DNA of 45,151 nt, from positions 1 through 45,151 of the forward strand of contig JALCCG010000175.1 in the NCBI GenBank assembly GCA_023212695.1, read 5' to 3'. The first letter of the stretch is position 1. Each line of letters starts with the position of its first letter. Position numbers and translations under genes: made by a program. Below, piece by piece: positions 1 to 45,151 of this stretch. The stretch comes from Sporisorium sorghi (taxonomy: Eukaryota > Basidiomycota > Ustilaginomycetes > Ustilaginales > Ustilaginaceae). Below the pieces are notes generated by a model. The model did no database searches. It saw only the letters and a program-made list of their open reading frames with translations, and was not told the DNA's origin.

Positions 1-197
1 CCCCTCCGGTATCCAGTATTTGAGTTCATTGTAACATGTCCTCTTTTTTCACTGTCTACCATGAGGGGATAATACCACCAGGTCTTTGGAGGTGCCCTTT
101 GTTCTGAATGAGGTAAATTATTTATAGCATTAAGGTCGAAAACAAAACTCATATGGTCAGTTTTTGATCACGAATTGTACATTTAGTAATAATATAG

Positions 198-1568
198 CTA
201 GTAACGGAGACTCGGGATCAGATTTAGTAATTGGTCTAACGTACGATTACGTTCTGAATCATTAATAAAAGTCTGAAATAATGAAGAGACTTCAAAATAT
301 AAAGAATTTGATTCAGGCTCTCTTAGTTTTGCGAGTTCGAATAAGATCATGGCCTTTTCTTTAACCATTGATTGATCCAAGTAATTTAATGCAGTTGAAA
401 GAGCATGTTCCATCTCAATAGGTTGTTTGGTCATTTTGTAAAAGATAGATGCAAGCCAATAAGTCTTATAATTTATTCTAGCAGGCATTTTATCTACGGT
501 TTCTATACAAAAATCAATATATCTCCCTATATGATCGAATTGATTTTGTTCAAGCATAAGCTCAATCCAAGTATGTAAGTAATCAATTTGCACTACAGAA
601 TCACTGTTTAAGACGGACAAGTAATCTAATTCGAAAAACGTCCTTACTAAAGCATATTTATGGGGGTCAATTCGGTACAATGTATAAAAGCATTTATACA
701 TGTTACCAATAGAAGTAATATCTTTTATCTTTTGATAAAACCCTAATGCTTCTGAAATATAAGAAATTGCTTCCTCAGTGTCCTCTTGTATCATATACAA
801 AATACCAAGAGAAAACCGAATTTCTGTCAAATAAACTGTATTATCGTGAGAAAGAATTTCAGCATTTTTTCCATGCATTATAGCTATGTCAGTATAGCCA
901 ACAAGCCCATATAGTAACGACATGTTGTAATATGTATTAGATCGCTGCTCTGCAGATAAGTTCTTGTCGCTAAACATGAGTGCTCGTTTTGTATAAAGTA
1001 AAGCATCTGTTATATGGTGCTTTTTAAACGAATTACATGCAAGGGCATTGAGTGCTCTCACTTTATAGTGGTTCAATAAAGTATGATGGCCATTCATGTT
1101 AGAAATAAACGAAAAGGTCTGCATTGCTTTGTCGCTTTCCCCACTAGAAATATGAAGTTCAGCTTCGATAAATAGAAGTGCTGGTTGAAGCCATTTAGAT
1201 TCGGTAGAATTTAGTTTCTGTTTTAAAACATCAATGAGCTTAGGAGCTTCATTTAATAAACCAGCTGCAATAAATTGAAGTATTAAATCAATATCTCCAT
1301 AATATTTTTCAATTGGTGGCTTTATTAAAGCATCGTCATTAAGAATATTGGAAATAGGAATATTCAGGGCATCTGCTATTGACTGTATATCATCTATCTG
1401 CATTTTTGAACGTTGTCCATTTTCTAAGTAGCTTATTTTTCCTGCAGATATTTTTACGTCTTGGGCTAACTTTGAGATACTAAATCCTGCTTTGTTTCTC
1501 TCGAAACGTAGATTTACACCTACTTTAATTGGGTCGAAGTCTTGAAGATCATTCGTGAATTTGTCCAC
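198..1568 (-). CDS. XRE-family HTH regulator with TPR repeats (RRNPP type)
   Basis: Probable cytoplasmic transcription regulator of 456 residues. Residues about 16-75 form an XRE-type helix-turn-helix (FSISKLAQDVKIS, then SYLENGQR), followed by about 370 residues of TPR-like helical repeats. This is the layout of PlcR/Rgg/PrgX/AimR-type regulators, in which the repeats usually bind a short secreted peptide. The start is GTG, with GAGGGG seven bases upstream. A promoter-like pair lies at 1622-1650. I see no obvious cognate peptide gene on either side, although the downstream flank is cut by the window edge. In plasmids and phages such proteins often control transfer or lysogeny; that role is inferred here. 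Confidence 0.8.
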   Translation of the reverse strand: MDKFTNDLQDFDPIKVGVNLRFERNKAGFSISKLAQDVKISAGKISYLENGQRSKMQIDDIQSIADALNIPISNILNDDALIKPPIEKYYGDIDLILQFIAAGLLNEAPKLIDVLKQKLNSTESKWLQPALLFIEAELHISSGESDKAMQTFSFISNMNGHHTLLNHYKVRALNALACNSFKKHHITDALLYTKRALMFSDKNLSAEQRSNTYYNMSLLYGLVGYTDIAIMHGKNAEILSHDNTVYLTEIRFSLGILYMIQEDTEEAISYISEALGFYQKIKDITSIGNMYKCFYTLYRIDPHKYALVRTFFELDYLSVLNSDSVVQIDYLHTWIELMLEQNQFDHIGRYIDFCIETVDKMPARINYKTYWLASIFYKMTKQPIEMEHALSTALNYLDQSMVKEKAMILFELAKLREPESNSLYFEVSSLFQTFINDSERNRTLDQLLNLIPSLRY

Positions 1569-1621
1569 AACGTTTCCCCTCTAAAAAAAAATTCCAACAG
1601 GACTTTGGCCCTATTAGAATT

Positions 1622-1650
1622 ATTATAAACGAATCGTATGTTTTTAAGAA
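1622..1650 (-). promoter_or_regulatory. Putative sigma-A-like promoter of the XRE/TPR regulator
   Basis: On the minus strand TATAAT (1622-1627) is preceded after 17 bases by TTCTTA (1645-1650), a weak -35. It lies about 55 bases upstream of the GTG start. The rest of 1569-1918 is AT-rich and I see no gene in it. Confidence 0.4.
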
Positions 1651-1918
1651 GAACCCTAAGTTATGGTTTAATAGAAAATATTAATCAAGACTTTACAGTT
1701 TCTCTCCTTTTTGCCCAAAAAAGAATAAGGTTAAAAATCATTATAAGAACAAAAAGAAGAGAATGTTCTGAATCCACTTATTGTATCTTTTAAAATACTG
1801 TGATGCTATTTGATACACTGTCTGACTATCACATCTACCAAGTTTCTATATTTCTTGAGGTAATAAATCCCTTCCCTGTTTCACTATCTTGATAGTAATG
1901 AAAGTTAAGAGACTCTTC

Positions 1919-2266
1919 CTACTCTGACTCGATACAAAGCTGTACGAATTGTTGCTGAAGTAACTCTTGCATACGAGAGGATGAGAGGCCGAGTTCCTCT
2001 CGTGCCTGTGCAGCAGCAAAAGGATGAATTTTTGAACCCACTGTTGTTTTATAAAAATTCAATGCTTGTTTGGCTTTTTTTCTTGCCGGCATACTCATGC
2101 TGATACTTGCTCTACAAAGTAAGCTTAGTTCAGCAATAGCAGTGGCTGTCTCCTCTTTAGATAATTTGTTCCATATGATATATTCCTGGCGATCCTCTAT
2201 TCCGGCTATTTTCACCTTATCTTGAATTTGTGGATATGGAGAAAGATCAATTGCTTTCTTCATCAT
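1919..2266 (-). CDS. Hypothetical protein downstream of the topoisomerase-FtsK gene
   Basis: 115 residues, mostly helical and charged, with no family I recognise. The second half has a run of small and basic residues (SMSMPARKKAKQ) and an all-helical C-terminus (EELGLSSSRMQELLQQQ) that could be a small DNA-binding or coiled segment, but no clear helix-turn-helix. AGGAGG lies four bases before the first of two adjacent ATG codons. It follows the topoisomerase-FtsK gene on the same strand after 140 bases and is probably cotranscribed with it. Confidence 0.65.
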   Translation of the reverse strand: MMKKAIDLSPYPQIQDKVKIAGIEDRQEYIIWNKLSKEETATAIAELSLLCRASISMSMPARKKAKQALNFYKTTVGSKIHPFAAAQAREELGLSSSRMQELLQQQFVQLCIESE

Positions 2267-2406
2267 CTTGCCTCCTTTATATGACCTGAACTGTGGAATT
2301 AATAGAACAAACCTCAGTAATTATGTGGGATCGTGGTTGTTCTTCTTCATTATCTTTGAAGACTTACTGGTCACGCAAATTCAAATGAAGTTATTTAATC
2401 ATTTCT

Positions 2407-5400
2407 TCATCTATACTTTTGTTTGATATAGTTTACAACTTTCTCAATTTCTTCGTCACTGACATAGGCAGAGACTAGACGTTGCTTAGAGCCGCCATTT
2501 GGTTTGAAGAACATATCCCCTTTACCAAGTAAATCCTCCGCACCAGACTCATCCAGGATGACAAGTGAGTCATTGCCTGCTGCAACAGCAAAAGCAATTC
2601 TTACCGGAAGGTTACTTTTGATATTAGGTGAAAGGAATTGTTTGGTTGGTCGTTGTGTAGCCACTACCATATGAATTCCGGATGCGCGTGCAAGTTGGGA
2701 TAGGCGCTGGATAAAATGCTCAACGTCTCCTGCAGCTGTCATCATGAGATCAGCAAGTTCATCTATGATAAGGACGATATAAGGCATCTTTTTAGCATAT
2801 GGATCCCGCTTCAATAATTGCTCATTATAAGCTTGAATGTTTCTGACTCCTGCTTTTTGGAACAGGTCATATCTTTTGTCCATCTCGTCGGTTAATTTGT
2901 TCAAAGCCCTGACTGCTTGTTGTGGATCGGTAATAATCGGTGTAAATAAGTGAGGGAGTCCGGAATAGACTATAAGTTCAACGCGCTTAGGATCTATCAT
3001 GACAAACTTAAGTTCGTCCGGATCCAATCCGTAAAGCAAACTTACTATTAAAGAGTTTATCCCAACAGACTTGCCTGATCCCGTAGTCCCAGCAATTAGC
3101 ACATGTGGCATATCTGCTAAATCGGCTATAACCGGCTTCCCTACCATATCGACGCCGATTGGGAAGCTAAGAGCATTACGTTTAATTAAAAAATCCCGAT
3201 TTTCAAGCATACTTCTAAGGTTTACTACATACGGATTTTTGTTTGGTACTTCAATCCCTACTAAATTAGTGCCTGGAATAGGAGAGTACAGTGTTATTTT
3301 TTCTGCCTGAAGAGCTGCTTTTAAGTTATCCAAGTAACGCCTATAGTTGGAGATGTTGATTTTTAGTGTTTCTGGTAGTAGCTCATAACGAATCACTTTG
3401 GGGCCATATGAAACATTTTTTACTTTTGCAGGCATTTTAATTACTGCTGTTACATTCTCTATCCATTCAATTTCCTCCTTATTTCCTTCAACTGGTTGCT
3501 GATTGGACTGAACTCTAAGCAACGAGGTTGGCAGCTTGAGCGTTTTTGGTTCAGGTCGTTTAAACTCAATTTCCCCACCTTCTTTCAAAACCAGAGCGGC
3601 ATTGAAATATTCCTCAGAGTTTCTCCGCTTGAACCCTTCCTTTATGATGGTTTCACCCTTGTTCAAAAGAGCTTGAATATCTTCCTTAGAAATCTCCACT
3701 CCTAGAATCATCTTACTGATTGTAAACTTACACTGGGTGTCTTTATAAGCGCTACATCCATAGAATTTACCCTTATCAACAACAAGAGCTGTATGGCATT
3801 TTGGACAGTGACCTAGATCATGCATATTTAATGATGGGCGCTGATAACCAGGTGTTTCACGTTGTTCAGGGCCATTATTATTCTCGCCACTCATCTGTAA
3901 TGGTACTCTATTTTCATGTCCAGTGTTATAATTGGTAACTCTCGTTTCTTCCTGCATATGCAGCTTGTTGTCTTGAATGCCAGCTGAAGGAGGATATGCC
4001 CCTCTATGATCTTCATTTAGATTAGCCAAAGGTGATACAGAAGGAGTTGTTTTTTGAGATGCGACATCATCTACTCTTTTTTCAGCTTGTCCTTGTTCAT
4101 ACATCGCAGGCTTTCGGCTAAGCTGGGGAAATATATTTTGATCTTGTTCGAAATTTGAACTGTTTTCTCGATGCTGGGTTTGATTCTGGTTATTCACAGC
4201 GCCAGAAGGTGCTTGACTCTCTAATGCTCTTGCGTTGCTTGGAAATCGTTTTTGAAACTCTCTACTATCAATAAGAATCTGTCTTGGCTCAGATCCTCTG
4301 TATGGTCCGATAATCCCTTCTTGTTCCATTCGATCAATGAGCTTAGCACATTCGGTATATCCGCGCATTATTCGACGCTGCAGGATTGAAACCGATGCTT
4401 GCTTTGCCCGTAGTACTTCCCAGATTGCTCTAGGATACAACTCGTCATCTAGTTGAATGAAAGCCTGTGTTGATGGTATCGGAGTTGTATTTGGTTGTTG
4501 TATTGCTGATTTCTTATCTTGTGTAGTTGGCCGAGTTTGGGCGTGCACGGATTCCCTAGCCGTCATAGGAGAACTTTTCTCTATGGAAGACCGCGATCCG
4601 ATCGTTGTTTTTGCACGGTCTAGTTGCTGCTGGGATGTAGGATGTGCTGGCGTTGCATTGGGAGCTTGTATGCCCATGTGCTGAACAGATATATACCCTT
4701 CTTGAACCAATTGAAGCGTCAATTTCTTAGCTTCTTCTATAAAGTCCGTATGCTTCTTGGTACCCGCTCCAACTTCCCGAAGTTTCATCTCCCATTGGCC
4801 AGTCATTTCAGCACTGGCAAGTATTGATGCTCCAATAGCTTGTATTAATGTTCTTCCTTTGGAAGTGGTATAGACCATATTTTTTTTGATTTCAATGTAT
4901 TTCTGTTCCTTTAATCGACCAATCATGCCGGAGCGGGTCGCCTCGGTACCAAGACCATCAGTACTTTGTAAAATTTTTTCTAGTTCCTGATTCTCCAGAC
5001 TTTTCCCAGCACCTTTCATAAGAGCAATTAAGTCGCCCTCTGTATACCGTTTGGGTGGTTTAGTTTTTCCTTCCTTAGAAGTTACAGAAGCGGCAACACC
5101 TTGTTCACCGATCGATAATACAGGAAGTGCCTGCTCAACAGGTTCAAGTTCATTCTCTTCATTCTCCCCGTGTGGGTATAGCACGCGCCGCCATCCTTCT
5201 TGAACGGTCACTTTCCCTTTTGAAATAAATGAAAATTTAGCATCTACATACGTAATGATCGTTGTGTGATCGAAGATTGCTTTGTTATAGTGAGCTGCAA
5301 TTAAGGATCGAGCAATCAAATCATATACATTTCGCTCACGATCATCGAGATCCGATAAGTTTGGAACATTCTCAGTTGGAATAATGGCATAATGGTCCGA

Positions 5401-6522
5401 TACTTTCTCCGGATTCACATACCTTTTATTCCCGATTAAGCTCTGGAGGGGTGCAGGTAAAATGGATCCATAAGGATGTAGTGCTCTCAGTTTTTCAAGA
5501 ATAGATGGAAATGTTATTGCTTCATCTTCCGTTACATATTGAGAATCTGATCTAGGATAACTTACAATCCCTCTCTCATAGAGCCCTTGAACAATTTTGA
5601 GGACATCCTGGGGAGAGTACCGGTATCTTTTGTTAACCAGAGTTTGTAACGAAGACAGGTTATGCAGTAGCGGAGGATTATACTGCTTTTGTTCTTTTTT
5701 GATATCACGAATATCCACCACTTTCCCTTGACATGCCTGGACAAGATCTAGGGAAAGCTTTTGAACTGGTAGATTCACCATAGCATCTTTATACCACTGG
5801 CCTTGATATCGTTTTCCATTCACCTCAAAATCCGCAATGACTTGCCAAAAGGGTTTTGATACAAAGCTCTCTATGGCTATTTCTCTCTCCACAATAAGTG
5901 AAAGAAGCGGTGTTTGTACACGTCCTGTAGAAAAGCTACCTTCAGATACGGATCCTTTACTTTTGAGTAAAATCGTATATAAGCGGGAGGTGTTCATCCC
6001 CACTAGCCAATCAGCACAGGATCTACTGTAAGCCTCATAATAGAGATTTTTCTTCGAGGATTCAGGAAGCAAGTTGTGAAATGCATGTTCAACTGCTGTC
6101 TTCGCTAATGATGATGTCCAAAGGCGTTTAACAGGCTTCTTATTGCCTGCTTGCCGCAGAATCAATCCAGCAATAAGTTCCCCTTCTCTACCGGGGTCAG
6201 TAGCAATAATCACTTCCGATACTTTCGGATCTGTTACAAATCTTTTGATAATGCTAAATAATCCGGCTTTTGAACGGTCAACTCTATGTTTGAATTGATT
6301 CGGAATAATAGGAAGATCATGGAGATTCCATTTTTCATATTTTGAGTCATATTCCTCAGGTTCGGCTAAGCCAATTAAGTGGCCGGATGCCCACACGATT
6401 ACGCCGCCCTTAGGAAAGACTGAACATGGTTTTAATTCAATATATCCTTGAGCACTTTTATGTGGGAAAGGTTTCGCTAATTCTTCTGCCTGTATCTTTT
6501 TTTCTGCGAGCACGACCTTCAC
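2407..6522 (-). CDS. DNA topoisomerase III (type IA) fused to FtsK/SpoIIIE translocase
   Basis: A 1371-residue fusion of two complete DNA motors. Residues 1-600 are a type IA topoisomerase of the TopB kind: Toprim with Glu7 and ATDPGREGE (107-115), catalytic Tyr322 in SYPRSDS, and GLGTEATRSGMIGRLKE near 523-538. Residues 690-752 match the FtsK gamma winged helix (DELYPRAIWEVL, then SVSILQRR, then MEQEGIIGP). A low-complexity linker leads to a four-Cys zinc ribbon (Cys906, 909, 923, 931) and a topoisomerase C-terminal repeat (EISKEDIQALL). Residues 1020-1371 are an FtsK motor with Walker A AGTTGSGKS (1144-1152) and Walker B LIIDE (1251-1255). The gamma module is thus upstream of the motor, not at the C-terminus. 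The GTG at 6522 is preferred because AGGAGG sits eight bases before it; a longer form would read through the leader. Likely role: translocation coupled to decatenation of the element's DNA. Confidence 0.93.
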   Translation of the reverse strand: MKVVLAEKKIQAEELAKPFPHKSAQGYIELKPCSVFPKGGVIVWASGHLIGLAEPEEYDSKYEKWNLHDLPIIPNQFKHRVDRSKAGLFSIIKRFVTDPKVSEVIIATDPGREGELIAGLILRQAGNKKPVKRLWTSSLAKTAVEHAFHNLLPESSKKNLYYEAYSRSCADWLVGMNTSRLYTILLKSKGSVSEGSFSTGRVQTPLLSLIVEREIAIESFVSKPFWQVIADFEVNGKRYQGQWYKDAMVNLPVQKLSLDLVQACQGKVVDIRDIKKEQKQYNPPLLHNLSSLQTLVNKRYRYSPQDVLKIVQGLYERGIVSYPRSDSQYVTEDEAITFPSILEKLRALHPYGSILPAPLQSLIGNKRYVNPEKVSDHYAIIPTENVPNLSDLDDRERNVYDLIARSLIAAHYNKAIFDHTTIITYVDAKFSFISKGKVTVQEGWRRVLYPHGENEENELEPVEQALPVLSIGEQGVAASVTSKEGKTKPPKRYTEGDLIALMKGAGKSLENQELEKILQSTDGLGTEATRSGMIGRLKEQKYIEIKKNMVYTTSKGRTLIQAIGASILASAEMTGQWEMKLREVGAGTKKHTDFIEEAKKLTLQLVQEGYISVQHMGIQAPNATPAHPTSQQQLDRAKTTIGSRSSIEKSSPMTARESVHAQTRPTTQDKKSAIQQPNTTPIPSTQAFIQLDDELYPRAIWEVLRAKQASVSILQRRIMRGYTECAKLIDRMEQEGIIGPYRGSEPRQILIDSREFQKRFPSNARALESQAPSGAVNNQNQTQHRENSSNFEQDQNIFPQLSRKPAMYEQGQAEKRVDDVASQKTTPSVSPLANLNEDHRGAYPPSAGIQDNKLHMQEETRVTNYNTGHENRVPLQMSGENNNGPEQRETPGYQRPSLNMHDLGHCPKCHTALVVDKGKFYGCSAYKDTQCKFTISKMILGVEISKEDIQALLNKGETIIKEGFKRRNSEEYFNAALVLKEGGEIEFKRPEPKTLKLPTSLLRVQSNQQPVEGNKEEIEWIENVTAVIKMPAKVKNVSYGPKVIRYELLPETLKINISNYRRYLDNLKAALQAEKITLYSPIPGTNLVGIEVPNKNPYVVNLRSMLENRDFLIKRNALSFPIGVDMVGKPVIADLADMPHVLIAGTTGSGKSVGINSLIVSLLYGLDPDELKFVMIDPKRVELIVYSGLPHLFTPIITDPQQAVRALNKLTDEMDKRYDLFQKAGVRNIQAYNEQLLKRDPYAKKMPYIVLIIDELADLMMTAAGDVEHFIQRLSQLARASGIHMVVATQRPTKQFLSPNIKSNLPVRIAFAVAAGNDSLVILDESGAEDLLGKGDMFFKPNGGSKQRLVSAYVSDEEIEKVVNYIKQKYR

Positions 6523-6556
6523 ATGATTGACCTCCTTATTTAAATAGAAAAACAAC

Positions 6557-6600
6557 AAAAAAAAGCACAGCTCTCCCGTAATGATGGGAAAGAGTGCTTC
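6557..6600 (-). terminator. Leader attenuator-like hairpin before the topoisomerase-FtsK gene
   Basis: On the minus strand AAGCAC/GTGCTT arms (6594-6599 with 6563-6568), plus inner AGAG/CTCT and CCC/GGG pairs, form an imperfect stem followed directly by a run of eight T. This is the form of an intrinsic terminator, but it lies after the promoter and about 25 bases before the AGGAGG of the gene, so read-through is required for expression. It shares its outer arms with hairpins at 36989, 40340 and 44093. Confidence 0.7.
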
Positions 6601-6628
6601 TCTTATTAGGGTTATGTGATTTGTAACT

Positions 6629-6634
6629 ATTATA
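6629..6634 (-). promoter_or_regulatory. Putative -10 box for the topoisomerase-FtsK leader
   Basis: TTGATATAAT is read on the minus strand with TATAAT at 6629-6634. No convincing -35 is visible. Transcription from here would give about 22-25 nt before the hairpin at 6557-6600. The same TTGATATAAT string occurs in the HD-GYP promoter. Confidence 0.5.
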
Positions 6635-6771
6635 TCAAATAAAATGGATAAATGGCACCGTAAATGAAAAGACTCCGTCAGAAACGCTAATTTCTCATCA
6701 ATCAGTTTAAGATGTATCTTGCTCTTTCATAGCCTTTCTAATCAATCTACAAAAGCAGATCAATACCAGTG

Positions 6772-6797
6772 AAAAAAGCCGCATAAAGTGCGGCTTC
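6772..6797 (-). terminator. Intrinsic terminator of the DUF4365 gene
   Basis: On the minus strand a seven-pair stem (AAGCCGC with GCGGCTT around a seven-base loop) is followed by six T. It begins 18 bases after the stop codon of the DUF4365-like gene. Confidence 0.85.
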
Positions 6798-6814
6798 AGT
6801 GTTTATATGTTCAT

Positions 6815-8362
6815 CTACTTCGACAAGTCTTCTTCATTGTTAAATTCAATTCCGAAACTAAAAGGATTTTGTATGGTCCCGGGTTGCTTGTTCATAAAAT
6901 AAGCTAATGCGATATCTTCTGTTACCAGAAGAGCTGGTTCCACTAAACTAGTGTTTTCTACTGGTAAACAAGATTTAATCACTGGATTTCTCGTCGATTT
7001 AATACCTAGTATGCGATCAGGATTTTTTTCATCATAAAACAATTCACTGTCGAATTGTATTGTCGCGATGTATTGACCTTCAGGCAAACTAATAAGAAAG
7101 GGACATTTTATTTTGGATTGCATCAATTTCAAATCGGAAGTGTCTTCAGATCCAAGAATAAACCCAATGAAAGAGTCTTTTTGGTCTAGCAACAGGCTCT
7201 TGATGAACATGTAAGTCAATACTGTGTACATATTATTAAGTTCATTCAATTGAACATGAGGTTCCAATGAAAGTGAGTCATATATTTCAGGAAGATATCT
7301 GACAATGCCCGCTATGCGAAGAAGTTCTGGCCAGGTTTCAACAGGTATCCCATCAATAGTATCTCCCTCTTGAATTACTCTTAGTAGATTGATGAGTTCA
7401 GGATATTCAAACAAATTATCAGTATCCTTCGCAGTAAAAATCACCTCAGTAAAATGATAATATTGATTGTCTTGTCCCTTCCTTTTTCGCGATAACGTCA
7501 AGCTCATACCACTCGGATGATAGTATGATTTCTCATCTCCGAATCCCCTGATTTCGAAAATACAGGTGGCGATTTTTTTGCCGTTGCGTTTTAATTGCAA
7601 CCGGCGCATATCATAGTGTAAAGGAGCTATAAGAGAAGTAAGGTCAGCTATATCGTTCAGCTGCTCCGAAACATTTTTGAATGCTCCCAGGGGTAAGGAC
7701 AGTTTATTGATATCTTGTGCAAGAAAGGATTCTCGCACAATTGGAAATAATTTATGGGTTTTGTCAAAGAGATCTTCTGCTTCGTTTGCTTCCACAATGG
7801 CAACACTACCATCTTCCGTTTGATGGATTTCTAGTTTTACTTCTCCAATTAGTTTTTGAAGCCCTAACCGTGCTTTCAGCAAGCCCAATTTGTTTTGATA
7901 CGATCTTTTTTTAACAATTGATAATTGTTCGATAAAATGATCTGGATCTTTGCTCATTTTTGATGGGTCTAGCCGAAAGGTTTTTTTATTGGTAATTAAA
8001 CGTTGATGAAACTCGACAAGTAACTCTTTGTCAAAAAAACGATGATAAACATCTTCTTTATTGACATCAACCAAAATAAATACAAGTGGCTGAGCTGATT
8101 TCAGTGTGAATTCCATATCGGATTTTTCTAACCTGGCATACGGTTTCTGAAGTTCAGAACTTTTCACGTTAACCAAGAGAAATTCAGGAAGCATTGGCCG
8201 GACACTTCCTATCGGATTACCTCCTATCTGGCAAGAAAAATCTATACCGTAGTCGGACTCAAGCTTATTTGGAGTTAACTTAAGTGTACGCTGTGAATAG
8301 AGCCTATAAATGGTTTCTCCGAGCTCACCAATTTCCTGGCTTCTATTTTTATATTTGGTCAT
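6815..8362 (-). CDS. DUF4365-like (PD-(D/E)xK nuclease-fold) protein
   Basis: 515 residues. The first 160 or so resemble DUF4365: IGELGE near 11-16, DYGIDF near 38-43 and the strand FLLVNVKSS at 61-69, followed by a strand LVFILVDV. This fits a PD-(D/E)xK-like core, with Asn where the family often has Gln (VNVK rather than VQVK). The remaining 350 residues are of unknown fold. DUF4365 proteins are often found in anti-phage islands; a defence role is inferred from that and from the QueC-like neighbour. The start at 8362 is chosen because GGAGG lies five bases upstream. It is transcribed away from the QueC-like gene across a 574-base gap and ends at its own terminator. Confidence 0.6.
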   Translation of the reverse strand: MTKYKNRSQEIGELGETIYRLYSQRTLKLTPNKLESDYGIDFSCQIGGNPIGSVRPMLPEFLLVNVKSSELQKPYARLEKSDMEFTLKSAQPLVFILVDVNKEDVYHRFFDKELLVEFHQRLITNKKTFRLDPSKMSKDPDHFIEQLSIVKKRSYQNKLGLLKARLGLQKLIGEVKLEIHQTEDGSVAIVEANEAEDLFDKTHKLFPIVRESFLAQDINKLSLPLGAFKNVSEQLNDIADLTSLIAPLHYDMRRLQLKRNGKKIATCIFEIRGFGDEKSYYHPSGMSLTLSRKRKGQDNQYYHFTEVIFTAKDTDNLFEYPELINLLRVIQEGDTIDGIPVETWPELLRIAGIVRYLPEIYDSLSLEPHVQLNELNNMYTVLTYMFIKSLLLDQKDSFIGFILGSEDTSDLKLMQSKIKCPFLISLPEGQYIATIQFDSELFYDEKNPDRILGIKSTRNPVIKSCLPVENTSLVEPALLVTEDIALAYFMNKQPGTIQNPFSFGIEFNNEEDLSK

Positions 8363-8936
8363 TTTCTCCTCCACAACAATAAATTCATATGTTCGATAAT
8401 GGAATAACATATATAGCCGGTTTATATAAATTATATATTATGAACTATATCCTTTATTTCTTATATTAACAACGCTAGTACATATCCATATACTTAATAT
8501 CTACGATCTTCACCCCTACTGACAATGAGGTCTTAATCCTAAATTTTATATAGATGAAGCTTGGTTCCTCCAATGCATTCTACTCTCGCGCTAGATATTA
8601 TATATAGCAAAACCGACCTATTCAGTTTGTTGACTCATTTTCTCCCTACACACCTTGAAATAGACGGCAGGGAAAATCGGTTTCCGACCTTCCTTTACCC
8701 CCAATGTGAAATGAACTCAAAAAGAACATCTCATAGATAAATAAGTTCTTAAAGTCTCAGCATGTACTGTTCAATGACCAAAGCACACATCAATAATTTG
8801 GGGGGCCATATTAAACTCAAATGGAACGTGATGCGTATGCCTCAAATAATGTATTTTTCTCATTACATCCGTTTAATTTGCATGAATAATAATTCAAAAA
8901 TTTACTCATATTAAGAAAAAAATGGAGTGATGTATC
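8363..8936. other. Intergenic region between divergent DUF4365 and QueC-like genes
   Basis: 574 bases, strongly AT-rich near both genes. It should hold both promoters, but I could not identify a convincing -35/-10 pair. A short hairpin (TCGG, TTT, CCGA) lies near 8676. I do not see a preQ1 riboswitch pattern before the QueC-like gene. One 22-codon frame near 8821 lacks a well-placed ribosome binding site and was not called. Confidence 0.5.
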
Positions 8937-9566
8937 ATGAAGAAAAAGGCAATTGTGATGGTATCAGGAGGACCTGATTCCTCTACGCTTTTGTACCATT
9001 TAAAAACGGAGTTTGAACTTGTTCCTGTTTATTTTGACTATGGTCAGAATGCATCGGATTATGAAATAGTTGCTGCGAGGAAAATTTCTGAAGAATTAAA
9101 CCTTCATCTTGAGATAATTGATATCTCCTCCCTGAGAAGAACCTTTTTAGGATTAAACAGACGAGATAATATATCACTATCCATTAATGGCAATTGTCCG
9201 GTTGCATTACTTTCAATTGCAGGACTTTATGCAACAGAACGAAATATAGACACACTTTTATTAGGTGTTCACAAAGAGGATTTTCCAGAAATAAAAAACA
9301 TAACCTCAACCTTAAACAAATATTCTGAAGTTTTAGAAGAATTCAATAACAAGCATGTTGAGGTATCTGCCCCTTTCATCACTAAAAAGAAGAAAGAGGT
9401 CTTTGAATTAGCAAAACAATTAAATGTTCCATTTGAGTTAACTCGTAGTTGCGAAAGAAATAGCTATATCCACTGTGGTGAGTGTAACCCGTGTAAAGAG
9501 AGGAAACATTCATTTCTTGAAGCTGAAATACAAGATCCAACTAAATATCTGGCACAACATTGTTAA
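8937..9566 (+). CDS. QueC-like 7-cyano-7-deazaguanine synthase family protein
   Basis: 209 residues, close to the usual QueC length. QueC converts 7-carboxy-7-deazaguanine to preQ0 using ATP and ammonia. The PP-loop SGGPDSS is at residues 10-16, and four zinc-type cysteines are at 172, 180, 183 and 186 (CGECNPC). The segment that is usually PGRN in QueC here reads NGNCPVALLSIAGLYA (85-100), so the substrate pocket may differ. No queD, queE or queF lies nearby, which argues against ordinary queuosine synthesis. QueC homologues also occur in defence systems (QatC of QatABCD; Cap9 of type IV CBASS), but no partners of those systems are here. ATGGAGTG precedes the ATG. A terminator follows at 9630. 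Confidence 0.8.
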   Translation: MKKKAIVMVSGGPDSSTLLYHLKTEFELVPVYFDYGQNASDYEIVAARKISEELNLHLEIIDISSLRRTFLGLNRRDNISLSINGNCPVALLSIAGLYATERNIDTLLLGVHKEDFPEIKNITSTLNKYSEVLEEFNNKHVEVSAPFITKKKKEVFELAKQLNVPFELTRSCERNSYIHCGECNPCKERKHSFLEAEIQDPTKYLAQHC

Positions 9567-9629
9567 CTTTCCACCTCTTAGCAGCGGGCGTTAATTTTAG
9601 GAAACTACCTACTTGTCTTTAGTAAAAAA

Positions 9630-9665
9630 GGCAGCATATAAAATGACTGCTGCCTCTTTCTTTTT
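9630..9665 (+). terminator. Intrinsic terminator of the QueC-like gene
   Basis: GGCAGCA pairs with TGCTGCC (9630-9636 with 9648-9654), followed by TCTTTCTTTTT. It lies 63 bases after the stop codon. Confidence 0.85.
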
Positions 9666-9814
9666 GGGTGTCCTGCCATATGAGTGATGAAAAAATCAAA
9701 AGTGCGATTCAAGTGGGAACGGAAACGACTCAAGGGGAACGGATCAAATAAATATCTAACTTATAAAATCCTTATTGATGGCAGCATGAAATGATTAATT
9801 AGTATTGCGATCGA

Positions 9815-9890
9815 TTAGGAGATTTAAAGAATAAAAGAAGGTTAGGGGATTTAAAGAATAAAAGAAGGTTAGGGGATTTAGAAAAAATGG
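9815..9890 (+). repeat. 27-bp tandem repeat covering a ribosome binding site
   Basis: Units 9815-9841 and 9842-9868 differ at one position (TTAGGAGAT against TTAGGGGAT). A third, partial unit (9869-9890) begins TTAGGGGATTTA and runs into the ATG of the next gene. Every unit carries a Shine-Dalgarno-like AGGAGA or AGGGGA; only the last is correctly spaced from the start. Unit length is a multiple of three. Confidence 0.9.
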
Positions 9891-10750
9891 ATAAAGAATT
9901 TAAGGATATGACTTGGAAAGAGTTGATTGCATTTTTTACTAGTGAATACTTGATTCCAGGAGCTGGTGACTATATTGCAGGCGAAATAGTTACTCGTTTG
10001 ATTGCTGAGATAATGCCAAATAAAGAAAGTTGGGAAGAGAAATTTCTCGAAGCCCTATATGAATTACCTAACTTGATCGCTCAAAAGATTGAAGAGAATG
10101 ATTTAAGGAATTATCTAGCTTACGTAAGAAATGTAATGGAGCAGATTATAAACTATGGTACTACTAAAGATAAAACAAAGCTTGATGATATTGAGGCCGA
10201 AGCTCAAAAGGCCGTAACTCTATTAGCGTCTCTAGGTAGAAAAGGGGTAACAGGCCTTGCTCTTGCAATGACACACCACCTGCTTGTTATAAAGATTATC
10301 AGTACTGATTATAAGCCTGATTACAGTAAGCTACTTGGTATTAAAGCGAAGGCATATAAAAAAGAAATTAAGGTTGCTGTGGATCAAATACTCGAAGAGG
10401 AAAGTAAGTGGCTAGGGGAGATTCAATTTATGGAAGTGATGATGCCATTAGACATGCAAGTAGAAGAAAGAGTAAGGCGAACTGGTATTAATTTGCCTGT
10501 ACAAGACAGTTATAAACAAGGTTTCTATATGTTTAGGTTTAAACATGAGACAGAATCGTTCATAAGTGAATTTGGATATTCATTAATTGACTTTGAAGCT
10601 GAAAGGATTGAGGAAGCAAAAATAAATATTGAACAAAAGTGGAATGAGTATAAAAGCACTCTCTTAGTCGAACATTTGGAACCCTTTAAAGAACTGCATG
10701 CTGACTTGATTGCAGTTGTAGATAACTGGGGGAATTTCCCTATTGAATAG
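9887..10750 (+). CDS. Helical protein resembling delta-endotoxin domain I
   Basis: 287 residues, almost entirely alpha-helical, with no signal peptide. The N-terminal two thirds recall the seven-helix pore-forming domain I of Cry proteins: a motif LIPGAGDYIAG near residues 22-32, a helix ending near LPNLIAQKIE, and later LAMTHHLLVIKI followed by an amphipathic helix. The beta domains II and III of Cry proteins are absent; the last 80 residues look like a separate small domain. This is a fold-level resemblance seen by eye, not an established homology, and alternatives such as a lone helical-bundle immunity or defence protein remain open. AGGGGA lies ten bases before the ATG, inside a tandem repeat. 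It converges with the next minus-strand gene. Confidence 0.45.
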   Translation: MDKEFKDMTWKELIAFFTSEYLIPGAGDYIAGEIVTRLIAEIMPNKESWEEKFLEALYELPNLIAQKIEENDLRNYLAYVRNVMEQIINYGTTKDKTKLDDIEAEAQKAVTLLASLGRKGVTGLALAMTHHLLVIKIISTDYKPDYSKLLGIKAKAYKKEIKVAVDQILEEESKWLGEIQFMEVMMPLDMQVEERVRRTGINLPVQDSYKQGFYMFRFKHETESFISEFGYSLIDFEAERIEEAKINIEQKWNEYKSTLLVEHLEPFKELHADLIAVVDNWGNFPIE

Positions 10751-10826
10751 CCAACAAGAAACATGATTTAGACATAGGTACAAGTGAGTTATATAAAAAT
10801 GGATATAAAGTTCATGTTCAACTCCG

Positions 10827-11303
10827 TTAACGACACATAATAGATGTTTTACTGATGAAGACGCAATCTGATTTCATTAAGAACCGAAGCATTTCATCAT
10901 TAACTTGATCGAACATCGCTCGGTTTGTTCCAACCAACAGGGCTATCTGTTTAGTTGGACGGCCGGTAGCCATTATCTGTTTTGCTAGTTTAAGTGGATT
11001 GATACCCGTTCGCTCTACTATAATCCTTTGTTGAAAGTCATCCAAAAGTTCAAAATCAATAATGTGCTGGATATCGATTAAGTGAACAGTATAATCCTTA
11101 GTTACTAAAATACCTGTTAATCTTTCATATTCTGATGAAATCAAAGACAGCATTTCTTGTTGAGTAAGAGAAGAGGGTAATGAAAGCTGGGAACCCGTAT
11201 GATAATTTTCTGTGTAAAGTTGGAAGTCTGTCAAAACATGCTTAAATGAAACGCTTGTAGGATTATTACTACGTCCAGCTAAATCGTCTAACCTTTTCAT
11301 CAT
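10827..11303 (-). CDS. Hypothetical protein
   Basis: 158 residues, no family recognised. The middle is predicted alpha/beta (TVHLIDIQHIIDFELL) and the C-terminal third has a helix-turn-helix-like stretch, ATGRPTKQIALLVGTNRAMF, that could bind DNA, but the match is weak. AGGGGG precedes two adjacent ATG codons. It converges with the Cry-domain-I-like gene 76 bases away. Confidence 0.6.
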   Translation of the reverse strand: MMKRLDDLAGRSNNPTSVSFKHVLTDFQLYTENYHTGSQLSLPSSLTQQEMLSLISSEYERLTGILVTKDYTVHLIDIQHIIDFELLDDFQQRIIVERTGINPLKLAKQIMATGRPTKQIALLVGTNRAMFDQVNDEMLRFLMKSDCVFISKTSIMCR

Positions 11304-11361
11304 ATCTTCCCCCTTTTACTAATGGCGAGATTCAAATTATTATCGATGGACCCACAATTGA

Positions 11362-11385
11362 AAAACCCAACTATGGTTGGGTTTT
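11362..11385 (-). terminator. Terminator overlapping the end of the 11371 gene
   Basis: A ten-pair stem AAAACCCAAC / GTTGGGTTTT with a four-base loop, ending in T on the minus strand. The 5' arm lies within the last codons of the gene and the stop codon is inside the hairpin. Confidence 0.8.
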
Positions 11386-11685
11386 AAGCGTCATATAATG
11401 GTCAAAGATATTCTTAGTGATGATTCCAAAATCATAATAAAAATGCAGTCTATCTGTGTCTATTCTTAGAGGTTGCTGGTCCCAAACCTGAAGCAACAAG
11501 GAAATTTGTTTATCATCGATTATTATGAAGCGGGAACCGGCAGCGTTATATTGTTCTGAACGGAATTCAAAGACTTCTCGACTCATTACCTGTCGGGTTC
11601 GATTTTCAAACAATTCATAGTACTGATCTTGCTCCCAGTAAAAAACAACTCCCGTTAAACTTATTGGGTACTTGTATGTGTTCAT
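11371..11685 (-). CDS. Hypothetical protein
   Basis: 104 residues, mixed alpha/beta, rich in aromatic residues (VVFYWEQDQYYELFE; RLHFYYDFG). No family recognised and no membrane segment. The ATG at 11685 is chosen over one four codons upstream because GAGGGG is correctly spaced from it. The gene ends in its own terminator. Confidence 0.6.
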   Translation of the reverse strand: MNTYKYPISLTGVVFYWEQDQYYELFENRTRQVMSREVFEFRSEQYNAAGSRFIIIDDKQISLLLQVWDQQPLRIDTDRLHFYYDFGIITKNIFDHYMTLKTQP

Positions 11686-11901
11686 ATTTCCCCTCACTTT
11701 TCTGATTCTAGTCGTTACTATTGTATTAGATGGTATGTATATCAGACAATTTTAAATACATATTTATCCTTTCGCTTTAATCCTTGAACTAAACTTTAAC
11801 ATTAATTAGACCCCCTTTTGCTTTCTACTATGCGTACAACTAATATAACTGGGAGTATTGTATATGTATTCTGCTCACAGATGATTTTGAGGTGAGAACT
11901 T

Positions 11902-12243
11902 TTATGGTCGCCCCTTATTTCTATGATATGAGTTTAATTTTGCCTGTCTTTTATCATCTTCCCTGCAGAGAGGACAATGCACTGGGTATCCATTTTTTAT
12001 GCGCATATAGTGGTCCTGTGAGACAGAAAAAAACAAGCGTGAGCAATTACGACAATTCTCCTTGAACAAAATGGGCTTACCCGGGTCTCGTCCACCCTCC
12101 AGATTGATGAGATTTACGAGCTGATCCACTGTTAATCCTGTTTTTTTTAGTAAGTCAGGAATGCTTTTCAATTCAAGATATATAGGAGTTCTTCCGTCAG
12201 ATCGTATCTGCAGGTTTTTTCTAGTTCTGTTTAATTGAGTCAT
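11902..12243 (-). CDS. Small zinc-ribbon protein
   Basis: 113 residues. The N-terminal half is basic and helical (TGLTVDQLVNLINLEGG). The C-terminal half carries paired cysteines, CRNC and CPLC, about 28 residues apart, typical of a zinc ribbon that would bind nucleic acid or protein. It ends in a basic tail. GGAG lies seven bases before the ATG. A run of unrelated small genes follows on the same strand. Confidence 0.6.
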   Translation of the reverse strand: MTQLNRTRKNLQIRSDGRTPIYLELKSIPDLLKKTGLTVDQLVNLINLEGGRDPGKPILFKENCRNCSRLFFSVSQDHYMRIKNGYPVHCPLCREDDKRQAKLNSYHRNKGRP

Positions 12244-12331
12244 TGTTACACTCCATTCCCTGGATTTACCCTATGATATCGAAAATCCTATCTTTATTTT
12301 TAATAAGGGAGTATTTATATTAACTATAAGA

Positions 12332-12679
12332 TCATCGGTAGCTAAGCCACTTTTCCATCTTTTTCTTTGAGATTTTCTTCTTAGACCCCATAAGAGCAGT
12401 ACGAATTTCTAAAAATTTGTTTACCAGATACCATAACCCTACAATTGGTGGTAGTACTATCACTGACCACTGAATGAATGACAAAAACCAACTCATTTCC
12501 CGCTCTTCTACTATTGAGGAAAACCAAATAAATGCAGTTCTTATCTCCTCCAAACAATTCAATGCTAAACGGAATATTGAAACTCCTGTTATATTCATTT
12601 GAATGTTATACAGAAGGATTACTATAACCATCAATAATGCAACAACGATTTTATTAATTTTTTCCTGCCTCCTTTTCAA
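12332..12679 (-). CDS. Small membrane protein, two TM segments
   Basis: 115 residues with hydrophobic segments near residues 10-30 (IVVALLMVIVILLY) and 65-88 (FIQWSVIVLPPIVGLWYLV), and a very basic C-terminus (KKKISKKKMEK). The start is TTG, inside the upstream gene; the two genes overlap by 26 bases, which suggests coupled translation. An AGGAGG just inside the frame could instead serve an ATT codon seven codons later. No family recognised. Confidence 0.55.
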   Translation of the reverse strand: MKRRQEKINKIVVALLMVIVILLYNIQMNITGVSIFRLALNCLEEIRTAFIWFSSIVEEREMSWFLSFIQWSVIVLPPIVGLWYLVNKFLEIRTALMGSKKKISKKKMEKWLSYR

Positions 12680-12929
12680 TCGAAACTTTCCTTATAATAA
12701 GCTCCTCAAGATTCTCTAAATTAAGCGCAATTGTACGATTCGATCCATGATCATGGAATAATAAAAAGTTGTTTATGTATTTGATTTCTGAATTAACAAA
12801 CCATGAATCCCCCTTATATTGAATGAAATATCTATTGTTCTGAAGTATCACTATAGGTCTTTGGCGCATTGTCAGCATAAGAATAAGAAGAATCGCAATT
12901 ATCAATAACAAGACAAATACATACGGCAT
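12654..12929 (-). CDS. Small N-terminally anchored membrane protein
   Basis: 91 residues: one strong N-terminal membrane helix (FVLLLIIAILLILML) followed by a soluble, beta-rich domain of about 65 residues. It overlaps the next gene by 26 bases. GGGGAAGG lies nine bases before the ATG. A leader hairpin at 12957-12989 precedes it. Confidence 0.6.
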   Translation of the reverse strand: MPYVFVLLLIIAILLILMLTMRQRPIVILQNNRYFIQYKGDSWFVNSEIKYINNFLLFHDHGSNRTIALNLENLEELIIRKVSIEKEAGKN

Positions 12930-12956
12930 AGTTACATACCTTCCCCATATTGTTAG

Positions 12957-12989
12957 AAAAAGCTCCCTGAAAACTTATGTGCGAGCTTT
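12957..12989 (-). terminator. Leader hairpin with T-tract before the 12929 gene
   Basis: AAAGCTC pairs with GAGCTTT across 17 bases, followed by TTC on the minus strand. It sits 28 bases before the start codon, so it could be a weak attenuator or the end of an upstream transcript. Confidence 0.4.
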
Positions 12990-13016
12990 GACCTAGTACA
13001 CGTACAACCTTCTTTC

Positions 13017-13595
13017 TTATAAAACCTCTGAATCTTCAATGAGAATCTCATAGTCGATAGCATCAAGAATATACACTATAAAATCCCTTTGTGAAGATGA
13101 GGCCACTTTTATTCTATTAGCATATCGAATTGCATTTTCGAGATACAATTGGATATGAGAAGCCAGATCAGCCCCGTAAAATGTAAATTCCGCATATCCT
13201 TTTTGCCACTTAGAAAAAAGATTTCCAAAAGTACCGGTATCAATTTCTAACAAACAGAGCAGGATTGCTTGAAGGTTACTATCCTTATGTAATAAATAGA
13301 GTGCGTGAGGTTTTGCTTTGAAAAGTCGTCGCAGGAAATCCCGCACAGAATTGTATTGAATAAGTCCTCGTCTATCAATTCCGTCAAATGTTAAGGTGAT
13401 GGAGCTGCGGCCTCTCTTTTTTTTCTTTTCTGCCATTTCAAATAATTTGAGCACCCTTTGAATTTGTCCACGTTGTAGCTCTTCTTTTGAAACTGATATA
13501 TCCAGGTTGATGTAGGCTTCTTTGTTGGGCGGATCTTCTTGGTTTGTCTGAGTGCACTTGAGCATTACTTGTTCAATAAGCATTAATCTATCCAT
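13017..13595 (-). CDS. Hypothetical protein
   Basis: 192 residues from the ATG at 13595, chosen because AAAGGTG lies seven bases upstream; an open frame extends 33 codons further without such a site. Residues 20-80 are charged and helical with a basic patch (EKKKKRGRSS); the rest is alpha/beta. There is no membrane segment and no family I recognise. Confidence 0.55.
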   Translation of the reverse strand: MDRLMLIEQVMLKCTQTNQEDPPNKEAYINLDISVSKEELQRGQIQRVLKLFEMAEKKKKRGRSSITLTFDGIDRRGLIQYNSVRDFLRRLFKAKPHALYLLHKDSNLQAILLCLLEIDTGTFGNLFSKWQKGYAEFTFYGADLASHIQLYLENAIRYANRIKVASSSQRDFIVYILDAIDYEILIEDSEVL

Positions 13596-13900
13596 CTCGT
13601 GACACCTTTCTACTTCGTTTACTAAGAGATCGTTATCATAAACAGAGGTTTCCGAGTCTCTCATTTTTCTAAACAACGATGAATTACAAGGCATTTCGAA
13701 TGCTAGTAATGCCGCCGTTTATTCGTATAAGACACTAAACATAAAACAGGGAAGCAAAGAGTCCACTCAATAAACATAGCCTTAAGGCTAGATCCAGGAG
13801 TTAAAATATTGTAGACAATAAGACGATTATTAATACATCTAATGACTTAGTTAGAGTTTGAAATAGCGTTCCTTGTTAGTAGAATCACGAAAACAATTCT

Positions 13901-13999
13901 TTAGAGAATCCCGAGTAAACCCATCAAATGCTGTCTGATTTTTTTTGTATCTTCAATTATATCCCCTATAATGTCTTCGATATCAAGAGATTTGTCCAT
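13901..13999 (-). CDS. Possible 32-residue peptide gene
   Basis: An ATG six bases after the stop of the 14006 gene opens a 32-codon frame encoding an acidic then hydrophobic amphipathic peptide (MDKSLDIEDIIGDIIEDT, ending HLMGLLGIL). There is no good Shine-Dalgarno, so translation would depend on coupling to the upstream gene. The rest of 13596-14005 holds nothing I can identify. Confidence 0.35.
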   Translation of the reverse strand: MDKSLDIEDIIGDIIEDTKKIRQHLMGLLGIL

Positions 14000-14005
14000 T
14001 AGTAT

Positions 14006-14227
14006 TTAATCGTTATTAAAAAACACCGCTCGTAAATGTTCTTTAAATTTTTTAGGTACAATTAAGTAATAATTGCAAACTAGATTAACCAGACAAAGAG
14101 TAATAAACAAAAGTACTTCCCAAGTGCTATTTTTGTTTGAATCCTCAAAGAAATTTGCATAAGCAAATACAAAAATCATAATAAAAGCGGGTAACATGAT
14201 TAATAAATACTTAATCAAAATCTTCAT
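14006..14227 (-). CDS. Small membrane protein, two TM segments
   Basis: 73 residues with hydrophobic segments at about 8-27 and 38-58 and a basic C-terminus. AAGGAG is six bases before the ATG. It follows the 14246 gene by 18 bases and is probably in the same transcript. No family recognised. Confidence 0.6.
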   Translation of the reverse strand: MKILIKYLLIMLPAFIMIFVFAYANFFEDSNKNSTWEVLLFITLCLVNLVCNYYLIVPKKFKEHLRAVFFNND

Positions 14228-14245
14228 CTATACTCCTTATAATTT

Positions 14246-14662
14246 CTAAACAGAGACTGTTATTTTACTTGCAGACTCTTCATCTATTTCTTCGGTAAAA
14301 AAACCGAACTCACGGAATGCGTTGAGAACCATATCAGCTATCTCTCTTCTCACCAAAAGATAATTCATTTCAACGACATCTGGTAAGTTGAGTGAATTTA
14401 TATATGTTATATACAGCTCTAGATTAGAAAACGTTGAATCTTTTGCTTGTAATTGATCAACTATTTTTGGTTTAGTAAACTTAGTCGTCAAGTTACATAG
14501 CAAATAATCATTTATAGATAATGATTCATTCTCTGATATAACTTGAATTAGAGGTTGATCCACAATGAAATTAGTAAAACGATATATTGCGACTTCGGAA
14601 TGATTAATATCGGTAAAAGGTTTTAGACCAGGTGTTCGAAAGATTTTGAAATTCAATGCCAT
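14246..14662 (-). CDS. Hypothetical protein
   Basis: 138 residues, alpha/beta, soluble, acidic at the C-terminus (EEIDEESAS). No family recognised. GAAGGGAG precedes the ATG. It is first in a short minus-strand unit with the small membrane gene at 14006, and divergent from the DinG-like helicase gene. Confidence 0.6.
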   Translation of the reverse strand: MALNFKIFRTPGLKPFTDINHSEVAIYRFTNFIVDQPLIQVISENESLSINDYLLCNLTTKFTKPKIVDQLQAKDSTFSNLELYITYINSLNLPDVVEMNYLLVRREIADMVLNAFREFGFFTEEIDEESASKITVSV

Positions 14663-14953
14663 TACACTCCCTTCATCGCTTGGTCTGCTCTTCTGGTCAA
14701 CCCAAATTGGTGGGTCCCCTTTCCTTCACTACATCTCCATAATAAGCGTTAAATGAATTTTCGAGAAAGAGATTGTTTTTTTGATTTTAAGATGAGTTAT
14801 ATTATTGAATTTTTGCTATCTGTGTGAACATACCCGTAATGCCCTGTTTTAGATTTTTTTCGATAACGACCACTACATATAGTGTTTCGAATAAAAAATA
14901 TACACATATATAGAAATTTATTTGATCACCTACGAACAAATGTACTTAATTTG

Positions 14954-14962
14954 TGGTATAAT
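14954..14962 (+). promoter_or_regulatory. Extended -10 promoter of the DinG-like gene
   Basis: TGGTATAAT matches an extended -10 (TGNTATAAT), with no good -35, 28-37 bases before the helicase start. The same TGGTATAAT string is used at 23015. Confidence 0.55.
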
Positions 14963-14989
14963 ATTATGATGGAATAATTATGTAATGAG

Positions 14990-17059
14990 GTGGTCTTTAT
15001 TAGTTGGCTTTCTGAAGTTTACTCATATCAACATGTGAAAAAGAAGAGTGTTGAAGAACAACTATTCAATGCCATATATAAGATTTATGATCATCACGAT
15101 AAGTATGGTCTGAATGATCGTGAAGGGCAACAGACTATGTCGCTTGATATAGTAGATGCATATATAAATAGTAAGAACATAATGATTGAAGCGGGTGTCG
15201 GGATCGGGAAGTCGTTTGGATATTTAATACCAAGTCTCTATATCAACCAATTCATGAACCGCCCCATCGTCATTGCGACCTCTTCTATTCAGCTTTCCGA
15301 ACAAATACACCAAGATCTCCATACAATCACAGCTAAATTAGGATTTTCCGGAGTCAGATCTATTGTAGGTAAGGGGATGACTCATTACGCTTGTGCTGAC
15401 CGTGTTGCTTATCTCTATAGTACCTCCAAAAACCATCCCAATCATGACATTATTAAAGGGATAATGGAAGGTGAAATTACTGAACGAGCAAACATCGAAG
15501 GAAGGGTATCGAATGCTGAGTGGTCAGAATTCTGCGTGAAGAAATGTAAGCAAGAGAGGTGTCATTACAAAAGAGGGTGTTCATTCTACTCCATGAGGTC
15601 CAAGATAAAGTCACTTCGGGGTGAAATGAACTTTATTATCGTGAATCAGGACCTACTCATTCAAGACTTGCTTAAGAAACAAGCAGGGAACAGCAGGCTT
15701 ATAACACCTAATCCTGCTCTTATAATCATAGATGAAGCACATAATCTAGAGGCCAAGGTTCGTGATGCTAGGACTATCGAATTTTCCTTAAGAGAGATCG
15801 AAAACGATTTGGATAATGCTTTGCAACTTCTTATCATAGGGACTGGAAATCGAGGGTTTTACTCACAATTTGCTTCAGTAAAAAAATCGCTCTCCCAGGT
15901 TTTTGAACAGGTTGATCTGATTATAAAAGGTCTTTCCTCACAAGACACTGACCGAATAAAAATTCCTAAGTTGAAGAGAATTGCTTTCCAAAAAGTGATG
16001 GACGAGTTGTCAGATATCCACACTAGTTTATCTCTTTTAGAATCTTCTCGTCGTGAGCGGGAACAAGAGAACGCCTTGGAGGCAGTCAGCGACCTGCTCG
16101 ATCTATATGGTATTCTGAGTGGTCAACTAGACAGTCATTTATATTGGGCTTCAAAGCCCAAAAGAGAAACTGTCATTAGCATTTGTCCGAAAGAGGTCAA
16201 TAAGCTTTTACGATCAATGTTGTTTGATGGAAGCACACCGGTTGCTCTTACTTCAGCAACTCTTTGCCAAGGTGGAGAAGAACTAAAAGAAAAATATGCT
16301 TATCTTTCAAAATCAATTGGTTACGAGGGAGAGTTTGGAGACCGTCAACTCTCTCCATTTGATTATGCTAACCAAACGATAATGTATATTAATAACAACA
16401 TCCCATATTATAAGCCAGATAATAAAGACTCTTTTCTTACTGCAGCCTGCCAGGAACTTATTAAGCTCTGTAATTTGACAAAAGGCCGTACATTAGTATT
16501 GTTTACAGCAAAAGAAGACCTAAGGGTAATATATGACAAATTAAAAGAACAAAATCTAGACTGGAAGTTATTTGTTCAAAGTGAAGGCTCTTCTCAAGAT
16601 GAGATTATCAAAGAGTTTCGTCAGTCTAACGGGGTCTTACTTGGAACAGGGGTGTTCTGGGAGGGTATTAATATTAAGGGTCCAGATCTGTCACAAGTGA
16701 TCATTGTTCGTCTCCCCTTCCCCGTTCCTGCTGATCCCGTGTACGAGTATAAAGTAGCGACAGCTAAAGACCCTCAGAAAGATGTATATATTCCGGATAT
16801 GCTAATTAGACTTCGGCAAGGTACAGGTCGTCTTATCCGAAGTGAAACGGACTTTGGTGTCTTAAGCATCCTAGATTCAAGAATGTCACTTAAAGCAAAT
16901 CGAGATTATCGACAGGATGTTCTTGAGGCACTCCCATTCACTAATATCACTGAGGATTTTTCTGAGGTCGCAAAGTTTGTAAAGGACAATATTAGTTCTG
17001 ATGTCCTCGATAGTAAAGCATTGCAGCTAAACAGTGCGACAGTAGCCGATGCCGGTTAG
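14990..17059 (+). CDS. DinG/XPD-family Fe-S DNA helicase
   Basis: 689 residues, a superfamily 2 5'-3' helicase. Motif I EAGVGIGKS is at 67-75 and motif II DEAH at 247-250. Between them lie the cysteines of a probable 4Fe-4S cluster (Cys135, 182, 186, 191, 197). Motif VI is RQGTGRLIR near residue 615. There is no N-terminal exonuclease domain, so it is the short DinG type rather than B. subtilis-type DinG. Such helicases unwind forked DNA and R-loops. The start is uncertain: GTG at 14990 lacks a ribosome binding site, while GAGGTGG at 14987-14993 is well spaced from an in-frame ATT at 14999. It is monocistronic, with a terminator at 17151. Confidence 0.9.
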   Translation: MVFISWLSEVYSYQHVKKKSVEEQLFNAIYKIYDHHDKYGLNDREGQQTMSLDIVDAYINSKNIMIEAGVGIGKSFGYLIPSLYINQFMNRPIVIATSSIQLSEQIHQDLHTITAKLGFSGVRSIVGKGMTHYACADRVAYLYSTSKNHPNHDIIKGIMEGEITERANIEGRVSNAEWSEFCVKKCKQERCHYKRGCSFYSMRSKIKSLRGEMNFIIVNQDLLIQDLLKKQAGNSRLITPNPALIIIDEAHNLEAKVRDARTIEFSLREIENDLDNALQLLIIGTGNRGFYSQFASVKKSLSQVFEQVDLIIKGLSSQDTDRIKIPKLKRIAFQKVMDELSDIHTSLSLLESSRREREQENALEAVSDLLDLYGILSGQLDSHLYWASKPKRETVISICPKEVNKLLRSMLFDGSTPVALTSATLCQGGEELKEKYAYLSKSIGYEGEFGDRQLSPFDYANQTIMYINNNIPYYKPDNKDSFLTAACQELIKLCNLTKGRTLVLFTAKEDLRVIYDKLKEQNLDWKLFVQSEGSSQDEIIKEFRQSNGVLLGTGVFWEGINIKGPDLSQVIIVRLPFPVPADPVYEYKVATAKDPQKDVYIPDMLIRLRQGTGRLIRSETDFGVLSILDSRMSLKANRDYRQDVLEALPFTNITEDFSEVAKFVKDNISSDVLDSKALQLNSATVADAG

Positions 17060-17150
17060 ATGTGGGTGCTTACGATTAACTAAGAGGATACAATTGTGAT
17101 GAAATTTGATTCGAAGAGGACACCCCAGAAAACCTGCTTTAGAGGACATG

Positions 17151-17186
17151 AAGAGCGGAAGGGATCTTCCCTCCGCTCTTTTAATG
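17151..17186 (+). terminator. Intrinsic terminator of the DinG-like gene
   Basis: AAGAGCGGA pairs with TCCGCTCTT (17151-17159 with 17172-17180), with inner GGGA/TTCCC pairing, then TTTTAAT. Confidence 0.85.
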
Positions 17187-17295
17187 TTGTTCTTTTTCCT
17201 GAAAGCTTTTGTGCTAAATTATTAGGGCTTCCAACCAGGTAAAGTGAGAAAAGGAATACCATAGGTAAAGCAAAATGAGAAGTATCGTGTCTTGG

Positions 17296-18054
17296 TTACT
17301 TCCCATTATGCTGGAAGAGCCGGAGTAAATTGTGCGTGTACAATTGGAGGTTTTGTATATAACTTAATGCAGCCTGACCTTCTTTAGAAATCATATTGGA
17401 GCCGTGTTCTGTTAGACGATATACATAATTATGCCGACGATTAGAATTCCATCTTCCTTCTAACCATCCATTACTCGCATCTTCCATTTCATGAGCCAGC
17501 TCATAAATATAACCTTCCCCACACTGCCAACCATAACGATAATTCATAAGTTCATAAATGCTGATGGCTGTTTCTGCAGAGTACTCGGGTTGATTTAATA
17601 TGGAGAGAAAAAGATAACGAGCTAGATGTCGGACATTAATGAGGCGATTAAAATGTTTGAGAACACCTTCATCCCAAACAGGCTTATTCTTATTTCCAGT
17701 ACCGGTGATTTCGTATGCAAAATAGTCCGCTGCATCTTTTAAGCGAATGAGTGTTTTAAGATAAGTAGCAGCGAACTCTTCTCGTTTCTTTTCTCCCGCT
17801 TCTGTAGTGGCCATCGTCCGGGTTTTCCCGTTAATTTCAATACAGTTGATCCATCCTTGTGCTTCCATTTCTCGGATGGCCTGATAAATATAAGACTTGG
17901 ATTTTAAGTTAACGGGCTCTTCTACAACAGAATCATAAAGCTCACGCATGTATTTGGAGTGCGTTTGCAGTTCCCTAAAGACAATAAGGTAAATAATATC
18001 TTTGGCACTTAAACCGAGCTTGTTTGGTGCTATAGGAGTTAAAGGTTTATCCAT
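17296..18054 (-). CDS. PadR-like regulator with duplicated winged helix
   Basis: 252 residues. The N-terminal 90 residues have the PadR signature: a helix SAKDIIYLIVFREL, then YIYQAIREMEAQGWI and a wing (TRTMATTEAGEK). A second similar pattern near 175-235 (YIYELAHEMEDA, then WNSNRRHNYVYRLTEHG) suggests a duplicated winged helix, which is unusual since PadR proteins normally have one plus a dimerisation helix. The ATG at 18054 is preferred because GGAG lies eight bases upstream. It starts five bases after the membrane protein gene at 18060, as expected for an operon in which the regulator controls or senses its membrane partner. Confidence 0.65.
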   Translation of the reverse strand: MDKPLTPIAPNKLGLSAKDIIYLIVFRELQTHSKYMRELYDSVVEEPVNLKSKSYIYQAIREMEAQGWINCIEINGKTRTMATTEAGEKKREEFAATYLKTLIRLKDAADYFAYEITGTGNKNKPVWDEGVLKHFNRLINVRHLARYLFLSILNQPEYSAETAISIYELMNYRYGWQCGEGYIYELAHEMEDASNGWLEGRWNSNRRHNYVYRLTEHGSNMISKEGQAALSYIQNLQLYTHNLLRLFQHNGK

Positions 18055-18059
18055 ATAGA

Positions 18060-18566
18060 TCACTCCTTATTAGTTTGATTTTCTTTTGTCGCTATCACCT
18101 CATCCAAGATTTGTTTGAGTGCATAATATGCAAATTCCAGTTCATATCTTGATCGGTGATAGCGATTAATTACGTAAAATATCAATAACGAGAATACTGC
18201 TAATGGCCAGAAGTTTCCTTGTGTGAGAAAATAAAAGGAAGCTAAATATAGACATATTGTAACGATCACTTCCAATAGGATCCATAACAATGTCCGTAAT
18301 GGCGGCATCATAGGTGGCAGCTTAGGAGGAGTATTATGATCTTTTGGAGGAGTAAGAAGACGTTTTGCCCTGTCTCTTTTGAGCGCCCCCATTAGCAGTA
18401 AAGGAAGGAAACAGAAGATTCCAAACGCTCGGATGAACGAGGAGATAAATTCTGATTGACCTTCGTAAGCCCCCAAACAGATAAACACTACGATTAAAAG
18501 CGTGTAAATGACACTGTTTGCTGTTGTTAATATTCGAATTTGTTTCGGAAATTCATCAAAAATCAT
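18060..18566 (-). CDS. Membrane protein with four TM segments
   Basis: 168 residues. Hydrophobic segments lie near 17-35, 45-62, 92-112 and 118-134, with a proline-rich basic loop (TPPKDHNTPPKLPPMMPP) between the second and third. Both ends are probably cytoplasmic. AAGGAAG precedes the ATG. It is cotranscribed with the PadR-like gene. No family recognised. Confidence 0.6.
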   Translation of the reverse strand: MIFDEFPKQIRILTTANSVIYTLLIVVFICLGAYEGQSEFISSFIRAFGIFCFLPLLLMGALKRDRAKRLLTPPKDHNTPPKLPPMMPPLRTLLWILLEVIVTICLYLASFYFLTQGNFWPLAVFSLLIFYVINRYHRSRYELEFAYYALKQILDEVIATKENQTNKE

Positions 18567-18739
18567 CTATACATCTTCCTTTCATGATGTAACTTGTTTG
18601 AACTGTATTTCCGTCCAATGGCATGTATAAGAACATTTGTGCGCTTCCATATTTTGATTATAGCACAGACCTCATACGCCGGAAATTTAGACAGCTATAC
18701 TAGGAGTATAATCGATAAGAACCAATTCCAGAAACGGAT

Positions 18740-18776
18740 AAAAAAACGGAACCACTATGAATAGTGAGCTCCGTTT
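18740..18776 (-). terminator. Intrinsic terminator of the RES-domain gene
   Basis: On the minus strand AAACGGA/TCCGTTT arms with inner CACTAT/ATAGTG pairing are followed by a T-run. The hairpin starts 13 bases after the stop codon. Confidence 0.8.
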
Positions 18777-18788
18777 GCCTTGCTATTC

Positions 18789-19892
18789 TTACATCACTGA
18801 AAATGACTCATTAAACAAGTAATCATCTAAATTACTGAAGTCTAGTTGATCATATCGAATTCTTTTGTTCATGAACATTACCCCATGAAATTCGTATAAT
18901 TTAGCAAAGGAACTATAGTTACCTGTCGATTGTAAAGGTTTTCTAGTTAAATGCTTATATTCTGCAAAATTGATGGGATCGGTAAGACGAATCTTCTCAG
19001 CAAATTCAGAGTATTCTTTACCCGGATTATTTTTCATGGGTACCGCCAAGTTAATACAGAACGGATAATTACTGGAATGACTATCAACTCGATTTGAGTT
19101 GTATGCGACTCCATCAATGTTAAAGTCGGCCAGACACTGCATCACTAATTGAGATATAATGTACTCACTTCGAAATGTTCGATTTTCCTCATTGATCCTA
19201 AAAGATGTGGCAATGACAAGAGGGAACAGTGCAATCATACTACCCAGAGGGTTTATGAGTTCATCGGAATTCGAGTACCCATTTAACATCGCTTGAGGAA
19301 TGGCTAGATTCAAAACTTTCATGTCATTTGGCATGTCAAATGCGGCCACATTAAACTCACTGTCTGCAGGTTTACGCAATTCCAACCAGCAAACATAGGA
19401 AGTTAAGCCAAAGTACATGCTGGGTACACCGGCTATACTGAATCGCTGCGTAGATACGTTCCCCCTGTTACTGAAAGGTATATGTAAAAATCCGCTTTTG
19501 TTGAAGTTGTTTACTCCTAATCTTGCTCGATACATACGAATTGGATGTGTCGCGACCCCACTCCATTCATTTATATTCTTATTTACTCTTGTCAATCCCC
19601 GAAAAGCTGTTGAATCATCTAACCGAGCAACAATAAATGGATCATGAGAACAATAAACCAAAATCTTAAGTATATTTTTTTTTGCGTATGTAAGATTTGC
19701 ATCGTAATAGTAATTGATGGCCTCCAATATAAATTGAGTATTCCTCGCTGCAAGTTGATATGTATCCGGAGCCACATACTGCTGGATTTCAGACAAATAC
19801 TGTTTAAGCACTGTTTCGAGCTTTGTGTAATATTCCGAATCCTTCTGGATGATGAACGGTAATTCAAAATTATTAAGCTCCAATTTGCTCAT
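18789..19892 (-). CDS. RES-domain protein
   Basis: 367 residues. Residues about 118-290 carry the RES pattern: MYRAR, then a segment with NRGNVSTQRFSIAGVPSMYF, then WLELRKP, then a later Ser-containing strand. RES domains in RES-Xre toxin-antitoxin pairs degrade NAD+. Here the domain is flanked by a 110-residue helical N-terminal region and a C-terminal extension, so the protein is about twice the size of the minimal toxins. No Xre-family antitoxin lies next to it. Longer RES proteins of this kind are often found in accessory or defence regions; that function is inferred. GGGGGG lies seven bases before the ATG. Confidence 0.7.
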   Translation of the reverse strand: MSKLELNNFELPFIIQKDSEYYTKLETVLKQYLSEIQQYVAPDTYQLAARNTQFILEAINYYYDANLTYAKKNILKILVYCSHDPFIVARLDDSTAFRGLTRVNKNINEWSGVATHPIRMYRARLGVNNFNKSGFLHIPFSNRGNVSTQRFSIAGVPSMYFGLTSYVCWLELRKPADSEFNVAAFDMPNDMKVLNLAIPQAMLNGYSNSDELINPLGSMIALFPLVIATSFRINEENRTFRSEYIISQLVMQCLADFNIDGVAYNSNRVDSHSSNYPFCINLAVPMKNNPGKEYSEFAEKIRLTDPINFAEYKHLTRKPLQSTGNYSSFAKLYEFHGVMFMNKRIRYDQLDFSNLDDYLFNESFSVM

Positions 19893-20113
19893 TTAGGTAC
19901 CCCCCTACTCCACCTACCAGGTTATCTTAATGCCTGAGTAGATGTTTTTCACTAATCTTAACTCACGATCCACTTTTTCTCCATCTTAAAATATGCAGAA
20001 GTTGAGTACCAGAAGGGAAGGGGAGAGTGCCCTTCTTTGCCCTTCCTCCGGCAGTATTCTATGGGAAATCCAACGTTGTTTCTCGAACAATAAATGATCT
20101 GCTATGATAAATA

Positions 20114-20125
20114 GGTTCGCGAACC
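20114..20125. repeat. Perfect 12-bp palindrome
   Basis: GGTTCGCGAACC is its own reverse complement. It lies just before the larger hairpin at 20132-20188. Confidence 0.8.
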
Positions 20126-20131
20126 GCGGAC

Positions 20132-20188
20132 CTCGCATCCAACAGGTATAAAGCAATTATCCCCCCCCGATATGAAGCTGGATGCGAG
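20132..20188. repeat. Ten-pair hairpin with overlapping alternative stem
   Basis: CTCGCATCCA (20132-20141) pairs with TGGATGCGAG (20179-20188). ATATGAAG inside the loop (20170-20177) can instead pair with CTTCATAT (20197-20204), giving either a pseudoknot or two exclusive structures. The loop also carries a run of eight C. Confidence 0.75.
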
Positions 20189-20694
20189 AATCCCATCTTC
20201 ATATACGCACCACAGACACCTCACTCTACGCACAACTTAGGCCCCTCATCTTCGACTTTTCTGATTCGTCCTTTTCCTGCCCCTTTATACCCGATCTTCT
20301 ACCTGGTCCTATTCGTACGGATTTAGTAGCAGAATTCATCTCTGCAACTTAATACGAATCAAGTTACTCATAAATTTGTTGGGGTGGGGGCTTGTCACGC
20401 GCAGGGTCCAGGACGAGGTATCCCCAAAACATAGAAGAGTTCTACTAAAAGAATTAAAACCGGGTTGAAATGGGGCCAACAAACCAACAGGCAGGAAATG
20501 GTAATTGCTATTCGTGAGAAAGGAGGAGTGAAAAAAGAGGTAGGGGAAGAAATCGACAGTGATGATAGGATGTGCGTGGAGTGAGGTGTTGGTGTTCTTC
20601 GATATATGCATACTAAATGGTTAAATGTACATTATTTATGTGTGATATGAAGATAGTTCTAGTTGATTAATTGAATAATTAAAGAACCTTTTAA

Positions 20695-20710
20695 GTTAAG
20701 TTAACTTAAC
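20695..20710. repeat. Perfect 16-bp palindrome
   Basis: GTTAAGTTAACTTAAC reads the same on both strands. It could be an operator for a dimeric regulator or an origin element; no gene starts next to it. Confidence 0.75.
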
Positions 20711-20828
20711 CAGCAGACTTTATCATAATATAAGTATTCCCTCGTACCCAAAATTAATAAGTCATGATTACTAAAAGGTGGAGGCACTCCTCCCTTCTAT
20801 TTCGTGGCCGAAGCGGGAGAACGTATAA

Positions 20829-20871
20829 AATAAAGAAGCAATCCCATGTTAAAAAGGGAGTGCTTCTTTAT
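20829..20871 (-). terminator. Terminator of the minus-strand unit ending at 20879
   Basis: TAAAGAAGCA pairs with TGCTTCTTTA (20861-20870 with 20831-20840), with inner TCCC/GGGA pairing, then TTTTAT on the minus strand. Confidence 0.75.
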
Positions 20872-20878
20872 AAGATAA

Positions 20879-21454
20879 CTATTTATTTAGGCCTTTAATG
20901 TCGTCCACGATTTTATCGATCGGAACACCATTCACTACAGCCAGTATATGGCTTATGGAGTCATTCAATTCAGATGTTTCTAATGCTTGCCCACAATATT
21001 CGACTCTAGACCATTCTCTCGGTTCAAAAACCCCATGAGGAATGTCTTCACGATCTCCAAGCCACATTTTAGCTCGGTAATCAATATTTGTTTCATCTTC
21101 GATAACGATCCAAAGATGCGGTTGAATAATTTTATTTGTTACACGATCTCGGATGGAGCCTGCCATGGCACGATGATTCACACCCGATCGGTTTAATATA
21201 TAACTGATGATCCGAGTCATTCCGTCACATTCTAAATTGCAGCAGTCTAACTGATTTAGAATACTTCCGAGTTCGCTATCTGTTGAAGGTTTATAGGATT
21301 TCTGTTTGTACCAACGATATGCACCATCTTCGGCTTGTAAGGTTGCACCGGCCTCTATTACGATGGCTTCCATCGTTGGATTGTCAACCGGTACCGGCAT
21401 TAAACCAGCAGCCAGATTGTCATAAAAGTTTGCTGCATTACAGGAACTCCGCAT
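20879..21454 (-). CDS. Possible transglutaminase-fold protein
   Basis: 191 residues. A Cys in LECDGMTRIISYIL (about 76-89), a His in QPHLWIVIE (about 112-120) and an Asp in NIDYRAKMWLG (about 124-134) are arranged like the Cys-His-Asp triad of transglutaminase-like and related papain-fold enzymes; the Cys begins a helix and the His and Asp sit on neighbouring strands, as in that fold. The family could not be confirmed. It is last in a unit with the 21461 and 21700 genes, seven bases after the previous stop, with a weak ribosome binding site. Confidence 0.5.
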   Translation of the reverse strand: MRSSCNAANFYDNLAAGLMPVPVDNPTMEAIVIEAGATLQAEDGAYRWYKQKSYKPSTDSELGSILNQLDCCNLECDGMTRIISYILNRSGVNHRAMAGSIRDRVTNKIIQPHLWIVIEDETNIDYRAKMWLGDREDIPHGVFEPREWSRVEYCGQALETSELNDSISHILAVVNGVPIDKIVDDIKGLNK

Positions 21455-21460
21455 TTCAGC

Positions 21461-21682
21461 CTACCTTCTATTTCCATTTGGCAGATATCCTACTTTGAAA
21501 ATACATGTTTCTTTAAGATAGTAACCGCCATTGATGGTAATCTTATTTTCTGTATGAGATTCAATAACACCTGTTTCCTGGTGTGTTCCTTCTTTCATAT
21601 ACACTTCAATTGGTAGTGCAAAGAAAATAGCGTTATCAAAGTCCACTGGATTTATAAGTACATCATCCTGTTTCAACATCAT
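21461..21682 (-). CDS. Hypothetical small beta-rich protein
   Basis: 73 residues, predicted beta strands (VLINPVDF, IEVYMKEG, ENKITINGGYY), no family recognised. GGGGG is five bases before the ATG. It lies between the zinc-ribbon gene (18 bases) and the transglutaminase-like gene (7 bases), so all three are probably one transcript. Confidence 0.6.
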   Translation of the reverse strand: MMLKQDDVLINPVDFDNAIFFALPIEVYMKEGTHQETGVIESHTENKITINGGYYLKETCIFKVGYLPNGNRR

Positions 21683-21699
21683 AACGTCCCCCTCATTGT

Positions 21700-22020
21700 T
21701 TAAATCTCATCTTGATTATCTATTCTTTCGACAGCATTACAGTCATATTTCCCCATCGCTATCTTTTGACCAGCATCATTATACCAAATGACCTCTACAC
21801 TTTTTCCAGATCGCGACACATCGTGTATTAAGCCATTCGTAAAGTTTGACCATTTTGTTTTCTCATGTTTTATATGTCTTACCTTGTTTCCCGGTTTTAA
21901 GCCGTTAATAGCAATTCGGGATATGGTTTCATTTTTAAGGTTCTTCTTTTTAAAATCACGTCCGCAAAGATGGCATTTTGAACCCGCGATAAGCACCTCG
22001 CAGAAAGGGCATTTCTTCAT
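21700..22020 (-). CDS. Zinc-ribbon protein with SH3-like C-terminal part
   Basis: 106 residues. Cysteine pairs CPFC and CHLC within the first 20 residues form a zinc ribbon. The rest is beta-rich (GLKPGNKVRHI, then GLIHDVSRSGKSVEVIW) and looks like a small barrel of the SH3/KOW kind. The ATG at 22020 is preferred because GAGGTG is six bases upstream; an ATG three codons earlier has no such spacing. Nucleic-acid or ribosome binding is plausible but not shown. Confidence 0.6.
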   Translation of the reverse strand: MKKCPFCEVLIAGSKCHLCGRDFKKKNLKNETISRIAINGLKPGNKVRHIKHEKTKWSNFTNGLIHDVSRSGKSVEVIWYNDAGQKIAMGKYDCNAVERIDNQDEI

Positions 22021-22142
22021 CCCATTCACCTCAATATGAATAATTTACACGAGTTATTCTATAACGTTGCAAATTCAACTCTCTGGTAGAAATTCCTATT
22101 CCAGTATATCATACATTATTTATAACTCTTTTACCTATCACA

Positions 22143-22592
22143 TTAGAGCTCAGAAGAAATGTCAGTATATTTTATTCGGCATTTTAAGTCATTCTGAAAT
22201 ACTTTTATCGTTTTACCCGCTTCATGTAAAACTGTTATGAGGGAATACCCTTTGCTTAATTCATAATTGCGAAGAGCAGCAATATAACTCTCTCCTTCTA
22301 CCTCAATTTGAAAAGAAAGAGATTCCAAACACTTTTCATATTTCATTTGTGCCACTTTATCATCAATGGCCATCTGAAACTCATCCTCCGACCATTCTCC
22401 TACCCAATCATTCGTTTCAGGACTCCAAAAAATCAATGCATTACCTCGATAATCCTCTGAATAATAATAACCACGATAGTGATACAAAAAAGAATCATTC
22501 ATCGAATTGAAAAATCGATACACCCTATCCTTGATTAAGCACTTATAGTCTGTTGTTTTGGTCAGTACTATTAACTCATTACTTGTCACCAT
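22143..22592 (-). CDS. Hypothetical protein, coupled to upstream small gene
   Basis: 149 residues, beta-rich with many aromatics (YHYRGYYYSEDYRG), one central helix. No family recognised. The ATG at 22592 follows GAGGAG by ten bases. It begins inside the previous gene (14-base overlap), which points to coupled translation. Confidence 0.55.
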   Translation of the reverse strand: MVTSNELIVLTKTTDYKCLIKDRVYRFFNSMNDSFLYHYRGYYYSEDYRGNALIFWSPETNDWVGEWSEDEFQMAIDDKVAQMKYEKCLESLSFQIEVEGESYIAALRNYELSKGYSLITVLHEAGKTIKVFQNDLKCRIKYTDISSEL

Positions 22593-22857
22593 TCTTAATG
22601 TTCTCCTCTTCAACTATGCCAGGATCTGTTTGATAATCTTCCAACGTCCTCTGAATTCTTTCAATTAACATTTCAAGCTGTTGTTCCTGATCATGGAAAA
22701 ATGATTGATCTGTGAGGTGGACTTCAGCCAATTCTTGGATTCGTAGGTAGTCATGCATTGGTATGTACTGTTGGTTTTGCTCTTTCTCTAGCTGAGCAAG
22801 TAAAAATGACATGGTCTCCAGTAATGATTCAACATCGGTTTTCATAGACATTGTCAA
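22579..22857 (-). CDS. Hypothetical helical protein
   Basis: 92 residues, almost wholly helical and acidic with heptad-like Leu spacing (LLETMSFLLAQLEKEQNQ; QQLEMLIERIQRTLED); may form a coiled-coil dimer. The start could be TTG at 22857 (AAGGA six bases before) or ATG at 22851. It is first in a two-gene unit behind the attenuator-like leader at 22886-22948. Confidence 0.55.
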   Translation of the reverse strand: MTMSMKTDVESLLETMSFLLAQLEKEQNQQYIPMHDYLRIQELAEVHLTDQSFFHDQEQQLEMLIERIQRTLEDYQTDPGIVEEENIKNGDK

Positions 22858-22884
22858 ACACCATCCTTTTTGGAATTTAATAAA

Positions 22885-22948
22885 AAAACGCCTCCCTTTT
22901 GTAACTCATGTCAAATAGACATTGAGAGATAATCAAAAGGTGAGGCGT
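22885..22948 (-). terminator. Attenuator-like leader hairpin before the 22857 gene
   Basis: On the minus strand ACGCCTC and CCTTTTG (22934-22948) pair with CAAAAGG and GAGGCGT (22888-22901), followed by seven T. The 32-base loop holds an inner stem (CTCAATGTC with GACATGAG). It lies in the 5' leader, about 30 bases before the start codon, so it works either as attenuator or as a transcription barrier. Confidence 0.7.
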
Positions 22949-23014
22949 ATTTTCTAAGATTAAGTACTTCATAGCCGCATGGCAGAAGCAAAAGATAAAG
23001 TATCTAATGTCCTA

Positions 23015-23023
23015 ATTATACCA
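23015..23023 (-). promoter_or_regulatory. Extended -10 promoter of the 22.6 kb unit
   Basis: TGGTATAAT on the minus strand, with TTTGTT 16 bases upstream as a possible -35. Transcription from here gives a leader of about 60 nt before the hairpin at 22948. The leader contains TTTTGCTTCTGCCATGCGGC, which resembles the leader at 30640-30680. Confidence 0.5.
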
Positions 23024-23245
23024 TTTTTTCAGCGTTAACAAAACACCTACTTCATTGATATTCGTCCGAACTATTGAACATTCTATATCCAGTCCAAACA
23101 TCTCTTTTTATAAAGTTATTATGGGAACTCTGGGTTTTCATTTCAGAACATAGTATTGAAATTTGCATTTAGAACAAGATTCATCAATAGATTGATCCGG
23201 GATAGTGCCCTCAATAAGATTGATTTTCTATATCCAAAAAGACAT

Positions 23246-23446
23246 TTATGTTGTCGAAAAGAAACGGTCACCTTCATCTAGTAAACTCATATAATCTTTC
23301 TCCGTCCATCCTTGAGGAATTCCATCTATCTCTTCTTCCTTAATAACCTTGACCGTGTAGACACTGATAGGAAGGAACAGAATAGGGCCATCCTCACTCA
23401 ATTCGCAATACAACAAAGTCGGCTCACTTATATCTGGATTTCTCAA
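23246..23446 (-). CDS. Hypothetical small protein, TTG start
   Basis: 66 residues, acidic, no membrane segment, no family recognised. TTG start with GGGGTG seven bases upstream. It follows the membrane gene at 23464 by 17 bases. Confidence 0.5.
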   Translation of the reverse strand: MRNPDISEPTLLYCELSEDGPILFLPISVYTVKVIKEEEIDGIPQGWTEKDYMSLLDEGDRFFSTT

Positions 23447-23463
23447 ATGTATTCACCCCATCC

Positions 23464-23961
23464 CTAATGGAATACACGCCTCAAGTAATGATTTAATTTT
23501 GATGATACAAAAAAACTGAGCAACATAGCAAATAGCATTGAGTAAAGTGGTGTAAAATCGCCAAAGGCTAGGACTGTAAGAAAAACCACTATATTGAAGA
23601 TGATGATTGCTCCCCCCCAGAATACCAATAACGCTACCATGAGCCGGCAAACTCCTAATGGAAACTGTAAAAAAACAATAATCAGGGGATGCCACATTTT
23701 TCGGAGCATAAACTGGATACATTCCCTTAACCAAGAAACAATAAGAAAGGATACGAAGAAAATAATAATATGAGGCAAACTTATACCTATAAACGAAACT
23801 GTATGCAAAATCTCCCATGGTGAGTCCTCAATGAAGAGGTAAAGGAAATCCTTAAAATAGATTGTTCCCTTCCAGGTCACAAATAAAGCTAGTGCCAATG
23901 AAAGACACCAGCCAAACGCTGCTCGATGATTGATTATTTTTCTATGTTGTAAACTAGACAA
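23464..23961 (-). CDS. Membrane protein with about four TM segments, TTG start
   Basis: 165 residues with hydrophobic segments near 15-32, 53-75, 90-105 and 108-150, and a basic C-terminus (SKLNHYLRRVFH). TTG start, with GGAGGGG five bases upstream. It is cotranscribed with the 23246 gene. No family recognised. Confidence 0.55.
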   Translation of the reverse strand: MSSLQHRKIINHRAAFGWCLSLALALFVTWKGTIYFKDFLYLFIEDSPWEILHTVSFIGISLPHIIIFFVSFLIVSWLRECIQFMLRKMWHPLIIVFLQFPLGVCRLMVALLVFWGGAIIIFNIVVFLTVLAFGDFTPLYSMLFAMLLSFFVSSKLNHYLRRVFH

Positions 23962-24032
23962 TATCTCCCCTCCTTATTTCATGGACATGTATTTACTTAT
24001 GAATACAACAACCAGGTCTTCATTAAATAACA

Positions 24033-24411
24033 TTAAAAGTTCTCATGTTCATAGTATGACTTAATCTTTAGCAGACTACCGCTCGATGCACTATCCACTC
24101 CTGTATGATAGTTGTCGGTATCCATTGAAATTTCCACATAATCAATAGACTTCTCAATCAGATAATGAGTGAATTCAGATCTGATTTGATCGTACTGATC
24201 AGATGTTTCCCAACCTTCCTTAGATCCATCGCAATTCACAAAAAAAAGAATAATAGTTATTAGCTACGCTTTGAAGAATTTCAGATACGAGATTTATTTC
24301 GCGTGGAAACTCGTCCAAGTTAAATAGTTCCATTGCTAATTCACGTGCTACTACTAATTCATTAAAATTATAGTGAGTTACAATAATGAAATTATGTTTA
24401 ACCCATCCCAA
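24033..24411 (-). pseudogene. Hypothetical gene with frameshift at an eight-T run
   Basis: Two overlapping frames (24220-24411 and 24033-24239) look like one protein of about 125 residues. The first ends NNYYSFF and then changes sense at a run of eight T (minus strand, 24240-24247); the second continues with an acidic segment NCDGSKEGWETSDQYDQIR. A one-base shift in the T-run would join them. The second frame has no ribosome binding site of its own. The shift may be a real mutation, a sequencing error in a homopolymer, or slippage. No family recognised. Confidence 0.55.
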
Positions 24412-24453
24412 ACTATTCTCCTATCCCTTTGAACAGTTTTATTCAGACGTTTT

Positions 24454-24735
24454 TCATTTCAAAATCGGCTTGTATACCTCTCTGACAACTTTCACATGAT
24501 TCGAATTGCTGTATCTATAATCACAGGACATCATAATATCTATTGCATCAGCTATAAGAGAAATACGGTCCTCTGTATATTTTCGCTCAATTGAATTAAT
24601 GAGATGTAGGCTTGATTGCAAACGCTCCATTCTTATTTCTAAATCATAGAGAATCCACTTTCGTTCAGATTCATCTATGTTGGGAAACTTTCGAAAAATC
24701 GATCTTATCTTCTTGTTCCTGAAAAAGTTGAACAA
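24454..24735 (-). CDS. Hypothetical helical protein, TTG start
   Basis: 93 residues, basic N-terminus (FFRNKKIRSIFRKF) then two long helices. TTG start six bases after GGGGGG. No family recognised. Confidence 0.5.
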   Translation of the reverse strand: MFNFFRNKKIRSIFRKFPNIDESERKWILYDLEIRMERLQSSLHLINSIERKYTEDRISLIADAIDIMMSCDYRYSNSNHVKVVREVYKPILK

Positions 24736-24775
24736 TGATTGCCCCCCTTAAAACAACATAATATTCAAACGGTGC

Positions 24776-25066
24776 TCAAACTACTTGTTCAATATATTTA
24801 GATTTGAAGAATACTTTGTATCCTTCGTTTCTCGCTTCAAATATGAAATTTACTCCGTACTGAAGCTGCTCAACTTTATCATTTTGATCCATGTCTTCTT
24901 CTTGGCTTGTTCTCTCAAATTCTTCTGCTAGGTATATTGCGAGATCCGGCAAATCATCCATTTCGATATTACATTTTTCAAGAATATTATGAATGAGCTG
25001 ATCGTCGCCAATAACCACATAATATTTACTGTATTCTTCGATTACTTTCTTGAACTTCTCTTGCAT
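24776..25066 (-). CDS. Hypothetical acidic protein
   Basis: 96 residues, helical, very acidic in the middle (EEFERTSQEEDMDQNDKVEQ). The ATG at 25066 is chosen because TAGGAGG lies eight bases upstream; an open frame continues ten codons further. No family recognised. Confidence 0.5.
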   Translation of the reverse strand: MQEKFKKVIEEYSKYYVVIGDDQLIHNILEKCNIEMDDLPDLAIYLAEEFERTSQEEDMDQNDKVEQLQYGVNFIFEARNEGYKVFFKSKYIEQVV

Positions 25067-25165
25067 ATAAGCGCCTCCTAAAGTATCCACCTGCACGCGG
25101 TCTGTATTCCGTTTTGTCTGTCTGGAATGAAATAGAATAGTCTTCTCATCATGAATAATCGATAT

Positions 25166-25444
25166 TCATTGGAGTTCATCTAGAAATGCTTTAATAGACA
25201 CGCCACTTTTGCTAAATACACTTAAAAGCTCTTCGGCTACTTTATATTGATCCATGGTTAAACTTGTTTCTTTTGACAAGATATCATAAGACTTTAATTC
25301 CCCATTTTCATCTAGAACATCCTTAATGGTTATTTGCGGATTTGCCGATATCTCGAAAGGATTAAAGACTGTACTCTTGCTAGGGTCAATTTCGATTATT
25401 TTTCCTCCGAACTTTTCTACAAAGTCATTCATTTTATCATTCAT
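25166..25444 (-). CDS. Hypothetical protein
   Basis: 92 residues, mixed. The N-terminal part (GGKIIEIDPSKSTVFNPFEI) resembles a strand-loop seen near the core of VirD4/TraG-type ATPases, and the C-terminal half is helical (AEELLSVFSKSGVSIKAFL), but the protein is far too short to be one. It is preceded by one copy of the TGAATAGGGAG motif. Confidence 0.5.
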   Translation of the reverse strand: MNDKMNDFVEKFGGKIIEIDPSKSTVFNPFEISANPQITIKDVLDENGELKSYDILSKETSLTMDQYKVAEELLSVFSKSGVSIKAFLDELQ

Positions 25445-25504
25445 TTGGATGCACTCTCCCTATTCAATTTATTTCATAAGACAATAGCGGTTCTATTTCG
25501 ATGA

Positions 25505-25627
25505 TCAGCATCGCGAAGGCGAAATCGGTTGTTGCTGATTAAAGAAGTAGAGCTGGTAAACAACAAAATAGAGAATGCCAGTATAAAAAGGGGTTAAATC
25601 ACACAATAAATGATTGAAAATCTTCAT
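25505..25627 (-). CDS. Possible 40-residue membrane peptide gene
   Basis: A 40-codon frame with an ATG at 25627 encodes a peptide with a central hydrophobic stretch (FYTGILYFVVYQLYFF). It starts 23 bases after the stop of the 25651 gene. The ribosome binding site is poor, so this is a weak call. Confidence 0.3.
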   Translation of the reverse strand: MKIFNHLLCDLTPFYTGILYFVVYQLYFFNQQQPISPSRC

Positions 25628-25650
25628 TTTTATTTTTTCTGTTTTATACC

Positions 25651-26067
25651 TTATTTGCGATTAGCTGTGTCCTTTTCTTTAAGACCGAGATAGTGCTCAT
25701 ATTCACTTTTATAATAATCGGCTAGATACAATTCCACTTCATTAGCAAATGATTTTGCATCTTGCTCGTTATCAAATTCATTTTTGAATAGTCCTTCGAA
25801 TATTTGAAAGTTGCTGAATATTCGATTTGGAGAAGCATTCGGGAGACGACTAATGGATACAATGTCTGTAAACATAAATTTAAAAACTCGTCTCCTTATT
25901 AACATAGATGGTAAAGAACGTTCTTCAAAATACAGTCTGCAGTTTAAATTCTCCATTCTCTCTCGAAAGGCACAATCTCTTGTTTCTGCAACAACTATTA
26001 CCTCAAATGGATTTACAGCATTAGGATCTACTTGAATATCAACTTTAAGAACAACCGAAGTTTCCAT
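25651..26067 (-). CDS. Hypothetical protein
   Basis: 138 residues: beta-rich first half (VVLKVDIQVDP; FEVIVVAETRDCAF), helical second half. No family recognised. The ATG at 26067 fits AGAGG nine bases upstream better than an ATG three codons earlier. It follows the 37-residue membrane peptide gene at 26089. Confidence 0.5.
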   Translation of the reverse strand: METSVVLKVDIQVDPNAVNPFEVIVVAETRDCAFRERMENLNCRLYFEERSLPSMLIRRRVFKFMFTDIVSISRLPNASPNRIFSNFQIFEGLFKNEFDNEQDAKSFANEVELYLADYYKSEYEHYLGLKEKDTANRK

Positions 26068-26088
26068 TATATACATCCTCTCTGTTCA

Positions 26089-26202
26089 TTAAGCAGTTTT
26101 ATACAAGGCGTCCTTTATAATATCATTGGTGACAACAAGATGAGTTGTTATTGAGATTGAAATAATTAGGATCAACAGAACAGCAGCTATTGCTTCAAAC
26201 AT
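26089..26202 (-). CDS. Single-pass membrane micropeptide, 37 residues
   Basis: ATG at 26202 follows directly on the stop codon of the 26203 gene; its GGGAG is nine bases upstream within that gene. The peptide has one clear membrane helix (AIAAVLLILIISISI) and a short charged tail. Good spacing and the shared TGAATAGGGAG context support it as a real gene. Confidence 0.6.
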   Translation of the reverse strand: MFEAIAAVLLILIISISITTHLVVTNDIIKDALYKTA

Positions 26203-26433
26203 TTATGTACGCTCCCTATTCATTTTGGATTCGTACCACACATGATAAGTAATATCCCACGATTCTTTTCCCTTAAAAACTATTACTTCGTGAATTTTGT
26301 ATTTATCGCTATTTATAAAATCCCTGAACCAATACTCTTGATCCTCGACATTAACGGGATTTTTATAAAATTCTACAAATTTAACATTTTCCTTCGGTTG
26401 AATCCTATACATTTGCTGGCTATATTCAGACAT
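26203..26433 (-). CDS. Hypothetical small protein
   Basis: 76 residues, soluble, aromatic (DQEYWFRDFINSDKYK). ATG at 26433, with GGGAG eleven bases upstream. Its stop codon abuts the ATG of the micropeptide gene at 26202, and its last codons contain a copy of the ATGAATAGGGAG motif. No family recognised. Confidence 0.5.
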   Translation of the reverse strand: MSEYSQQMYRIQPKENVKFVEFYKNPVNVEDQEYWFRDFINSDKYKIHEVIVFKGKESWDITYHVWYESKMNRERT

Positions 26434-26459
26434 CCTGATACTCGCTCCCATTCAATAGG

Positions 26460-26843
26460 TTACTCGTCAACTTTAGCAAATAGTTTTTTACGTAATACGA
26501 TTAATTTTTGGAATTTATCTCGAATCTCTTGATTTATTTCAGGTTGATCCGGAAATACGTTACTTCCATCAACATAACATTCAACATTTCTTCCGTCATT
26601 AAACATTACTGTAAAAGAACCATCACCAACCCAACGTGCTGTATTCATTTCAATCTGACCTTCCGAAAATACAGATACTCTATCTATTTCATCGTTCAAT
26701 GGCTTCAGCTTTTGCTGCAATCGCTTATTTGGCCAGAAAGGATCGCGTTTTTCACAAGCATCATTAGTACATATCCTTCTAGCTTCGCCATAATCGCCTT
26801 CCCTCATAAGGGCACTGCAAAGATCACATAAATGAGTCTCCAA
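26460..26843 (-). CDS. Zinc-binding protein, TTG start
   Basis: 127 residues. CDLC in the first ten residues and a second pair C-x4-C (ICTNDAC, about 25-31) make a zinc ribbon. The remainder has a beta region (GSFTVMFNDGRNVECYVDG) and a C-terminal basic helix. TTG start seven bases after AAAGGAG. No family recognised. Confidence 0.55.
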   Translation of the reverse strand: METHLCDLCSALMREGDYGEARRICTNDACEKRDPFWPNKRLQQKLKPLNDEIDRVSVFSEGQIEMNTARWVGDGSFTVMFNDGRNVECYVDGSNVFPDQPEINQEIRDKFQKLIVLRKKLFAKVDE

Positions 26844-26977
26844 TTAAATTCTCCTTTACAACCTATTATTCAAATGATGTTCATTCTGTGCATTTACCGA
26901 TTTCTAAAGATAACCCTGATCCGTCGCCAGACTTCCAGATGTGTAAATATGTATTCTCCCTATTCATTTAGTTGATT

Positions 26978-27190
26978 TTAAGTTTTTTTATGCACAAAAA
27001 TTATCATGATGAGTGTCAATAGGAACCCGATTGAACTCAAAAAAAGAATTCCAGCTACCAAAAAACCTATAAGATAACCAAATCCATCATCTTGGATTTT
27101 GCCAGGGAAGTAGCTGACAATAATAATGGAGATTAACATCAGCCCGAAAGAACTAAAGTAACCCTTACAGATACTAAAATTGTCGTTCAT
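26978..27190 (-). CDS. Small membrane protein, two TM segments
   Basis: 70 residues with hydrophobic segments near 13-30 and 41-66 and a short basic tail (VHKKT). The ATG at 27190 suits GAGGTG nine bases upstream. Copies of the TGAATAG motif flank it on both sides. Confidence 0.55.
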   Translation of the reverse strand: MNDNFSICKGYFSSFGLMLISIIIVSYFPGKIQDDGFGYLIGFLVAGILFLSSIGFLLTLIMIIFVHKKT

Positions 27191-27226
27191 TATACCGTAC
27201 ACCTCTATTCACTGAAAAGTCATGTT

Positions 27227-27607
27227 CTATTCAATTTCCACAGTTTTATATGCTTTTACTAGATCTTTCGCCATTCTGCCTACCGTCTCATCATCATGAT
27301 GCTCATTTGAAGTGATTTTGGTCAGTAAATATAATAATAAGTCTCTAGGATCGTATTCCGGATTAATCTTATTTTTTTGTAACTTTTCTTCAAAGTATTG
27401 AAGGTAGCTTCCAGATTTATTTCCATTTTTATTTATGACAATGATCTTGTACCCGTCCACTTCATTAATTGGAGTTACTTTAAGTGAATGTTTCTCAGTT
27501 ACGATCGCATACTGCTCGACTTCTTCAAGAATCTCATTGTGCTTACCTGCACGAATGGACACTTCTAAGCAAGTGTCGTACATTTCAACAAGTAATAATT
27601 GATCCAT
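27227..27607 (-). CDS. Hypothetical protein
   Basis: 126 residues, alpha/beta, soluble, no family recognised. AGGAGAG lies six bases before the ATG, directly after a copy of the TGAATAGGAG motif. Confidence 0.55.
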   Translation of the reverse strand: MDQLLLVEMYDTCLEVSIRAGKHNEILEEVEQYAIVTEKHSLKVTPINEVDGYKIIVINKNGNKSGSYLQYFEEKLQKNKINPEYDPRDLLLYLLTKITSNEHHDDETVGRMAKDLVKAYKTVEIE

Positions 27608-27974
27608 AATACTCTCTCCTATTCATTTGATTATTACTCTGACAATTGCATTAATGCCAATAATAATTACAACGATCAAAGCAGTGATTGCATATCACAT
27701 TTTAATTTATGATCGACTTCTGGATCTCGTATAGAAAAACACATCGATATTAATTTTCATATACTGGCCGCGATGATCATTAATAGACTGATTAATTACT
27801 GATGGCTCACCTAACCCATGTTAAATGTGTTATTACAATACTCCGAGATTTGAAGATAATCTACTTGTAAGTGACTCAAATGTTTCCGAACGATATCAAA
27901 GGATACAACCGCCCTATAACTAATTATAAAGAGATGAGAAGAATTCGAGAAACTGTGCTCTCAGTTGAAAACAA
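27608..27974. other. Intergenic stretch without a gene
   Basis: 367 bases with no gene I can support. A short hydrophobic frame on the minus strand (27625-27690, reading like a membrane helix) has no start or binding site and may be the end of a decayed micropeptide gene. The terminator of the next gene follows. Confidence 0.4.
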
Positions 27975-28015
27975 AAAGTCCGGATAAACTCATATTGAGT
28001 TTATCCGGACTTTTT
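27975..28015. terminator. Strong bidirectional terminator
   Basis: A 17-pair perfect stem (27976-27992 with 27996-28012, three-base loop), flanked by A on one side and T on the other, so it can terminate both strands. On the minus strand it ends the unit of the M50-like gene. Confidence 0.9.
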
Positions 28016-28076
28016 TGTGGTTAGGCTTTCTCATTCTCAGTAACGGAACTAATGTATCGCTACATTGATTGATACT

Positions 28077-28760
28077 CTATCTGGTCGTAGAGATAACCGT
28101 TATAACCGAATATATAACAAGAGAACAAGCCACTAAATATGATAAAAATGCGATGGCCGTATAGATCCAAAAAAGCAGACGACTATGTGACCATATAAGC
28201 CTTCCATCGGTAAATCCGAAAGTCGTATTCGTTAAAGCCTGTACATCCTTATTTCGAATTTCCATGGCTTCTTTGCGCTTTCCTTCCCAAAGTTTTATGC
28301 ATGGGAAGAAAAGCGTCATCATATTAGTACTCAGAACTAAAAACGATATTAAAAGAGTTACGTAATGGTGATTTTGCTCAAAGAGTGCTAGCCATATACC
28401 CATAATCATAAATACTATTCCTACCATACCTTCAGCTGCTGGTCCAGCAATTGCAAACAAGAGAAGTTTCCATTTTCTTGACCCAAAGTAAACATGGTTC
28501 CAAGGATATGCGAGACCTCTTGTTTGACGCAATTTTTTAGCCGGTCTTGAATATTTAATAACTGGGATACCACAGACTTTAAATGATTTTTCTCTAGAGC
28601 CATTGATATCACCTAATACGATTCCAGCACGGCTTTCCCTATAAACTAATTTCAGAATTAAATAATGACCCACTTCATGAAAGAAGGTCGAAATGATTCG
28701 AAAACAGGATATTAACGAAGCAGAAACTAGAAAAAAAACCAATATGATAAATTGGCTCAT
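28077..28760 (-). CDS. Membrane-embedded M50-like metalloprotease
   Basis: 227 residues. HEVGH (28-32) lies in the first membrane helix, as in site-2-protease-type enzymes. Further hydrophobic segments are near 95-120, 128-150 and 195-222. A segment AIAGPAAEGMVG (about 105-116) is where M50 proteases carry their second conserved region, though the classic NPDG is not evident. It could cleave a membrane-bound regulator or a small membrane peptide. It follows the 548-residue zincin gene by 75 bases on the same strand. Confidence 0.65.
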   Translation of the reverse strand: MSQFIILVFFLVSASLISCFRIISTFFHEVGHYLILKLVYRESRAGIVLGDINGSREKSFKVCGIPVIKYSRPAKKLRQTRGLAYPWNHVYFGSRKWKLLLFAIAGPAAEGMVGIVFMIMGIWLALFEQNHHYVTLLISFLVLSTNMMTLFFPCIKLWEGKRKEAMEIRNKDVQALTNTTFGFTDGRLIWSHSRLLFWIYTAIAFLSYLVACSLVIYSVITVISTTR

Positions 28761-28835
28761 TGTATTTAATCCTCTCCATTCATTGTGTACACCTTATTAT
28801 CGGAAATAATGCTCAGTATAATAAGATGAAAATCA

Positions 28836-30482
28836 TCAAAACAAGAGCAATTGTCCATTCTGAGCATGTAAATAACTCTGGACTTCAGTCTCTGGTGCAG
28901 TTACATCAGACTGTGAAATATGAAAAGAAAAACTCCTCTTCTCTTCACGAATGGGTTCACATTTTGAGAACAGATTATCAAAATAAGATCTAAGTTCATT
29001 CAGATATTCTCGGTCAGAAGGATAAATTGGTTGGTCGTAATCTTGCTTAAGAAAGGAGGATTCAATCCTTTTGCATTTTGCGAGGTATAATTCGAAAGAA
29101 CGTGCAAAAATCTCGGTAGGTTGAAGATAGTAATTCCGATTATATTTTGTTGTACCTCTCCATCTCTCTACAAATGGATCGTCTGCTGGTAATCTCGAAA
29201 TATTTTGGTCAACGATTTGCTCGTATAATTGAATAAGTCGCACAAAAGACATTTCCTCACTCAACATACATTTTTCATTCATGGTATGGTCTATCTGATG
29301 ACCAAGTTCATGCATAAAAGAGCTTGGATGTTCGATATCGATTATGGTAGCTCGATAAAATGCATAATGTAAGCCTGCAGCTCGATGTTTTCCCAATTTT
29401 CGGATACGGAAACTATAATCCTTTGCAAGTGGTATATAGACTTTCTTTTTGATTTCTTCAAATTCTTTTTCCAATGCATGGAATCTAATGAGATCCACAT
29501 CGTTATCAAGTTCCACTGTTCCATAACGAGTCAAAAATTTATTGCTTTTCATGACTGCCTTAACTTTTTGATTGATATGTTTCTTGTCTTGAAAGGACTT
29601 TGCATAAGTGGAATGTTCATCAATCATGCGTTTAGTCTTTTCCTGGACATAGTTCATTGTACTAATAAGGCGAGGAATTATTATCTTCTTACCTTGTGCG
29701 GTTTCCATAATATAAGGAACGCCATCATCATTCCTTGCTAAAGAGAACTCTTCATAGGAATAATAATTGCTTATTTCTGTTTCTTCTCCATCAACATAAG
29801 GAAGATTGTATTTTTCGATTTCATCTTTTACCTCTACCGCAAATAGATCATCACCCGGACGAACAACCTTTCCCCTACTAACCGATTCAGTTGAGTAGTA
29901 CTCGGCTATTTTATACCTAATGTAATCTTTTTGCTTAATCGAAAATTCACACAAAGTATTTAAAAAAATAATTTTAGATATTAATCGTAAGCAGTCTGCA
30001 AATAGAAAGTAACCGATTCGGTTCAAGTTTTCTTTCAATCCATACTTTCTTAAATGGTACTTTTCAGGTAATTCTTTATTCAAGAATGTGTACGCGATAT
30101 CCGTTTGATTGAGTTTTAAAGCCACTGGTAATGACGGTTCATATTGTTGGGGAACTTTATTAATCTTAGCAGCGCTGCAGAGGAGCCTCAAAATAGAATT
30201 TTCCTTCTCATTAGCAAATTCCTTCATAATTTCTACCTCAACCTTGTAAGGGCCGAACGAAATATCTTGGAGAAAGCTCAGTTTATCTTCAAGATTTTTC
30301 GCAAAAAACATGGCCTTTACTTTTCTTCTGATTGCCGATTCGCATTTCTTTCTTAAATCATGAACAGTATCCTCAGGGGAAACAGTAAATTTAGCTTCAG
30401 CAATTAAATCGGACAAACCATAATGTGCATACTGTTGTTTTAATACCTCTGCCTTTTTAAGTGTGACAATTCGTTCTTTCAT
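28836..30482 (-). CDS. Zincin-like metallopeptidase (polyvalent-protein type)
   Basis: 548 residues. HELGHQIDH (391-399) is a gluzincin-type zinc motif, with a downstream candidate third ligand Glu457 in QPTEIFARSFELYL. That C-terminal pair (zinc helix, then PTEIFAR-SFE-Y) is typical of the peptidase parts of phage and plasmid polyvalent proteins. The N-terminal 330 residues are helical and unknown. There is no signal peptide, so it acts in the cytoplasm or is delivered with DNA; delivery is inference. GGAGGG is six bases before the ATG. The gene stands behind the large leader structure at 30562-30641 and is followed by the M50-like protease gene. Confidence 0.65.
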   Translation of the reverse strand: MKERIVTLKKAEVLKQQYAHYGLSDLIAEAKFTVSPEDTVHDLRKKCESAIRRKVKAMFFAKNLEDKLSFLQDISFGPYKVEVEIMKEFANEKENSILRLLCSAAKINKVPQQYEPSLPVALKLNQTDIAYTFLNKELPEKYHLRKYGLKENLNRIGYFLFADCLRLISKIIFLNTLCEFSIKQKDYIRYKIAEYYSTESVSRGKVVRPGDDLFAVEVKDEIEKYNLPYVDGEETEISNYYSYEEFSLARNDDGVPYIMETAQGKKIIIPRLISTMNYVQEKTKRMIDEHSTYAKSFQDKKHINQKVKAVMKSNKFLTRYGTVELDNDVDLIRFHALEKEFEEIKKKVYIPLAKDYSFRIRKLGKHRAAGLHYAFYRATIIDIEHPSSFMHELGHQIDHTMNEKCMLSEEMSFVRLIQLYEQIVDQNISRLPADDPFVERWRGTTKYNRNYYLQPTEIFARSFELYLAKCKRIESSFLKQDYDQPIYPSDREYLNELRSYFDNLFSKCEPIREEKRSFSFHISQSDVTAPETEVQSYLHAQNGQLLLF

Positions 30483-30561
30483 GAGTATCCCTCCAGATCA
30501 CTGAAATTTAGTCAAAAAATAGACTAAAATGCTTCACTCAATGCATTCACGACAGGTCCAT

Positions 30562-30641
30562 AAAAAAACACACCAGAAATGAACAAATCCCAATTGGGAT
30601 ATGTCTGATCTAAGATCAGATTGTTCACTGCTAGTGTGTTC
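30562..30641 (-). terminator. Large branched leader attenuator before the zincin gene
   Basis: On the minus strand AACACACTAG and TGAACAA arms (30619-30641) pair with TTGTTCA and CTGGTGTGTT (30567-30590), then seven T. Inside are two further stems: CTGATCT/AGATCAG (30605-30619) and the 14-bp palindrome ATCCCAATTGGGAT. The result is a three-way junction ending in a terminator, 80 bases before the start codon. Confidence 0.75.
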
Positions 30642-30681
30642 TAAATAGAATCTCCGATGCCGCGTGGCGCAGAGCAAAATC

Positions 30682-30687
30682 ATTATA
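30682..30687 (-). promoter_or_regulatory. Putative promoter of the zincin gene
   Basis: TATAAT on the minus strand with TTATGA 17 bases upstream. The RNA would begin about 35 nt before the attenuator and carry TTTTGCTCTGCGCCACGCGG, which resembles the leader of the 22.6 kb unit. Confidence 0.5.
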
Positions 30688-30735
30688 GTCGAGTTATGAG
30701 TTAATCATAACACTTCTATGCCAAGAAGTGAATGG

Positions 30736-31320
30736 CTACCCATTTTTCTTGAAACGTTCGGCAAATGTAGAGAATTCTCGCCAGTTTTCTTCTAAATATT
30801 CAAGCCGTTTGATTTGTTCTTGTAGAGAAGCATTCGTTTCTTTCAAGTTATGAATTTCTCTATCCTTCTTCTCAAGTGCTTCACGTATGGTTTGAAATAG
30901 ACCAAGGTTTGAACTCAGCGCTTTAATATACTCACTTAGTTCATTCACTCGCTCCGGACTCAGCAATTGTTCGAGGAGCTCAAATTTCGCTCTATTTCTA
31001 ACGCCCCGTTGTTTACCAATCCTTTGTTGTTTATTTTCAACTTCTGTCTCTATGGACCTCGTCGTTTTAGTTAGCGATAACTTCTTTTTGTGTTCTTTTG
31101 CCGCTTCAATCAGTTCCTTAGTTTTCTTTCTCAATTCGGAGTTCCATCTAAAGCCACAAGCTCCAGGGGTTCTTCCCTCCAGCTCCTCAGAGGCTCTTTG
31201 AAACGCTTTTAATTGAGTTTCACCAAGCCTCATATGATCCAAAACAATTTCTGTTAGGATGGAGTCTTCTTGGTTACTCCAATCTCTTTGCCTATGTCTT
31301 TTGATTGCTTCTACACTCAC
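30736..31320 (-). CDS. RsfA/Myb-like transcription regulator
   Basis: 194 residues. Residues 8-62 match the RsfA (prespore-specific regulator) Myb/SANT-like domain: RDWSNQEDSILTEIVLDH, then GETQLKAFQRASEEL, then RTPGACGFRWNSELRK. A basic linker follows and residues 140-190 form a coiled coil (ALEKKDREIHNLKETNASLQ). RsfA-type proteins are restricted to Bacillales spore formers. The GTG at 31320 is preferred because AAAGGAG lies nine bases upstream. A short leader hairpin stands at 31465-31493. Confidence 0.75.
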   Translation of the reverse strand: MSVEAIKRHRQRDWSNQEDSILTEIVLDHMRLGETQLKAFQRASEELEGRTPGACGFRWNSELRKKTKELIEAAKEHKKKLSLTKTTRSIETEVENKQQRIGKQRGVRNRAKFELLEQLLSPERVNELSEYIKALSSNLGLFQTIREALEKKDREIHNLKETNASLQEQIKRLEYLEENWREFSTFAERFKKNG

Positions 31321-31454
31321 GTTGTATTGCTCCTTTCGACTTCTTTCTAATACAGATAAATCACTGGTGGTAAAACACACAAAACTATTCATATTGTTAC
31401 CAACTCAGGTATGAGGTATACCTTTATGTAGTTGGTATAGCAATAAGGTTATAC

Positions 31455-31493
31455 ATAAAACAAAAGAACGTTCCCATTAATAAGGAACGTTCT
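31455..31493 (-). terminator. Leader hairpin before the RsfA-like gene
   Basis: AGAACGTTCC pairs perfectly with GGAACGTTCT (31484-31493 with 31465-31474), followed by TTTGTTTT on the minus strand. It lies 135 bases before the start and just after TACAAT (extended by TGG) near 31506, so it may be an attenuator rather than the end of the 31609 gene. Confidence 0.6.
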
Positions 31494-31608
31494 CTTTCTA
31501 ATACTATTGTACCCATCATACTCAAACTCCTTTTTTTTAATTTCATATTAGGAACGTCTAAGTCCCAGATGATGGACTCCACCGCAGCTCGTGAAAGACG
31601 ATCCTGCC

Positions 31609-31812
31609 TCAATCACCCAGAAATTTCAATCCAAATATTCCGTCCAGTATAAGTGATCCAGCTATACAAAAGGCTACAGGAAAGAGAAAGGATATTATTG
31701 CCTGGCTGGTTTCTCCTGAGTTTCTCTTTTTTATTGAGGCTAACACTGCCCCTATCGAAACGCCTACTTTAGCGGCGATCAAGACCAAAGTTACTGTATT
31801 GATAGGTGTCAT
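31609..31812 (-). CDS. Small membrane protein, two TM segments
   Basis: 67 residues with two hydrophobic helices (VTLVLIAAKVGVSIGAVLA and FLFPVAFCIAGSLILDGIFG) separated by a basic turn. Size and two-helix layout recall VirB2-type pilin-like subunits, but with no signal peptide or other secretion gene nearby this is only a resemblance. The ribosome binding site is weak. Confidence 0.45.
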   Translation of the reverse strand: MTPINTVTLVLIAAKVGVSIGAVLASIKKRNSGETSQAIISFLFPVAFCIAGSLILDGIFGLKFLGD

Positions 31813-31922
31813 TTTATTTATTCTACATCTGTTGTTATAAATTACGGCTTAATTTGTGCTTCTTCTAAAACTTCACTAAACAACAATTTGCATCATGTCC
31901 AGTTCATTGACACTGATCAACT

Positions 31923-32030
31923 CTATTTACCTTTGTACAAGAACCGACCAATCGTTAAACCCAAAAGCAAAAATACAATACATGCCACGCACCACATAAA
32001 AGTGTCATTTTTCAAAAAATCATCTATCAT
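31923..32030 (-). CDS. Single-pass membrane micropeptide, 35 residues
   Basis: ATG at 32030, GGGGAG nine bases upstream. The peptide has an acidic N-terminus (MIDDFLKND), one membrane helix (WCVACIVFLLLGLTIG) and a basic tail (RFLYKGK), so it should insert N-out, C-in. Confidence 0.6.
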   Translation of the reverse strand: MIDDFLKNDTFMWCVACIVFLLLGLTIGRFLYKGK

Positions 32031-32062
32031 ATCTACCTACTCCCCTCAGAATTCTGGTTCTG

Positions 32063-32263
32063 CTATCGAATATTTGTTCCGTCCGTGTATTCAATGATGT
32101 AAAATTGACAGCCGTTTACTTCACAAATGACGATTCCCCGAGTGGGGTCATTTATTTCCGATCCGGTGTTTGTCGTTTCACCGCAGCAGGGGCACTTTAC
32201 GTCTTTAATGCCAGCGGCCAGTTCCTTTATTCTCGCTTCTAGCACTTTCTTAATACCGCTCAT
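32063..32263 (-). CDS. Small zinc-finger-like protein
   Basis: 66 residues: helical N-terminus, then CPCC and a later CEVNGC, which together can bind zinc. No family recognised. GGTG lies seven bases before the ATG. Confidence 0.5.
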   Translation of the reverse strand: MSGIKKVLEARIKELAAGIKDVKCPCCGETTNTGSEINDPTRGIVICEVNGCQFYIIEYTDGTNIR

Positions 32264-32289
32264 CCCAATACACCGTTCTATTCATAATG

Positions 32290-32448
32290 TTACTCCCCGA
32301 ACAACCCATTTAAGGTTCCATCTTGAAAGGCTTTTTGATAAAGCACCGTTAGTAGATCCCTGGTTAATTCCCGACTGTGATCTTCAATCACTCCGGCTTC
32401 TAACATCATGGCCAGCATGTCGTTAACACGCTCTTGCTGCTTCCTCAT
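32290..32448 (-). CDS. Hypothetical 52-residue protein
   Basis: ATG at 32448 with AAGGAG eleven bases upstream, preceded by the TGAATAAGGAG form of the recurrent motif. The product is charged and helical (MRKQQERVNDMLAMMLEAG) with no membrane segment. No family recognised. Confidence 0.5.
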   Translation of the reverse strand: MRKQQERVNDMLAMMLEAGVIEDHSRELTRDLLTVLYQKAFQDGTLNGLFGE

Positions 32449-32467
32449 TCTAATGCACGCTCCTTAT

Positions 32468-32566
32468 TCATTGAATTACATTAGCCGAATATATTGTCTC
32501 AAAAATCAGTAACGGTTTTTCTTGTTGGTTTTTCAAACCATTTCGTTTCCTTTGTTTTTCACTCAT
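32468..32566 (-). CDS. Hypothetical 32-residue peptide
   Basis: ATG at 32566, GGAG eight bases upstream (GAGGAGCGTG). Very basic N-terminus (MSEKQRKRNGLKNQQEK), then a short hydrophobic stretch. Its stop codon is the TGA of the next TGAATAAGGAG motif. Confidence 0.45.
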   Translation of the reverse strand: MSEKQRKRNGLKNQQEKPLLIFETIYSANVIQ

Positions 32567-32592
32567 GAAACACGCTCCTCTTTAAAAATGAG

Positions 32593-32937
32593 TCACTGAA
32601 TATAATACCAATTTAAAAAAATTTCCTTTAAAGAATGTATAGGCCTTAAAAGAATATGTTTCCATGATGCTCGTGGATTATCAGGTATTTTCTCTTTATG
32701 ATGATTGATTTGATTTTTCCACTTTCGTAACAACGGAACCAAAGCAGGAAGCCAGAAAATACACACAACAATTTGAAAGTAGAGAAAACCCATGACGGTG
32801 TTTAGAATGAGGTTCCAGTAAGGATTTCGATTGTCGAATTCTAATACTTTTGCAATTGCGAACCAAATGAATCCAAGGATGAAACCAATAAGAAAATAAA
32901 ACCCAAAAATAGCTCCCAGAACATATAAATATGACAT
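32593..32937 (-). CDS. Membrane protein with two or three TM segments
   Basis: 114 residues with hydrophobic segments near 4-28 and 43-70 and a basic soluble C-terminus. GGAGGAG is six bases before the ATG. It starts 18 bases after the 32956 gene. No family recognised. Confidence 0.55.
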   Translation of the reverse strand: MSYLYVLGAIFGFYFLIGFILGFIWFAIAKVLEFDNRNPYWNLILNTVMGFLYFQIVVCIFWLPALVPLLRKWKNQINHHKEKIPDNPRASWKHILLRPIHSLKEIFLNWYYIQ

Positions 32938-32955
32938 GGTAATCTCCTCCGCGCT

Positions 32956-33156
32956 TTATTGTTCGGTTGCCCTTTTTAGTCGTTTAAGTGCAGTTTCTGT
33001 ATAGATCACTTTATCACCACAGAATTCATCCCATCCTACTGAATAGCCATCTAAGCAGGTACTGCATGTAAATGAGAAAATCAAATCTTCCGGATCATGA
33101 TCATCCTTGATAACCTCTAAACTCATGACCTTTTCGCAGCAAGTTCGTAATTGCAT
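32956..33156 (-). CDS. Small cysteine-rich protein
   Basis: 66 residues with five cysteines (CC near the start, CSTC in the middle, one later), compatible with a zinc site. No family recognised. The ribosome binding site is weak. It is cotranscribed with the 32593 gene. Confidence 0.5.
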   Translation of the reverse strand: MQLRTCCEKVMSLEVIKDDHDPEDLIFSFTCSTCLDGYSVGWDEFCGDKVIYTETALKRLKRATEQ

Positions 33157-33233
33157 CTTCTACCAACTTTCCTTATCTATGGTTTCCCCATTTAGCCCAT
33201 CAATACACAGGTATCCAGGAGTACGATTATTGA

Positions 33234-34904
33234 TTATGATGTGATTAGTTCTCGATGTTTCAAGTTATTTAAATATTGGCTGGCCAATGCCTGTATTCGA
33301 CTTTTATCCGATCGTTTAGCCTCAAATTGACGACCAGGATCAATAATTCCGTTTGATTGGGAAGCTTTAATCCCTAATACTTCTACCATAGGTGGGTCCG
33401 ATCCTTCATATGTATTAAGATATACAACCGTAATTTGTTCTTTCTGCCCCTCCCGCTCAAGACGACCAACTATTTGTTCAATGACCTTGGGAGACCAATC
33501 CAGTTCACCTATAAGAATCGTGGAACATCGATGTTGCAGGCCGTCCAACCCCGCTCCACTACGAAGTGAAAGTATCAAAAGATTACTCTCTCCTTCCATA
33601 AAGCGACGTGCTGACTCATCTTTTTGCTTATCCTTTTCGCTCCCTGTGTACATGGCGGGTTTATATTCATTAAGTTCTTTTAACCAAATATCATACACAT
33701 CTCGGTGCCATCCCACTAAGAGTACGGGAATGTCAGCATCTAGCAATATTTTTGCATATCGTGCAACGTTAAGTGCTTTTGAAACCCCAGTTGCATGACG
33801 CATCAACAAGTCCAGTTCAAGACCTGCACGTCCCCTTTCCATAAAGGAGCCGATTGTTGTTTTTAAGGCGAGTTGTCGAGCAAGATCCTCAATTGATTTC
33901 AATGTGTCGCTATTAGGTTCTACCTCTTCAACAATGGTATTGACTGAAGGTATTTGAAGACCAACATCCTTCTTAGTTCGTCTTAGCATTACATTTTGTT
34001 CTCTTAAATAAGTACCTAATGCATCTGGATCTTTTACTTGTTTGTCATCAACGCACCATTCTCTCAAGAACTCCGGATATGTGCCTAATATACCACTCTG
34101 TATATATTCCATCACATTCCAAATCTCAGATCCATAATTATAGATTGGGGTAGCGCTAAGACCAAGACGATACACGGCAGCATCGGCCAGAATTTTTGCT
34201 GCTGTTCCTTTTCCACTTTTCACACCAGTTCTTAATTCTTGGATTTCATCAAATACCACAGTTTTAAAAAAACCATCATGAAAAGTATCAATCCAGCCGA
34301 GTAATTGACTATATTTAAATAGATATACATCTGCCTCAGGTAAATCATAGGGTCGGGTCCCCTTTATTTTGTGGACCTTCAGAGTGGTGAATGATTCAAT
34401 TTTTCTCTTCCATTGTTCTTGAAGATGTGTTTGGGCCACAACCGCTGCCGGCAATGTTCGTGGATCGAGTAGCATGCCTGCACTTACGTATGTTTTCCCT
34501 AAGCTAGGGTCATCTCCCAAGAGAAGAGAACCTCTAGCAAGACACAACTCAATGGCTTGGGATTGATAATGTCTAATAACTTGCCCATCTTTTAAACCCA
34601 TACGCGTTGGTGGCTGGTAATCCGGTTTAAGAATCGCTTCCATGACTGCCTGATTGGTTTCAAATTTTACTCGTCCGTTGTTAAGAGCTACTCTGTCATC
34701 ATCCGTCATTACCATGGGGTATCGTGTGATAAACCACGATAAGTCAGCACAGTGACTATGATCATGCGGAAATGTGAAACGACTCGTTTGTGATTTAGAT
34801 ATCCGTGGGAAAAGTTGTTTCAATCTGATTGCCACATGTGGTGGAAGTGATGTCATCTCCCATTCATTTTGGACTAATGCAAGATTTCCGTATGTCTTGC
34901 TCAT
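33234..34904 (-). CDS. SNF2-type superfamily 2 DNA helicase/translocase
   Basis: 556 residues. Motif I is GDDPSLGKT (130-138), motif II VVFDEIQE with DEIQ at 219-222, motif III GLSATP (248-253), and the C-terminal lobe ends with QIVGRLEREGQ, motif VI of SNF2/SWI2 proteins. Both Rad54-like lobes are present, with an N-terminal region of about 105 residues and no added domain. The DEIQ and DPSLGKT variants differ from the usual DEAH/DEMGLGKT. Its ATG overlaps the stop of the upstream nuclease-like gene (ATGA at 34901-34904), so the two are translationally coupled and probably act as one system, in DNA processing or defence. Confidence 0.85.
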   Translation of the reverse strand: MSKTYGNLALVQNEWEMTSLPPHVAIRLKQLFPRISKSQTSRFTFPHDHSHCADLSWFITRYPMVMTDDDRVALNNGRVKFETNQAVMEAILKPDYQPPTRMGLKDGQVIRHYQSQAIELCLARGSLLLGDDPSLGKTYVSAGMLLDPRTLPAAVVAQTHLQEQWKRKIESFTTLKVHKIKGTRPYDLPEADVYLFKYSQLLGWIDTFHDGFFKTVVFDEIQELRTGVKSGKGTAAKILADAAVYRLGLSATPIYNYGSEIWNVMEYIQSGILGTYPEFLREWCVDDKQVKDPDALGTYLREQNVMLRRTKKDVGLQIPSVNTIVEEVEPNSDTLKSIEDLARQLALKTTIGSFMERGRAGLELDLLMRHATGVSKALNVARYAKILLDADIPVLLVGWHRDVYDIWLKELNEYKPAMYTGSEKDKQKDESARRFMEGESNLLILSLRSGAGLDGLQHRCSTILIGELDWSPKVIEQIVGRLEREGQKEQITVVYLNTYEGSDPPMVEVLGIKASQSNGIIDPGRQFEAKRSDKSRIQALASQYLNNLKHRELITS

Positions 34905-35290
34905 AACCACCCAACCCCTAATGAAGCTTTTAATGACGGTTTATTATTTATTGATAATGGAAGGCACATGCTTGTCCCAGTTAAAAGGATTAACCCGTTC
35001 ACTTCATCATACTTGGAGTATCTCTCTAATTGTCTATAAGTCGCTTTTTTTGCGTATCTTGTTTTTACTTCCAATACAACATTACCAAAAGAGCTATGGA
35101 TAAAGAAATCAGGTATATCTCGCTCAGATAATCGTTTTTCTCTTTCATACGTATATCCTTCAGTTTGAAGAAATTGTTCTACTTCGATCTGCGTACGTTT
35201 TTCCGGAACAGTATTAAATCGCTGTAATTGGAGACCGGATTTAATCGTGCTCATGTAGACAAAGAGCTTGTTATCAGTAATATCTTGCAC
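34901..35290 (-). CDS. PD-(D/E)xK nuclease-like protein coupled to the SNF2 helicase
   Basis: 129 residues from the GTG at 35290, chosen because AAAGGAGGG is seven bases upstream. The core is RDIPDFFIHSSFGNVVLEVKTR (about residues 57-78 before it and 79 on), with Asp in PDF and the ExK of LEVK, the standard active-site layout of VRR- and RecB-like nucleases, followed by a helix (YRQLERYSKY) and strand (GLILLTG). The protein is about as small as this fold allows. It would cut DNA loaded or remodelled by the helicase; that activity is inferred. Confidence 0.7.
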   Translation of the reverse strand: MQDITDNKLFVYMSTIKSGLQLQRFNTVPEKRTQIEVEQFLQTEGYTYEREKRLSERDIPDFFIHSSFGNVVLEVKTRYAKKATYRQLERYSKYDEVNGLILLTGTSMCLPLSINNKPSLKASLGVGWL

Positions 35291-35345
35291 TAATTTTCCC
35301 TCCTTTAGAAAATAATCGTATAGTACAATTTTCAAAATGATGGAT

Positions 35346-35915
35346 CTAACTTACTCTATACTTTCTCCGTAAGTATGCTCTTCCTCGGAAAATTCTCGAC
35401 TTCACCGTATTCACTTCCATTGAAAGATTATCTGCAATTTCTATCAGAGAATAATCCGAGAAAAACCGTAATAAAAACACGTTTTTATACTGATCAGGCA
35501 TCGTTTTCACTAAATGAAGAACCCTTTTGCTTTCTTCATTATCTACAACTTGTTGATCAGGTGTTTTTTCACCATCGGAAAGCGTCTCAAGAATGAAGTT
35601 TGACCCCTCACTATTTTGTTCATCTATGGAATAATGAGGCTTCGATTTATTTCGACGCACACGATCAATGCAAAGATTCTTTACAATACGTTTCATCCAG
35701 GTGTTTATTCTACAAGAAAAATTATAAGTATGTAGGTTGAGATATATTCGAATATAGGCTTCCTGGACAACGTCCTCCGCATCTTCTCGATGCTTTAAAA
35801 ATCGATATGCCTGGTAATATAACATATCCCTATTTTCTTCATAGAAAGCAGTGAAGGCCACTTGATCTCCAGAAAGAATTCTAAGTACTTGTTCATGTGT
35901 AATGTTAGGTTTCAT
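35346..35915 (-). CDS. ECF-type RNA polymerase sigma factor
   Basis: 189 residues. Sigma region 2 includes FYEENRDMLYYQAYRFLKHR and DAEDVVQEAYIR; region 4 is LLRFFSDYSLIEIADNLSM and NTVKSRIFRGRAYLRRKY. This is the SigW/SigV-like length and layout. No anti-sigma factor with a membrane helix is directly downstream; the small two-TM protein at 36121 (upstream, separated by a terminator) is a possible partner. GGAGG is four bases before the ATG. The nuclease-helicase pair follows 55 bases downstream on the same strand and may be under its read-through. Confidence 0.85.
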   Translation of the reverse strand: MKPNITHEQVLRILSGDQVAFTAFYEENRDMLYYQAYRFLKHREDAEDVVQEAYIRIYLNLHTYNFSCRINTWMKRIVKNLCIDRVRRNKSKPHYSIDEQNSEGSNFILETLSDGEKTPDQQVVDNEESKRVLHLVKTMPDQYKNVFLLRFFSDYSLIEIADNLSMEVNTVKSRIFRGRAYLRRKYRVS

Positions 35916-36034
35916 GGTCCCTCCAAAATAGGATCATTTCTTATTCATAATTGTATCAGAGGAATAGATTTTCGAGAAAAAGAGACAGATAAATTTTCAA
36001 TACTACAATCTATGTTGAGGGTGGTTAGAAGAAA

Positions 36035-36067
36035 GAAAAACCATCCCGTTAAGGGGATGGTTTTTTT
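36035..36067. terminator. Bidirectional terminator after the 36121 gene
   Basis: AAACCATCCC pairs with GGGATGGTTT, flanked by A and T runs. It separates the 36121/36391 unit from the sigma factor gene. Confidence 0.85.
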
Positions 36068-36120
36068 CAGTGGATAAATTAATTATAGAGTTCATTTATG
36101 AATTTTCTAATGAATCAGCT

Positions 36121-36375
36121 TTATTGAAACAGCAATCTCCCAAAATCACTTAGAGTGACCACTCCTACCAAAAGAAGTACGAAACACAGTGCTACCATTC
36201 CATTTGTAAGCCATCTTATTTGGCTTTGAATGGTTTTTGATTCTTTATCTATATCATCCACTTTTTTTTCTCCGGATGAGATCATCTGAAGAGTAACAAC
36301 CTTCATGCTTCTTGTGTTAGAGAGATATACCAATCCAACAAAAAGCAAAAGGAGAATCACCAATTTATCAAACAT
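36121..36375 (-). CDS. Small membrane protein, two TM segments
   Basis: 84 residues: helices near 4-20 (LVILLLLFVGLVYL) and 58-80 (GMVALCFVLLLVGVVTL), with a charged central loop. GGGGGG lies six bases before the ATG. It follows the winged-helix gene by 15 bases, so it is in the same attenuated unit. No family recognised. Confidence 0.6.
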   Translation of the reverse strand: MFDKLVILLLLFVGLVYLSNTRSMKVVTLQMISSGEKKVDDIDKESKTIQSQIRWLTNGMVALCFVLLLVGVVTLSDFGRLLFQ

Positions 36376-36390
36376 ACCGAACCCCCCATT

Positions 36391-36876
36391 TTATACTGAT
36401 AACAATTCGGATTCAGCAGCTCGGTTTCGTTGAGAATAGGCACGATCGATGCCGTGGGTGTAAATAATCTGGTTAAGCATAAATTTGCTAAGATCGATTC
36501 CATTATTTCTTAAGCGTTGAAGTATAACGCTTCGTTCTACATTACTGCGATATTGTAGTCTAACAAAATCAACAATTTCATCCGGTAAATTCATAATTGA
36601 GCTAGTCTCCTTCTGATCTAAACGATCCTTCTTTTTTCGTCTGTACGCAATAACTTCAGCATCCGAGGCAACAATGAAATCCCCCTTCATAGGACCATAT
36701 AGTCCGTTGCCTTTTCGCTGCACGATGTAGTACATAACCATTCGGTTTAAAACAGAATGTACAGCAGAATATGTAAGATTTAGGGTAGAAGCAATATCGG
36801 CCGTGTTTTCAATGCCAGTTTCCAGGACATTTATTATGTTCATTTCAATTTGTCTGATTTTCACTTGATTAGTCAT
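36391..36876 (-). CDS. Winged-helix regulator
   Basis: 161 residues. Residues about 8-75 form a winged helix of the MarR/ArsR kind (IINVLETGIENTADIASTLN, then SAVHSVLNRMVMYYIVQR). The C-terminal half is helical and charged. The ATG at 36876 follows GAGGT by eleven bases. Transcription starts about 190 bases upstream and passes through the attenuator hairpin at 36989-37043. It is divergent from the HD-GYP gene, with which it shares leader sequence. Confidence 0.65.
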   Translation of the reverse strand: MTNQVKIRQIEMNIINVLETGIENTADIASTLNLTYSAVHSVLNRMVMYYIVQRKGNGLYGPMKGDFIVASDAEVIAYRRKKKDRLDQKETSSIMNLPDEIVDFVRLQYRSNVERSVILQRLRNNGIDLSKFMLNQIIYTHGIDRAYSQRNRAAESELLSV

Positions 36877-36988
36877 TTTACAATCAAACCTCACTTCTTT
36901 GATTTTTAAACTGCCTTCGCTTAACGGTCGGATACTGTCACCATTTATCTCATTTGCATAAGCTATTTATTCTGCATTCTTAGTACCG

Positions 36989-37043
36989 AAAAAACGCAAA
37001 AAGCACCCCTTATGCAAGTTTTTCTCTTGCGTAAGAGGTGCTT
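36989..37043 (-). terminator. Leader attenuator of the winged-helix gene
   Basis: On the minus strand an 18-pair stem with two mismatches (37026-37043 with 37001-37018), beginning AAGCACC and closing GGTGCTT, followed by TTTGCGTTTTTT. It lies about 125 bases before the start codon. The outer arms match those of the topoisomerase-FtsK and GGDEF leaders. Confidence 0.75.
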
Positions 37044-37067
37044 CCTCAATGTTAAAACATGTATTTA

Positions 37068-37089
37068 ATTATAGCTCTAAATTTGGTTT
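37068..37089 (-). promoter_or_regulatory. Promoter of the winged-helix gene with shared 14-mer
   Basis: TATAAT (37068-37073, minus strand), preceded two bases upstream by AAACCAAATTTAGA (37076-37089). The identical 14-mer stands upstream of the GGDEF promoter. The RNA begins TACATGTTTTAACATTGAGG before the hairpin. Confidence 0.55.
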
Positions 37090-37174
37090 GAAATGGTGAC
37101 TGGCTTTGTATATTTATAAATTACCCTATGACCATAGTAATGTCAATAAAAATCTCTAGGTCTTTTGGCAGGTA

Positions 37175-37203
37175 TTATCATTCTCAATATTTCTTGATAT
37201 AAT
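37175..37203 (+). promoter_or_regulatory. Promoter of the HD-GYP gene
   Basis: TTATCA (37175-37180), 17 bases, TATAAT (37198-37203). Transcription would start near 37210, giving about 28 nt before the hairpin. Confidence 0.65.
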
Positions 37204-37237
37204 GAAAGGCAGAAAACTACATGTGAACATTGAGTGG

Positions 37238-37287
37238 GAGCACCACGAATCCGTCCGAGAGGACTTGATTCGTGGTGCTCTTTTCTA
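37238..37287 (+). terminator. Leader attenuator of the HD-GYP gene
   Basis: A perfect 14-pair stem GAGCACCACGAATC / GATTCGTGGTGCTC (37238-37251 with 37267-37280), with an inner GTCC-GAGA-GGAC hairpin, followed by TTTTCTATT. AAGGAG and the start codon follow at once. The preceding leader TACATGTGAACATTGAGTGG nearly matches that of the divergent winged-helix gene. Confidence 0.8.
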
Positions 37288-37295
37288 TTAAGGAG

Positions 37296-38135
37296 ATGAT
37301 GCGGCACTTGGTTCTTAATAATCGTGAGGTGTATGTACTACACTTAATTCTGTTTGTTTTATTAATTATAGGTATACTCATAGGAGATTTTAATTTAAAT
37401 TTTTTTGAAATTTTGTTACTTTTAACTGGCTATTCTTTGGTATCCCTTTATATAACCAGACTCATCCTCAACAAGCGATCGCTTAATTTAGTGAAATCAA
37501 GCAAATATACAAATACACAATTAGCAAAATCTGCAGTTAATGCTCTCGTAACAATGGTTGAGCTGCGTGACAGTTATACAAGTAAGCACTCATCAAATGT
37601 TGCTGGCTATGCATATTCCGTAGCTAAGAGTATGCAGCTCCCTGATGATGTTTGTAGAGATATTTATATTGGATGCAAACTCCACGACCTAGGTAAAGTT
37701 TATGTACCTGATGATATATTAAAAAAGCCAGGTCGATTAACAGCAGAAGAGTTCGACATCGTGAAGGCACACCCAGAAAAGGGATATCAAGTTGTCTCTC
37801 AATTAGAAATTTTTGATGATACCTGCATACCCAACATTGTGTTATATCATCATGAAAGATTTGATGGAACTGGCTACCCCAAGGGACTTTTTAGAACAGA
37901 CATCCCCATTGAAGCAAGAATTGTAGCTATTTGCGATGCTTACGATGCTATGACTACTACACGAACTTATAGAAAGGCTATGCCACCTGAAGAAGCTATT
38001 CAAATCATTGAAGATAACAAAGGTTCTCAATTCGACCCGATTATTGCGGAGCACTTTGTTAGATGCATACGTGAAGAAGAGATTAACGAAGTAGATGCTC
38101 TCAATCTTTACAAAACAAATCAAAGGACCTCTTAG
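37296..38135 (+). CDS. Membrane HD-GYP domain protein (c-di-GMP phosphodiesterase)
   Basis: 279 residues: two N-terminal membrane helices (VLHLILFVLLIIGILIG and FEILLLLTGYSLVSLYI), then an HD-GYP domain with HDLGK and HHERFDGTGYP; both metal-site signatures are intact. HD-GYP enzymes hydrolyse c-di-GMP to GMP. Start: ATG at 37296 or 37299, just after AAGGAG; an upstream GTG would lie inside the leader hairpin. A GGDEF enzyme gene lies 5 kb away with a related leader. A terminator overlaps the stop codon. Confidence 0.9.
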   Translation: MMRHLVLNNREVYVLHLILFVLLIIGILIGDFNLNFFEILLLLTGYSLVSLYITRLILNKRSLNLVKSSKYTNTQLAKSAVNALVTMVELRDSYTSKHSSNVAGYAYSVAKSMQLPDDVCRDIYIGCKLHDLGKVYVPDDILKKPGRLTAEEFDIVKAHPEKGYQVVSQLEIFDDTCIPNIVLYHHERFDGTGYPKGLFRTDIPIEARIVAICDAYDAMTTTRTYRKAMPPEEAIQIIEDNKGSQFDPIIAEHFVRCIREEEINEVDALNLYKTNQRTS

Positions 38136-38163
38136 TATGCTATGAGGTCCTTTGATTCTTTAA
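38119..38163 (+). terminator. Intrinsic terminator of the HD-GYP gene
   Basis: A 13-pair perfect stem (38119-38131 with 38144-38156) followed by TCTTT. The 5' arm is in the last codons. Confidence 0.85.
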
Positions 38164-38233
38164 AGAAATTCTTGATTTATCAAACATTCCACCTGAGTTA
38201 TTCTTTCAAAATCATAATTCCATTAATGTCCTC

Positions 38234-38334
38234 TTGACACTCCCCATGCCTAAAGGCAGGGGATTCTTGGGTTGTCACTCCTAACGGAGTGAAATTCACC
38301 AAGCTATCTCTGTGTGTCCCACAGTTCAATTAGC
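38234..38334 (-). ncRNA. Candidate omega RNA 3' part at the TnpB right end
   Basis: Downstream of tnpB two stems follow: CACTCC-GTTA-GGAGTG (38272-38287) and the right-end hairpin at 38242-38262. TnpB guide RNAs normally span the 3' end of tnpB and the right end, with the guide beyond the element boundary. The RNA could survive although TnpB is broken. Confidence 0.45.
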
Positions 38335-39427
38335 TACACCAACAATCGAAGTCCTTCTTGCTCTATATTGATGGCAGCGTTTTGGTCACGATTATGGTGT
38401 ACGCCACATTTTGGACATGTCCACTGTCGTAAATTTAGGTTTTTTACATCTTTATTTCGATATCCACAGGCAGGAGTGGAGCAAAGTTGGCTGGAGGGGA
38501 ATTGTTTCCCAACAATAGAGAGCGTTCTTCCGTACCATTCCGCCTTATACTCCAGCATCGTCCGAAACATAGACCATGAAGCATCTGCAATGGATTTTGC
38601 CAATTTGTGGTTTTTGATCATATTTTCGACTTGCAAGTCTTCCAAACAGATTACTTGGTTTTAGCGGATCAGCTTGGTTGACAATTTATGTAGAAAATCA
38701 TTTCGTGTATTGGCGATCTTTTCATGTAGCTTAGCCACTCTGATTCGTGCTTTGTTACGGTTTTTACTGCCTTTCTGTCTGCGAGATTGAGTCTGTTGCC
38801 ACTTCGCCAATTGTTTTTCAAGCTTGCGATAGTATTTTGGATTCTCCACTTTCTCACCTGAAGAGAGAATAGCGAAATCCTTGATACCAAGGTCAATTCC
38901 TACTGTCTGATTTACTTCTGGTAGTGACTGAACCTCTGTTTCACATAATAAGATACAAAGAATTTGCCTGAAGAATGACGTCTGATCGTAGCTGAAAGGA
39001 TGCGCCCTTTCACTTCTCTGGACTTTGCGAATAGAGCCCAGCCAAGCTTAGGAAGTTTGATGCGATTCCCTTCTACTTTGATGTTCATTTTACAAGTATA
39101 GGACTGTTTTGGATTCTTCTTGCTTTTGAATTTTGGATAGCCTTTTTTCTCTTTAAAAAACTTTTTGTATGAGGAATCCAAATCCTTCAATGTGGATTGC
39201 AGAGCAGTAGAATCTACTTCTTTCAACCATTCAATTTCTTTTTTCAGTTGAGTTAACATAGCCGAACAGTCGTTGTAATTCAGCGTCGTTTTCTTTTCTT
39301 GTTCGTAAGCATCTTTTCGTTTCGCAAGAAAGTGATTGAAGACAAAGCGAGTGCATCCGATGGTCTTGCCAATGAGTGTCGCTTGTTCTTTGTTTGGATA
39401 TAGACCAAATTTGTACGCTATGTGCAT
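38334..39427 (-). pseudogene. tnpB: TnpB (RNA-guided nuclease) with frameshift and nonsense codon
   Basis: About 365 codons, the normal TnpB length. The N-terminal part (MHIAYKFGLYPNKEQ) runs to about 38945, where a one-base deletion shifts the frame after FFVS; the true reading continues with a RuvC-type segment QTVGIDLGIKDFAI. A second lesion, TAA at 38661-38663, interrupts the same gene before [10 protein letters not shown]. The C-terminal part has the zinc finger ([15 protein letters not shown]) and [12 protein letters not shown] with the last RuvC Asp. So all three RuvC regions persist but the product cannot be made whole. Confidence 0.85.
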
Positions 39428-39441
39428 ACTCAATCACCCCT

Positions 39442-39565
39442 TTACTTCTGAGACTCAATGTATTTCTTAATTACATCCAGTTGAACAGTTCCAACAGTGG
39501 CAACAAAATTGGAGTTTGTCCATAGCGAGGGAAGTCTACTTTTGAGATGTCTAGTTTTCCATCCG
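39442..39565 (-). pseudogene. tnpA: 3' remnant of IS200/IS605 tnpA (Y1 transposase)
   Basis: A frame ending at TAA 39442-39444 reads KTRHLKSRLPSLW followed by NFVATVGTVQLDVIKKYIE, the typical C-terminus of Y1 transposases just upstream of tnpB. The catalytic HUH and Tyr regions are absent, so only about 40 codons remain. Confidence 0.75.
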
Positions 39566-39807
39566 CAACACTAAATTTGTAATTGAGTTGCTTTCGAATC
39601 TTGCCGAAACTCCAATTGGATATATTTTCGTTAACTCTCTTTCTCTTCTTCTTTTTCGTATTACGATCCACTTCCATCATGCGACAGGGAATGCTTCCTT
39701 GCGATAGACAGACTAGGTTCCAGATTTCGGCTGAAATCCGGTTACATGCGTACAATACAGTCTGTCCAAGTCGGCTTTAAAAGTTTGAAATGCTGTTTAT
39801 TAAACAT
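39560..39807 (-). pseudogene. Remnant of a second TnpB with internal deletion
   Basis: From ATG 39807 (with AAGGTGGAG seven bases upstream) the frame starts MFNKQHFKLLKP, shifts, and continues YACNRISAEIWNL, like an N-terminal TnpB segment. It then jumps to KKKKRKRVNENISNWSFGKI, the region next to the second RuvC motif. The intervening 150-200 codons are missing and the end is fused to the tnpA remnant. Confidence 0.55.
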
Positions 39808-39842
39808 CGAATCACTCCACCTTTGCCCCCTTCCTTGATTCT

Positions 39843-40148
39843 CTAGATAGGTTTTGAATAATTATTGTTAATTAATATAGAACCGTTTTCAAGTCCATCT
39901 ACTGCGGAGAATTGATAATTAATAATAATTTCTCCATTCAGAGGAATCTCTCTTTTCGAAAGTTTTTTACAAACTAGTTCTACTAATTGCTGCCTTTCAC
40001 TCATCGTTAGGATATGTCCATCTGCATTTTTTATATCATTCTCTTCTCTTAGAATACCTGCTTTAATAGTAAAATGCCTTGATGCATGTGAGAATGATGG
40101 AGACTGATAAATCATATTACTTAATGCTGTAACAACTCCCTGGATCAT
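39843..40148 (-). CDS. Hypothetical protein
   Basis: 101 residues from the ATG at 40148 (GAGGG ten bases upstream). Helical and beta mixture ending in an Asn-rich strand (GSILINNNYSKP). No membrane helix and no family recognised. It lies downstream of the hairpin at 40340-40383 and of three short hairpins at 40234-40285. Confidence 0.45.
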   Translation of the reverse strand: MIQGVVTALSNMIYQSPSFSHASRHFTIKAGILREENDIKNADGHILTMSERQQLVELVCKKLSKREIPLNGEIIINYQFSAVDGLENGSILINNNYSKPI

Positions 40149-40233
40149 TTTGTTTAAGCCCTCTTTCCACACAAGATTTTTTCTATCAAGCTGGAATACC
40201 TTTTAAGTAAGAGGTCAATTCTTTTCAGTGTAG

Positions 40234-40285
40234 TGAGAATTGATTCTCTAATGGTATCAATACCAAGATTACATTTAGTGTAATC
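40234..40285 (-). repeat. Three consecutive short hairpins
   Basis: GAGAA-TTGA-TTCTC (40234-40247), TGGTA-TCAA-TACCA (40252-40265) and GATTACA-TTTAG-TGTAATC (40267-40285) stand end to end in the 250-base gap between two genes. Confidence 0.6.
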
Positions 40286-40333
40286 CTGCTCGACGGTTTA
40301 CGGCAATTTTCGCCAGATATTTCTTATAGCATG

Positions 40334-40383
40334 CAAAAAAAGCACGAACAACCAAGCCCTCTCGGGCTGAGCTGTGCGTGCTT
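40334..40383 (-). terminator. GAAGCACG hairpin with T-tract between two genes
   Basis: On the minus strand AAGCACG pairs with CGTGCTT (40377-40383 with 40340-40346), with inner AGCCC/GGGCT pairing, then seven T. It begins 15 bases after the stop of the PIN-like gene and may be its terminator or the leader attenuator of the 39843 gene. Confidence 0.7.
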
Positions 40384-40397
40384 CGCAACCTTCGTTC

Positions 40398-40970
40398 CTA
40401 TTCAACTAAAAGAGAATTCAAACCATTTTGCTCTGCTAATCTGCACCAATCTGATCTTCTAGAGACGAGAATGTTATAGTGTAAATTGCTTCTCTGATCT
40501 CCAATATATGCACCTATTACTCTATCAGATAATTTATCGGCTGAAAAGTCTTCATTGTTTAGATAAAAATCTTCAATACTGCAAATCTTTTTTTGTTTAC
40601 GGTTAGATAATATTGAAAAGATACGTTTCACTGAAAAAGCATAGTTTGCGGACCTTGAATGATTCTCTAATGTCTTAATAACATCATGGGATATGGCGAT
40701 TCTCACGTTCTCATTTAGTTGCACTAATAGTTCTGGATTATTCAGCAGCACTTCATCATCAAAGCATAATTGAAAACCTTGAATTGATAAATAATTTAAC
40801 TTGGACAATAAATCAGTGTCATTCATTTCCTGACTTGATTTACTTCGTCTGGTATCTTCATGAGAGACGGTGCTAGATGATTCAGTTGTTGTATTACGAG
40901 GAGTACCTGCTGAGAATATCCCATATATAACTAAGAACAACGTAATACCACCGATAATTAGCAATATCAT
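40398..40970 (-). CDS. Membrane-anchored protein, possibly PIN-like
   Basis: 190 residues. One N-terminal membrane helix (MILLIIGGITLFLVIYGIF), then a Ser/Thr-rich stretch and a soluble domain from about 60. That domain recalls PIN-like nucleases: CFDDEVLL (an Asp pair), then ISHDVIKTLENH, then ADKLSDRVIGAYIGD, then ILVSRRSDWCRLAEQNGL. The match is by eye only. The start at 40970 is the first ATG; GTG at 40985 directly follows GGAGG and is too close. Confidence 0.45.
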   Translation of the reverse strand: MILLIIGGITLFLVIYGIFSAGTPRNTTTESSSTVSHEDTRRSKSSQEMNDTDLLSKLNYLSIQGFQLCFDDEVLLNNPELLVQLNENVRIAISHDVIKTLENHSRSANYAFSVKRIFSILSNRKQKKICSIEDFYLNNEDFSADKLSDRVIGAYIGDQRSNLHYNILVSRRSDWCRLAEQNGLNSLLVE

Positions 40971-41070
40971 GACTCCTACTCTCACCCTCCTTTATTCAAA
41001 GATACAGTAGCTAAGAAAATTACTAATACACAGATTAAACATTGTTCGTGGTATACATATTGGTTTCTAA

Positions 41071-41478
41071 TCATTCCTCATTTTCTACAATACAAATAAT
41101 ATCCCTATAGTCCTTTTGAGAGAGCCTTACATACGGTTTTGGATTAATGTTCATTTTATGCAAAACGGCTTCATCAACAAAGTACCTATCGAATTTGTAA
41201 ATTAGAACGTTGTGGTTATCTTCAGTTAGTTTCACTAATTTGTTTTTTAAAGGTGTAGACCAAACTAGATATCCATATCCGAAAATCATATAACCTGTAA
41301 TAAGAAAAAAACCAAAACTAATCAAAAAAAAGAGTTTCATTTTTATATCCGGATCATCAACTGATACAATAACATTGAGTTGGAACATTGCCATCATTAA
41401 AAAGCAACAACATATTGGAACTAAAGACCATATCCAATACTTTGAAGGTTTATTGAAGTAGTTCCTCTCAAACTGCAT
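41071..41478 (-). CDS. Membrane protein, two TM segments
   Basis: 135 residues with membrane helices near 16-38 and 48-70 and a soluble C-terminal domain of 60 residues. It starts inside the 41468 gene (11-base overlap), so translation is coupled. No family recognised. Confidence 0.55.
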   Translation of the reverse strand: MQFERNYFNKPSKYWIWSLVPICCCFLMMAMFQLNVIVSVDDPDIKMKLFFLISFGFFLITGYMIFGYGYLVWSTPLKNKLVKLTEDNHNVLIYKFDRYFVDEAVLHKMNINPKPYVRLSQKDYRDIICIVENEE

Positions 41479-41722
41479 TAAGAAGGTTCACTTCCTCTTG
41501 GTTCCAATCAAGTTTCTCTATCGCATTTTTAAAAGCTGCCTCATTAATATGGCCAGCAAGCATCCGTTCAAGTTCAGGCAGTTTTTTCATTGCTAAGCGT
41601 TTTTCCTCTGCAGTTCCAAAATTCATCATTGCAAGAATACAGATATATTTATGGATTAAAACGCCGGCATCAAGTTGATTAAGATCTTTAATATCCGGTT
41701 TCTCATTAAAACTTTGATTCAT
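41468..41722 (-). CDS. Hypothetical helical protein
   Basis: 84 residues, all helical, no family recognised. ATG at 41722, with GAGGTG six bases upstream. It is first of a coupled pair with the 41071 membrane gene. Confidence 0.55.
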   Translation of the reverse strand: MNQSFNEKPDIKDLNQLDAGVLIHKYICILAMMNFGTAEEKRLAMKKLPELERMLAGHINEAAFKNAIEKLDWNQEEVNLLNAV

Positions 41723-41805
41723 TACCGACACCTCTGTTCATTTTTTCCAATAGTTATTACTTAATTCCACTATAAGACTAGCCTCCGATTAATTCAACTT
41801 TCAAA

Positions 41806-41843
41806 CAAAAAAGTTAAGCCGGTATGAATCACCAGGCTTAACT
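41806..41843 (-). terminator. Intrinsic terminator of the 41891 gene
   Basis: AGTTAAGCC/GGCTTAACT arms with inner GGT/ACC pairing, followed by six T on the minus strand, 48 bases after the stop codon. Confidence 0.85.
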
Positions 41844-41890
41844 CATGCTTCCTATATTTATATTTCAAAAACCATCTCAATACAAGCTTC

Positions 41891-42910
41891 TCATGTTGAA
41901 GGGATATCGATCAAAGGAATCAACACTGATTGAGTTGGAATATGATCATCAAAATGAATACCCGCCGAATTGTCACCACTCTCCCACGTCTCGAAGAGAA
42001 TTGGATTCACATATTCTTTTATGCCTTCACTTGTAAGGTCAAAGTCGGTATGTTTTGATGCTGTAAATATCAGCTTATGTCTAAAGTGATTTTCCGGAGC
42101 GGGATTCAATTTGTCCGATGACAGTAGTAAAGTTACAGTCGTTTCATAGGTTAGGTATCTTAAGATGTTAAAACTAAAATTAATGATTTCAGCAATCTTA
42201 GGTTCTAAGTTTATATCTATTAGTTGGTGTGGTACTTCTACAACTAGCAGCATTTGTGTTGGCTCATCAAGCTTCCCTACGATAGCCCAAAAGCTCCAAA
42301 CGGCACGAAGAAATGAGAGGGCTTTATTGTATATGTTTTCATGTTGGTCAAGGTAAAATATTCGACCAGCATCTGCAGATTGATACCACTCTACTCTTGT
42401 CAGCTTTTCCATTTCTATTTTCAAATCGTTTTTGTAAGGATGGCCGTCATCCAACCTTTCTATTGCTCTTAAATATCCGAACAGCGGTCCCTCATAATTC
42501 CACCGATATGAAGTTGGTGGTAACAGCTCTGGCCGTGTAATCATCTTTGATTGAGCAAAAAGATTGAAGTATGAGGTGGAGAAATAACGCCGATTGTTAA
42601 TGAAATTTTCTCTGTCCTCATAGTCCTCGGGTGGATCAGGCAAGCTCTCAGTCCATAGTATGGCGTCACTTTCCATTAATTCTCCCTTCAACACAACAGA
42701 ATCCAATATTTGATATACGCTACCTAATTTCATTGACTGAACCTCAGAAATGATGCGCTCCACCAATTTTTTTCTAGGACTTTTCAGGTCATCTCCCACA
42801 ATGGTCATAGTGGAATGCTCCTCCTGATTCCATGGCCAAACAATATCTTCGCCTGTTTCTGGATTCACACCTAATTTAATCGATTGATATAAAAGATTAT
42901 TTTCACTCAT
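41891..42910 (-). CDS. Possible degenerate FtsK/HerA-type ATPase-like protein
   Basis: 339 residues. The N-terminal part (LGVNPETGEDIVWPW, then HSTMTIVGDDLKSPRKKLVERII) is laid out like the start of FtsK/HerA/TraG-type ATPases, but where the P-loop should be it reads GDDLKSPRKK and lacks GxGKS/T. A later strand LLVVEVPHQLID sits where Walker B would be, and VTLLLSSDKLNP resembles the sensor region. If this reading is right the protein is an inactive ATPase, perhaps a structural partner of a DNA motor. It could also be unrelated. AGG-type site eleven bases before the ATG; terminator at 41806. Confidence 0.4.
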   Translation of the reverse strand: MSENNLLYQSIKLGVNPETGEDIVWPWNQEEHSTMTIVGDDLKSPRKKLVERIISEVQSMKLGSVYQILDSVVLKGELMESDAILWTESLPDPPEDYEDRENFINNRRYFSTSYFNLFAQSKMITRPELLPPTSYRWNYEGPLFGYLRAIERLDDGHPYKNDLKIEMEKLTRVEWYQSADAGRIFYLDQHENIYNKALSFLRAVWSFWAIVGKLDEPTQMLLVVEVPHQLIDINLEPKIAEIINFSFNILRYLTYETTVTLLLSSDKLNPAPENHFRHKLIFTASKHTDFDLTSEGIKEYVNPILFETWESGDNSAGIHFDDHIPTQSVLIPLIDIPST

Positions 42911-42992
42911 ACACTCTCAATCCTCCCGTAAATAAAAAAAGAAACTTTGTAAGAACAGTTTGACCATAGACGTTGTTTCGTTATCTTAACTC

Positions 42993-44078
42993 TTAATGTA
43001 AGAGTTCATCAAAAAACTCAGTTACTTGGTTTTTACCATTATTTTTAGAGTAATACATTGCTACATCTGACTTATGAATTAATTGATCAAAAGTAATAGA
43101 CGGAGTACTCTTAGCATATCCAATGCTAAGTGTTACCTCGCTTTCAGATTCCACCCTTTTCCTTATACTCTCGGTAATGGTTTTAATATCTATATCTCCT
43201 GAAGAAAGATTAACAAATGCTACAATTTCTTCTCCTCCGTATCTTGCAGCGATTCCAAAAAGTTGTACCTCTTCCCTAACAATTTCAGCAACTCGAATTA
43301 AGACTTCATCTCCCTTCTTGTGGCCCTGATTATCGTTTAGTTGTTTGAAATTATCTATATCACAGAAAATTGCGTACACTTCAGAGTCAATTTGTTCTAA
43401 TTCAGTTTGTAGCTGCTTTTGATAATGTCTTTTATTATAGAGTCCCGTCAACGGATCCGTTACAGAAGCTATATATGAATTCATAAGCAATTTCATAAGA
43501 CGATCTTGGAGCGTCATAAATATAGATAATAACAAGAGTGGAAGAGTTAGATTAGAAACAACCCATACAAACTCCAATCCTATATAGTGAGCTGCCAATG
43601 TGACGAGTGCATAAACAAGAAGCACAAGCAGAGAAATGGATAGTTTTATTATTGCTCGATAATTATTTCTGATTTGATATAAAAGGAAAAGTGTAAGAAT
43701 TACAAGAAACAAATTCGAAATGTAATAAACTTCTACTAGTTCAGTTAAGAAGTAAACTGTAATAAGCCCATACGAACTCAATTTCTCGTATCTTGTCTGT
43801 TCCCAATGTAACTGCGTTAACAAGATGAGAAAAAATACTATGCCCGCTAAAGTAAATCTTTGTGTAAAAGCAGAGATGTTTTGGTCAAACAAAAAAGAAG
43901 AAACCACTGAGCTGAATTGAAAAAAACTTAACACCATCGCACAAATTGTAAGATATCTATATCGGTTTCTTCGTGCTGAATAGAGCTGGTATGAGAGATA
44001 GAGAAGTATCAACGATATCGGAAAACAAATATAAGTAAGTACCCCCGAATTACTATTACCGAATAATTCAAGAACCAT
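42993..44078 (-). CDS. Membrane GGDEF protein (diguanylate cyclase)
   Basis: 361 residues. Six or seven N-terminal membrane helices (residues 5-195), then a GGDEF domain starting SVTDPLTGLYNKRHY. The signature is YGGEEI (GGEEF-like and compatible with activity), and FCDIDNFKQLND holds the metal-binding Asp. No RxxD inhibitory site is obvious. It would make c-di-GMP in response to an unknown membrane signal. The ATG at 44078 is preferred: GGAGGAAGGATC stands just before it, right after the leader hairpin. Its promoter shares a 14-mer with that of the winged-helix gene next to the HD-GYP gene. Confidence 0.9.
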   Translation of the reverse strand: MVLELFGNSNSGVLTYICFPISLILLYLSYQLYSARRNRYRYLTICAMVLSFFQFSSVVSSFLFDQNISAFTQRFTLAGIVFFLILLTQLHWEQTRYEKLSSYGLITVYFLTELVEVYYISNLFLVILTLFLLYQIRNNYRAIIKLSISLLVLLVYALVTLAAHYIGLEFVWVVSNLTLPLLLLSIFMTLQDRLMKLLMNSYIASVTDPLTGLYNKRHYQKQLQTELEQIDSEVYAIFCDIDNFKQLNDNQGHKKGDEVLIRVAEIVREEVQLFGIAARYGGEEIVAFVNLSSGDIDIKTITESIRKRVESESEVTLSIGYAKSTPSITFDQLIHKSDVAMYYSKNNGKNQVTEFFDELLH

Positions 44079-44092
44079 ATGATCCTTCCTCC

Positions 44093-44144
44093 AAAAAAAG
44101 AAGCACAACTTAACAGAGGTTCTCCCTCAGAAAAGTGGTGCTTC
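44093..44144 (-). terminator. Leader attenuator of the GGDEF gene
   Basis: On the minus strand GAAGCAC/GTGCTTC (44138-44144 with 44100-44106), inner ACTT/AAGT and AGG/CCT pairs, then seven T followed immediately by GGAGGAAGG and the ATG. The ribosome binding site is thus directly behind the terminator. Confidence 0.8.
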
Positions 44145-44174
44145 CACAATAGATTTGTTTGTAATTGTACTAAA

Positions 44175-44200
44175 ATTATAACAAGTTCTAAATTTGGTTT
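44175..44200 (-). promoter_or_regulatory. Promoter of the GGDEF gene with shared 14-mer
   Basis: TATAAT (44175-44180, minus strand), six bases, then AAACCAAATTTAGA (44187-44200), identical to the box at 37076-37089. About 24 nt of leader precede the hairpin. Confidence 0.55.
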
Positions 44201-44263
44201 CTACATCTTCATTTATAAAGAAAGCATGGATTAACCATAAGCGGCAAACCCATGCTCTCACCG

Positions 44264-45078
44264 TTAATGGGTACCGGAACTGTTAAAATCATCATATGAT
44301 GACTTATCAGCATTGTAGTAAAGAACATCACCATCAACCGATCCAAAAGTGACTCCATACGGAGTAGTAAATGAGCTTTTGAAGCCTTCCATATCTCTCC
44401 ATTGATTATCATAGACTCCGTAGTACGGTGAATTTGATCTTCGAATATACTGAAGGTATGGATTACTTGTGTCACCATTTCGGATCGTTTCAATGGTGAA
44501 GTTAACGACAATATATCCATCCTTTAAGAAGACCTTTGACTTATCGTCTAGTCTACCTCCGTATTGAGCAAGATTTGTGCCCTTAGGTACCACGTATACT
44601 GCTGCTGGTAAACTGTACTCACCGTACCATTGTTGAACTGCCGCATTTGCACGATATATATCTACTCCTGCTGGTAATCCATACATGTTTCCTCTAAACG
44701 TACGTAAAGGTGCGGTTAGAATTTGTACATCATAACCCCCAACATAAGTCTTTTTAGAAGTATCTTTAATGTACTTCTCCATGTACCGTTGTTTTGTTAC
44801 CTGCCACCCTCGTGGTCCAGAGAACATTTCCCAAAGAGTACTTGATGTATCAACCAAGTCTTGACCTGGGACATTACGGAGACGAGAGTTTAGAATAACA
44901 TTTCTACGTTCAACATCAGCAGACGAACCAATTTTAACAAATCTAGCAGTGTCTGAATGGTAGTAAAGATCAACTAACCTACGATTTTTACCATCTTTCT
45001 GAACAAAGTAAAATGTTGGAGTAATCCGGATACCATCCTGATCATTGAACATATTTCCCTTCGTCATCAAATCAAATT
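44264..45078 (-). CDS. 3' exon of a gene interrupted by a group II intron
   Basis: About 271 codons of an open frame that has no credible start inside the window: the apparent TTG/ATG at 45067-45070 has no ribosome binding site. Upstream, the frame is open exactly to the proposed intron end; the first in-frame stop (TAA at 45077-45079) includes the last intron base. The product is beta-rich and aromatic (TFYFVQKDGKNRRLVDLYY; PYYGVYDNQWRDM) and looks like a secreted or surface domain, with short imperfect similarity between its two halves. No family could be named. After splicing it would be joined to a 5' exon beyond the window edge. Confidence 0.65.
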
Positions 45079-45151
45079 ATTGGAATAGGTAAGGGTTTGA
45101 TATTATCTCCACCTTTTCCCCTCCTCCACACCGTGCATGCAATTTTCACCG
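45079..45151 (-). mobile_element. 3' end of a group II intron (domains V and VI)
   Basis: The minus strand enters the window inside domain V: CGGT-GAAA-ATTG with the GAAA tetraloop, then CATGCACGGTGT, the usual 3' half. Domain VI follows: TGGAGATAA pairs with TTACCTATTCCA, leaving an unpaired A at 45086. This A is the eighth base from the 3' end, the normal branch-point position. The intron ends AAT at 45079. Its body, including any reverse transcriptase, lies outside the window. It is in the same orientation as the interrupted gene, as needed for splicing. Confidence 0.85.

What the first reader, a model, noticed from the sequence alone, without database searches (positions are those of the whole stretch)
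2407..6522. Topoisomerase III fused to a complete FtsK motor, with the FtsK gamma module in the middle
One polypeptide carries an apparently active type IA topoisomerase (Tyr322, Toprim ATDPGREGE, zinc ribbon) and an apparently active FtsK translocase (Walker A and B intact). The gamma-like winged helix, normally at the FtsK C-terminus where it reads KOPS/SRS sequences, lies between topoisomerase and zinc ribbon, and the protein ends after the motor. I know of functional links between FtsK and topoisomerase IV, but not of this fusion as a described family. It may translocate along and decatenate element DNA at segregation or transfer.
Basis: partly seen in the sequence, partly recalled or inferred. 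Interest (0 to 1): 0.9.

Follow-up and report, generated by a model that had tools for sequence, protein, structure and literature searches.

The report
Topoisomerase III–FtsK fusion of megaplasmids
Some large plasmids of Paenibacillus and related bacteria carry one giant protein that joins a DNA-untangling enzyme to a DNA-pumping motor; it is usually annotated simply as topoisomerase and probably helps these plasmids separate after copying.

Summary
Window 2407-6522 (minus) encodes one uninterrupted 1371-aa protein: Topo III, an FtsK gamma winged helix, a zinc ribbon with Toprim_Crpt, then FtsK alpha and motor domains. It is not an assembly join. I found 42 fusion clusters (22 with gamma, 20 without); Walker A is in 42 of 42, the tyrosine motif in 40, the other two being N-truncated. 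Trees of both halves fit a single fusion event; gamma changed several times.

The fusion belongs to one megaplasmid family: 4 complete plasmids of 367-543 kb, the same 4 records that hold its origin-side Replic_Relax protein at E<=1e-30. The same 9 of 394 genomes carry both genes. Two smaller XerS plasmids, one with the same secretion ATPase, lack it.

Best reading: a soluble, SftA-like pump with its own topoisomerase that unlinks replicated megaplasmid sisters. Transfer is less likely but not excluded. There is no biochemistry, no gamma target motif was shown, and four literature searches showed no description in titles or abstract starts.

The parts
2407..6522 (-). Fusion CDS, GTG start, 1371 aa, stop included
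   Evidence: homologues start at the same position
6112..6516 (-). Toprim domain, residues 3-137 (DPGREGE at 109-115)
   Evidence: Pfam PF01751
4738..6054 (-). Topoisom_bac, residues 157-595, catalytic Tyr322 at window 5557-5559
   Evidence: Pfam PF01131; Tyr in 34 of 34 aligned rows that cover it (36 rows)
4480..4650 (-). Disordered linker 1, about residues 625-681
   Evidence: AlphaFold pLDDT under 50 at model residues 1-57
4270..4449 (-). FtsK_gamma winged helix, residues 692-751
   Evidence: PF09397 68.7 bits; matches PDB 2j5o and 2ve8; modelled mostly with pLDDT above 90
3838..4206 (-). Disordered linker 2, about residues 773-895
   Evidence: pLDDT under 50 at model residues 149-271
3718..3810 (-). 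Four-cysteine zinc ribbon, residues 905-935
   Evidence: Pfam match below cut-off; Cys 906, 909, 923, 931 invariant in 36 rows
3559..3732 (-). Toprim_Crpt repeat, residues 931-988
   Evidence: PF13342
3241..3504 (-). FtsK_alpha, residues 1007-1094
   Evidence: PF17854
2647..3219 (-). FtsK_SpoIIIE motor, residues 1102-1292; Walker A at window 3067-3090
   Evidence: PF01580; model matches PDB FtsK 6t8g and 6t8o, TMt 0.88
1919..2266 (-). Small gene downstream (115 aa), conserved next to the fusion in pPPM1a and pYT9A and next to a standalone TopB in pAcN35; a candidate partner, not shown to belong
   Evidence: 59%, 59%, 36% identity

Best explanation
A megaplasmid-encoded, soluble DNA pump that carries its own topoisomerase. 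SHOWN by sequence: Topo III core and FtsK alpha/motor with intact signature motifs in one polypeptide, no membrane anchor detected, gamma flexibly tethered in the model, and strict co-occurrence with one megaplasmid replicon in the genomes tested. INFERRED from the families: the motor forms a hexameric ring round duplex DNA, so one ring would carry six Topo III modules; as it runs along newly replicated plasmid it pushes links and proteins ahead and brings Topo III to remaining single-stranded gaps, hemicatenanes or underwound duplex, where strand passage separates the sisters. Where present, gamma would set direction or contact a partner. The protein would thus act on megaplasmid DNA at the end of replication or before division, as soluble SftA does for the chromosome, with unlinking built in.
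For: Domains and folds. Motifs kept: Walker A 42 of 42, Tyr motif 40 of 42. No 4TM Pfam domain (PF13491) on any of the 42 fusion clusters as listed; highest 19-residue hydropathy of the window protein 1.51. Replicon link: in 'plasmids' the pPPM1a Replic_Relax protein at E<=1e-30 is on 4 of 72,556 records, the same 4 where one place covers at least 80% of the fusion (which counts only its 5000 best records); it lies 4.6-12.6 kb from the GC-skew minimum in 4 of 4. In 394 genomes of one family the same 9 carry the fusion junction and this protein, none discordant, although some of the Rep-like proteins are only 28-32% identical; the two genes share a contig in 6 of 9. On the four fusion plasmids no other FtsK- or TopB-like gene was found (tblastn 1e-4). 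Plasmid size: fusion plasmids 367-543 kb; the two relatives without it 172 and 226 kb; a 628-kb relative has a separate TopB, a separate FtsK and a zinc-ribbon-FtsK protein. SftA localises to division sites and appears to lack a transmembrane domain (PMC4744071, passages).
Against: No experiment. Co-occurrence with a replicon may be shared descent, not function; the Rep protein was picked after seeing where it lies in pPPM1a, and the 1e-30 threshold matters, since weaker Rep relatives (E 1e-11, 5e-13) occur on plasmids without a full fusion. The VirB4-like ATPase is in 12 of 12 fusion genomes searched and was not counted over the 394. The window's host assembly also has a standalone FtsK and TopBs, so the fusion may be redundant. 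The stretch where I recall E. coli Topo III has its decatenation loop is about 8 residues shorter here. No target motif for gamma was found.
Confidence: 0.5

Rival explanations
1. Conjugative role: the fusion pumps plasmid DNA during transfer, or relaxes it for the type IV secretion system that these plasmids encode.
For: 12 of 12 fusion genomes searched carry the VirB4-like ATPase at 66-100% identity; the 4 fusion plasmids also carry the coupling-protein homologue. The fold search also lists the FtsK-like coupling protein TcpA.
Against: 37 plasmid records carry that ATPase (E<=1e-60), 15 of the 30 listed at 56% identity or more; 11 of those 15 are not among the four full-fusion records. pG5.M11b_1 has the ATPase (60%) and the coupling protein (47%) but no fusion, TopB or FtsK (tblastn 1e-3). 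In pPPM1a the fusion is about 113 kb from the coupling gene and about 144 kb from the secretion genes. No membrane domain. The four records are typed non-mobilizable by MOB-suite, which may only mean an unknown relaxase.
Confidence: 0.17
2. Reverse-gyrase-like machine: the motor makes positive supercoils ahead and negative ones behind, and the fused type IA enzyme removes only the negative ones, leaving net positive supercoiling or driving unlinking.
For: SpoIIIE is measured or predicted to make one supercoil per about 80-100 bp; the model predicts negative in the forespore and positive in the mother cell (PMC4728128, passages). Preference of type IA enzymes for negative supercoils is recalled.
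Against: Reverse gyrase uses an SF2 helicase-like module, not a ring translocase (recalled); no direct evidence here.
Confidence: 0.13
3. The motor is mainly a tether or loader for Topo III at forks or termini; directional pumping and gamma matter little.
For: 20 of 42 clusters lack gamma, and the trees need at least 4 changes of gamma.
Against: Walker A is kept in 42 of 42, and Walker B Asp/Glu and the TQRP motif are invariant in 36 aligned rows, so the ATPase seems to be under selection.
Confidence: 0.15
4. Assembly or sequencing join of two genes, or a decayed gene.
For: None found.
Against: 42 clusters, complete plasmids, an identical copy in another genome, no stops inside the 9 family matches.
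Confidence: 0.01

Closest known systems
Topo III (TopB), NCBIfam PRK07726 / TIGR01056
   Same: Residues 1-673 above both cut-offs; E. coli Topo III is the best fold match of the gamma-less homologue P0033 (2o5c, TMt 0.86)
   Different: Carries a full FtsK alpha/motor and often a gamma domain; in the window protein the zinc ribbon is moved behind long linkers
FtsK/SpoIIIE and soluble SftA
   Same: Alpha, motor and gamma domains; motor fold TMt 0.88 to 6t8g; like SftA no membrane domain (SftA from PMC4744071, passages)
   Different: Gamma lies before the motor instead of after it; the N-terminal membrane domain is absent and the N-terminal part is Topo III
Reverse gyrase
   Same: ATP motor fused to a type IA topoisomerase
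   Different: SF2 helicase-like module (recalled) instead of an FtsK-type translocase; TIGR01054 77.2 bits against cut-off 471.7
Topo III-RecQ-HRDC fusions (10 of the 120 best TopB-region hits, by precomputed Pfam domains)
   Same: Another Topo III fused to a DNA motor in one protein
   Different: RecQ helicase instead of a dsDNA translocase

Membership tests
DNA topoisomerase III (TopB) | Family model above curated cut-off | tested here: met
   PRK07726 662.8 bits (597), TIGR01056 586.6 (515.75)
DNA topoisomerase III (TopB) | Catalytic Tyr and Toprim acidic motif | tested here: met
   Tyr322 in 34 of 34 covering rows; DPGREGE, Gly in the middle as in most listed TopB
DNA topoisomerase III (TopB) | Decatenation loop of E. 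coli type (position recalled) | tested here: inconclusive
   that stretch is about 8 residues shorter in the alignment to 2o19
DNA topoisomerase III (TopB) | Strand-passage activity | not testable with these tools
   needs purified protein
FtsK/SpoIIIE translocase | Alpha plus RecA-like motor with Walker A and B | tested here: met
   PF17854 53.6 (22.9), PF01580 208.8 (24); Walker A 42 of 42
FtsK/SpoIIIE translocase | C-terminal gamma domain | tested here: not met
   gamma present (68.7 bits) but at 692-751, before the motor
FtsK/SpoIIIE translocase | N-terminal 4TM membrane domain / full-length FtsK model | tested here: not met
   no PF13491; PRK10263 309.2 bits against cut-off 1566
FtsK/SpoIIIE translocase | Reads polar KOPS/SRS | tested here: inconclusive
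Reverse gyrase | SF2 helicase-like domain; family model | tested here: not met
   TIGR01054 77.2 bits against 471.7; no SF2 helicase Pfam at E<=1
Plasmid transfer protein TraB | Family model above cut-off | tested here: not met
   NF041214 59 bits against 800

The most novel reading that the evidence does not exclude
A new class of topological machine: a hexameric dsDNA translocase with a Topo III on every subunit, which couples ATP-driven translocation to strand passage (reverse-gyrase-like net positive supercoiling, or active sweeping and removal of sister links) and is dedicated to unlinking very large plasmids.
Probability: 0.25. Interest if true: 0.88.

Novelty: new variant of a known kind. 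Interest (0 to 1): 0.72.

Why it matters
How DNA translocases and topoisomerases cooperate to finish replicon separation is known mainly from separate partners (FtsK with Topo IV, FtsK with XerCD; recalled, with references seen). A natural fusion of a dsDNA pump with a decatenating enzyme suggests that the two act at the same place, and offers one protein in which the coupling can be measured. It also marks a megaplasmid family, and it is hidden in databases mostly under the name 'DNA topoisomerase 3'.

Tried and rejected
Assembly join: rejected. XerS partner: XerS lies at the GC-skew maximum in 5 of the 7 complete plasmids examined, but two of those five have no fusion (pAZOPL1, pG5.M11b_1) and a third only a topoisomerase-less relative (pAcN35); the two gamma-less fusion plasmids gave no full-length XerS hit. 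XerS is on 520 plasmid records. So it is a general megaplasmid trait, not evidence for the fusion's role. Gamma with XerS: same contig or record in 5 of 7 gamma-bearing fusion genomes or plasmids and in 1 of 6 gamma-less ones; a seventh gamma-less genome, G001, could not be scored because the contig number of its fusion was not given (several are drafts, and pPPM1a and pYT9A share a backbone): a weak trend only. dif-like inverted repeats beside xerS: none shared that I could see. SRS: GAGAAGGG (letters recalled) is 9 against 2 on the leading strand of pPPM1a but ranks 25 of 56 among its own permutations; under synonymous-codon shuffling its z is 1.7 and 1.8 on the two gamma-bearing fusion plasmids and 0.6-1.2 on the other four, suggestive at most. 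The heptamer GAAGAAG (recalled as the Lactococcus motif; the review PMC5357621, passages, says only A-rich heptamers) ranks 1-2 of 35 by skew on pPPM1a, pYT9A and pAcN35, but its shuffle z is 0.2-2.0 over six plasmids, so coding explains most of it. Viral contigs: one FtsK-like hit, no fusion; phage records: none covering 80% or more. For the motor half the free tree puts the Rossellomorea protein among the fusions; the AU test does not reject the fusions alone as one clade (p 0.07). I read that protein as a loss of the topoisomerase part. Both trees are quick ones with long branches.
Full report
WHAT IS THERE. The minus-strand frame 2407-6522 encodes 1371 aa from a GTG start. Pfam gives Toprim, Topoisom_bac, FtsK_gamma, Toprim_Crpt, FtsK_alpha and FtsK_SpoIIIE in that order; the zinc ribbon just before Toprim_Crpt is weak as a model match, but its four cysteines are invariant. 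NCBIfam places residues 1-673 in Topo III above two curated cut-offs, while the full-length FtsK and reverse-gyrase models stay far below theirs. PDB sequence and fold searches agree: E. coli Topo III for the N-terminal part (by sequence for the window protein; by fold for the gamma-less homologue P0033, TMt 0.86), and FtsK for the motor (TMt 0.88). In the AlphaFold model of residues 625-1371 (36-row alignment, mean pLDDT 76) gamma is a confident winged helix between two disordered stretches, and the part from zinc ribbon to motor is well folded. In P0033 a short disordered linker (617-651) separates topoisomerase from zinc ribbon and motor; pTM 0.56 does not fix their relative placement.

A REAL FAMILY. 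Three protein searches list 42 fusion clusters, the window's own included: 22 with the gamma Pfam domain, 20 without. Each search listed only its best 120, so this is a lower bound. Walker A is in 42 of 42; the catalytic Tyr motif in 40 of 42, the other two being N-truncated fragments. Names given by sources are topoisomerase 3/III or 'DNA translocase FtsK'; organisms, where named, are mostly Paenibacillus, once Ammoniphilus. The topoisomerase halves of 36 fusions (34 proteins of alignment A1 and L022, L023; two short ones dropped) lie on one side of a branch against 12 standalone TopB (SH-aLRT 94); the motor halves are separated from 46 standalone FtsK at 100. One fusion event is the simplest reading. 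In the motor tree the earliest-branching fusions (P0031, then P0032 and P0033) lack gamma, and gamma needs at least 4 changes in both trees, so gamma looks like a later, repeatedly changed insertion in the linker. Unusual copies: a Rossellomorea 628-kb plasmid has the zinc-ribbon-FtsK part without the topoisomerase, and in p-YT9A a group II intron with its ltrA gene splits the gene after residue 116.

WHERE IT LIVES. tblastn over 72,556 plasmid records (counts describe the 5000 best) shows 4 with at least 80% of the protein in one place: pPPM1a (367 kb), p-YT9A (392 kb), pART37 (543 kb), pY5S7-1 (375 kb). The window is collinear with pPPM1a: of 50 window ORFs tested (of 62 listed; overlapping ones dropped) 22 have tblastn hits on it, 20 of them in one run at 115-148 kb in the same order. 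The window's contig belongs to a 23-Mb assembly of 469 contigs. An identical stretch lies in the 6.1-Mb genome G183, on a contig that also carries a XerS 72% identical to that of pPPM1a. With the junction profile (E<=1e-30) 9 of 394 genomes of one family matched, 6 of 398 drawn from the class (4 of them with long fusion frames, the centre included), and 1 of 398 from the phylum, the centre itself. The centre, G002, was chosen because it carries a fusion.

LINK TO ONE REPLICON. In pPPM1a a Replic_Relax protein (PF13814) and a ParM-like gene sit near the GC-skew minimum. That protein at E<=1e-30 is on 4 plasmid records, the four fusion plasmids, 4.6-12.6 kb from the skew minimum in each. In the 394 genomes the nine with it are the nine with the fusion; no genome is discordant (nominal 1/C(394,9) = 1.7e-18, not corrected for kinship or for my picking this gene after looking at pPPM1a). 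Weaker Rep relatives (E 1e-11 and 5e-13) exist on plasmids without a full fusion, so the link is to a subfamily. ParM is not the link: pART37 and pY5S7-1 had no ParM hit (tblastn 1e-4).

TRANSFER OR SEGREGATION. The VirB4-like ATPase is in 12 of 12 fusion genomes searched, so it too looks core to this plasmid family; it was not counted over the 394. But 37 plasmid records carry it, and the related 172-kb pG5.M11b_1 has the ATPase, coupling protein, XerS and weak Rep and ParM relatives but no fusion, TopB or FtsK. The 226-kb XerS plasmid pAZOPL1 also has none; it lacks this ATPase type. The fusion-bearing plasmids are larger (367-543 kb), and the 628-kb Rossellomorea plasmid has separate TopB and FtsK genes. 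This favours a need linked to replicating or separating a large replicon. Seven plasmids are few, and size is confounded with descent.

MECHANISM. Shown: two enzyme cores with intact motifs in one chain, without a detected membrane anchor. Inferred: ring-shaped hexamer, translocation, unlinking. [quoted passage not shown] The E. coli XerCD-dif-FtsK system can remove catenane links in vitro, and a reference titled with Topo III as cellular decatenase is cited (PMC3325230, passages). SpoIIIE supercoils DNA as it moves (PMC4728128, passages), which makes a reverse-gyrase-like coupling conceivable. Against strong decatenation: the stretch of the E. coli decatenation loop is shortened (loop position recalled). 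The gamma positions that I recall as KOPS contacts are Thr, Lys and Asp in the window protein, near to but not the same as in FtsK; no motif polarity clearly beyond composition and codons was found.

LITERATURE. Searches for Topo III + FtsK + fusion (9 papers), FtsK + topoisomerase + domain architecture + plasmid (13 papers), FtsK + topoisomerase IA + fused (none) and Paenibacillus + plasmid + topoisomerase + FtsK (2 papers) showed no description of this fusion; of these papers I saw titles and abstract starts, and of one (PMC3325230) passages. Passages of four papers in all were read. The library lacks most subscription journals, and the FtsK-HerA survey that I tried is not held, so 'undescribed' is provisional.

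VERDICT. Observation confirmed; interpretation partly supported and sharpened: a constant gene of a Paenibacillaceae-centred megaplasmid family, most likely serving sister-plasmid unlinking and movement.

Noticed in passing
pPPM1a 346541-347611; pYT9A 95674-96720; pAcN35 497537-498577; pAZOPL1 28145-29215; pG5.M11b_1 93105-94205: A XerS-type recombinase gene lies within about 400 bp of the GC-skew maximum (500-bp bins) in 5 of 7 complete megaplasmids examined, as if these plasmids had a chromosome-like terminus. pAcN35 has further XerS-like hits elsewhere; pART37 and pY5S7-1 gave no full-length XerS hit. In pYT9A the XerS is only 39% identical to that of pPPM1a although the four backbone genes compared are 95-100% identical.
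   Followed up: partly
p-YT9A (NZ_CP133769) 364438-367544: A group II intron with ltrA interrupts the fusion gene just after the conserved Toprim motif; whether it splices is unknown.
   Followed up: no
proteins P0264, P0270, P0271, P0285, P0291, P0292, P0293, P0303, P0305, P0308: Topo III fused to RecQ helicase and HRDC domains (1280-1335 aa), a second Topo III-motor fusion, by precomputed Pfam domains.
   Followed up: no
window 1919-2266 (-): 115-aa protein without a credible family, next to the fusion in pPPM1a/pYT9A and next to a standalone TopB in pAcN35: candidate topoisomerase partner.
   Followed up: partly
window 6815-8410 (-): Protein with a sub-threshold DUF4365 match beside the fusion; its homologue in pYT9A (66%) lies directly beside xerS.
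   Followed up: no
window 38912-39433 (-) and 37272-38135 (+), 42993-44108 (-): Short IS605 OrfB-type HTH fragment; HD-domain and GGDEF proteins with tblastn hits on all four fusion plasmids and on pAZOPL1.
   Followed up: no
window 8937-9566 (+), 18789-19892 (-): QueC-like and RES-domain genes; neither has a tblastn hit on pPPM1a.
   Followed up: no
G000 (23 Mb, 469 contigs): Assembly far larger than the Paenibacillaceae genomes listed (4.3-9.4 Mb) that contains this plasmid piece; an identical gene stretch is in the 6.1-Mb genome G183, so the assembly may be mixed.
   Followed up: no
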